Assembly (NCBI GenBank): GCA_029821875.1
Contig: JALGXW010000038.1
Span: 1 to 35,060 of the forward strand
Length of the DNA stretch: 35,060 nt
DNA from: Candidatus Hebobacterum abditum
Lineage (GTDB): Bacteria > Armatimonadota > Hebobacteria > Hebobacterales > Hebobacteraceae
Direction: 5' to 3'
Positions 1 through 35,060 of the stretch are shown piece by piece. Position numbers and translations under genes: made by a program. How positions within the stretch are numbered: position 1 is the stretch's first letter; every line of letters begins with the position of its first letter. Below the pieces are notes generated by a model. The model made no database searches and was not told the origin of the DNA. It was given only the letters and a program-made list of their open reading frames with translations.

Positions 1-393
1 CAGCCCGAGCATCGAGCCGCTGAAGAGCGACATGTAAGCGAAGTAGCGTCCGTATCCGATCTCGCCCCGCATGTAGCCGATGGAGTAGATCTGGACCAGC
101 AGGCTCACCGAGCAAACGACGATCAGCATCACCGCCGAGAGGCCGTCGGCGAGCACGCCCCACTCGAAGTGGAGAGACCCGACGCTCAGCCAGGATACCG
201 AGATCGACTGGACTCCTGTCTGCGCGACCGTCGCGAGCGCGCGGACTGAGAGAAGAAGGGAGGCCGTGAGCGCCGCGATGAGGAAGGCCGGGGCGGCCCG
301 CTCCCTGGACGGCTTGAGGGCGAGGGCTGCTATCAGCAGGAACGACAGCAGTGGCAGCCCCGGAATGAGAAAGAGTTGGGAAGAAGCGCCCAC
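1..393 (-). CDS. nuoL: NADH-quinone oxidoreductase subunit L, N-terminal part (cut by window edge)
   Basis: This is the start of the large antiporter-like membrane subunit of complex I, which pumps protons at the distal end of the membrane arm. Only the first 131 codons are inside the window. They begin at a GTG three bases after the nuoK stop. The visible part has a hydrophobic N-terminal helix (residues about 7-27), a second one (about 34-52), and the conserved NuoL stretch DGLSAVMLIVV followed by YSIGYM near residues 85-110, which identifies the family. It is the last nuo gene visible in an operon running nuoA-B-C-D-H-I-J-K-L. The rest of the gene and any nuoM or nuoN lie beyond position 1. 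Identification is secure; the start codon rests on spacing only. Confidence 0.9.
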   Translation of the reverse strand, partial: MGASSQLFLIPGLPLLSFLLIAALALKPSRERAAPAFLIAALTASLLLSVRALATVAQTGVQSISVSWLSVGSLHFEWGVLADGLSAVMLIVVCSVSLLVQIYSIGYMRGEIGYGRYFAYMSLFSGSMLGL

Positions 394-396
394 GCT

Positions 397-720
397 CTAC
401 CCTTTCATCAGATTGATCTGATCGACGTTCACAGTCCGGAACCGCCGATAGACATTGAGAATGATAGCCAACGCGATGGCGGCCTCCGCCGCCGCGATGG
501 TGATGACGATGAGGGCGAACACCTGACCCTCCATATGTTGGGCCCCGCCGTAGCGCCAGAATGTGACGAAGTTGATGTTGGCGGCGTTGAGCATGAGCTC
601 GATGCCGAGCAGGACGGCGATAGCATTCCTGCGGACAAGCACGCCGAGCAGGCCGATGGCAAGGAGGCACGCGCTGAGGCAGAGGAAGGCCTGGATGGGG
701 ATGGGCGGGACAGGCGTCAT
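397..720 (-). CDS. nuoK: NADH-quinone oxidoreductase subunit K
   Basis: Small membrane subunit of complex I, related to MrpC of Mrp antiporters and part of the proton-translocating arm. The 107-residue product has the usual length and three predicted membrane helices (about residues 8-25, 29-50 and 60-88). The family signature LLGIELMLNAANINFV is present, with the conserved membrane glutamate in helix 2, and a second conserved glutamate lies in the EAAIALAI helix. Its ATG overlaps the nuoJ stop codon in an ATGA arrangement, which supports both the start and translational coupling. nuoL follows after a three-base gap. Confidence 0.97.
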   Translation of the reverse strand: MTPVPPIPIQAFLCLSACLLAIGLLGVLVRRNAIAVLLGIELMLNAANINFVTFWRYGGAQHMEGQVFALIVITIAAAEAAIALAIILNVYRRFRTVNVDQINLMKG

Positions 721-1253
721 TGTTTGGGCTCCGCGCTAGCGATGACGGTCGCGCCGACCATTGCCACGAGAAGAATGACGGAGGCGACTTCGAAGGCAAG
801 GACGTACGGCCCGAGGAGGGCGTCGGCGAGCCGGGGCGTGACATCGGCGGGCCCATGCATCTGGGCCAGGGGCCAGGCCTCCCGCCGAGTGAGGGTGAAG
901 GTCAGGATGCCGAATCCGAGGACGACCGGAAGGCTCCACCAGAGGAGCCGGTTGTGCACACCGGTCTCAGGTCTGGCTGCGCCCCGGGTCAACATCACCG
1001 CGAAGAGGATGAGCACGATGATTCCGCCGCAGTAGATGAGGATCTGGAGTGCGCCGAGCGCCTCGGCTCCGAGCAATACAAAGAGTCCGGCAGTGCTCAT
1101 CAGGGCGACGAGAAGCCAGAGAGCGGAGTGGAGGAGGCTCCTCGAGAGGACGACGAGAAGCGCCGGGACAAGCGTGCCCGCCGCGAGGATGAGGAAGGCA
1201 AGCGGGTACCAGAATGAGCCCGAAAGGATCTGTTCCCAGAGGCCGCCGATCAT
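717..1253 (-). CDS. nuoJ: NADH-quinone oxidoreductase subunit J
   Basis: Membrane subunit of complex I, 178 residues with about five predicted helices. The segment ALGALQILIYCGGIIVLILF is the recognisable NuoJ core, containing the helix that adopts a pi-bulge in known structures. The reading frame stays open to 1304, but I place the start at the ATG at 1253 because it overlaps the nuoI stop as ATGA. The same overlap is seen at nuoH/nuoD and nuoK/nuoJ in this operon. The C-terminal end carries one more hydrophobic helix (VLAFEVASVILLVAMVGATV). Length and order (I-J-K-L) are normal for the family. Confidence 0.95.
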   Translation of the reverse strand: MIGGLWEQILSGSFWYPLAFLILAAGTLVPALLVVLSRSLLHSALWLLVALMSTAGLFVLLGAEALGALQILIYCGGIIVLILFAVMLTRGAARPETGVHNRLLWWSLPVVLGFGILTFTLTRREAWPLAQMHGPADVTPRLADALLGPYVLAFEVASVILLVAMVGATVIASAEPKQ

Positions 1254-1720
1254 CTCGATTCGCCCTTCCCAGCCGGTTCGAGCAGATCCTCGAGGTCGAA
1301 GCACGTCTGCTCGCGGGAGTCGCCGACGATGCTGTACTCCTGGCCAAGCTCAATGGCGTCGAAGGGACAGGCTTCGACACAGAGGTTGCAGAAGAGGCAG
1401 CGACTCGCATCCCAGACGTAGGTCCTTACTCGCCGCTCCCGTCCTTTCGCTTCGTCTCCCTCGATTTCGCGGATCGCCAACGTCGGGCAGACCTTCTCAC
1501 AGGCCATGCAGGCCGTGCACCGCGGGCGGCCGTCCTCCGCGCGCTTGTGCCCCAGCTTGCCCCTGAATCTCGGGTGAAGGGCCGTCCTCCGGGCCGGATA
1601 GTCTCGCGTGACCGAGGGCCGGAGCGCGTTCCGGAGTGTCACGGCCAGTCCCTTGACAATGCTCCAGGCGGCGAGGGCGATTTCTGCGGGCCTGCTGTGC
1701 AGAGTCACGGGACTCCCCAT
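1250..1720 (-). CDS. nuoI: NADH-quinone oxidoreductase subunit I (two [4Fe-4S] clusters)
   Basis: Peripheral-arm subunit that carries clusters N6a and N6b toward the quinone site. The 156-residue protein has two ferredoxin motifs: cysteines at 68, 71, 74 and 78 (CTACMACEKVCP) and at 108, 111, 114 and 118 (CLFCNLCVEACP). The N-terminal part is amphipathic, as expected for membrane contact with NuoH. The start is uncertain. The ATG at 1720 overlaps nuoH by 16 bases. A GTG at 1708 overlaps the nuoH stop as GTGA, copying the style of its neighbours, and has GGGGAG just upstream. The two differ by only four residues. The tail after the second motif is short. Confidence 0.94.
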   Translation of the reverse strand: MGSPVTLHSRPAEIALAAWSIVKGLAVTLRNALRPSVTRDYPARRTALHPRFRGKLGHKRAEDGRPRCTACMACEKVCPTLAIREIEGDEAKGRERRVRTYVWDASRCLFCNLCVEACPFDAIELGQEYSIVGDSREQTCFDLEDLLEPAGKGESR

Positions 1721-2757
1721 ACGGCCGCCACCAGGCCTGTGGCGAGGACCGCGAGCAGTCCGATCGGCACCAGGCACTTCCAGGCGAAGCCCATGACTTG
1801 GTCGATACGGAGGCGGGGTATCGTCCACCGCACCCACATGATGACCAGGATAACGGCGTAAGTCTTGATCAGGAACCAAAGCGCGGGAGGGAGCCAGGGC
1901 CCGTCCCAGGCTCCGAGGAACAGCGTGGTGCAGAACGCCGCCACGAAGAACAGGTGTGCGAACTCCGCGAGGAAGAACAGAGCGAACCGCATCCCGGAGT
2001 ACTCGACGTGGTAGCCGGCAACGAGTTCACTCTCCGCCTCCGGCAAGTCGAAGGGAACGCGGTTGACCTCTGCCATGGCGGCCACGAAGTAGAGAAGGAA
2101 TGCAATCTGCAGGGGAAATCGCGTGATGAACCAGTGACCGTCCCGCTGGGCGCTGACGATGTCGCCGATCCTGATGGAGCCGGCGAACACGACGACACAG
2201 ACCAGGGCGAGGATGAGAGGGATCTCATAGCTTATGGCCTGGCCGACGGCGCGCACCGCGCCCAGGAGTGCCCACTTGTTGTTGGATCCCCAACCCGCCA
2301 TGAAGATGCCGATGACCGGGAGTGCTGACACGGCGACAACGAAGAGCACACCGAGGTTGAGGTCCTTCACGATCCAGTGCTCGCCGAAGGGGACGATCAG
2401 GAATACGACCAGGACGGGCACGAAGACAAGGAAGGGTGCGAGAACGAAGATGGGGCGATCCGCGCACTCCGGTATGATGTCTTCCTTCGTGAGAAGCTTG
2501 AGCGCATCTGCGGCGGTCTGCAGCAGTCCGAACCGCCCTCCCGTGCGGTTGGGGCCGACTCGGCTCTGGATGTCTCCCGAGATCTTCCGCTCTACCCACA
2601 CCAGGAACAGCACGGTCAGCAGGACGAAGACGGTCACGATGGCGGCCATGAGCACCATCCAGATGGCATCGAACACCCAGGGCGGAAGGCCGCGATCTGC
2701 CCACCAAGTCAGGAGTGAGCTGTGGAGGCCGGAGGCAGCTGCTGGCAGACCGCTCAT
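1705..2757 (-). CDS. nuoH: NADH-quinone oxidoreductase subunit H
   Basis: Membrane subunit forming the base of the quinone chamber of complex I. The product has 350 residues and about eight predicted helices. Recognisable conserved stretches are VWVERKISGDIQSRVGPNRT (about 52-71) and the charged loop EVNRVPFDLPEAESELVAGY (about 230-249), whose acidic residues couple quinone chemistry to pumping. The ATG overlaps the nuoD stop (ATGA). In most bacteria with a 14-subunit enzyme, nuoE, F and G lie between nuoD and nuoH; here nothing does. The gene is complete. Confidence 0.97.
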   Translation of the reverse strand: MSGLPAAASGLHSSLLTWWADRGLPPWVFDAIWMVLMAAIVTVFVLLTVLFLVWVERKISGDIQSRVGPNRTGGRFGLLQTAADALKLLTKEDIIPECADRPIFVLAPFLVFVPVLVVFLIVPFGEHWIVKDLNLGVLFVVAVSALPVIGIFMAGWGSNNKWALLGAVRAVGQAISYEIPLILALVCVVVFAGSIRIGDIVSAQRDGHWFITRFPLQIAFLLYFVAAMAEVNRVPFDLPEAESELVAGYHVEYSGMRFALFFLAEFAHLFFVAAFCTTLFLGAWDGPWLPPALWFLIKTYAVILVIMWVRWTIPRLRIDQVMGFAWKCLVPIGLLAVLATGLVAAVWGVP

Positions 2758-3863
2758 CTGTCGATCTCACCCAAGACGATGTCCAGGCTTCCGAGAATGG
2801 CCACCACGTCCCCGATTTTCCAGCCGCGCAGCATCTCCGGGAGTGCTCCCATGTGATAGAACGATGGCGCCCGAATGCGGACGCGAAGGGGCTGCGGTCC
2901 GCCATCGCTTACGACGAAGCAGCCGAAGTCACCGCGGGGAGACTCGACCCGACCCCACGCCTCTCCCTCCGGGGGCCTCACGACGCGGGGGAGGCGGGCA
3001 AGCACCTCACCGGCTGGGAGCTGGGAGAGGCACTGCTCGACAATCCGGACGCTCTGGCGCATCTCCTCAATGCGGACCCGATAGCGGCCCATGCAATCGG
3101 CCGAATCGTCGGTGACGACGTCGAAATTGAGCCTGTCGTACACCTCGTGAGGTTCGGCCCGCCTGATGTCGTAGGGCTCGCCGGAGCCGCGCAGTGTCGG
3201 ACCGCTGCAGCCGTAGTTGATGCCGACATCCCGCGAGAGGAGGCCCACACCCTCGGTTCGCGCTCGGAAGATATGGTTGCCAGTAAGCAGCCTGTCGTAT
3301 TCTTGCAGGCGCGGCAGCAGCATCGCGCAGAAGCTGCGCGCCGCCTCCGCGAATCCCTCGGGGATGTCTCCCGCCACCCCGCCGATGCGAATCCAGCTCT
3401 GGGTCAGCCGGGCGCCGGTCCACATCTCGAACATGTCCATGATTGGTTCGCGCTCGCGGAACCCATAGAGAAATGCCGTCGTGGCGCCGAGGTCGTTGGC
3501 GAAGGTGGCGACGAAGACGAGATGGCTGGCTATGCGGTTGAGCTCGAGCAGCATGACGCGCAAGTATCGCGCACGCTCGGGCACCTCGAGCTCGATGAGC
3601 TTCTCTACGGCCTGCACATAGGCCAGGTTGTTGGAGGCACTGCTGAGGTAGTCGAGCCGGTCGGTGTAGGGGAGGAACCCGGGATAGGAGCGGGCCTCGC
3701 CAATCTTCTCGATACCTCGATGAAGGTAGCCGATGATCGGGTTGCAGCCGACGATGACCTCGCCCTCGAGCATCAACTCCAGACGCAGCACCCCGTGGGT
3801 GCTCGGGTGCTGCGGGCCCATGTTCAGGGCAACCTGGGTTGTGGGGGTGGTCTCGTGTATCAT
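2754..3863 (-). CDS. nuoD: NADH-quinone oxidoreductase subunit D (49 kDa)
   Basis: Quinone-site subunit of complex I, derived from the large subunit of NiFe hydrogenases but without nickel ligands. The 369-residue protein opens with the conserved NMGPQHPSTHGVLRL motif (about 14-28), whose histidines line the quinone pocket. It also has YLHRGIEK, RIASHL and the C-terminal IVLGEIDR ending typical of NuoD. Length is normal for a stand-alone NuoD, not a NuoCD fusion. It starts one base after the nuoC stop and ends overlapping nuoH. The whole operon appears to be transcribed from upstream of nuoA. Confidence 0.97.
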   Translation of the reverse strand: MIHETTPTTQVALNMGPQHPSTHGVLRLELMLEGEVIVGCNPIIGYLHRGIEKIGEARSYPGFLPYTDRLDYLSSASNNLAYVQAVEKLIELEVPERARYLRVMLLELNRIASHLVFVATFANDLGATTAFLYGFREREPIMDMFEMWTGARLTQSWIRIGGVAGDIPEGFAEAARSFCAMLLPRLQEYDRLLTGNHIFRARTEGVGLLSRDVGINYGCSGPTLRGSGEPYDIRRAEPHEVYDRLNFDVVTDDSADCMGRYRVRIEEMRQSVRIVEQCLSQLPAGEVLARLPRVVRPPEGEAWGRVESPRGDFGCFVVSDGGPQPLRVRIRAPSFYHMGALPEMLRGWKIGDVVAILGSLDIVLGEIDR

Positions 3864-3864
3864 C

Positions 3865-4278
3865 TCAGTTGGTCTGCTTCAAGAGAGGGTGCCCCTCCCA
3901 GTCATCGTCGAGCAGGATGCGGCGTAGGTTCGGGTGCCCGTCGAAGCGCACGCCAAAGAGATCATACACTTCTCGCTCCGCCCAGTCGGCCGCGCGGTAG
4001 ATATCCGCGATAGACGGAACGCGCGCTCCAGCGCGGGGCACGGGGACCGTGAGGACAACGTCGCCACCGCTCGCGAGGGAGAAGAGGCGGTACACGAGGC
4101 GCAGCTCCGCCCCTGTATCCACCGCCGTGAGGTCGTGCAGGTAGGTGTAGCCCTGGCCTTTGCACCACTGACACACGGCCGGCAATGAATCCGGTGTGAT
4201 CCGAACTCGGATCCCCTGGCCGACGTGCTGTGCCGACTGTATGACGTCCCCGAACTGCTGTTGAAGTGCTTCGAGCAT
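3865..4278 (-). CDS. nuoC: NADH-quinone oxidoreductase subunit C (30 kDa)
   Basis: Peripheral-arm subunit of complex I that packs against NuoD and NuoB. The 137-residue protein is on the short side for the family but includes the signature [20 protein letters not shown] near its C-terminus, followed by the conserved [12 protein letters not shown]. The N-terminal alpha/beta part (residues 1-60) is more variable, with the usual YLHDLTAVD segment. Its ATG overlaps the last base of the nuoB stop (TGATG). The protein ends shortly after the signature, as in other short NuoC proteins. No catalytic cofactor is expected. Confidence 0.95.
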
Positions 4279-4781
4279 CAGTCCCCGTTTCGAATAGACC
4301 TCTGATCGATGATCTCTTGCAGGCGATACATCCCGTCGATCAGGGCCTCCGGGCGCGGCGGGCAGCCCGCCACGTAGACGTCTACCGGCACGATCTCATC
4401 AACGCCCTGAACGACCGAGTACGAGTCATGAAAGGGCCCACCAGCGGTGGCGCAGCCGCCCAACGCCAGCACGTACTTGGGCTCGGGCATCTGATCGTAG
4501 AGCCGTCTCAGCACCGGCGCCATCTTCTTGGTGACAGTGCCCGCGACGATCATCAGGTCCGACTGTCGCGGTGTTCCCCGGAGCATGACGCCGAATCGGT
4601 CGAGATCGTAGTGCGAGGCCGCCGTGCACATCATCTCGATGGCACAGCAGGCTAGACCATACGTCAGCGGCCAGAGGGAGGATGCGCGCGCCCAGTTGAG
4701 CACTTCGTCGATGGCCGTGATGATCACACCGCCGCCCGGGACGCGGCAGAGCACGTCGGCGGTTCTCTTCATCACTCCCAT
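4278..4781 (-). CDS. nuoB: NADH-quinone oxidoreductase subunit B (cluster N2)
   Basis: Carries the terminal [4Fe-4S] cluster N2, which hands electrons to quinone. Counting from the ATG at 4781, the cluster ligands are the tandem Cys45-Cys46 (in LACCAIEMM), Cys110 (GGCATAGG) and Cys140 (VAGCPPRPE). The 167-residue length fits the family. The frame is open to a GTG at 4802, and another ATG at 4772 forms TGATG with the nuoA stop. I chose 4781 because GGAAGGG sits nine bases upstream. The biology is the same for all three starts. Confidence 0.95.
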
Positions 4782-5128
4782 CGGAGTGCGCCCTTCCGCC
4801 ACGCGTAGCCGAGGCCAAAGGCCAGGATTCCGACGAAGATAGCCATTTCAACGAAGGCGAACATGCCGAGCTTGCCTACGCGGATCGCCCACGGGTACAT
4901 GTAGGCGGCCTCGACATCGAACAATACGAATAGAAGGGCGAAAACGTAGTAGCGAACGTTGAACTGCTGCCAGGCATCCTCGCGGGGATCGATGCCGCAT
5001 TCGTACGGCGCCGACTTAGTCTTGGACGGCCGATTAGGGCGAATAAGCCGGGCAAGGGTCAGTGTGAGGGCAACGAAGCAGATGCCGACCGCGCCGAACA
5101 CTACGACGTACGCGTACTGGTTCTCCAC
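4772..5128 (-). CDS. nuoA: NADH-quinone oxidoreductase subunit A
   Basis: Small membrane subunit of complex I and first gene of the operon. The 118-residue protein has three predicted helices and the family signature [11 protein letters not shown] followed by [20 protein letters not shown], which includes the conserved acidic pair. The frame stays open upstream to 5338, with an ATG at 5218, but those codons look non-coding. The GTG at 5128 has GGAG eight bases upstream and gives exactly the usual NuoA length, so I take it as the start. A near-consensus promoter lies about 310 bases upstream (5446-5474), giving a long leader. Confidence 0.92.
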
Positions 5129-5445
5129 CTCCGCATCTCCATACGGGCGTCTAGCGTGGGCCGCTGGTGCGCGCGACCGAACCGCCGCTCTCCGCAGGAA
5201 CCCGTCAGGTGTTGACATCGCGGAGAGACAACTGCCGCCTCCGGCCTCCCTTGGGGCGCCCACGCTCCTCGGCCGCGTCGAAGTCCCCGGGGCACGCTGC
5301 GAGCAGTCCGGATGCCGGTCTCTGTGCCCCGAACACAAGTGCTCCTCATACTAGTCCTGGCTCGGGGGCCGCCGGACTACCCGCATTGTCGGCCGCGGGG
5401 ACACCGATCGCTAACTGAGCTTCCAAATAGGGATACTAGAGAAAG

Positions 5446-5474
5446 ATCGTACTCCAGGGGTAAAATGCTGTCAA
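5446..5474 (-). promoter_or_regulatory. Sigma-70-type promoter for the nuo operon
   Basis: On the minus strand, a perfect -35 hexamer TTGACA (5474-5469) is followed by a 17-base spacer and a -10 hexamer TACGAT (5451-5446). The -10 keeps the conserved first TA and final T. Transcription would start near 5439 and run toward nuoA, leaving a leader of about 310 bases. Hexamers and spacing are read directly; activity is inferred. Confidence 0.6.
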
Positions 5475-5626
5475 GTCACAGCCCTCCAGTTGCCGGGAGG
5501 GACCGACTGGGCAGTGGAAGGGCGTGCCTCGGCCTGCGGCTGGCCGCCAAGCGAACGCTTCTGAGGGCGCTCCCGACGAGGTGGCCTCGCCCCACTTGGA
5601 TCAGAGCGCCGCGGCCGAGCAGCGCC

Positions 5627-5655
5627 TTGACAGGGCGCGGTCGACCTGACATAAT
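5627..5655 (+). promoter_or_regulatory. Sigma-70-type promoter for the resB-cytochrome-heme run
   Basis: On the plus strand, TTGACA (5627-5632), a 17-base spacer, then CATAAT (5650-5655), one base away from the TATAAT consensus. Transcription would start near 5662, about 225 bases before the chosen resB start. It is the only good promoter I found ahead of the 17-gene plus-strand run. Internal promoters cannot be excluded. Confidence 0.65.
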
Positions 5656-5886
5656 CGATGGACTAGATGGGAATACTACCCGCGCGGCGCCCTCAAAGGC
5701 CATCTGGCACGGCCGTTCTGGGGTCGTCGTGCTCGCGCGGGCTGGTGCCCGTGTTACCGGTTTGGCGGTCTAGACCTTGTGTCCGGAACGCAAGGGCGAT
5801 TACAATCAACAGCGTCTGGCGAACTCGCGCGGGAGTTCATCCTCGAGGGTGCTGCGCGTTCGCGGATGGACGCAGCACACCGTGAG

Positions 5887-7308
5887 ATGGTGGTGTCAGG
5901 AAACGAGGCAAAGGGGAGCTCTGCTACCAGAGCTCCCCAAGAAGCAAGCGGGCGTAAGGGAGGGCTAGTCAACCGGCTCGCCTCGGTGCACTTGTTGCTG
6001 TGGCTTGTAGCGATTCTTGCCGCCGCCATGGCCGTTGCTACAGTGGTGCCGCAGAAGGCACCCGCGGAGGTGTACAACCACGCTCTCGGACACTTGATTG
6101 GGCCGCTGGTTTACCGCTCGACCCTCCGCGATATCTATGGTGCCTGGTGGTTTATCGGCGCTTTTGGACTCGTCGCGCTGAGCTTGCTGGCTTGTAGCCT
6201 GCGACGTGCCGGGCAGCTTCTGCGAGGGCGCGGGGGCGCGACGCATGTCAGTCGGCGTGACGTTGCAGCCCGTCCCAATCGGTCTGAGTGGCGGATCGCG
6301 CTGGAGGCTGACGAGGCCGCTTCAGCGTTGACTAAGGGCCTTCAGAAGGCCGGCTACGCGGTGCAGCCCGCGAAGGCAGATCAGAAGAGATCCAGCGGTC
6401 TGACTGCGCGGCGAGGCCCTGCAATGGCGTGGGGGGTGGTCATCATGCACGTCGGCATGGCGCTTGTCCTTCTCGGGGCCGCCTACGGACGACTCCCCGC
6501 GAACTCATATAGTGCTGTCGCTGACCTCGACGCGGGGGAGTCGTATCAAGTCCAGGCCGGTGGGGACACATTCTCGGTGCGGCTCCTCGATGCCGGTCAG
6601 GAGCGAGATGAAGAGGGCCGTCCGACTCGCTTCTGGGCGGAGGCGGAGATCATCGAGGATGGAGAAGTGGTGAAGTCGGGACTGATAGAACCGAATCGGC
6701 CTCTCCGCTACCGCGGAGTCAACACTGTTCTGCAGAGCCTTTCCTCCGCCGGCTATGTTGTGGCGGTGTCCAAGGGGGAGGCCAGGAGCGCTGTGCCCGT
6801 GGTCTTCGGTCCAGATGGCAGCGTGGCCATGCTGGAGACCGTGCGCCAGCTGGAGGATCCGCCCTGGGTCGTCTTCATCCACGATTTCCGGTCCTCGGCA
6901 GGCGGGGCCGACGCGGCTCCGGCTGCACACGTCTTCGCCGATCCGACGGGGCAGTTAAGCCACAACTGGGAGAAGGTCGGTTGGGTTGGGTCAGAAGGGC
7001 TGACCTACTCGGGTGTACACTTCCGTCTCGTGCCGGGAGGACAGGCTGCGCAGCTGCTACTGGATCGTGACATAGGCGTTCCCCTCGTCTGGTTCGGTTT
7101 CTGCATCTTCGTGTTGGGCTCGGTGCCCCTAATCGGCATCCGCCGCCGGACGCTCCTCGCTGTTGTCTCGGCCAGGGGTGCCGCGTGCAGCGTCCTCTTT
7201 GGAGGCAGCGATGCTCGTGCGGAACGCGATTTCGAGCGGGCGATCAGCGATCTGGGCGTGAAGGCCACCAAGATCGGGGACGTCGTTACAGCGAGCGATC
7301 ATGAGTGA
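5887..7308 (+). CDS. resB: ResB/Ccs1-type cytochrome c maturation protein
   Basis: Membrane component of system II cytochrome c biogenesis. With CcsA it moves heme across the membrane and attaches it to CXXCH cysteines of exported apocytochromes. The conserved core opens with RLASVHLLLWLVAILA (first helix) and ends that helix at VVPQ, as in the family. Further helices follow around YGAWWFIGAFGLVALSLLAC and WGVVIMHVGMALVLLGAAYG, the latter with a conserved heme-ligand-type histidine. After a large outside domain a last helix (VWFGFCIFVLGSVPLIGI) is followed by a short cytoplasmic tail. The start is uncertain: the frame is open from a GTG at 5779, with ATGs at 5866 and 5887. The first codons use atypical codons and include a strong hairpin, so I chose 5887 (473 residues). 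The stop is nine bases before the next gene. Confidence 0.88.
   Translation: MVVSGNEAKGSSATRAPQEASGRKGGLVNRLASVHLLLWLVAILAAAMAVATVVPQKAPAEVYNHALGHLIGPLVYRSTLRDIYGAWWFIGAFGLVALSLLACSLRRAGQLLRGRGGATHVSRRDVAARPNRSEWRIALEADEAASALTKGLQKAGYAVQPAKADQKRSSGLTARRGPAMAWGVVIMHVGMALVLLGAAYGRLPANSYSAVADLDAGESYQVQAGGDTFSVRLLDAGQERDEEGRPTRFWAEAEIIEDGEVVKSGLIEPNRPLRYRGVNTVLQSLSSAGYVVAVSKGEARSAVPVVFGPDGSVAMLETVRQLEDPPWVVFIHDFRSSAGGADAAPAAHVFADPTGQLSHNWEKVGWVGSEGLTYSGVHFRLVPGGQAAQLLLDRDIGVPLVWFGFCIFVLGSVPLIGIRRRTLLAVVSARGAACSVLFGGSDARAERDFERAISDLGVKATKIGDVVTASDHE
5913..5938 (+). repeat. Perfect 11-bp inverted repeat near the resB start
   Basis: GGGGAGCTCTG, a four-base loop (CTAC), then CAGAGCTCCCC: a perfect 11-base-pair stem in the mRNA, 26 bases long. 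It lies 26 bases after the chosen resB ATG, in codons upstream of the conserved protein core. No U-run follows, so it is not a standard terminator. It could be an attenuation or mRNA-stability hairpin, or an operator palindrome. Confidence 0.8.
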
Positions 7309-7317
7309 GGGAGGACT

Positions 7318-8292
7318 ATGAGGGAGAGAATGGGCTTGTGGGTCGCGGCCGTGGCGTTGCTGCTGGCAGTAGCGGCTCGGACCCCCTCGGCACTGTCGCC
7401 GACCGCGTACGGCGCCGAAGATGCGAAGTACATGGGTCCGAAGCTGTGCGTAGCCTGCCATCGGGGCACACACGCCGACGTGATCGAGGCCGTCAGCGCG
7501 AGCACCCATGAAAGCGCGATGTGGAAGGTCGAGGACGAAGACGAGGATCATCCTCTTGTCGGCGACTTCGGGAGCGCCCCGCCCTTCCCAAAGGAGAAGA
7601 TCGCCTATGTGCTGGGAGTTGGCCGCAAGTACCAGGCCTACCTCGACGCCGATCTGCAGGTCCTGCCAGCGGAATGGTTCGTCAAGGACGGTGCGTGGCG
7701 CCCGCGCGAAGCTGTAGACGCCACGCGTGAATGCCTCGGCTGTCACACCACCGGCTTCGACCCCGAGACGAAGAAGTGGGCGGCCCTTGGGGTGACGTGC
7801 GAGATGTGCCACGGTCCAGGATCAGTCCATGCTGCGTCGGCTGATAAGAATGAAACCATCGTCAGGCCGCAGGGCCTCGATCCCGCTCGGCGTGTGATGA
7901 TATGTGGGCAGTGTCATTCACAGGGGAAGAGCAAGGACGGCGCGCACGCGTTCCCGGTGGGCTACCATCCAGGGGACGACCTCGGCCAGTACTTCGTGCT
8001 CGACGCGGAGGTGGACTCGGACGCGGTCAACACTCAGTACAACGAGCTAGTGCAAGGCGCCAAGCATCTCGCGGGCGGCACGGTCTGCTCTACCTGTCAT
8101 GAGGCACATGGTCCCTTGGAGGGCCTGCCGAGCCAATTGAGGGCAGCGACGAATGACCTATGCTTGAACACCGACTGCCACGGCGGCAAGCTCTCCGGCG
8201 CGCAGCACGAGCCGGCGGCGCTGCAAGCCGTGACGTGCACCATCTGTCACATGCCGAAAGGAAAGCACTCCTTTGCCGCTCCCGGCGATTAA
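7318..8292 (+). CDS. Periplasmic heptaheme cytochrome c (cytochrome c554-like)
   Basis: Exported electron-transfer cytochrome of 324 residues. A signal peptide spans about residues 1-33 (hydrophobic VAAVALLLAVAA, then an AYGA-type cleavage site). Six CXXCH sites begin at Cys44, 139, 161, 196, 257 and 307, and one site has the wider CX4CH spacing (CLNTDCH, 282-288), giving seven predicted covalent hemes. The opening KYMGPKLCVACH followed by a histidine-bearing helix resembles cytochrome c554-type domains. There is no membrane anchor after the signal, so the protein should be soluble in the periplasm or outside. It sits between resB and ccsA, the machinery that would mature it. The ATG has GAGGGAGG upstream. 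Its redox partner is not evident. Confidence 0.85.
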   Translation: MRERMGLWVAAVALLLAVAARTPSALSPTAYGAEDAKYMGPKLCVACHRGTHADVIEAVSASTHESAMWKVEDEDEDHPLVGDFGSAPPFPKEKIAYVLGVGRKYQAYLDADLQVLPAEWFVKDGAWRPREAVDATRECLGCHTTGFDPETKKWAALGVTCEMCHGPGSVHAASADKNETIVRPQGLDPARRVMICGQCHSQGKSKDGAHAFPVGYHPGDDLGQYFVLDAEVDSDAVNTQYNELVQGAKHLAGGTVCSTCHEAHGPLEGLPSQLRAATNDLCLNTDCHGGKLSGAQHEPAALQAVTCTICHMPKGKHSFAAPGD

Positions 8293-8338
8293 CTCGCTGC
8301 GCCACGCCTCGACCTTCGGACGCGGCACGTGAGACACG

Positions 8339-9196
8339 ATGAACATTGAGCACACGTTAATCCAGGCCGCGCTTGGCCTCTACGTGGCGGCGCTCGTGCT
8401 GTACGTCGCCGGCTTTGCCTTCGGCTCAGATGGCCCGAAGAAGCTGGCGAGCGCGGCCGCGTGGGGTGGCCTTGCCGCGCAGGCGGGGATGCTCGGCATT
8501 CGATGGAGCCATGCCGGCCGCGTGCCGCTTGTCAGCATGTACGAGTACCTGAACGCATTCGCCGCGATGGTCGTCCTCTGCTATCTCGTCTTCGCGCGGA
8601 GACAGAAGGGCTGGGGACAGGGAGCGCAGGCCCTGGGCGCCATCGCGCTTCTGATCGCGCTATGCCTGCTCGGCTATGGTGTCCGACTGCCGGCGACGAT
8701 GAAGCAAGCCGAGCCCCTCATGCCGGTGCTGAGGAGCTATTGGTTAGTCATTCACGTGTCCATGGCGGTGATCGGCTACGGCGCAGCCGCCCTGGCGAGC
8801 GCACTCGCTTGCCTCTTCTTCGTCAGGACGAAATGGGGCGCTGAGAGCGAGTGGCTGCGCAGTCGGCTTCCCACGGCCTCGACCATCGACCAAGGAGTGT
8901 ATAGATCGGTCCGCTTCGCATTTCCCTTCCTCGCGCTCCTCAACATCACTGGCGCCGTGTGGGCATACTACGCCTGGGGGCGCTACTGGGGTTGGGATCC
9001 CAAGGAAACCTGGTCGCTGATCACCTGGTTGGTCTATGTCTTCTACTTCCACGCGCGTCTGCGTGCGAATTGGCGACCTCCGAAGCTGAATGCCGTTGTG
9101 TTGATTGGACTGGCCACGATCCTGTTCACTTTCCTGGGTGTCAATCAGCTTGCAGCCTTCTCCGAGAGCCTTCACTCCTATGCATCCGGTGGATAG
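8339..9196 (+). CDS. ccsA: CcsA-type cytochrome c heme lyase/exporter subunit
   Basis: Partner of ResB in system II cytochrome c maturation; it handles heme at the outer membrane face. The 285-residue protein is almost entirely hydrophobic, with about eight predicted helices. It has the diagnostic tryptophan-rich WWD domain WGRYWGWDPKETWSLITW (residues 213-230). Candidate heme-ligand histidines lie at 139 (before a helix) and 279 (after the last helix), on either side of the WWD loop as in the family. The ATG at 8339 follows a 46-base gap after the heptaheme gene. The ribosome binding site is weak. Length matches ResC/CcsA. Confidence 0.93.
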   Translation: MNIEHTLIQAALGLYVAALVLYVAGFAFGSDGPKKLASAAAWGGLAAQAGMLGIRWSHAGRVPLVSMYEYLNAFAAMVVLCYLVFARRQKGWGQGAQALGAIALLIALCLLGYGVRLPATMKQAEPLMPVLRSYWLVIHVSMAVIGYGAAALASALACLFFVRTKWGAESEWLRSRLPTASTIDQGVYRSVRFAFPFLALLNITGAVWAYYAWGRYWGWDPKETWSLITWLVYVFYFHARLRANWRPPKLNAVVLIGLATILFTFLGVNQLAAFSESLHSYASGG

Positions 9197-9239
9197 TACT
9201 TTGACGACGCGGTCGCATTGGATTGGCCCGCTCCGGGCA

Positions 9240-10295
9240 ATGAGCAGCCGATCGATCCATCGACTGACTCTCGCCGCGCGGCTGGTGACGATGGTCCTCG
9301 TCTCGGTTGCCGCGACGGAGCAGGTGTCGGGCGCAGTGCGGGGGCCCTCCCGGATGCTGCTCCGAGATGACACGATCTGTCTGGGCTGCCACGAGGAGTC
9401 CGCGCGTGAGAAGGCGGCCCCCGCCGTCGCGGCGGATGAGCTTCGCAGGTCCGCGCACCGCACACTCGTCTGTGTTGACTGCCATAGGGACCTGGACCGG
9501 GTGCCGCACCCGCGCGGGCTAGCGCCGGTTGACTGCGGCGACTGCCATGAGCCTTCGCCGCCGGGGAGCATCGAGGACTCGTATATGAGCCGGCACAGAC
9601 GGGAGCAGGGACAGCCAGACGCGGGGATGCCTGCCTGCATCGACTGCCATGGCGGGCACGACACCTTCCCTGTGCTTGACGCGGGGCCGACGGAGGCCGC
9701 TCGCCTGGTGGATCGGTGCGCGGCCTGCCACCGCGACGTGTGGTCGGCCTACATGAATAGCGTGCACGGGAAGGGGCTCTTGGCCGGTGGCCGTCACGTC
9801 CCTACCTGTGCATCCTGCCATCCCGAACACCTCCAGCAGGGGGCCCAGGAGCGCGCGGGAGTTATCGAGGCAGGGTCCGTCGCGACCTGCATTCCCTGCC
9901 ACGACGACCCTGGACTGCAAGAGCAGTACGCGCTTCCGGGAAACCGCATGTCATCATACCTGGGAAGCTATCACGGGACGGCCAGATACCTTGGAGATAC
10001 GCGAACCGCCGACTGTGTGAGCTGTCACGGCTACCATGACATTCTGCCGTCGAGCGACCCGAACTCGTCCATCCATGTAGACAATCTCGGGGAGACATGT
10101 GGGGGGTGTCACCCGGGGGTGACTGAGAACGTGGCGAAGGGCCGGGTTCACGTTATGGCGACGAAAGAGAGCGGTTCGCTTCTCTACTACATCAACTTCG
10201 GCTTCCGCTGGTTCACATTTGCGGTGATCGGTGGGCTGGTGGGGCACATCGGACTTGAGCTCTTTGGGCGGCTGCGAAGACGAAACGGAGATTGA
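9240..10295 (+). CDS. Membrane-anchored nonaheme cytochrome c
   Basis: A 351-residue exported cytochrome with nine CXXCH motifs starting at Cys47, 78, 99, 133, 160, 190, 217, 259 and 287, so nine predicted c-type hemes. It begins with a basic, then hydrophobic, signal region (about 1-32). It ends with a membrane helix (about 324-343) followed by a short positive tail, so the heme domain should face the periplasm with the C-terminus anchored. The cytochrome b gene starts three bases downstream, which argues that the two form a complex. The frame is open further upstream, but the ATG at 9240 gives a proper signal sequence. No catalytic site for a known reductase was recognised, so a role as quinol-linked electron carrier is inferred. 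Confidence 0.85.
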   Translation: MSSRSIHRLTLAARLVTMVLVSVAATEQVSGAVRGPSRMLLRDDTICLGCHEESAREKAAPAVAADELRRSAHRTLVCVDCHRDLDRVPHPRGLAPVDCGDCHEPSPPGSIEDSYMSRHRREQGQPDAGMPACIDCHGGHDTFPVLDAGPTEAARLVDRCAACHRDVWSAYMNSVHGKGLLAGGRHVPTCASCHPEHLQQGAQERAGVIEAGSVATCIPCHDDPGLQEQYALPGNRMSSYLGSYHGTARYLGDTRTADCVSCHGYHDILPSSDPNSSIHVDNLGETCGGCHPGVTENVAKGRVHVMATKESGSLLYYINFGFRWFTFAVIGGLVGHIGLELFGRLRRRNGD

Positions 10296-10298
10296 CGA

Positions 10299-11252
10299 AT
10301 GCGGGCCGAGCGTCACAGCGGCGTAGAACCGACCGAAGATGGCCCGCCCCAGGGGCTGGGGCGGTCAGCCCTGCTCAGGGAGGTGGCCGAACAGCTCCGG
10401 GATGAGCGCAAACGGCTCGAACGCCAGTCCGACTGGCGCGTAATCGCAAGCGCCGAGCAGGACATCGCTGCCGACATTGCGGCTGAAGCCAGGCGTCGGC
10501 TGCAGGAGGCCGTAGCGCGCCGGGCACAGGAGGCCCGCGCGCCAGCGGCCGAGGGTGAACACCAGCGATTCAGCGTGCTCTTTCGCGTCCAGCACTTCGG
10601 ACTCCTCGTGAGCACGCTCGCCCTGATCATAACCGGTCTGCCGCTGCGCTACGCAGAAACGGAGTGGGCTCACGCTTTCTTCCGGTGGATCGGGGGAGTT
10701 CCGGTCCAGGCCGCCACCCATCGCGCGGGTGCCGGTCTGTTGATTGCGGTGGGTGCATTCCACATGTGTTACATAGTCTTCTCCCGCGAGGGGCGACGGG
10801 AGCTGATGGCACTGATCCCGCGGCCGAAAGATGTGCTGGATCTGTTCCGCAACCTCGCCTACTTCGTCGGGCTGGCGCGTGAGCGGCCGAAGTTCGACCG
10901 CTTCAGCTACGTGGAGAAGTTCGACTACTGGGCCGTGTACTGGGGCATCGTCATCATGGTCGGCTCGGGGCTTCTCCTCTGGTCCCCGGAGCTAGCCATG
11001 AGGCACCTGCCGAAGTACATTCTCGATATCTCTCAGGTCGTTCACAGCGACGAGGCGCTGCTGGCCGCGACCGCCATCATAGTGTGGCACTTCTATAACA
11101 CTCACCTCAACCCCGACTCCTTCCCCATGAACTGGGCCTGGCTGACTGGACGCATTTCGAAGGAAGACCTGCGTGAGCACCATCCGCTCGAGTATGACAG
11201 ATACTACGGCAGCGCAGAGGGACATCAGTCCACTGGGGAGTCCCCCGAGTGA
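10299..11252 (+). CDS. Membrane cytochrome b (b561 / formate dehydrogenase gamma-like)
   Basis: Probable diheme b-type membrane subunit exchanging electrons between the quinone pool and the neighbouring c-type cytochromes. The 317-residue protein has four predicted helices (about 98-116, 143-161, 211-229 and 252-268). Histidines placed to bind heme are His99, His155, His249 and His264/His269, in stretches such as VQHFGLL, FHMCYIV and IVWHFYNTH. Residues 1-90 form an unusual, highly charged N-terminal extension, probably helical or coiled-coil and cytoplasmic. GGAG lies eight bases before the ATG. It is flanked by the nonaheme and 28-heme genes, and its stop overlaps the next start (GTGA). The heme count and the direction of electron flow are inferred. 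Confidence 0.85.
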   Translation: MRAERHSGVEPTEDGPPQGLGRSALLREVAEQLRDERKRLERQSDWRVIASAEQDIAADIAAEARRRLQEAVARRAQEARAPAAEGEHQRFSVLFRVQHFGLLVSTLALIITGLPLRYAETEWAHAFFRWIGGVPVQAATHRAGAGLLIAVGAFHMCYIVFSREGRRELMALIPRPKDVLDLFRNLAYFVGLARERPKFDRFSYVEKFDYWAVYWGIVIMVGSGLLLWSPELAMRHLPKYILDISQVVHSDEALLAATAIIVWHFYNTHLNPDSFPMNWAWLTGRISKEDLREHHPLEYDRYYGSAEGHQSTGESPE

Positions 11253-13264
11253 GGCGGCTGTGGTCCAACGTAGGCAGACTCCTAACCAGACGCGTCAAGG
11301 TTCCGCTCGTGCCTCTGCGAGTGCCGCTCGTCGTTCTGCTCCTGCTCGGCGGGGTCGTCGTGGGGGTGCCGACGGGCGCCGCGGTAATCGTGGCGACTAA
11401 CCAACCGATGTTCTGTAACTCCTGCCACGAGATGAGCCTGCACTACGCTACCTGGAGGCAGTCCTCGCACAGCGAGGTAACCTGCGAAGAGTGCCACCTG
11501 ATGCCCGGGACGATGAACATGTTGAAGGGGAAGATCGCCGCCTTCCGCCAGGTGCGGCTCCACGTCGAGAAGGACGTCAAACCGTCCATAATCCAGGGGC
11601 ACGTGCCCGATGAGAACTGCAAGCATTGCCACCCCACGACGCGGAAGCTCGTGGCCTACCACGGACTCAAAATCACGCACAGAGATCACTGGAACATGGG
11701 GGTATCCTGTACCTTCTGCCATGACCGTGTTGCACACGGGCCTCGCTGGCAGTTCGAAGGCGTCTCCACGGAGGAGCAGCTAACGCAGGCCACCACTCCG
11801 TCCAAGTATGCGCCAAGCATGGAGGACAAGTGCTTCACGTGCCATGACGGAGAGAAGGCCTCGAACAAGTGCTCCACCTGCCACGTGACGCTCGGCGAGC
11901 GACGTCCGAGGGCCTTCGACCCAGAGTGGGTGGCCGCGCACCGTGAAGAGGTGCAACATGCCGGATTGCGGGACTGCCGTCGATGCCATCAGGAGACCTT
12001 CTGTGACAGGTGTCATCGTGAGGCAAACCCACACACAGCCGATTGGGTGCCGACCCACCCCGAGGAAGCGAGAGACAATCCCCAGCGGTGTTTCACGTGC
12101 CATGTTGCCCCCGGCGAAGCCCAGACGACGAACGCGATGGACCTCGCCTTCTGTCGCGCGTGTCACTCGCTTCGTCGGGAGCACTCCGGGACAGACTGGA
12201 CCCAGCGCCATGGGCAGGAGGCACTCACCGACCCGACCTCGTGCATTCAGTGCCACGAGCAGAGCTGGTGTTCGGACTGCCATTCGCTGATCCGCCCTCA
12301 CCCGGCGGAGTGGCGGATTCGCCACGTGGCAGATGCCAGCCGCGATCGGTCGGGCTGCGGCGTTTGCCACACGGCGGACTTCTGCGACGCCTGCCACCGC
12401 GGCAAGAAGGGCACTCCAGGCTCCCACGACGCCGATTGGCTGCGCCAACACAAATACGACGCAGGCCGCGGAGAGGAGTCATGCCAGGTCTGCCACGAAT
12501 CCGACTTCTGCCGTGCCTGTCACGTCGAGCGCGCTCCCATGGATCACGATATTCGCTGGCTGGCCAAGCACGGAGGGGAGAGCACGGAAGAGCAGTCCGC
12601 TTGTCTGCTCTGTCACGAGGACGAAGACTGCAGTCAATGCCACGGTATGACGATGCCACATCCGAAGCTGTGGCTGGCCTCACACCACAAAGCGGCGGCC
12701 GAGAACAGGGAGCAGTGTGAACGCTGCCATCGCAGGGATGCATGCGACGTCTGCCACCGCGGCGCCTTCCCCGATTCGCATCTGCCCTCGGACTGGGCGG
12801 ACGGCCATGGTGCGGCTGCACAACAGGAGGGCGCCGAGTGCTACCTCTGCCACCGGGAGGCGCTGTGTGACTCCTGCCACGGCTTGACGATGCCACACCC
12901 GGCGGCATGGGAGGCCACTTCCCACGGTGATGCAGTGCAACGGGACAAGGCTACATGCTGGCGGTGTCATACTGAGGAAGAGTGCCAGGCATGCCACGGC
13001 CTCGCCATGCCCCATCCCGGCGACTGGGTGGCCGAGCACAGCGCCGAGGCGAACGCGGCACCGGGGACTTGCCTGAGCTGTCATGCCGCAGACTCTGACG
13101 ACTGCACCGTGTGTCACAAAGCTCTCACCCCAAGTGACCACCGCGAAGCGCAGTGGGGGCAGGAGCACGGCGTGGCGGGCGCCTCGAAGATGGAGCTCTG
13201 CGCTCTTTGCCACGGTAAGAGCGCGTGTGTCGAGTGTCACGAAGCAAGCGCCGGGGCAGCATAG
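11249..13264 (+). CDS. 28-heme cytochrome c with NapC/NirT-type membrane anchor
   Basis: A 671-residue protein with 28 CXXCH motifs, about one heme per 24 residues. Residues 1-48 contain a single membrane helix (VPLVVLLLLGGVVVGV region) followed directly by NQPMFCNSCHEM, the opening of NapC/NirT/NrfH quinol dehydrogenases. Motif cysteines start at 56, 79, 124, 154, 195, 208, 243, 252, 281, 302, 332, 341, 370, 379, 412, 421, 452, 461, 490, 499, 531, 540, 570, 579, 608, 619, 651 and 660. The first six form the NapC-like head; from 243 on they come in pairs. Start is GTG with GGGGAG upstream, overlapping the cytochrome b stop. The hemes should face outside the cytoplasmic membrane. The likely role is to carry electrons from quinol or cytochrome b across the envelope; no enzyme active site was recognised. 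Confidence 0.93.
   Translation: MRRLWSNVGRLLTRRVKVPLVPLRVPLVVLLLLGGVVVGVPTGAAVIVATNQPMFCNSCHEMSLHYATWRQSSHSEVTCEECHLMPGTMNMLKGKIAAFRQVRLHVEKDVKPSIIQGHVPDENCKHCHPTTRKLVAYHGLKITHRDHWNMGVSCTFCHDRVAHGPRWQFEGVSTEEQLTQATTPSKYAPSMEDKCFTCHDGEKASNKCSTCHVTLGERRPRAFDPEWVAAHREEVQHAGLRDCRRCHQETFCDRCHREANPHTADWVPTHPEEARDNPQRCFTCHVAPGEAQTTNAMDLAFCRACHSLRREHSGTDWTQRHGQEALTDPTSCIQCHEQSWCSDCHSLIRPHPAEWRIRHVADASRDRSGCGVCHTADFCDACHRGKKGTPGSHDADWLRQHKYDAGRGEESCQVCHESDFCRACHVERAPMDHDIRWLAKHGGESTEEQSACLLCHEDEDCSQCHGMTMPHPKLWLASHHKAAAENREQCERCHRRDACDVCHRGAFPDSHLPSDWADGHGAAAQQEGAECYLCHREALCDSCHGLTMPHPAAWEATSHGDAVQRDKATCWRCHTEEECQACHGLAMPHPGDWVAEHSAEANAAPGTCLSCHAADSDDCTVCHKALTPSDHREAQWGQEHGVAGASKMELCALCHGKSACVECHEASAGAA
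11975..13240 (+). repeat. Eleven tandem two-heme protein repeats
   Basis: Within the 28-heme gene, residues 243-664 are eleven units of about 38-51 residues starting at Cys243, 281, 332, 370, 412, 452, 490, 531, 570, 608 and 651 (the last one truncated). Most units have the pattern CX2CHX4CX2CH, so the two hemes are nine residues apart. The exceptions are units 2 (21 apart) and 10 (11 apart). Each pair is followed by a histidine/proline and tryptophan segment such as MPHPxxW and then another histidine before the next unit. Units starting at 452, 531 and 570 are the most alike (GMTMPHP, GLTMPHP, GLAMPHP), suggesting the latest duplications. Confidence 0.9.
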
Positions 13265-13325
13265 GTGCGCCCGGCGTGGGAATGGAGCAGAAGCGAGGAG
13301 CCAGCCACCATTCCGGAGCAGCGGC

Positions 13326-14462
13326 ATGACGGCGCAACCCGAGCAAACTAGGGAGAAGATGCACTCACACGAAGCACAACACGATGTATCGGGACAGAAC
13401 GCTGCCGAGAGGCAAAGGGAGGACGACTGGCGACGGCCCTCGCTTGTGTCTTGGAATATCACGCGCCAATGCAACCTGACGTGCGCTCACTGCTATCGCG
13501 ATGCGACGGAGGAGGCAGACCCAGAGGAGCTGAGCACCGAAGAGGGCCTGCGCCTCATCGAGGAGATCGCCGGGGTCGCCTTCCGGGTCCTTATCCTGTC
13601 GGGCGGGGAACCACTGATGCGAGCGGATCTGTACACGCTCGTGGAGAAGGCGCGCGCCGTCGGGCTCAGACCGGTGCTGGGGACAAACGGGATACTCATC
13701 ACCCCCCAGGTGGCCCGGCGCCTACGCGAGACAGGGCTGGCCCGGGCGGGCATCTCCTTGGATGCCGCGGACCCGGACTACCACAATGAGCTGCGGGGTT
13801 CGCCCACCGCCTGGCAGGATGCGGTGGCCGGGATGAAAGCCTGCGTCGATGCAGGTCTCCCCTTCCAGATCAACACGACAGTCACTCGCCAGAATCAAGA
13901 CCAGCTCCTGCAGATAACCGACCTCGCCCGTGACCTCGGAGCTGTTGGGCACCACGTCTTCTTCCTCGTGCCTACCGGCCGTGGTCGCGACATCGCCGAC
14001 GACATGGTCGAGGCCTCCCGCTGCGAGCAGCTTCTCGCCGCATTGCTCAGTCGGCAGGACGAAGTTGGCATCGAGATAAAGCCGACGTGCGCGCCACAAT
14101 TCGTCCGCATCGCCGACCGCCTGGGCATATCCACGCGGTTCCACGCTGGGTGCCTGGCCGGCCGAACCTACTGCGTGGTCATCCCGAACGGCGACGTCCA
14201 CCCCTGCCCGTACCTGCCGCTGGCCGTGGGCAACGTTCGAAAGACCCCCTTCTCCGAGCTCTGGCGATCGGCGGAGGTGCTGCGCCGTCTTCGCGAGGAC
14301 CCTCTCGAGGGAACCTGCGGGCGCTGCCACTGGGGCAAGAGGTGCTTCGGGTGTCGGGCGCGCGCCTACTACGCAACGGACGGCAACTACTTGGCAGAGG
14401 ATCCGTGGTGCACGCTTCGGTCCCCACGCCAACTCAGCGGCGAGAGCTGCGCTCGGCCGTGA
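13326..14462 (+). CDS. ahbD: Radical SAM heme synthase AhbD (NirJ2-like)
   Basis: Probable last enzyme of the siroheme-dependent heme pathway, converting Fe-coproporphyrin III to heme b by oxidative decarboxylation of two propionates. The 378-residue protein has the radical SAM cluster motif CNLTCAHC (Cys49, 53, 56), the SAM-binding GGEP (about 93-96), and a cysteine-rich C-terminal region (Cys255, 276, 283, 294, 331, 334, 340, 343, 362) for auxiliary cluster(s). The SWNITRQCNLTCAHCYRDA opening resembles NirJ2/AhbD rather than AhbC. The other Ahb enzymes lie downstream, which supports the call. The ATG has GGAG seven bases upstream; a second ATG at 13359 is possible. It follows the 28-heme gene by 61 bases. 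A radical SAM enzyme for another tetrapyrrole or peptide cannot be fully excluded. Confidence 0.8.
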   Translation: MTAQPEQTREKMHSHEAQHDVSGQNAAERQREDDWRRPSLVSWNITRQCNLTCAHCYRDATEEADPEELSTEEGLRLIEEIAGVAFRVLILSGGEPLMRADLYTLVEKARAVGLRPVLGTNGILITPQVARRLRETGLARAGISLDAADPDYHNELRGSPTAWQDAVAGMKACVDAGLPFQINTTVTRQNQDQLLQITDLARDLGAVGHHVFFLVPTGRGRDIADDMVEASRCEQLLAALLSRQDEVGIEIKPTCAPQFVRIADRLGISTRFHAGCLAGRTYCVVIPNGDVHPCPYLPLAVGNVRKTPFSELWRSAEVLRRLREDPLEGTCGRCHWGKRCFGCRARAYYATDGNYLAEDPWCTLRSPRQLSGESCARP

Positions 14463-14481
14463 TCCCCGGTTCGGCGAGAGC

Positions 14482-17187
14482 GTGGCCAGCTCCGGCGAGA
14501 TGGCAGGCCGAGAGGCCCCTGTGCTGACCAGCCTGGCGACGACGACTTCGGCCCGCAAGGTTGCGAAGGAACGCCGCGTTGCCGTTCTCGGCGGCGGGCC
14601 GGCGGGGGCCTTCTGTGCGCTCTGGTTGTGCCGTCTCAGGGCCCAGGCGGGCGCGAAGATGGAGATCGTCGTCTTCGACCACAAGAGCTTCGACAAGCTC
14701 GGGCCGGCCGGCTGCAACATGTGTGCGGGGGTAATACCGGACTCGCTCGTCCGGAACATGCGTATGCTCGGCATGGAGCTGCCCGAGCGGGTCATCCAGC
14801 GGCGCATCGGTGGGTGCTACCTGGAGACCAAGGGGGGCTCGGTCGACCTCCCTGTGCCCGACCATACCTGCCTCTACGCAACGTTCCGAGGCCCCGGCCC
14901 GCTCGGGGTCTACCCAGATGCTCACGAGGGTTTCGACTGGTACCTTCTGGAGGAAGCTCGGAAAGGTGGGGCCGCTCACGAGAGCAGACTGGTCACGGAT
15001 GTCCGCATGCCGTCCGAGGCAGAAGAGCCGTTCGAGATAGTGTGCAACGATGGTTTCAGAACGGAGGTGGACATCGTCGTTGGCGCCTTCGGGGTCAACA
15101 GCAACCTGGGTACCGTCTTCGAGCGACTCGCCTTTGGCTATCGCTCGCCGAAGACACTCCGTGCCCGCCAGGCGGAGATGCCTGTCGACCCGGAGTCCAT
15201 GCGCCATCCGATGCGCGATCGGATGATGATATTCGCCACGGGACAGCCATCCATCAGATATGCTGCGATCACGCCCAAGCGGCGTCACGTCACAGTCACC
15301 TTGATCGGCGAGAATCCTAGTCGCGGTGATATGGAGGCGTTCCTCCACTCCGACATGGCCGCGAAGCACTTCCCGCCAGGATGGTCCCCGCCCAGCCGCT
15401 ACTGCTCCTGCGCTCCGCGCCTTCCTGTGACGGCTGCCCGCAACCCTATCCATGACCGCCTCGTGGTCATCGGTGACGCCCACGCCTCGCGTTATCTGAA
15501 GAACGGAATCGAGTCCAGCTTCTATACAGCGATGTGGGCGGCCAACGCGATCGCGAGGAGCCAAACCTCCGAGCGAGAGCTGCGGGAGCACTACCTGAGC
15601 ATCTGCCGCCGGACGTATGTGCGAGACAACGTGTTCGGTCGAGTGCTGCTGAGAGCGCACGATCTCATATCTCGCTCCGCAATCATCGCGCAAGCACACA
15701 TCGAGGTGGCGCGCGCGGAGCAAGCGACGCCGGGTAGACGGAGGCTTCTGACGGACGTCTTGTGGGGCACGTTCACCGGAAACATGCCCTACCGAGCGCT
15801 CATGCGGAGGGCCGTGGATCCCCGTCTCCAGCTGCGGCTCGCGCAAGCTCTACTGTCCGCTCTGCGCACTCGCATCAGCTCTCCCCGTCCCGGGCGGCCG
15901 GCTGAGACATCTCCGGCCCGCAGCCGGCCGGGCACGCGACGCAGGGTAATCGTCATCGGCGGCGGCCCCGCCGGCACCGCCTGCGCGATAGCACTGGCGC
16001 GCGGGGCCCAGGGGTCCGAGCCTGCGCCTGAAGTCACTCTGGTTGAATCAAAGCAGTTTGGCGAGCGACAGAACCAGTGCGCAGGGGTTGTCTCACCTCC
16101 AGGGCCCGCCATGATCTCCCGGACGCTGGGTACGCCCGTGCCCCAAGCGCTGTTCCAGCGGCGCATCAGTGGCTACGTCCTCCATGGAGCAGCCTGTTCG
16201 ATCTACCTCAGCGGCGAGGAATTCGGTGAGTCATCTTACGTCCTGCGACGCGTTGAGCTCGACCGCTTGCTCCTCCAGCGGGCAGAGGCGTGCGGCGTGA
16301 AGATCACTCACGCCCGTGCAACAGATGTCGAGTTCGCCTCTCGCGGCGCTGTGGTCTACACGGAAGGTGGCAGCCTGGAAGGGGACGGAGTAGTCGGCGC
16401 CTTTGCCCTCGACGAGACCATGGCCCGGGCCTTCTCTCGCCGCACGGGCTACCGGCCGCCGGCCTCGCTTGAGACTCTTGCCTGCAAGATACATCCGAAA
16501 GGACTGGACTTCATCCCAGGGCTGCTGGAAGACAGCATTCACGTCTACCTTCCGAGGGCAGCTCGCGTGGACTTCGGCGCACTCATTCCCAAGGGTAATC
16601 ATATAGTTGTGATCATCGCCGGCGCGGGCATTGGTGCCGGAGATATGGCGGAGTTCATGGCGTCACCTGACGTGGCCAGGCTCCTCCCCGAAGACGGCCG
16701 GACGGAGGGACTATACAAGGGCGCCTTCCCCCTCGGGCCGGCAAGGGGTCTCTACGGCAACTCCTACGTTGTCATCGGGGATGCGGCAGGCATGGTCCGG
16801 CCCTTCAAGGGAAAGGGCATCAACTCCGCCATAGACGGCGGACACAGATGTGCCGAGTCCATTCTCACCAATGGCTTCTCGGGGGAGGCCTTCGCCGTGT
16901 TCGCCCGGAGCCAGCAACACCTGACCGGAGACGTTTGGTACGGCCGGCTCGTGCGTCGACTTGTCATGCTGACCTCGAAGCATGGCCTGCTCGACCCGAT
17001 AATCCAGCATGCCAAGACGAGCGCCCCCCTTTCCCAGGCGTTGTTCGATTGCATCTCGGGACGAACAACGTACCGCGACGTCGTGTTGCGAGGAGAGAAC
17101 CTCAATTGGCTTCCAGCCGCAGTGTGGCGGTGTGCCGCGTGGAAGGGGGGCACACGTCTGGCAGGCAGCAGAGGAGAGCGGAAATGA
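14482..17187 (+). CDS. Fused double FAD-dependent oxidoreductase (geranylgeranyl reductase family)
   Basis: A 901-residue protein made of two homologous flavoprotein halves. Half 1 has the FAD-binding VAVLGGGPAG near residues 33-42; half 2 has VIVIGGGPAG near 489-498. Both share a CAGV motif (CNMCAGVIPDS; NQCAGVVSP) followed by a matching QRRI.G segment. The second FAD motif is canonical in half 2 (VVIGDAAGMVRPFKGKGI) but altered in half 1 (VVIGDAHASRYLKNGI). This family (COG0644) reduces isoprenoid double bonds or acts as electron-transfer flavoprotein dehydrogenase. The substrate here is unknown. Neighbours suggest quinone or isoprenoid metabolism (a prenyl-synthase-like gene ends the run) or tetrapyrrole metabolism. 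The start may be GTG 14482 (used), ATG 14500 or GTG 14521. The stop overlaps the next start. Confidence 0.82.
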   Translation: MASSGEMAGREAPVLTSLATTTSARKVAKERRVAVLGGGPAGAFCALWLCRLRAQAGAKMEIVVFDHKSFDKLGPAGCNMCAGVIPDSLVRNMRMLGMELPERVIQRRIGGCYLETKGGSVDLPVPDHTCLYATFRGPGPLGVYPDAHEGFDWYLLEEARKGGAAHESRLVTDVRMPSEAEEPFEIVCNDGFRTEVDIVVGAFGVNSNLGTVFERLAFGYRSPKTLRARQAEMPVDPESMRHPMRDRMMIFATGQPSIRYAAITPKRRHVTVTLIGENPSRGDMEAFLHSDMAAKHFPPGWSPPSRYCSCAPRLPVTAARNPIHDRLVVIGDAHASRYLKNGIESSFYTAMWAANAIARSQTSERELREHYLSICRRTYVRDNVFGRVLLRAHDLISRSAIIAQAHIEVARAEQATPGRRRLLTDVLWGTFTGNMPYRALMRRAVDPRLQLRLAQALLSALRTRISSPRPGRPAETSPARSRPGTRRRVIVIGGGPAGTACAIALARGAQGSEPAPEVTLVESKQFGERQNQCAGVVSPPGPAMISRTLGTPVPQALFQRRISGYVLHGAACSIYLSGEEFGESSYVLRRVELDRLLLQRAEACGVKITHARATDVEFASRGAVVYTEGGSLEGDGVVGAFALDETMARAFSRRTGYRPPASLETLACKIHPKGLDFIPGLLEDSIHVYLPRAARVDFGALIPKGNHIVVIIAGAGIGAGDMAEFMASPDVARLLPEDGRTEGLYKGAFPLGPARGLYGNSYVVIGDAAGMVRPFKGKGINSAIDGGHRCAESILTNGFSGEAFAVFARSQQHLTGDVWYGRLVRRLVMLTSKHGLLDPIIQHAKTSAPLSQALFDCISGRTTYRDVVLRGENLNWLPAAVWRCAAWKGGTRLAGSRGERK

Positions 17188-17627
17188 CCAGTCTGGCGAA
17201 GCCGAAGATACTCGTTGTGGAGGACGATGCTGACACCGTGGAGGCGCTCCGCGCGCTCTTCGAGCACGAAGGGTACGAGGTACTGGCGGCCTCCGACGCG
17301 ACATCAGCGTTCGAGTTGAACCAGACCGAGAAGCCAGATCTGATTGTGCTGGACATCATGATGCCATCTGGCACGGAGGGCTTTCACTTCGTCTGGCGGC
17401 TCAGACGGGAAGGGGACGAGGCTTGTCGGGACGTCCCGATCATCGTCGTCTCGGCCATCCATGAGACGTTCCCTCTGAAGCTCTATCCAGATGAAAGCGA
17501 CCCGGTGTACGCGCCCAACGAGTACCTGCCGGTACAAGCGTTCCTGGACAAACCTGCCGAGCCTTCACAACTACTTGACGAGGTGCGGCGGCTCCTGAAG
17601 CCGGGAGGTGCGGCAGCCGTTGACTAG
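17184..17627 (+). CDS. Single-domain response regulator
   Basis: A 147-residue receiver protein. The acidic pocket is Asp14-Asp15 (LVVEDDAD), the phosphoacceptor is Asp57 in IVLDIMMPSG, and the conserved lysine is Lys123 in LDKP. There is no DNA-binding or enzymatic output domain, so it should work by protein contact, like CheY or Spo0F, or pass phosphate onward. A loop of about 20 residues after VVSAIHE (around residues 94-115) is longer than in typical receivers. The ATG overlaps the stop of the flavoprotein gene (ATGA), with GGAGAGCGGAA upstream. The histidine kinase follows 69 bases later and is the likely partner. Its target is not visible. Confidence 0.9.
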   Translation: MTSLAKPKILVVEDDADTVEALRALFEHEGYEVLAASDATSAFELNQTEKPDLIVLDIMMPSGTEGFHFVWRLRREGDEACRDVPIIVVSAIHETFPLKLYPDESDPVYAPNEYLPVQAFLDKPAEPSQLLDEVRRLLKPGGAAAVD

Positions 17628-17696
17628 GGGGACGCCAGGGCAACTCGCGAGGGGCTGTTTCGAACTGGTCCCACGCCCAGCGTAGGCCTGACTCTC

Positions 17697-19109
17697 ATGA
17701 CGACTCCGCCGGAACACAGCGCCAACCCACATACGGAGGAGCTGACGGCGCGGATCTCGTGGATCATCCGCCTCCGCTGGGTCGCCGCGGCAGGGGTGGG
17801 CGCAACGGCTTGGCTGGCGCCGCGCGTCTGGGGCATCGACCTTCCTGCCGTTCCCTTGTACCTCGTCACATCGGGCCTCGCCGTCTACAACGCAGTCCTG
17901 TGGTCGATAAAGCGGTGGCTGCCTGCCGTCACTCGGGGCCTCGGCCTCACGCTGTTCGCGAACCTCCAAATAAGCATCGACTTGCTCTTCCTGACCGCCC
18001 TCCTTCACCTCTCGGGAGGTGTCGAGAACCCGTTCGTGTGCTACTACGTCTTCCATGTCGTCATCGCAAGCATCCTGCTCTCGCGGCGTGCAACGTACCT
18101 GCAGGTCGGTCTGGCGCTGGCGCTCTTCTGCGGATCGGCAGTCGCCGAGTTCAGCGGCCTCCTGCCCCACTACCACGTGACCGGCTATCTCGGACATGAA
18201 CTCTATCGCAACCCCCTCTATGTCACGGGGGCAGCCGTCACCGTTGGCACTGTGCTCTTCTTCACCGCGTTCATGGCTACGTCGATCACGGCCCGCCTGC
18301 GAGAGCGGGAGGCGGAGATCCTCGGCCTCTCGTCCTCCTTGGAGGAGCGGGCGAGCGAACTGCAGCAGGCTCTCGATGGCCTGCAGCGCCTCGAACGAGA
18401 GAAGTCCGAGTACATGCAGCATGCCGCGCATAACCTACGCTCCCCCATGGCGGCCGTCGAACTATCGCTCGCCGTCGTAGCTGAAGGGCGCGCCGGCGAG
18501 ATCTCGGACAAGGGGAGCACGATGTTGCAGCGCGCCAGGGTGCGAATCGGCGAGGTCCTCAACCTGGCGAGTGATCTTGTGGCGCTCTCGCGGGCCCGGG
18601 AGGCCGCGCTTGCAGTCGATTCCGAGAGCGTCGATCTCGCCCACATCGTGCGGAACTCTGAAGCTGAGTTCCGCCAGTCGGCAGAGGCCGCGTCCATCAC
18701 CTTCGTGACCCGCTGCAGCGCCACTCCAGTCGAAGTACTGGGCGATCCAGGCGCGTTGACAGAACTTCTGAGGAACCTCGTGTCCAACGCTCTCAAGTAC
18801 ACCCCAACAGGAGGGGAAGTTCGGATCGAGCTGGAGGAAGGGGAGGACGGTGTCGTGATCTCCGTGGCCGATACGGGGATTGGCATCGAGGCCGAGGAGA
18901 TCGACCGCATCTTCGAGGAGTTCTACCGTGCCAAGAGCGCCCGGGAGAGTGGCAAAGAGGGGACAGGACTCGGGCTGTCTATCGTGAAGGCCATCGCGGA
19001 GTCTCACGGGGGTACCGTTTCGGTCGACAGCGAGCCGGGCCGAGGCACGACGTTCCGCGTCTCTCTGCCGACCGCCCGCTCAGCAGTTATATCCCAGGCG
19101 AGGACCTAG
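17697..19109 (+). CDS. Membrane sensor histidine kinase
   Basis: A 470-residue sensor kinase. The N-terminal 200 residues hold about six predicted membrane helices with short loops and no large outside sensing domain, so it may sense within the membrane (for example quinone state or envelope redox). Then come a coiled-coil segment (about 199-240), the phosphoacceptor His245 in HNLRSP, the N-box LVSNALKYTP (361-370), DTGIGI (392-397) and GTGLGLSIV (422-430). These show a complete, active-looking HisKA/HATPase core. It follows the receiver gene and ends seven bases before the Met8-HemC gene, which places the pair inside the heme/cytochrome run. The ribosome binding site for the ATG is weak. Confidence 0.9.
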   Translation: MTTPPEHSANPHTEELTARISWIIRLRWVAAAGVGATAWLAPRVWGIDLPAVPLYLVTSGLAVYNAVLWSIKRWLPAVTRGLGLTLFANLQISIDLLFLTALLHLSGGVENPFVCYYVFHVVIASILLSRRATYLQVGLALALFCGSAVAEFSGLLPHYHVTGYLGHELYRNPLYVTGAAVTVGTVLFFTAFMATSITARLREREAEILGLSSSLEERASELQQALDGLQRLEREKSEYMQHAAHNLRSPMAAVELSLAVVAEGRAGEISDKGSTMLQRARVRIGEVLNLASDLVALSRAREAALAVDSESVDLAHIVRNSEAEFRQSAEAASITFVTRCSATPVEVLGDPGALTELLRNLVSNALKYTPTGGEVRIELEEGEDGVVISVADTGIGIEAEEIDRIFEEFYRAKSARESGKEGTGLGLSIVKAIAESHGGTVSVDSEPGRGTTFRVSLPTARSAVISQART

Positions 19110-19116
19110 GAGACGT

Positions 19117-20694
19117 ATGGAGAGAGATGACCGAGATCGACTGTTCCCGGTCTTCGTGAAGCTCGCCGGCAAGGTGTGCACCGTGGTGGGCGGCGGCGAG
19201 GTGGCCGCGCGCAAGGTTCGCTCCCTGCTGGACAGCGGTGCACGGGTGCGGATCATCGCGCCGCGGCTGTGTGCTTCACTGGGTTCGCTGGTTCAGTCGG
19301 GCCAGGCAGAGCACGTCGCCCGCAACTATGAGCAGGGCGATCTGGCGGGGAGCGTCCTGGCTTTCGGCGCAACGGATGACAGGAGCGTGAACGAGACAGT
19401 TCACCGGGAGGGCGAGCGCCTTGGCATCCTTGTGAACGTGGTGGATCAGCCGGATCTCTGCAGTTTCTACGTGCCGTCGACGTTGGCGCGAGGTCCGATA
19501 GAGATAGCGGTCTCGACCGAGGGCACAAGTCCGGCTTTGGCGAGGCGCCTGCGACAGACGCTCGAAAGCGTGGTCTCGCCGGAGTATGGGCAGCTCGCCG
19601 CCCTGCTCGGCTCTCTGCGGGCCGAGGTCAAGGCAGCATTTGCATCCAGCCGTGAACGCGAGGCCAAATGGCGAAGCGTACTAGACAGCGAGGTGCTGGC
19701 GCTGCTGAGAGAAGGCAAGCAGGAGGAGGCAAGGGCCATGGCACGCAGGCTGCTTGGCCTCGCCTCCACCACAGAGCGCGGACCCGGCGCCCACGACACG
19801 GTGCGGATTGGCACGAGGGGAAGCGCGCTGGCGCTGGCCCAGGCCAAGGCCGCCGCGGAATGCCTCCGGCAAGCGGGGGTCAACGCGGAGATCATCACGA
19901 TCCACACGACAGGCGATCAGCGGACGGAGATCGGCGCGGGGTCCCCCATCGGCGTGTTCGTCAGAGAGATCGAGCAGGCGCTCGTCCGGGGCGACGTTGA
20001 CCTCGCCGTTCACAGCATGAAAGACCTGCCGACAGGGCCGCGTCCGGGCCTTGTGGTCGCGGCGGTGCCTCCACGGGAGGATCCGAGCGATGGGATCATC
20101 ACCCGGGACGGCCAGGGGCTGGACGAGTTGCCTCCTGGCAGCCGGGTGGCTACGTCGAGCCCCCGTCGTGTGGCACAGCTGCGCGCCCACCGGCCCGACC
20201 TTGTGTTTGTCCCGGTGAAAGGCAATGTCGACACGAGGCTGCGGAAGCTGGAGAGGGGTGACTTCGACGCCGTCGTTCTCGCCTACGCGGGCCTGGCGCG
20301 ACTCGACTTGTCCGACGCCGTGACGGAACGTCTGCCACATGACATCTGCCTGCCAGCTCCGGGTCAGGGGGCGCTGGCTTTTCAAGTGCGCGAGCAGGAC
20401 ACAGCGCTTCGCGGGTTGCTCGAGCAGTTCGACCATGAGCCGAGCCGACTGGCAGTCACGGCGGAGCGGGCGTTCCTGACCGGCGTGGGAAGCGGGTGCT
20501 CCCTGCCGGCCGGCGCACTCGGCATCATCGACGGGGATCGACTCATCCTAAGAGGCGTGCTCGAGGCCGAGGAAGCCGGACTGATCCGAGATCAGATCGA
20601 GGGTCCGCCTGGCTCGGCCTCGGAGCTGGGACTTGAACTCGCCGCGCGAGTGTTGGCAGCAACGCCGACCCGGATGGCGACGGATCAGGCATGA
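19117..20694 (+). CDS. hemC: Met8-like siroheme synthase domain fused to HemC
   Basis: A 525-residue fusion. Residues 1 to about 220 are a Met8/CysG-N type domain (precorrin-2 dehydrogenase and sirohydrochlorin ferrochelatase) with the NAD motif VVGGGEVAARK (23-33) and the family stretch FYVPSTLARGPIEIAVSTEG. Residues about 228-525 are hydroxymethylbilane synthase: RIGTRGSALALAQA, the catalytic Asp303 in HSMKDLP, and Cys461 in GSGCSLPAGA for the dipyrromethane cofactor. HemC joins four porphobilinogens; the Met8 half acts two steps later, after HemD and CobA. Many clusters have hemA between these two; here the two enzymes are one chain and hemA is absent from the window. Start ATG with AGGAG upstream. 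The stop overlaps the next ATG (ATGA). Confidence 0.93.
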   Translation: MERDDRDRLFPVFVKLAGKVCTVVGGGEVAARKVRSLLDSGARVRIIAPRLCASLGSLVQSGQAEHVARNYEQGDLAGSVLAFGATDDRSVNETVHREGERLGILVNVVDQPDLCSFYVPSTLARGPIEIAVSTEGTSPALARRLRQTLESVVSPEYGQLAALLGSLRAEVKAAFASSREREAKWRSVLDSEVLALLREGKQEEARAMARRLLGLASTTERGPGAHDTVRIGTRGSALALAQAKAAAECLRQAGVNAEIITIHTTGDQRTEIGAGSPIGVFVREIEQALVRGDVDLAVHSMKDLPTGPRPGLVVAAVPPREDPSDGIITRDGQGLDELPPGSRVATSSPRRVAQLRAHRPDLVFVPVKGNVDTRLRKLERGDFDAVVLAYAGLARLDLSDAVTERLPHDICLPAPGQGALAFQVREQDTALRGLLEQFDHEPSRLAVTAERAFLTGVGSGCSLPAGALGIIDGDRLILRGVLEAEEAGLIRDQIEGPPGSASELGLELAARVLAATPTRMATDQA

Positions 20695-22223
20695 TGCAAG
20701 CAGGCACAGTCTATCTAGTCGGCGCGGGACCCGGAGACCCGGGGCTCATGACTCTGCGTGGCCTTGAGATTCTGAGGATGGCCGATGTCATAGTGTGCGA
20801 TCGGCTGGCGAGCGACTCACTTCTGACTGAGGCGAGGAGCGACGCGCGCCTGATCTACGTGGGCAAGGAGGCCGGGAAGCACGCGCTCAGCCAGGACCAG
20901 ACGAATCAGCTGCTGGCGGACGAGGCGTCTGCCGGGCGGTCGGTTTGCCGTCTCAAGGGTGGAGACCCCTACCTGTTTGGCAGGGGCGGCGAAGAGGCCG
21001 CGTACCTGGCGGAGCGAGATATCCCGTTCGTCGTCGTCCCTGGCATTAGCTCGGCGGTGGCGGTCCCGGCCTACGCTGGGATTCCGGTTACCGACCGCCG
21101 CTTCGGGTCAAGTGTGGCGATCGTCACCGGCCATAGGGCCGCGGGCAAGGATCATGACCCGGTTCGATGGGAGTTGCTTGCGAAGGCTGCCGACACGGTG
21201 GTCGTCCTCATGGGAATGGCGAACTTGGACGCCATCAGGAGGGAGTTCCTCCGCGGCGGCCGAGAGGGCGCGACTCCCGTCGCCGTGATTCGCTGGGGGA
21301 CGACGGGCCTGCAGCAAACTGTGGTCTCCGATCTCGCGAACATCGCTGCTGAGGTCGAGCGCGCCGGGCTGAAACCTCCCGCGATCCTCGTCGTCGGCGA
21401 GGTGGTCAAGCTCCGAGAGCAGTTGTCATGGTTCGAGCGCCGACCTCTGCTCGGCCTCCGGGTCCTCGTGACTCGACCGCGCCACCAGGCAAGCAAGCTA
21501 GCTGAACTGCTGCGGGATGAAGGCGCACAGCCGGTCGTGTGCTCTCTCATCCGGATCGAACCGGTCGAAGCCGATGTCGACCGGCTGAACGGCCTCTTCG
21601 AGCAGCGCTGGGACTGGGTTCTGTTCACGTCGGCCAATGCCATCCCTTGCTTCGGCGAACAGCTGCGCGGGGCAGGGCTCGACTGGCGCGCGCTGGCAGG
21701 CGCTCGCCTGGGAGCGATCGGGCCCGGCACGAGTGCTTCGCTTGAGGCCCTGGGCTTGCGCGTCGATTTCGTGCCGAGCCGGGCGGTAGCCGAATCGCTG
21801 GCAGAGGAGCTTCCGGGGGTCTCGCCCACAACGCGAGTGCTGATCCCTCGCGCCGCGGAGGCTAGGGAAGCAATAGTGGAAATGCTGCGCGCCAGGGGTA
21901 CGCTAGTGGAGGAGATCCCGGTTTACCGGACCGTTCCCGACGAACGCAGTTCGTCACATGTGGCTGAACTGCTGCGCGACGCTGAGATTGATGTCGTGAC
22001 CTTCACGAGCTCATCGGCCGTGCGAGCCATGGTCGATGCGATTGGATCTGAAGCGCTCAAGAACGTGTCCGTCGCGTGTATCGGGCCGATAACAGCAGAG
22101 ACCGCGCGCGAGCACGGGATGGCAGTTCACGTTGAGGCCGAAGAACACACGATTCCCGGGCTGGTCGCGGCGTTGAAGGTCTATGTAGCGTCTCGCTCAC
22201 AGAAACAAGGAGCAGTACCTTGA
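20691..22223 (+). CDS. cobA-hemD: CobA-HemD fusion (uroporphyrinogen III methyltransferase/synthase)
   Basis: A 510-residue bifunctional enzyme. Residues 1 to about 245 are the SAM-dependent uroporphyrinogen III C-methyltransferase, with VYLVGAGPGDPGLMTLRG at the N-terminus, CRLKGGDPYLFGRGGEEA (about 85-102), and VVPGISSAVAVPAYAGIPVT. It makes precorrin-2. Residues about 255-505 are uroporphyrinogen III synthase (LRVLVTRPRHQASKLAELL opening; VLFTSANAI; VVTFTSSSAV), which cyclises hydroxymethylbilane. This fusion is common in bacteria using the siroheme route. With the upstream fusion, two polypeptides cover four steps from porphobilinogen to siroheme. ATGA overlap upstream and TTGA overlap downstream suggest translational coupling. 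Confidence 0.95.
   Translation: MMQAGTVYLVGAGPGDPGLMTLRGLEILRMADVIVCDRLASDSLLTEARSDARLIYVGKEAGKHALSQDQTNQLLADEASAGRSVCRLKGGDPYLFGRGGEEAAYLAERDIPFVVVPGISSAVAVPAYAGIPVTDRRFGSSVAIVTGHRAAGKDHDPVRWELLAKAADTVVVLMGMANLDAIRREFLRGGREGATPVAVIRWGTTGLQQTVVSDLANIAAEVERAGLKPPAILVVGEVVKLREQLSWFERRPLLGLRVLVTRPRHQASKLAELLRDEGAQPVVCSLIRIEPVEADVDRLNGLFEQRWDWVLFTSANAIPCFGEQLRGAGLDWRALAGARLGAIGPGTSASLEALGLRVDFVPSRAVAESLAEELPGVSPTTRVLIPRAAEAREAIVEMLRARGTLVEEIPVYRTVPDERSSSHVAELLRDAEIDVVTFTSSSAVRAMVDAIGSEALKNVSVACIGPITAETAREHGMAVHVEAEEHTIPGLVAALKVYVASRSQKQGAVP
22207..22222 (+). promoter_or_regulatory. Ribosome binding site fixing a TTG start for ahbC
   Basis: AAGGAG (22207-22212), a seven-base spacer, then TTG (22220-22222). 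The TTG overlaps the cobA-hemD stop as TTGA. The next in-frame starts would cut into the conserved N-terminus, so the strong Shine-Dalgarno site decides the start. Confidence 0.75.
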
Positions 22224-23404
22224 TTGGCTTCACGAAACTTCTGTGCGGCTCGGCAACTGTCTCCCGCGTGCTTCGTGAGGTCGCCGTTGGAGGCAGCAGG
22301 GCCGCCAATCTCCTGCAGTTCACGACAGCGGAGCGGCCGCTGGTGGTCTGGAACATGACGACCCGCTGCAATCTGCGGTGCGTCCACTGCTACAACCGCT
22401 CCGGGGAAGCGGACGTCGAAACCGGCCTGACCACAGAGCAGGCGGAGGCGCTCATAGACGACCTGGCGGAGATGGCGGTCCCAGTGCTCCTGTTCTCGGG
22501 CGGGGAGCCGGTTCTGCGCCCCGATCTGTTCCACCTCGGTGAGTACGCAACCGTCCGGGGCCTTCGAGCCGTCCTTTCGACAAATGGAACGCTCATCACC
22601 GAGGAGGTCGCCGCCGGTCTCGCCAAGGCGCGGTTCCAGTATGTGGGTGTCTCGATCGACGGCCTGGCTGTGGTGCACGATTCGTTTCGCGGCCGGGAGG
22701 GCGCGTTCGAGGACGCGTGGGAGGGCATACGCGCCGCCCAGGCAGCCGGCCTGCGAACCGGGGTGCGTTTCACCGTCACCCAGGACAATGCAAGTGACCT
22801 TCCGGGCGTTCTCCAGCGGGCCGTTGCTGAGGAGGTCGACCGGTTCTGCCTGTACCATCTCGTCTACGCCGGGCGCGGCAGTGGGCTCGCCGAGAAGGAC
22901 CTGTCGGCGGAGCAGCGCCGGGAGATGATCGAGTGGCTGATGGACGAGACGGAGGAGCTGCACCGCCAGGAGAAGAGCATCGAGATCCTGACGACGGACA
23001 ACCACGCCGACGGCGTCCTCCTGCACCGCAGAATAGAGAGCCGAGATCCGGCGCGAGCATCGGAGGTGCTGGAGCTGCTGAGCATGCACGGTGGGTGCTC
23101 GGCCGGCAAGAAGTTTGCGAACGTGGATGCGTTCGGCGACGTTCACGCGTGCCAGTTCTGGGGGCACGAGTCTCTCGGGAACGTGCGTGAACGGCCCTTC
23201 TCCGAGATCTGGGCCGATCTGGATTCCCCGCTGCTAGCCAACCTGCGGCGATCGCAGGAGCTGCTGACAGGGCGGTGCGGATCCTGTCGGTACAGGGCCT
23301 ACTGCGGCGGGTGCCGCATCCGCGCCGAGGCGGTGCACGGGGATCGCTGGGCGCCCGATCCTGCCTGCTATCTGACGGATGAGGAGGTTCTGAACGGTGA
23401 CTGA
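22220..23404 (+). CDS. ahbC: Radical SAM 12,18-didecarboxysiroheme deacetylase AhbC (NirJ1-like)
   Basis: Probable third Ahb enzyme, removing two acetate side chains from 12,18-didecarboxysiroheme to give Fe-coproporphyrin III. The 394-residue protein has the radical SAM motif CNLRCVHC (Cys50, 54, 57), SGGEP (93-97), and a C-terminal cysteine set (293, 311, 353, 356, 362, 365, 383) for an auxiliary cluster. The opening [10 protein letters not shown] and [20 protein letters not shown] closely follow AhbC/NirJ1 proteins and separate it from the AhbD-like gene at 13326. It lies between cobA-hemD and hemB. Start is TTG with a strong ribosome binding site. The stop overlaps hemB by eight bases. 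Confidence 0.87.
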
Positions 23405-24458
23405 CACGCGTCAAGAGCTAGCTCCTTCGGCCCCCGAAGCCGGCCCCTTCGAGTCGCGGACGGGGCGAGCAGCAGAGGGCCCTCCGGCGCTTCGCCGTCG
23501 CCCGCGACGTCTTCGGCGGACGGGCGCGATCCGGGACATGGTGAGGGAGACCCGGTTGCGGCCACAGCAGTTCATCTACCCTCTCTTCGCGACTTCGGGC
23601 ACCAGCACGCAGGAGGAGATCGACGCTCTCCCCGGCCAGTACCGCCTCTCGCCGGATCGGCTTGTCGAGCAGGCGAAGCGGGCATGGGACCTCGGCATCC
23701 CGGCGGTGCTGCTTTTCGGACACGCGGAGCACAAGGATGAGATGGGAAGCGAGGCCGCGGACCCCCGCGGGATCACCCAGCAGGCGGCGCGAGCGCTCAA
23801 GAGCAACTTGCCCGACCTGGTCGTGATGACGGATGTATGTCTGTGTGCCTACACCACACACGGTCACTGCGGGCTGGTGGATGAGAAGGGACAGATCCTG
23901 AACGACCCCACGCTGGAGGTCCTGGCCAAGGTATCCCTGTCCCACGCGGAAGCCGGGGCCGACATGGTGGCTCCGTCGGACATGATGGACGGGCGCGTCG
24001 GCGCCATCCGTCAGGCCCTCGACGCGGCCGGCCGGGAGGACATCGGCATCATGGCCTACGCGGCAAAATACGCGTCCGCCTTCTACGGGCCGTTTCGGGA
24101 AGCTGTCGACTCCGCGCCGCAGTTCGGCGACCGGCGCGGCTACCAGATGGATCCGGCCAACTGCAGAGAGGCGCTGCGCGAGGCGAAGCTCGACGTCGAA
24201 GAGGGCGCGGATATCGTCATGGTGAAGCCGGCCCTGGCTTATCTGGATGTCATCGCCGCGGTGCGACCCGCGGTCGACGTGCCGGTGGCGGCCTACAATG
24301 TCAGCGGGGAGTATGCGATGGTGGCGGCGGCGGCGGAGCGGGGCTGGGTCGAGCCGCGAGCTCTTACCCTCGAGGTGCTAACGAGCATAGCGCGTGCGGG
24401 CGCAGACATGATCATCACCTATCACGCGCTGGAGGCGGCCGCATGGCTCAAGGCGTAA
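23397..24458 (+). CDS. hemB: Porphobilinogen synthase (delta-aminolevulinate dehydratase)
   Basis: Condenses two 5-aminolevulinates to porphobilinogen. The 353-residue protein has the zinc-type metal site [14 protein letters not shown] (Cys148, 150, 158), pointing to a zinc-dependent enzyme, and the two Schiff-base lysines Lys224 (MAYAAKYAS) and Lys277 (VMVKPAL). The N-terminal 40 residues are arginine- and proline-rich and variable; the conserved part starts at [20 protein letters not shown] later start cannot be ruled out, but the GTG at 23397 fits the overlapping layout of the operon. The stop overlaps the next gene by 16 bases. Confidence 0.96.
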
Positions 24459-25564
24459 GTGGGCCTGCAGAGCTGTCGGCCCAGGACCGATCGATCATCA
24501 CCCTGATTCAGGCGTCGTTCCCTTTGGTGCGGCGCCCATTCGAGGTGATCGCTGGCGGGTTGGGGACCAGCGAGGAGGCCGTGCTGGGCCGGCTGGCCCG
24601 CCTAAAGGAGGCGGGGCTTGTCCGCAAGATCGGTCCGGTCCTCGAACCTGCCAGGTTCGGCATCTCCAGCGAACTGATCGCGGTGCAGGTCTCGCCCGAG
24701 GAATTGGAGAGAGTCGGCGAAGCGGTCTCGCTCTGGCGTCCCGTCACTCACTGCTACGCCCGCTCCCATCCCGTCAACCTTTGGCTGGCTGCGCTGTCCG
24801 CCGAAGAGCAGTGGTTCGAGGAGGCACGGGAGCGAATCCTGGCGAGGCCGGGAGTGCTGGGCGTCTGGCGGCTCCCTGCGGTCCGGCGGTTCAAGGTTGC
24901 GGTCAGGTTCGACCTCACGGGCCAAACGGGGCCTGATGTCGAAAGCCCCGCGGCGGCAGCCAACGAAATGGACGAGGCCTCGCCGGCGCCACCTTCGAGC
25001 AGCGCGCAGGAGGAGCTTGACCTGCATGTGCTCGCGGCCTTGGAAGCGGATCTGCCCCTACATCCAGAGCCATTCTCTGCACTGGCTCTGACCCATGGTC
25101 TGGACGAGGCACAAATCATCTCCACGCTGCAGCAATGGAGGGCCAACGGCCGGATCCGGCGGTACGGCGCCCTGGTCAGCCATCTGCGCCTCGGCTTTGT
25201 GGCAAACGCGATGACAGTGTGGCAGGTGTCCGCTGAGCGAGTGGAAGAGGTCGGGACCGCGCTCGCCTCCTCCTCGCACGTTTCTCATTGCTATGAGCGA
25301 CCGGCCTTCCCGGAGTTTCCGTTCAACCTCTACGCCATGGTCCATGAGAGGTCCCGAGAGCGATGCACGGCCGTAGTTGAGGAGCTCTCCGGTCGTTGTC
25401 GTGACAGTCCGCGGGCGGTGCTGTTCTCGACGAGCGAGTTCAAGAAGTCCTCGCCCAGGTACGCTGAACTGCTTGCCGAGCGCGTGAGTCCGCCCGAGGG
25501 CGCTTCGCTCCGGACGGGCACTAGCGGGACATGTGCAAAGCAGAGCACGGATGGAAAACGGTGA
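24443..25564 (+). CDS. ahbAB: Siroheme decarboxylase, AhbA-AhbB fusion
   Basis: Removes two acetate carboxyls from siroheme to give 12,18-didecarboxysiroheme. AhbA and AhbB are normally two small homologous proteins with an Lrp/AsnC-like fold that form a heterodimer; here they are one 373-residue chain. Half 1 (about 10-160) has the helix-turn-helix-like start and [16 protein letters not shown] (101-116). Half 2 (about 188-345) has [10 protein letters not shown] and FNLYAMVH. The VTH/VSH-Y-R and NLW/NLY pattern is typical of the decarboxylase family. A proline/serine/alanine-rich linker joins them (about 165-190). The last 25 residues look unstructured. The ATG has GGAGG seven bases upstream. 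It should not be read as a transcription factor despite the fold. Confidence 0.88.
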
Positions 25565-25566
25565 CC

Positions 25567-26874
25567 ATGACAGATGCGCAGTCTCGGAGTCTACTGGCTG
25601 AAGCGGCGCGGCTGATACCAGGCGGGGTGAACAGCCCGGTGCGTGCGTTCGGAGCAGTGGGGGGCACACCTCGCTTCCTCGCCCGAGGGTCGGGATCCCG
25701 CGTGTGGGATGTGGATGGCAACGAGTACGTCGACTGTGTGGGGTCCTGGGGCCCCCTCATCCTGGGCCACGCCCGACCGGAGGTGGTGGAGGCGGCATGC
25801 GAGGCTGCGCGCTTGGGCACCACGTTCGGTGCCCCGACTGAGGGAGAGGTCTTGCTCGCACGAGCCATTACGAAAGCGATCCCATCGATCGAGTCGGTAC
25901 GCCTCGTCAACTCGGGCACTGAGGCCGTGATGAGCGCCATCCGCTTGGCTCGCGCCTACACCGAGCGTACCAAGGTGGTCAAGTTCGAGGGCGCCTACCA
26001 CGGGCACAGCGATGGTCTGCTGGCGCGCGCCGGCTCCGGGCTTGCAACTCTTGGGCTGCCGACGTGCCCGGGAGTGCCGCCGCCCTGGACGGCGGAGACG
26101 GTTGTCGTGCCATACAACGATCCCGATGCTGTCGAGACCGTGTTCGGCTCGCTCGGCGAAGAGATCGCCTGCGTCCTGGCGGAGCCGGTAGCCGGCAATA
26201 TGGGGGTGGTGCCGCCGGCGGAGGGTTTTCTGGATTCCCTCAGGACTGCGAGCGAAAAGGCCGGGGCTCTGTTGGTGTTCGATGAGGTCATCACAGGTTT
26301 CCGGGTGCACGCGGGCGGCGCCCAGGCCGCATACGGAGTGACTCCCGATCTTACGATACTGGGCAAGATTCTCGGCGGCGGGTTCCCAATCGGCGCCTTC
26401 GGCGGCCGTCGGGACATCATGGACATGCTGGCTCCATCCGGCCCTGTCTACCAGGCCGGGACGCTCTCCGGGAACCCGGTGGCCTGTGCCGCGGGTCTCG
26501 CCACGCTCCGGCTCCTGGAAAGCGAGACGCCGCACGGCATGCTGGAGCGGCGGACGGGCCGTCTCGCCGATGGTCTCAGGAAGGCCGCGCGCGATGCCGG
26601 CGTGTCGGTCTGGGTGAATCGCGTCGCGTCGATGTTGACTCTGTTCTTCACGGACCAGATTGTGAGTAACTACGCTACGGCAGCGACCAGTGATCTGAAG
26701 CGCTATGCGCGCTTCTTCCATGGGATGCTCGCGCGCGGCGTGTATCTTCCGCCATCCCAATTCGAGGCCATCTTCGTTTCGGCGACCCACAGCGATGAGG
26801 ATGTGGGGTTCATCTGCGAGGCCGCGCAGGCCGCCTTGGGCGAGATCGCATCTCCCCAGGGACAGCCATGTTAG
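25567..26874 (+). CDS. hemL: Glutamate-1-semialdehyde 2,1-aminomutase
   Basis: PLP enzyme converting glutamate-1-semialdehyde to 5-aminolevulinate in the C5 pathway. The 435-residue protein has the PLP lysine Lys267 in ILGKILGGGFPIGAFGG, FDEVITGFR (238-246) with the cofactor-binding aspartate, and the family start LIPGGVNSPVRAF. The frame is open to 25531, but the ATG at 25567 sits two bases after the ahbAB stop and matches the normal N-terminus. The matching glutamyl-tRNA reductase (hemA) is not in this window. A 92-base stretch with no clear terminator separates it from the next gene. Confidence 0.96.
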   Translation: MTDAQSRSLLAEAARLIPGGVNSPVRAFGAVGGTPRFLARGSGSRVWDVDGNEYVDCVGSWGPLILGHARPEVVEAACEAARLGTTFGAPTEGEVLLARAITKAIPSIESVRLVNSGTEAVMSAIRLARAYTERTKVVKFEGAYHGHSDGLLARAGSGLATLGLPTCPGVPPPWTAETVVVPYNDPDAVETVFGSLGEEIACVLAEPVAGNMGVVPPAEGFLDSLRTASEKAGALLVFDEVITGFRVHAGGAQAAYGVTPDLTILGKILGGGFPIGAFGGRRDIMDMLAPSGPVYQAGTLSGNPVACAAGLATLRLLESETPHGMLERRTGRLADGLRKAARDAGVSVWVNRVASMLTLFFTDQIVSNYATAATSDLKRYARFFHGMLARGVYLPPSQFEAIFVSATHSDEDVGFICEAAQAALGEIASPQGQPC

Positions 26875-26966
26875 TCCGCGCAATTGCTGGCGGAGAGGCA
26901 TAGCCCCCGTCCACAGGGACCGTGGCAGTGACCGGAATCCGAGGACGAAAGGTAAGGAACAAACAC

Positions 26967-27971
26967 GTGGCACTGAAGGACGTTCGCCTTCCCCTAACCG
27001 ACCTGATATCACAGGTCGAGGAGGAAGTGCAGCGGGCAGAGATGGAGTTCATGTACGGCGCGGGGGCGGCCCGGCCGAGTCTGGGCATGGCGCGCGGCAG
27101 CCGGGTGCAGCCGCTCGTCCTCTTACTGTCGGCCGAGTGTGGCGGAGGCGCCGGTGCGCGCAGCGTGTCGCTGGCAAAGGTCGTCGAGTTCATTCATGCC
27201 GCTTCAATGGCGCACGACGGAGTGCTGGACGACGGCATTCGGGAGGGCGCTGCTCCGGCCAGCCGCGTCAGGTCGGCAAGCCAAACAGCCATCCTTCTGG
27301 GCGACTACCTCCTCGCGACAGCGTTCAGTGCCCTGGGATCGGATGGAAACATGGCGTTCCTGTCCGATCTGATGAGCGTTGTCGCGCAGATGTGCGAAGG
27401 ACAGGTGCGCCTCCTTCGATCGAGGGGGCGCTTCATCGCGGCGCCGGACTACCTGGACATCCTCAGAATGAGGGCCGGCAGCCTGACCGCGTTCTGCGCG
27501 AAGGCCGGCATGCTCACGGCAGACGGTCCCCGGGAGTGGGCCGATGCCCTCGGCAGGTTTGGCGAGCGATTTGGCGTCGCTTTCCATATCGCCGAAGAGA
27601 TCCTCGACCTCGTGGAAGACGACCCCGAGGGCTCAGCGACAGGGCGAGTGTTTGGCCCTGACCGCTGGTTCGTGTTCCCACTGGTGCAGGTTGCCCAGGC
27701 CGGGAGCGCCGAACGTGCGGCGCTGGCAGCGATTGCAGAGAAGGGCGAGTACTCTGAGAAGGACCTGGGTGTCATGCGCCAGCTCGCAGAGGACACCGGC
27801 GCGCTCTCCCGATGTTGGGAGATCGTGCAAAGCTGGCTCGGAGATGCTCTGGAGCACCTCGAGGTGATGCCAGAGACGGAGGCCAGGACGCTGCTCACCC
27901 GGACCGCGACTGATCTCTGCGGCGTGCGGCAGCACGCCGCCACAGAGCGCGTCCGGTCATCGGCGGGATGA
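26967..27971 (+). CDS. Divergent polyprenyl synthetase-like protein
   Basis: Resembles trans-isoprenyl diphosphate synthases over its whole length (about 334 residues from GTG 26967, which has AAGGAA seven bases upstream; an in-frame GTG at 26922 is also possible). The family motifs are all altered. The GGKRxRP substrate motif reads RGSRVQP, the first aspartate-rich motif HDDxxDD reads HDGVLDD, and the second (usually DDxLD) reads EEILD. The GLATE-like and DILQ-type helices remain, and LLGDYLLATAF matches the family. It may be a non-catalytic partner subunit, an enzyme with changed metal binding, or a synthase for a different chain. It is the last gene of the plus-strand run and may supply quinone side chains. 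Function uncertain. Confidence 0.7.
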   Translation: MALKDVRLPLTDLISQVEEEVQRAEMEFMYGAGAARPSLGMARGSRVQPLVLLLSAECGGGAGARSVSLAKVVEFIHAASMAHDGVLDDGIREGAAPASRVRSASQTAILLGDYLLATAFSALGSDGNMAFLSDLMSVVAQMCEGQVRLLRSRGRFIAAPDYLDILRMRAGSLTAFCAKAGMLTADGPREWADALGRFGERFGVAFHIAEEILDLVEDDPEGSATGRVFGPDRWFVFPLVQVAQAGSAERAALAAIAEKGEYSEKDLGVMRQLAEDTGALSRCWEIVQSWLGDALEHLEVMPETEARTLLTRTATDLCGVRQHAATERVRSSAG

Positions 27972-28057
27972 GCCGCGGATCGGCCCTTCGTTTCCCGGTG
28001 AAGGAGGGCAGGCGGGGATGCTCCCAGGTGTCCCGGTTGCCGCGCGGCAGACTCCGG
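27972..28057. other. Convergent intergenic region
   Basis: Eighty-six bases between the tail-to-tail plus-strand heme run and minus-strand fix operon. An imperfect hairpin (GCCCTTC 27983-27989 with GGAGGGC 28003-28009) is present but no T-run follows on either strand, so it is at most a weak bidirectional terminator. Confidence 0.35.
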
Positions 28058-28342
28058 CTAGCCGTTCCTGTAGTTGACGCCGAAGCCGCCGCGGGGATAG
28101 TCCCATTCGAGGTTGCCGCACTCGGCGCAGGCGACGCGGCAGGCGCCGCACTCGACACAGCCCTCGAAGAAGACGGTGATCTGGTCGTTCTCCCACCGGT
28201 ACGTGTTGACCGGGCAGATGTAGGTGCACTGCTTGAGCTCGCAGTCGCGGCACTTGGCCGGGTCCTTGATGCTCAGGTGGGACTCGGCGTCGGGGCGGAA
28301 GCCGTTGAGGTAGAGCTTCTGCTCGAGGGTGAGCTTCTTCAC
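28058..28342 (-). CDS. fixX: FixX-type ferredoxin
   Basis: Ferredoxin-like subunit of the FixABCX/ETF-quinone oxidoreductase complex, shuttling electrons to FixC and quinone. The 94-residue protein has cysteines at 31, 34, 39 and 43 and a second group at 62, 65, 68, 72 and 75 (CVECGACRVACAEC), and ends with the family signature WDYPRGGFGVNYRNG. I start at the GTG at 28342: GGAGG lies eight bases upstream and it overlaps the fixC stop as GTGA. An upstream GTG at 28357 would add five residues. It is the last gene of the fix operon. The C-terminal group is the canonical FixX [4Fe-4S] site; the first group is a partial second site. Confidence 0.94.
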   Translation of the reverse strand: MKKLTLEQKLYLNGFRPDAESHLSIKDPAKCRDCELKQCTYICPVNTYRWENDQITVFFEGCVECGACRVACAECGNLEWDYPRGGFGVNYRNG

Positions 28343-29643
28343 GCGATCGACCTCCACGCCTTGAAGAAGTCGATGGCCATGCGCCAGGGGGTGCGGCGGC
28401 GCATGGCGTCCCAGAAGATCTTGCGCTGCTTATTGCGTTTTGGCAGGCCGTCGACGGTGAGCATCTCACGCGCCGCCTCATTGAGGAAATCGGGATAGAG
28501 TGTGAAGAACTCGGGATGGGTCTCGAAGAAGCGGCCCATGTTACGGTACTTGTAGAGATCCTTGTAGATGTAGGTGTCGCGCAGGAGTTGATCGTAGTAG
28601 GCGAGACTCTCAGCGGAGAACTCGCCCCACTGGCTTGCGCGCAGGATGGCCTCCGCGGCGAGCTTGCCGGAGGTCATGGCGAGATTGGACCCCTCCCGGT
28701 GCATGCTGTTGACGAGCATGGCCGCGTCGCCGACGACGAGCATGCCGTGCGCGGAGAGCTTCGGCATGCCGTGCAGACCCCCCTCGGGAATGAGGTGGGC
28801 GAGGTACTCTCGAGTCTCTCCACCCTCCAGGAGCGGGGCGACCATAGGGTGGGACTTGAAGTGCTCGAGCATATCGTTTGGCTGGATGCCGCGCTCCACC
28901 AACTGGGAGACGAGGGTGCCGACGCCGATGGAAAGAGAGTCGCGGTTGGTGTAGATCCAGGCCGTGCCGACCATCCCCCAGCTCGCGTCGCAGTAGAGCT
29001 CGATAGTTGCCCCCTGGTCGCCGGTCAGGTTGAAGCGATCCTCTATGGATTCCCGGGGAAGAGCGATCACTTCTTTGACCCCGAGGGCCGCCTCGCTGGG
29101 AGGAATCTCCTCCCGCAGGCCTGCCTTCTGCGCGAGCAACGAGTTGACACCGTCGGCCGCGACCACCACGTCGGCATACAGGTCGCCATCGGGGCGTCCT
29201 GTGTGCACACCGACGACCTTGCCGTCCTCCATGATGGCGGATTCGACAACGGTCTCGGGGATGATCAAGGCCCCCGCCTCTCTCACCTTGCTCGCCATCC
29301 ACTTGTCGAACCGTGCTCGGAAGACGCTGAACGCGTTGTAGGGCTCCTGATCGAAGTCCTCGTGGCGGTGCGCCGCTTTGAAGGCCGCCCGCTCGGTGAG
29401 GACCCAGGCCTGGGTCTCAACGATGTGACGCTCGAGTGGCGCTTCCTTCCAGAACTCGGGGAAGATCTCGGCCGTGGGTTGAGTGTAGAGCACGCCCCCC
29501 ATGACGTTCTTCGACCCGGGGAAGTCGCCCCGCTCAACCACCGCGACGTTCACACCTTCCTTCGCCAGCAGGTGGGCGCAGGAGAGACCGGCGGGCCCGG
29601 CGCCGACGACGATGACCTCAAACTTCTCCCCGCGCTCACTCAC
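28339..29643 (-). CDS. fixC: FixC, ETF-quinone oxidoreductase-type flavoprotein
   Basis: FAD enzyme that passes electrons from the ETF (FixAB) to quinone together with FixX. The 434-residue protein opens with the FAD fingerprint VIVVGAGPAGLSCAHLL (about 10-26), has GVNSLLAQKAGL in the middle, and VVGDAAMLVNSMHREGSNLA near residues 305-324, all typical of FixC. A C-terminal part (DTYIYKDLYKYRN onward) matches the ETF-QO family. GTG start with GAGGAG six bases upstream, overlapping the fixB stop. It belongs to the same wide flavoprotein family as the double flavoprotein at 14482-17187 but to a different branch. Confidence 0.95.
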   Translation of the reverse strand: MSERGEKFEVIVVGAGPAGLSCAHLLAKEGVNVAVVERGDFPGSKNVMGGVLYTQPTAEIFPEFWKEAPLERHIVETQAWVLTERAAFKAAHRHEDFDQEPYNAFSVFRARFDKWMASKVREAGALIIPETVVESAIMEDGKVVGVHTGRPDGDLYADVVVAADGVNSLLAQKAGLREEIPPSEAALGVKEVIALPRESIEDRFNLTGDQGATIELYCDASWGMVGTAWIYTNRDSLSIGVGTLVSQLVERGIQPNDMLEHFKSHPMVAPLLEGGETREYLAHLIPEGGLHGMPKLSAHGMLVVGDAAMLVNSMHREGSNLAMTSGKLAAEAILRASQWGEFSAESLAYYDQLLRDTYIYKDLYKYRNMGRFFETHPEFFTLYPDFLNEAAREMLTVDGLPKRNKQRKIFWDAMRRRTPWRMAIDFFKAWRSIA

Positions 29644-30937
29644 TGGGCGCTCCTCTGCCCGGCAGACGGGTCTTCACGACGCGGGTGAGGGCCGGGACCA
29701 CCTCGTTGACATCGCCGACGATTCCATAGGTGGCGAGGTCGAAGATAGGCGCGTTCGGGTCGCTGTTGATGGCCACGATCACGTCAGAGGTCTCCATGCC
29801 CACCAGGTGCTGAATGGCCCCGGAGATGCCGCAGGCGATGTAGAGCCTGGGCCTGACTGTCTTGCCGGTCTGGCCAACCTGCCGGGGGTGCTCAATCCAA
29901 CCCTGATCCACCGCCGCCCGAGAGCCGGAGACGGCCCCGCCAAGGGCATTGGCGAGCTCGGCCAGCATCTGGAAGCCATCGGGCCCCCCGAGGCCGCGGC
30001 CGCCTGAGACGAGTATGTTGGCATCCTCTATGCGAACGGCGGAGGTGTCGGCCTCGCGTGCGTACTCAACGATCCGCAGGAGTACGGCGTCCTCGGCGAG
30101 CGCGAGTTCCTCAGTGACGATCTCACCCCCGCGGGAATCATCGCGGGTCGGCATGTCCATCACTCGCGGCCGGACGGTCGCCATCTGGGGCCGCTGCTTC
30201 TCACAGAGGATTGTTGCCATGATGTTGCCGCCGTAGGCGGGACGAGTCTGCTCGAGAAGCTTGGTCTGAGGATCGATGGAAAGGCCCGTGCAGTCAGCGG
30301 TCAGGCCCGTGCCGAGCCGAGTGGCGACTGCGCCTGCCAGGTCGCGCCCGGTCGTCGTCGCGCCGAGGAGCATGATCGCGGGCTGATACTTCTGGACGAG
30401 ATCGACGACGCCATGGAGATAGGGCTGAGTGCGATAGTGGGCGAGGACGGCGTCATCCATGAGGTAGACTGTGTCGGCGCCGTGCGCGAAGGCTTCCTTA
30501 GCAAGTGGATCGACCTGATGGCCCAGCAGGACGGAACACACCCGACCACCCAGGTCGGCTGCGAGCTGGCGGCCCTTTCCCAGCAGCTCCCAGGAAACGG
30601 CGGCAGGCCGGCCGTCAGCGTGTTCGACGAACACCCACACTTCGGGCGTGGGGCCCTCGCTCGGGGGAGCTGCCGCCTCTGCAGGGGCAGGCTCGGTCGC
30701 CGGCTCAGGGACGGCGACCTCTGCCGGCTCACCCTCGCTCATGGTGATGGCCGAAGTAGGACAAGCCTCCACGCACTTGCGGCAGCCGGTGCAGGCATCG
30801 GCGTCCACTACCGCAATGTCCTCTGCGTCCATCGAGATGGCGTCGACGGGGCAGATGCCAACGCACTGCTCGCAGCCAATGCAGGCGTCGCGGGCGATCT
30901 CGGCAATGCTCTTCTGCTTGTCTTCCCGATTGCCCAT
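29636..30937 (-). CDS. fixB: FixB / EtfA with N-terminal 2[4Fe-4S] ferredoxin domain
   Basis: Alpha subunit of the electron-transfer flavoprotein, binding FAD. The 433-residue protein has an extra N-terminal ferredoxin domain with two complete clusters: Cys19, 22, 25, 29 (CIGCEQCVGICP) and Cys49, 52, 55, 59 (CTGCRKCVEACP). A proline/alanine/glutamate-rich linker (about 68-97) follows, then the EtfA domain. In that domain ILVSGGRGLGGPDGF and GQTGKTVRPRLYIACGISGA mark the FAD site. Similar ferredoxin extensions are known in some bifurcating ETFs, such as CarE of Acetobacterium woodii. That supports an additional electron exit or entry to ferredoxin. ATG start six bases after fixA. Confidence 0.94.
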   Translation of the reverse strand: MGNREDKQKSIAEIARDACIGCEQCVGICPVDAISMDAEDIAVVDADACTGCRKCVEACPTSAITMSEGEPAEVAVPEPATEPAPAEAAAPPSEGPTPEVWVFVEHADGRPAAVSWELLGKGRQLAADLGGRVCSVLLGHQVDPLAKEAFAHGADTVYLMDDAVLAHYRTQPYLHGVVDLVQKYQPAIMLLGATTTGRDLAGAVATRLGTGLTADCTGLSIDPQTKLLEQTRPAYGGNIMATILCEKQRPQMATVRPRVMDMPTRDDSRGGEIVTEELALAEDAVLLRIVEYAREADTSAVRIEDANILVSGGRGLGGPDGFQMLAELANALGGAVSGSRAAVDQGWIEHPRQVGQTGKTVRPRLYIACGISGAIQHLVGMETSDVIVAINSDPNAPIFDLATYGIVGDVNEVVPALTRVVKTRLPGRGAPSE

Positions 30938-30943
30938 GGTGCG

Positions 30944-31762
30944 CTACTCCTCGAAGACGCCGTCGGCGAGGAGTCTATCGAGCAGGAGATCGGCGGCGCG
31001 GTCCGGGTTGCCGTCGTCGGCAGTCAGCATCTCGCCGCGCTCGCGCTGGGGCGGGGCGAAGATCCGTCGCACCTGGGTCGGCGATCCGGGGAGCCCCACC
31101 TCGGAGGGGTCTAGGCCCGTGTCGGCAGTACCCCAAACCGGGATCTCCGTGCGAAGGCCCTTGATGACCGCCGGCAGGGAGGCATAGCGCGGCTCGCCAG
31201 CTTCCTTGAGGATTGTGAGGAGGGCCGGCAATGGCGCGTCGACGACCTCCTCCGCGCCTTCCAAGAGGCGGCGACACCGAAGGCGCCGCGCCTCCACGTC
31301 GACCGATTCGATATTGCCCACATAGGTGATCTGAGAGAAGCCGAGACGAGTGGCGATGCCTGGACCAACCTGGGCCGTATCGCCGTCGATAGTCTGCTTG
31401 CCGCAGAGGACGAGATCGACCCTCTGCTCCTCGGCGAGGCCGCGAACTGCCGCCGCCAGGGCGGCCGAGGTGGCCAGGGTATCTGATCCGATGAGTGCTC
31501 GGTCAGAGAGCAGGATGGCGCGATCGACGCCAAAGGAGAGCGCCTTCTGGAGGGCTTCGACCGCCTGTGGCGGGCCCATACACAGGGCGGTGCACGTGCC
31601 GCCGTGGGTCTCCTTCAACTGGACTGCGGCCGCGATGGCCGGCATATCGAAGGGATTGATGATGGCCGGAATGCCCTCGCGGACCAAGGTGTTGGTCTCG
31701 GGGTCAATGCGGACCTGAGTCGTATCCGGCACCTGTTTGATGCAGACGACGGTGTTGAGCAA
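30944..31762 (-). CDS. fixA: FixA / EtfB, electron-transfer flavoprotein beta subunit
   Basis: Beta subunit of the FixABCX flavoprotein; in bifurcating systems it carries the bifurcating FAD and receives electrons from NADH. The 272-residue protein starts with the signature NTVVCIKQVPDT and has LCGKQTIDGDTAQVGPGIA (about 120-138) and the LPALLTILKEAGEPRY region typical of EtfB. The frame stays open to 31822, but the TTG at 31762 gives the standard N-terminus and has AGGTGG six bases upstream. The start codon is embedded in a run of seven T residues on the coding strand. A strong promoter lies upstream (31847-31875). Whether this version bifurcates is inferred from fixABCX order. Confidence 0.93.
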   Translation of the reverse strand: MLNTVVCIKQVPDTTQVRIDPETNTLVREGIPAIINPFDMPAIAAAVQLKETHGGTCTALCMGPPQAVEALQKALSFGVDRAILLSDRALIGSDTLATSAALAAAVRGLAEEQRVDLVLCGKQTIDGDTAQVGPGIATRLGFSQITYVGNIESVDVEARRLRCRRLLEGAEEVVDAPLPALLTILKEAGEPRYASLPAVIKGLRTEIPVWGTADTGLDPSEVGLPGSPTQVRRIFAPPQRERGEMLTADDGNPDRAADLLLDRLLADGVFEE

Positions 31763-31774
31763 AAAAAGCCACCT
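31760..31774 (-). promoter_or_regulatory. Ribosome binding site and TTG start of fixA
   Basis: Reading the minus strand: AGGTGG (31774-31769), a six-base spacer, then TTG (31762-31760). Spacer and start codon together contain seven consecutive T residues (31767-31761). No ATG or GTG lies close enough to give the conserved N-terminus, so TTG is the best start. Confidence 0.7.
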
Positions 31775-31846
31775 ACGAGCGCACCGTGGGCCACGGCGGC
31801 GGGACGTGGTAGGATGCGTCACTCGTCTATTCGATTATTCCGATCG

Positions 31847-31875
31847 ATTTTACGTGTTGCTGCAGAACATGTCAA
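31847..31875 (-). promoter_or_regulatory. Sigma-70-type promoter for fixABCX
   Basis: On the minus strand: TTGACA (31875-31870), 17-base spacer, TAAAAT (31852-31847). Transcription would start near 31840, leaving a leader of about 80 bases before fixA. The -35 lies just after the larE stop (31897), so fixABCX can be expressed separately from the sulfur-carrier genes upstream. No terminator with a T-run was seen between larE and this promoter. Confidence 0.65.
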
Positions 31876-31896
31876 GAACAGCGCTCGACCCTGCAC

Positions 31897-32733
31897 TCAC
31901 TCACGCTGAGCCGCTGCCTCTCGGTCCAAGGCTTCGTTCATGCTGCCGGTCTGGTACCCTCGGAGGTCTAGGGTCACATAGACGTACCCAAGACGCCGGA
32001 GTTCCGCCACGATGCACGTGCGATTGCTCGGCTCGGTGATGAGCTCGAACTCGCTGGGGTCGACCTCGATGCGCGCGATGTCGCCATGGTGCCGCACACG
32101 TGCTTGCGCCAGCTGGAGGCCGCGCAGCAGCGTCTCCGCTGCTGCCACCTGCTGAAGCTTGCCAGCCGTGATCTGATCTCCATATGGGAACCTCGAGGCC
32201 AGACATGCAAACGACGGTTTGTTCCAGGTGGTCAGCCCGAGTTCCTTCGACAACTCCCGTATGTCGGCCTTGGTGAGCCCTGCTTCCCGCAACGGGCTTC
32301 GGACGCCGAGCTCTGCCGCGGCGCGCATGCCGGGCCGATAGTCGTCCGCGTCGTCTACATTGGAGCCGTCGGCCACCGCTGCAAGGCCTTCCTCTCGAGC
32401 GATTCCCAGCAGCTTCTCGAACAGCTCGGTCTTACAGTAGTAGCATCGTTCGGGTGGATTGTCGGCGAAGTGCTGGATCGCAAGCTCTTCCGTATGGATG
32501 ACGCGGTGGCGGGCGCCGAGCCGTCTTGCCAGCTCGATCGCCTCCGCGCCTTCGCGGGCGGGATAGGTCTCGGACTCGGCCGTCACCGCAAGCGCCCGGT
32601 CGCCCAGCACATCGACGGAGACCTTCAGGAGCAGGCTGCTGTCCACGCCCCCGGAGTAGGCGACCACCACTCCTCCCATCGCCTCCAGAATCTGCATCAA
32701 CCGCCGGTACTTCTCCTCTAACTCAGTTGTCAC
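31897..32733 (-). CDS. larE: LarE-like ATP-dependent sulfurtransferase
   Basis: PP-loop enzyme of the LarE family, which adenylates a pyridinium carboxylate and adds sulfur during nickel-pincer cofactor synthesis. The 278-residue protein has the PP-loop YSGGVDSS (26-33) and three cysteines: Cys97 and Cys100 (RCYYCKTELF) and Cys177 (FACLASRFPYG). In Lactiplantibacillus LarE a single cysteine at the equivalent of 177 gives up its sulfur. Homologues with all three are known to hold a [4Fe-4S] cluster and act catalytically, so this looks like the cluster type. No larB, larC or lactate racemase gene is nearby; it ends a sulfur-carrier cluster, so its substrate may differ. GTG start overlaps the moeB stop (GTGA). 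Confidence 0.85.
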   Translation of the reverse strand: MTTELEEKYRRLMQILEAMGGVVVAYSGGVDSSLLLKVSVDVLGDRALAVTAESETYPAREGAEAIELARRLGARHRVIHTEELAIQHFADNPPERCYYCKTELFEKLLGIAREEGLAAVADGSNVDDADDYRPGMRAAAELGVRSPLREAGLTKADIRELSKELGLTTWNKPSFACLASRFPYGDQITAGKLQQVAAAETLLRGLQLAQARVRHHGDIARIEVDPSEFELITEPSNRTCIVAELRRLGYVYVTLDLRGYQTGSMNEALDREAAAQRE

Positions 32734-33572
32734 GGGATATTCCTCACTTCCTCGGCGACCCCGGCGCCTCCGCGCAGGCTGCAGAACTCCTCATAGTCGA
32801 TGAGAGCGGCGATGGTCGGGGCGTCGCCGCAGACCGGGCAGGCGGCATCTCGTTCAAAGCGCAGCTCCCGAAAAGTCATGTCGAGGACGTCGCACAGCAG
32901 CAACCGCCCCACCAGCGGATCGCCGATCCGAAGAATGAGCTTCAGCACTTCGGCAGCCTGGATGGTTCCCAGGATGCCCGCCACGGCCCCCAGGACACCC
33001 GCCTCCCGGCAGCTCGGCACCATGCCCGGGGGAGGTGGCTCTGGATACAGGCAGCGGTAGCAGGGCCCCGCTCCTGGGGAGATCGTCGTGACCTGCCCCT
33101 CGAAGCACAGGATCCCCGCATGTGACAGGCTCTTGCCGGTCATCACGCATGCATCGTTGACAAGATAGCGCGTAGGGAAATTGTCGCTGCCATCCACGAC
33201 GATGTCGTAGCCGTCGATGATGTCCAGGATGTTCTCCGACGTGAGGCGCAGGTCGTGGGGAAGGACGCACACGTCGGGGTTTATCGCCTCCATGCTCTCC
33301 TTCGCTGACAGGGACTTGCGCCGCCCCAGATCCGAGGTCGCGTGGAGAACCTGCCGCTGGAGATTGCTCAGCTCGACCGCGTCTGAATCGACGAGGCCGA
33401 TAGTCCCGACTCCGGCTGCGGCGAGGTAGAGCCCGACCGGCGATCCCAATCCGCCGGCTCCCACCACGAGGACCTTGGCGTCGAGCAGCTTACGCTGCCC
33501 CTTGCCGCCTACTTCGCTCAGTATGATATGGCGGCTGTACCGCTCTATCTGCTCATCGTCAAAGGCTGACAC
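32730..33572 (-). CDS. MoeB/ThiF/HesA-type E1-like activating enzyme
   Basis: Adenylates the C-terminal glycine of a ubiquitin-like sulfur carrier so that sulfur can be added. The 280-residue protein has the nucleotide motif VVGAGGLGSP (36-45), the conserved Asp130 (DGSDNFPTRY), the candidate catalytic cysteine Cys188 (SCREAGVLG) and the zinc cysteines Cys171, 174, 245 and 248 (CYRC; CPVC). There is no C-terminal rhodanese domain. Its natural partner is the carrier encoded at 33930-34226, two genes upstream. The GTG start has GGAG eight bases upstream. It could also serve molybdopterin or thiamin synthesis, but no genes for those pathways are nearby. Confidence 0.92.
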   Translation of the reverse strand: MSAFDDEQIERYSRHIILSEVGGKGQRKLLDAKVLVVGAGGLGSPVGLYLAAAGVGTIGLVDSDAVELSNLQRQVLHATSDLGRRKSLSAKESMEAINPDVCVLPHDLRLTSENILDIIDGYDIVVDGSDNFPTRYLVNDACVMTGKSLSHAGILCFEGQVTTISPGAGPCYRCLYPEPPPPGMVPSCREAGVLGAVAGILGTIQAAEVLKLILRIGDPLVGRLLLCDVLDMTFRELRFERDAACPVCGDAPTIAALIDYEEFCSLRGGAGVAEEVRNIP

Positions 33573-33630
33573 TACTCACACTCCATTCGGCCTCACCTCG
33601 CCGGAGTCGGGACCGGGCCAATCCGGGACG

Positions 33631-33870
33631 CTACTCCAGAATGTCTCCCTCCACTGCGGTGACCTGCACCCCCTGCTCCTCGAGATACTGAATGCCCCGC
33701 TGGAGGTTCTCCTCTGTGCCCTCGAGCTCCAACACCATCTCGCCCGCGGTCTCGGTCACGCGAGCGCGGCGGATGTTGGGAAGGATGTCGAACTGCTTCG
33801 CCATCCGGAACGTCACGGGCTCTGTGATCAGCGCCTGCGGAAAGGTCAGTTTCACAGCCTTCTTCGCCAT
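33631..33870 (-). CDS. Stand-alone NIL-domain protein
   Basis: A 79-residue protein that is essentially one NIL domain (ferredoxin-like alpha/beta fold). The stretch KLTFPQALITEPVTFRMAKQ is the family start and RRARVTETAGEMVLELEG the middle strands. NIL domains are otherwise found at the end of methionine ABC transporter ATPases, where they bind methionine, and in NIL/ferredoxin proteins involved in homocysteine formation in anaerobes. Here it has no ferredoxin domain and no cysteines. GAGGAG lies six bases before the ATG. It sits between the sulfur carrier and its activating enzyme, which hints at sulfur amino acid synthesis or its feedback sensing. Exact role unknown. Confidence 0.85.
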   Translation of the reverse strand: MAKKAVKLTFPQALITEPVTFRMAKQFDILPNIRRARVTETAGEMVLELEGTEENLQRGIQYLEEQGVQVTAVEGDILE

Positions 33871-33929
33871 TGCCTTCTCCTCTGCGGTCGGACTCCGTCC
33901 TCGTCTCCTACCACGGCCTCTTCCTCAGA

Positions 33930-34226
33930 TCATATCGGGGCCGGCCCGCGCGTCCCGCCGGCGATGGCGGGAACGATGGAGACCTCATCTCCCTCCTTGA
34001 GGACAGTGTCCTCGCCCTGGAGGAACCGAATGTCTTCGTCGTTGACGTAGACGTTTACAAAACGCCTGAGTTTCCCGTCATCGCCGTAGATGCGGCTCTT
34101 GATCCCGGGGTAGCGGGTATCGAGATCGGCCAGCACGTCTCGCACGGTACCCCCCTCGGCCTCGACCTCGGACTTCTGGCCGACAGCTGGCTGCAGCGGC
34201 GTCGGTATCCTCACCTTGACTGCCAT
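33930..34226 (-). CDS. ThiS/MoaD-family sulfur carrier with masked diglycine
   Basis: A 98-residue ubiquitin-like sulfur carrier. The family end is IVPAIAGG, but the diglycine (Gly90-Gly91) is followed by seven further residues, TRGPAPI, so it cannot be adenylated until trimmed. The JAMM protease gene immediately upstream is the obvious processing enzyme, as in the HcyS/HcyD (Wolinella) and CysO/Mec+ (Mycobacterium) systems. The central part (FVNVYVNDEDIRFLQG, VLKEGDEVSIV) is typical of MoaD-like proteins. The gene has an unusually strong ribosome binding site, AGGAGGTGA, seven bases before the ATG, suggesting high expression. The best guess is sulfur supply for homocysteine or cysteine; molybdopterin use is less likely. 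Confidence 0.9.
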   Translation of the reverse strand: MAVKVRIPTPLQPAVGQKSEVEAEGGTVRDVLADLDTRYPGIKSRIYGDDGKLRRFVNVYVNDEDIRFLQGEDTVLKEGDEVSIVPAIAGGTRGPAPI

Positions 34227-34253
34227 TGTCTGTTCACCTCCTGGTGTGAGCAG

Positions 34254-34757
34254 TCACCCGGCGGGTCGGAGCGACTGCTCGCCCACACGTATGGGATGCT
34301 CGCGAAAGCGCCCATGCTTTTCATCGAACGTCCACGCCGTGACCCGTGCCTCGCCCACCTCCGCCACAGCTACGATGAGGTACACGTAGCCCGGCCAGGC
34401 GCTCTCGACATCGGTCGCCGACGGAGCCGGGGGATGATCGGGATGGGAGTGGTAGAAGCCCACTATCTCCAGGCCGCGCTGCTCCGCCGCGCGATCGAGC
34501 TTGAGAATCTCCCTTGGATCGACTTCATAGCGATCGTGCAGGCGGGTGCTGCTGAGGTTCTCGGTGGGATGCACTGAACACACCGAGACGGTCTCGCCAG
34601 GCTGCCCTACCATCACCCCACAGCACTCCTCTGGATACGTCTGCCGCGCGTGCCGTTCGAGCTGAACGAGATGCTCGGCCGACAAGACAACCGCGTCGCC
34701 CGAGCTTCCGCAGCCCGGCTGCTCGGGGTGTTCACCTCGCCCGGCCGGATCGGTCAT
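34254..34757 (-). CDS. JAMM/MPN+ metalloprotease (carrier-processing, HcyD/Mec+-like)
   Basis: Zinc peptidase predicted to cut the tail off the neighbouring sulfur carrier and expose its diglycine. The 167-residue protein has the full JAMM site: glutamate in YPEECCG (Glu43 or 44), His103 and His105 in YHSHPDHP, Ser113 and Asp116 in APSATD. The first 20 residues are a glycine/proline-rich, probably flexible start. The ATG at 34757 overlaps the threonine synthase stop (ATGA), with GGAGGG upstream. The carrier gene follows 27 bases later. Family members also remove the carrier from product amino acids, as Mec+ does. Confidence 0.92.
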   Translation of the reverse strand: MTDPAGRGEHPEQPGCGSSGDAVVLSAEHLVQLERHARQTYPEECCGVMVGQPGETVSVCSVHPTENLSSTRLHDRYEVDPREILKLDRAAEQRGLEIVGFYHSHPDHPPAPSATDVESAWPGYVYLIVAVAEVGEARVTAWTFDEKHGRFREHPIRVGEQSLRPAG

Positions 34758-35060
34758 GCGCCTGCGCCCTCCAGCAACGCTCCCGCGCGCTCCTCGAACG
34801 AGGCGAGCGACGGCTCTACGGTCAGGGGCTCTCCGAGGCGCCCCGAGAGCGGCTCCGTCGTCTTCAGGCCGTTGCCGGTGACACACGCGACAATCGTCTC
34901 GTCCACTGGGATTCGGCCGGATGCGATCAGCTTCCGCAGGACCGCGATGGTGACGCCTCCCGCGGTCTCGGTGAAGATGCCCTCCGTTCTGGCGAGCAGC
35001 TTGATCGCCTCGACGATCTCCTCGTCGGTGGCGGTCTCGCCATCGCCCCGGCTCTCCTGA
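34754..35060 (-). CDS. thrC: Threonine synthase, C-terminal part (cut by window edge)
   Basis: Only about 101 C-terminal codons are in the window; the PLP-binding part lies beyond 35060. The visible sequence has TDEEIVEAIKLLARTEGIF, TETAGGVTIAVLRKL and VTGNGLKTTEPL, typical of the end of class II threonine synthases, which convert O-phosphohomoserine to threonine. The stop overlaps the start of the JAMM gene (ATGA), so it is in the same operon as the sulfur-carrier genes. That position allows an alternative role: a phosphohomoserine-using enzyme that accepts sulfur from the carrier. The visible part cannot tell these apart. Confidence 0.85.
   Translation of the reverse strand, partial: QESRGDGETATDEEIVEAIKLLARTEGIFTETAGGVTIAVLRKLIASGRIPVDETIVACVTGNGLKTTEPLSGRLGEPLTVEPSLASFEERAGALLEGAGA

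Follow-up and report, generated by a model that had tools for sequence, protein, structure and literature searches.

A 28-heme cytochrome with a NapC/NrfH-like head, a candidate inner-membrane wire of Armatimonadota

Genes and heme motifs of the locus

The window, which is the whole stretch of 35,060 nucleotides that was analysed, belongs to the genome of an uncultured member of the Armatimonadota assembled from a metagenome (103 contigs, 4.3 Mb). Its cytochrome genes, and the parts of the 28-heme protein that is the subject of this report, are as follows.

5779..7308, + strand: ResB/Ccs1, cytochrome c maturation, System II (PF05140, E 5e-43)
7318..8292, + strand: 6-heme cytochrome, secreted, which may be a partner or shuttle in the periplasm
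8339..9196, + strand: CcsB, cytochrome c maturation, System II (TIGR03144, 210.8 bits, above cut-off)
9240..10295, + strand: 9-heme cytochrome with a signal peptide and a C-terminal membrane helix, like the periplasmic domain of CbcL
10299..11252, + strand: cytochrome b of the FdnI/Ni-hydrogenase type, like the membrane domain of CbcL (PF01292 above, TIGR01583 below cut-off)
11249..13264, + strand: 28-heme NapC-headed cytochrome ('NapC-wire'), 671 aa, GTG start
11249..11743, + strand: NapC/NrfH-like head, hemes 1-4, CXXCH at residues 56, 79, 124 and 154 (PF03264, PDB 2j7a, alignment)
11306..11398, + strand: membrane anchor, the one hydrophobic segment at the N-terminus (hydropathy, about residues 20-50)
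11672..11884, + strand: cytochrome c7-like stretch, residues 142-212, hemes 4-6 (PF14522, E 8e-18)
11975..13261, + strand: tail with 22 hemes, built of 11 diheme units in tandem, most units 38-43 aa long (motif count, unit alignment)

The cytochrome b gene (10299..11252) and the 28-heme gene overlap by 4 bases, the GTG start of the latter lying on the stop of the former (GTGA), and such an overlap of start and stop is a usual sign of an operon. The reading frame of the 9-heme cytochrome is open from 9105, with a likely start at 9240. Further neighbours of the 28-heme gene form a heme-synthesis cluster of the siroheme route. An Rfam search of the window gave no match.

Direct counting found exactly 28 CXXCH motifs in the 671-residue protein. 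Beyond the four of the head, they start at residues 195, 208, 243, 252, 281, 302, 332, 341, 370, 379, 412, 421, 452, 461, 490, 499, 531, 540, 570, 579, 608, 619, 651 and 660. The earlier note's figure of 28 motifs, about one per 24 residues, was thus borne out, with one heme per 24.0 residues overall and one per 19.5 in the tail. All 56 cysteines lie inside the motifs and none outside, and the protein has 32 histidines beyond those of the motifs. When the composition of the protein was shuffled 2000 times, CXXCH occurred 0.4 times on average and 4 times at most. Compared with a fragment from the same genus, the protein shows 90% identity, a dN of 0.048 and a dS of 0.20, which indicates purifying selection. 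The GTGA overlap, the dN/dS values and the 15 full-length members of the family described below rule out a sequencing or frame artefact.

A NapC/NrfH-like head and a diheme tail

Hydropathy analysis showed one strong hydrophobic segment in the 28-heme protein, ahead of heme 1 at residue 56. Residues 29-110 matched the Pfam family Cytochrom_NNT (PF03264, NapC/NirT) with 44.5 bits against a cut-off of 24.1, and this is the only protein of the genome that matches PF03264 above the cut-off. The nearest solved structure is NrfH (PDB 2j7a), matched by the protein with an E of 5e-9 and by the family profile with an E of 1e-10. These matches confirm the proposal of an N-terminus of the NapC/NrfH type. 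The NrfH-type signature of heme 1, CxxCHxM, is found in 14 of the 15 full-length members, this protein among them, and the position of NrfH Lys82 is a lysine in 9 of 10 aligned members (Lys95 here). The position of NrfH Asp89, on the other hand, is Gln, Met or a gap in the aligned members. Asp89 and Met49 of NrfH have been described as essential to menaquinol oxidation (PMC10654088). Judged by family membership, the head is likely to oxidize quinol; because Asp89 is not conserved, we infer this activity and do not regard it as established.

The protein is not NrfH itself, an identity that we rejected on two results: it scored 54.2 bits with the NrfH equivalog TIGR03153, below the cut-off of 134.2, and a search for NrfA among the genes neighbouring the 28-heme gene found none. 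With the NapC/NirT/NrfH (CymA) tetraheme quinol dehydrogenases the head shares the anchor helix, the four hemes, CxxCHxM and the lysine at the Lys82 position, whereas the protein as a whole adds 24 hemes on the same chain and has neither Asp89 nor an NrfA alongside. By sequence, it belongs to the NapC/NirT family by its head only.

Behind the tetraheme head lie a diheme linker (hemes 5 and 6) and the 11 tandem diheme units. The earlier note had set off residues 243-664 as a separate part; the 22-heme tail does start at residue 243, with six hemes before it, but runs on to the C-terminus. An alignment of 107 units from this protein and its relatives gave the consensus C..CH...fC..CH....PH...W...HG..A, in which both CXXCH motifs and both further histidines are present in 100% of the units and the Pro and Trp in 87%. 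Since both extra histidines occur in every unit, a second conserved histidine is available to each tail heme. Met62 and 26 histidines outside the motifs do not vary among 10 full-length relatives, which gives almost every heme a conserved residue as its distal ligand. The invariance of the tail ligands leads us to predict low-spin, bis-His electron-transfer hemes and a tail without an open catalytic heme.

The diheme tail had no match in Pfam, NCBIfam or the PDB beyond the CXXCH pattern. Homology to MtrC or other multiheme proteins was rejected, as the matches to their PDB profiles were weak (E 0.006-0.4) and tracked the CXXCH pattern. AlphaFold2 gave a pLDDT of 47 and a pTM of 0.23 for the full protein (10-sequence alignment), and a pLDDT of 64 and a pTM of 0.40 for a stretch of three tail units (31-sequence alignment). 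A fold search with the latter model, at its pLDDT of 64, found no match. With models this poor and an empty fold search, a continuous chain of hemes is put forward here only as a proposal.

The tail is not confined to NapC heads. It also occurs on a cytochrome b6-type head, in proteins with 13-17 hemes, one of which is encoded on another contig of this genome (C81); in L041, the closest relative, the gene of such a protein follows immediately on the 28-heme gene. Secreted or lipoprotein-like proteins in the phylum carry the tail as well. Searched with a DNA pattern of the paired motif, the genome gave 17 sites, all within three genes, and none with the pattern read backwards. The tail is thus modular. 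To our knowledge, the unit of 38-43 residues is among the most compact heme-carrying repeats.

The family, its CbcL-like neighbours and the outer-membrane conduit

Full-length relatives were found in 14 of 291 Armatimonadota genomes, this one included, and in one genome labelled Bacillota (L036). These 15 members, all of them from metagenome assemblies, keep the layout; they are 621-728 residues long and carry 28 hemes in 11 cases, 30 in one and 32 in three, and identity to the 28-heme protein goes down to about 37%. Among nine close named matches, eight are from Armatimonadetes/Armatimonadota and one is L036, whose Bacillota label may reflect either transfer or mis-binning. The view that the layout has no name held, in that Pfam, NCBIfam, the PDB and open-access papers gave no such family. 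A named long cytochrome with a NapC head, sought in open-access papers, was not found either. It is the layout with a NapC head for which no name was found; a cytochrome that spans the periplasm, without such a fused head, has already been proposed (PCC3, see below).

The two genes directly upstream of the 28-heme gene encode nine CXXCH motifs and a PF01292 membrane domain. CbcL is made up of nine c-hemes and a diheme b-type membrane domain (PMC9129911), and by this make-up we call the pair CbcL-like. In nearly all loci the pair adjoins the 28-heme gene or lies close to it, and in L115, L117, L121 and L122 the two parts are, by position, one open reading frame. A 632-aa protein from a Geobacteraceae metagenome-assembled genome likewise has nine CXXCH motifs and the same membrane domain, with 33% identity over the fused form. 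The secreted 6-heme cytochrome is kept in most clusters. When this genome was searched with PF14522 for a small c7-type shuttle of the PpcA kind, none was found, all matches lying in frames of at least 396 residues; shuttles of other kinds may be present. Elsewhere the genome has a gene for an octaheme protein.

The genome also encodes an Omp85 protein, which makes a cell with an outer membrane most likely. A Pfam MtrB_PioB search of the genome found no porin. With a relative's fused protein as the query, and only in this way, we found on contig C85, outside the window, a decaheme cytochrome fused to an outer-membrane barrel. It scored 202.8 bits with DmsE (TIGR03508), above the cut-off of 192.2, and its barrel part matched NF041027 (the GSU2204 family) with an E of 1e-34, below the family cut-off. 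The protein is the ortholog of a fused decaheme protein of 975-1032 residues with which the cluster opens in L041, L121 and L122, where the N-terminal decaheme is above the DmsE/MtrA cut-off and the C-terminal part matches the GSU2204 family and ends in Phe, as barrel proteins do. L037 and L040 encode the decaheme and a barrel-like protein of 540-555 residues in separate adjacent genes, which in L040 lie directly before the wire gene. The C85 protein thus shares its DmsE score and its barrel family with MtrAB/DmsE-type conduits (GSU2203/GSU2204) and differs from them in that, in this clade, decaheme and barrel are one polypeptide.

A DmsE-type decaheme is encoded inside the wire locus in about 10 of the 15 cases, sometimes with an adjoining barrel gene. 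At E <1e-20, such a decaheme was found in 14 of 14 wire genomes, as against 84 of the 277 without the wire (Fisher p 1e-7, by a test that ignores the relatedness and general cytochrome richness of the genomes).

Proposed electron path and its alternatives

In extracellular respiration the crossing of the periplasm is usually explained by small diffusing cytochromes, and a spanning cytochrome is only a proposal. We propose, with a probability of roughly 0.65, that the 28-heme protein is an inner-membrane, quinone-linked wire that feeds extracellular electron transfer. The head would take electrons from menaquinol, alone or together with the adjoining CbcL-like pair. By way of hemes 4-6 the electrons would enter the 11 diheme units, a rod of bis-His hemes reaching into the periplasm. 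With its 28 hemes the protein would have roughly the length needed to hand them to a DmsE/MtrA-type outer-membrane decaheme without a diffusing shuttle. In this genome the partner would be the fused decaheme-barrel protein on the other contig. Along this path we infer the quinol donor, the loading of the hemes, the continuous chain, the outward direction and the full span.

The earlier note had pictured a wire leading from the membrane to the outside. The context speaks for it, with the CbcL-like quinone module adjoining and an MtrA-type decaheme in every wire genome of the phylum, but a continuous chain and an outward flow are only presumed. A surface or extracellular site for the protein itself, which that note had also raised, was dropped owing to the anchor and the head; it is unlikely, and a periplasmic wire anchored in the inner membrane fits better, with the outer-membrane step left to the separate fused decaheme-barrel protein. 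Against the proposal stand the lack of Asp89 and the poor models, and also the secreted 6-heme cytochrome of the cluster, which could be a shuttle, and the place of this genome's conduit gene on another contig.

That the protein physically spans the periplasm is possible, at somewhat under even odds. Only tentatively, and with a good deal of doubt, do we suggest that a single chain conducts electrons over the full width of the periplasm, from the quinone pool to the outer-membrane decaheme, without any diffusing carrier, and that this width holds the heme number near 28, the diheme units forming a molecular ruler. A review estimated from known structures that about 27 hemes would be needed to cross a periplasm of about 200 A (PMC7096707), and the 28-32 hemes of the family fit this estimate closely, which is suggestive. 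The fit is weakened in that the family may simply have inherited its heme number and some of the hemes counted belong to the head.

The proposed path can be set against known systems. ImcH and CbcL are the inner-membrane quinol dehydrogenases of extracellular electron transfer in Geobacter, and ImcH, a heptaheme cytochrome, shares the NapC/NirT family features with the present protein, which has 28 hemes instead of 7. Geobacter passes electrons on to small diffusing cytochromes of the PpcA type, whereas the 28-heme protein carries its own 22-heme tail; by analogy, it may work like ImcH/CbcL with a built-in replacement for the diffusing carrier. Its best Geobacteraceae matches are 30-32% identical over 100-180 aa. 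The PCC3 systems of Gallionellaceae and others have periplasmic cytochromes of 21-27 hemes proposed to cross the periplasm, with a separate membrane protein (PMC5566968, PMC10734462). Like the NapC-wire, the PCC3 cytochrome is long and built of repeats, and its gene cluster includes a porin and a cytochrome-b-like membrane protein that is quinone-reactive. The two are set apart by the published descriptions of PCC3. PCC3 is described as a separate wire with an extracellular multiheme cytochrome, a porin and a conserved inner-membrane protein, whereas here NapC head and wire are one chain that goes with a DmsE-type conduit, and we rejected membership in PCC3. The 28-heme cytochromes of Methanoperedens and of the Sideroxydans PCC3 were set aside as well, as they have, as far as is visible, only the heme number in common with this protein.

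Among the alternatives, the one that survives best, though we consider it rather unlikely, is that the head oxidizes quinol and the tail stores the electrons. As a capacitor, the tail would supply soluble acceptors in the periplasm, such as the 6-heme cytochrome or another multiheme enzyme, and would not touch the outer membrane directly. The retention of the 6-heme cytochrome in most clusters and the octaheme protein encoded elsewhere would suit such a role, and storage has been proposed for PCC3 cytochromes (PMC10734462). The regular unit and the near-constant heme number argue instead for a defined length, and the gene for a DmsE-type conduit is often within the same cluster.

Still less probable is a wire that works inward: electrons drawn from Fe(II) or minerals outside the cell, or from a partner cell, would enter by the conduit, and the CbcL-like cytochrome b would pass them to the quinone pool. 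The cytochrome b pair does offer a second quinone site, the direction of flow is not readable from the sequence, and conduits of the MtoAB and PCC types have been discussed for uptake (PMC5566968; PMC10734462), but the closest characterised parts (CbcL, NrfH and ImcH-type heads) act as quinol oxidases (PMC9129911).

It is very improbable that the protein is exported or polymerises as a cytochrome nanowire like OmcS, OmcE or OmcZ, with an N-terminus that serves for targeting only. The many closely spaced bis-His hemes are common to both, and the tail is also found on lipoprotein-type secreted cytochromes in the phylum. However, the conserved N-terminus is not a cleavable signal but a NapC head with hemes and a membrane segment, and the tail profile matched OmcS at noise level (E 0.31). 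The nanowires are exported polymers, whereas the present protein is a single chain anchored in the membrane, and no sequence relationship between them was detected.

As an inner-membrane wire, the protein would join the quinol-side head and the wire in one chain, which makes the proposal of a periplasm-spanning cytochrome testable on one protein and one gene. The compact diheme unit, found on three types of head, is a natural modular wire to study and to engineer. The 28-heme system also points to extracellular electron transfer in the Armatimonadota, a phylum in which it has hardly been described.

Genes near the 28-heme cytochrome

Two further features lie in the window:
14482-17187, +, geranylgeranyl-reductase/MenJ-like tandem protein, 901 aa
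19117-26874, +, heme synthesis cluster of the siroheme (Ahb) route

The 901-aa product carries two such FAD domains in tandem and is possibly a quinone-tail reductase; it also adjoins the 28-heme cytochrome (the wire) in the closest relative, an Armatimonadetes MAG (L041), and in loci L121 and L122. The heme cluster encodes three fusions (HemC with a siroheme-synthase domain, HemD with a methyltransferase, and a fused AhbAB-like decarboxylase), together with HemB, HemL and two radical SAM proteins (AhbC/D or NirJ-like). Heme synthesis genes of the Ahb-route type are likewise adjoined by NapC-type multiheme cytochromes in the Actinomycetota loci L042-L044.

L036, a MAG labelled Bacillota, also encodes a full-length wire that is closely related and is flanked by CbcL-like genes; either the gene was transferred horizontally, or the bin is contaminated or carries the wrong label.

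Multiheme proteins elsewhere in the genome

The organism's other contigs encode:
C82 (L113:7631-9019), -, membrane-anchored cytochrome, 462 aa, 18 hemes
C81 (L112:6578-8425), -, cytochrome b6-type protein with a tail of diheme units
C5 (L149), -, octaheme open frame, 440 aa
C85 (about 11345-14272; L141:6345-9272), +, decaheme-barrel fusion protein, 975 aa
C85 (L141:9707-12193), +, three-domain regulator

The C82 protein is a second membrane-anchored cytochrome with the wire's diheme tail. The C81 protein has at least 13 CXXCH motifs, and its ortholog in L041 (12577-14700) lies directly 3' of the wire gene. Judged by eye, the C5 frame resembles HAO-type octaheme enzymes.

A one-piece conduit

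The regulator, encoded next to the fusion gene, has an unusual make-up: a single protein contains a cyclic-nucleotide-binding domain, an AAA domain of the sigma-54 activator type and a membrane iron-sulfur domain (Fer4_5). The fusion itself is a single polypeptide that contains both a decaheme cytochrome of the DmsE/MtrA type and a beta-barrel of the GSU2204 type, an arrangement kept in L041, L121 and L122; it is an MtrAB-like conduit made as one piece.

Follow-up and report, generated by a model that had tools for sequence, protein, structure and literature searches.

The gene at positions 11249 to 13264 of the window, the 35,060-nucleotide stretch of Candidatus Hebobacterum abditum DNA that we analyzed (contig JALGXW010000038.1), encodes a protein with 28 CXXCH motifs, which we call the wire. 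We give a probability of roughly 0.6 to the following reading: it is an inner-membrane cytochrome of the NapC/NrfH type in which tandem duplication of a diheme unit extended the periplasmic part, giving a single-polypeptide heme wire that leads to an outer-membrane conduit. From the sequence, this function is plausible.

A NapC/NrfH-like head in front of a heme array

The earlier note on this DNA had placed a heme wire at 11975-13240. The 11 CXXCH pairs that it described are present there, but this interval is only the C-terminal two thirds of the gene, which begins at 11249 and adds a membrane anchor and six hemes. We assigned the following parts.

11249..13264, + strand: whole wire gene, 671 amino acids, GTG start, 28 CXXCH motifs, NapC/NrfH-like head and heme-repeat array
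11327..11401, + strand: probable membrane anchor helix, residues 27-51 (helix in a weak structure model)
11402..11740, + strand: NapC/NrfH-like domain with hemes 1-4 at residues 56, 79, 124, and 154 (PF03264; NrfH, 2j7a)
11831..11974, + strand: c7-like heme pair 195/208 at an offset of 13, plus linker (motif spacing and profile match)
11975..12088, + strand: unit 1 (residues 243-280)
12089..12241, + strand: unit 2 (281-331), with an insertion between its two motifs, offset 21
12242..12355, + strand: unit 3 (332-369)
12356..12481, + strand: unit 4 (370-411), type A
12482..12601, + strand: unit 5 (412-451), type A
12602..12715, + strand: unit 6 (452-489), type B
12716..12838, + strand: unit 7 (490-530), type A
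12839..12955, + strand: unit 8 (531-569), type B
12956..13069, + strand: unit 9 (570-607), type B
13070..13198, + strand: unit 10 (608-650), type A, offset 11
13199..13261, + strand: terminal half-unit 11 (651-671), a heme pair without distal His

Every cysteine of the wire sits in one of the 28 CXXCH motifs and none lies elsewhere, whereas shuffled versions of the protein held 0.43 such motifs on average and 3 at most (2000 shuffles). The protein family has one hydrophobic segment. The head matched PF03264 at 44.5 bits (cut-off, 24.1), PF03264 was matched in 11 of 14 orthologs, and the NrfH structure 2j7a aligned with the family profile at an E value of 2.7e-13. The NrfH equivalog model TIGR03153 scored 54.2 bits, below its cut-off of 134.2. 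The predicted anchor and four-heme domain place the wire in the NapC/NirT/NrfH family, and it falls outside the NrfH equivalog.

Between the head and the array is the c7-like pair, whose Cys, His, and Gly201 are invariant in 14 orthologs. The whole protein matched Cytochrome_C7 (PF14522) best at 142-212, and the array matched the same profile in four stretches at 52.5 bits (cut-off, 24.8); such matches in heme-rich chains probably rest largely on CXXCH. The array also scored above the cut-off for MtrC/MtrF-domain profiles. Paired_CXXCH_1 (PF09699) did not match the array even at an E value of 10 and was found somewhere in 2 of the 14 orthologs.

The array consists of diheme units that carry their own distal histidines

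From residue 243, the array runs through ten full diheme units to the terminal half-unit. The unit consensus is CxxCH-x4-CxxCH-(P)H-x3-W-x3-H. Unit lengths of 38-51 residues, as first described, hold for the ten full units but not for the last one, which has 21. The nine-residue offset between paired hemes, described as fixed, occurs in 9 of the 11 pairs; motifs 281/302 are 21 apart and motifs 608/619 are 11 apart. An offset of exactly 9 accounts for 9 of the 21 gaps in the array, a number reached by none of 5000 random placements. The HPxxW that was said to follow the motifs is literal in only 4 of 11 cases (351, 471, 550, and 589). What the ten full units do have is a His-aromatic-His pattern, and it is absent from the last pair.

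We then asked how well the distal histidines are kept. With a permissive pattern, both were found in all 177 full units of the 18 long and 20-heme proteins, compared with a chance rate of 1101 in 8850 shuffled tails. Among the 117 units of 39 aligned triplets, neither the two distal His residues nor any Cys or His of the two motifs varied. These triplets were non-overlapping and stayed in register; overlapping five-unit windows aligned by their true overlap and hence were not used. Two CXXCH motifs and two distal His are what two bis-His hemes require. We infer from the sequence that the array hemes are bis-His ligated. No His follows the last heme pair in 17 of the 18 proteins. Because this pair does not supply a distal His, its ligands would either come from upstream or be missing, which hints at ligand sharing between adjoining units. 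Thus, some hemes may be ligated by a His of the neighboring unit.

Unit number differs among relatives behind one conserved junction

Scanning genome contigs with the single protein gave no relatives, while an alignment-based scan found them. Matches at an E value of 1e-60 were present in 15 of 291 Armatimonadota genomes, in one case (G001) only through a contig-edge fragment. We counted 15 complete long wires, including one at locus L060. There are 11 units (28 hemes) in 11 of these, 12 in G253, and 13 in G014, G250, and G275. Three 20-heme relatives have 7-8 units. Short relatives with 0-3 units are mostly from Actinomycetota; proteins of this phylum have the same N-terminal spacing (23, 45, 31, 24, 13) followed by 3 units, and others have 2 or 1. 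One protein, at L155, has the six-heme head and zero diheme units; here the head lies inside a 683-amino-acid protein with a late hydrophobic segment (L155:1732-3783). The same junction is therefore followed by anything from 0 to 13 units (0-3, 7-8, 11, 12, and 13 being found). Thus, the count is not identical throughout but differs among relatives, as the earlier note's duplication proposal called for.

For the tree, we used the N-terminal part only, in 69 rows: the 15 long wires, the three 20-heme proteins, and 51 short relatives. The short rows (L068 and up) were closed ORFs in which the fifth spacing was 12-17 and the offset of the first unit did not exceed 12. Loci L057-L059 and L061-L065 apparently duplicate other loci and were counted once. 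The 15 long wires grouped in a single clade (98/86), within which unit number changed at least four times; L060, labelled Bacillota, falls within this clade. G014 and G041 are sisters (100/99), with 13 and 11 units, respectively. The two extra units of G014 are best placed at U10-U11, and other placements in the tail score slightly less. Unit number therefore changes, in steps of one or two, and rarely at these distances. Of the 51 short relatives, 12 have an odd heme count (9, 11, or 13), so that the even-number rule applies only to the long wires and the proteins with 20 hemes.

Two further phyla were sampled. In that of G294 (Actinomycetota), 4 of 396 sampled genomes matched at an E value of 1e-30, and the flanking stretches held 6-12-heme proteins and no long wire; in that of G292, none of 395 sampled genomes matched in a search run without a positive control. 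Several loci were unusual in their own right. At L046:15157-16509 (- strand), a second, 20-heme wire paralog with its own b561-like neighbor lies a few kilobases from a 32-heme one. At L158:3374-11783 (G294), successive genes each encode a protein of 10-12 hemes with 2-4 diheme units, as if the wire were made of several proteins. Distant heme-rich ORFs without offset-9 pairs were also seen, with 43 motifs in 1092 amino acids at L124:7641-10919 and with 21 and 24 motifs in neighboring ORFs at L135:7410-10888.

We found no support for the suggestion that repeat number varies between strains. A search of the unit DNA for a tandem array detected none, the unit copies share 60-73% of their DNA in ungapped blocks, and 11 of the 15 long wires keep 11 units. 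Unit DNA this diverged is too different for slippage, and strain-to-strain variation is therefore unsupported. The only copy from the same genus (G001) is a 147-residue fragment at a contig edge that is 90% identical.

The steadiness of the unit number also bears on whether the protein is a periplasmic charge store, in which the hemes hold electrons while an acceptor is absent, as proposed for the heme nanowires of Geobacter, and length sets capacity. The protein is dense enough in hemes, with 28 in 671 residues, and storage is among the roles named for such monomeric cytochromes in PMC10138318. However, storage needs no fixed unit number, and a membrane head, an ordered array, and a unit number that rarely changes suit a path better. 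Storage as the explanation for the array is thus unlikely, although both roles may be true.

The units probably arose in part by duplication of a four-heme block

The earlier note had proposed that the array grew by repeat duplication. If so, the units should be alike beyond their CXXCH motifs, and we found that they are. In the 45 pairs of full units of the wire, identity outside the motif letters was 28%, and this likeness exceeded that of shuffles with a mean z of 3.44 (38 of the 45 pairs above 2). When the distal H, W, and H were fixed as well, the mean z dropped to 1.79, with 19 of 45 pairs above 2. Thus, much of the likeness, though not all of it, comes from the ligand pattern. Units 6, 8, and 9 (starting at 452, 531, and 570), which had been singled out as similar, were indeed among the most alike (z of 8.4 for 6/8, 6.3 for 8/9, and 6.1 for 6/9).

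From U5 onward, units two apart are more alike than adjacent ones (mean score, 85.6 versus 70.2), a difference that none of 2000 shuffles of the unit order reached. Units of type B have PH and those of type A have PxxH. Many tails show the two types in alternation, one example being G014 with AABABABAB; the wire of the window ends in ABABBA. This likeness at a lag of two suggests that the tail grew by multiplication of a four-heme block made of two units. We conclude from the sequences that the tail was probably built from a four-heme super-repeat.

We also compared units across the 11 proteins with 11 units. Identity was 33% at the same unit position versus 26% at other positions, and a unit found its best match at its own position in 413 of 1100 comparisons, where about 1 in 10 would be expected. 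Orthology by position is thus partial and is clearer for U1-U5 than for U7-U10. The units of 23 twelve-heme relatives match scattered positions of the long wires and so point to no one unit as the ancestor that was multiplied.

The scattered matches fit no single long-wire position and could also mean that the units are not duplicates of one another, their likeness being forced by heme ligation and the pairs having been added from different sources. That 26 of the 45 pairs are not above a z of 2 once H and W are fixed (mean z, 1.79) points the same way. Against this stand the lag-2 periodicity that no shuffle reproduced, the 0-13 units behind one junction, and the difference of two units between the sisters G014 and G041, and we consider independent origins quite improbable. 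Growth by duplication is supported by the non-motif likeness, by homologs of 2-3 units with the N-terminal spacing of the wire, and by long wires of 11, 12, and 13; against it, much of the likeness reflects the ligand pattern.

Genes near the wire and possible partners elsewhere in the genome

Upstream of the wire in the window are genes for cytochromes and cytochrome maturation.

5779..7308, + strand: ResB-like cytochrome c maturation gene (PF05140, 148 bits)
7318..8292, + strand: six-heme c554-like cytochrome (motif count and profile match)
8339..9196, + strand: CcsB-like cytochrome c maturation gene (TIGR03144, 210.8 bits; cut-off, 187.6)
9105..10295, + strand: nine-heme cytochrome, ORF start uncertain
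10299..11252, + strand: cytochrome b561-like gene, formate dehydrogenase gamma-like (PF01292, 36.2 bits); its stop overlaps the wire start codon

In 12 of the 15 loci, no more than 190 bp separate the end of the b561-like match from the wire downstream of it, and the nine-heme cytochrome and b561 form one ORF in 4 of 15 (L041, L042, L048, and L050). L049 has neither match, and L051 has both on the opposite side of the wire. Two other features near the cytochromes deserve mention. Genes of the alternative (siroheme-dependent) heme pathway, AhbD/NirJ2-like, AhbC-like, and a fused AhbA-AhbB siroheme decarboxylase, are at 13083-14462, 22220-23404, and 24443-25564 of the window. A 901-amino-acid ORF at 14482-17187, made of two geranylgeranyl-reductase-like FAD halves head to tail, is conserved near the wire in L040-L042. 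PHROG and plasmid leads gave nothing useful.

Near the wire in L040-L042 is a protein of 975-1032 amino acids in which a decaheme cytochrome resembling MtrA, DmsE, and GSU2203 is joined to a GSU2204-like part (this match was checked in L040). The GSU2204/MtrB-like C-terminal part reads like an outer-membrane barrel, which would make the protein a one-piece porin-cytochrome conduit. G008, G010, and G012 carry such fusions at the wire locus, the copy in G010 giving a weak MtrB_PioB match, and the genome of the window (G000) has one on another contig, C85, at 43% identity. A different arrangement was found in L040, where a Rieske protein accompanies an ExtP-like cytochrome b that has one heme and six diheme pairs at its C terminus (13 hemes).

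L040:15853-18777 (- strand): decaheme-barrel fusion
L041:792-3887: decaheme-barrel fusion
L042:2323-5328: decaheme-barrel fusion
G000, contig C85:11402-14269: decaheme-barrel fusion
L040:5863-7986 (- strand): cytochrome b with diheme array
L053:1013-3112: cytochrome b with diheme array
L056:320-2422: cytochrome b with diheme array
G000, contig C81:20592-22424: cytochrome b with diheme array

Since both the wire head and the cytochrome b carry a diheme array, the array sits behind two different quinol-side heads.

The gene content also speaks to whether the protein works like NrfH, donating electrons to NrfA or another periplasmic reductase, with the array only enlarging the docking surface. 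The head does resemble NapC/NrfH. However, only 2 of the 15 wire genomes (G014 and G023) gave a convincing NrfA match, in both of them on a contig that also has a separate, short NapC-like match, and the NrfH score lies well under the equivalog cut-off. We regard this role as very unlikely. Finally, many hemes in a linear chain could suggest a subunit of an OmcS-like extracellular filament rather than a periplasmic wire, and so could the fact that some relatives adjoin cytochromes of the outer-surface type, among them a lipoprotein-like protein with nine hemes at L043. With a membrane head at the N terminus and with OmcS, OmcE, and OmcZ absent from the PDB sequence matches (3 at an E value of 0.001; 20 at an E value of 1), we consider this highly improbable.

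Comparison with known systems

Single-chain heme wires are already known. GSU1996 of Geobacter (12 hemes) is a crescent-shaped wire of four tandem triheme domains, each with one His-Met heme, and GSU2210 is a single-chain wire with 27 hemes, as described in PMC10138318. Compared by these descriptions, the wire shares with both many c hemes on one polypeptide, and with GSU1996 tandem heme domains; it differs from GSU1996 in having a diheme unit with two distal His and a NapC/NrfH-like head. NapC/NrfH heads are also known. The wire has the N-terminal anchor and four-heme domain of NrfH, NapC, and CymA but carries 24 further hemes, scores below the NrfH equivalog, and rarely occurs with NrfA.

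CbcL of Geobacter combines a membrane b-type domain with nine c hemes (PMC9129911) and, by that description, resembles the b561-like and nine-heme genes upstream of the wire, not the wire itself. A putative 20-heme quinol oxidase has been described from the Gram-positive iron reducer Carboxydothermus ferrireducens (Ga0395992_02_135863_137242; PMC7829351), and homologs of it are named in Coriobacteriia (PMC9686372). By description, it is, like the wire, a heme-rich protein proposed to oxidize quinol, but its anchor is of the CISM type. The 10-12-heme NapC-like cytochromes of Actinomycetota (e.g., L068:3150-4136) have the N-terminal spacing and diheme units of the wire but only 2-3 units. No family listed here describes the diheme unit of the wire, and a literature search for its motif strings found no paper.

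A proposed path from quinol to the outer membrane

In the reading that we prefer, quinol would be oxidized by the NapC-like head and/or by the adjacent b561/nine-heme (CbcL-like) module. Electrons would then hop along the 24 putative bis-His hemes that follow the head, and the free end of the protein would pass them to the outer-membrane decaheme-barrel protein, whose gene lies on another contig in this genome and close to the wire gene in relatives. The protein has 24 hemes after the head and a mass of about 92 kDa with hemes, of which the 24-heme part is 68 kDa. A published estimate puts the span of a wire with 24 hemes at 18 nm and its mass at 85-125 kDa (PMC11520253); by this estimate, the 24 hemes would extend about 18 nm. 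The 68-kDa part lies under the published mass range. Such a length would suit a periplasm of roughly 20 nm, a general width that may differ in Armatimonadota. A full-length structure model built from 13 sequences was unusable (mean pLDDT, 51). A three-unit model reached a pLDDT of 75, and a fold search with it against the PDB gave 0 matches up to an E value of 10, which has no bearing on novelty.

A bolder version is possible, but we hold it only tentatively and would not expect all of it to be right. In this version, one polypeptide would be both quinol dehydrogenase and periplasm-spanning wire, repeat number would be a ruler set by envelope width, with four-heme blocks added, and the cassette would also have been grafted onto a Rieske/cytochrome b complex, making it a plug-in module that takes the place of diffusing periplasmic cytochromes.

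Extracellular respiration has long posed the question of whether electrons cross the periplasm on shuttles or on a fixed wire. The wire points to a route of extracellular electron transfer in Armatimonadota, known here only from metagenome-assembled genomes. Its variants, which differ in length by whole units behind one conserved head, are a natural test set for how span and rate depend on heme number.
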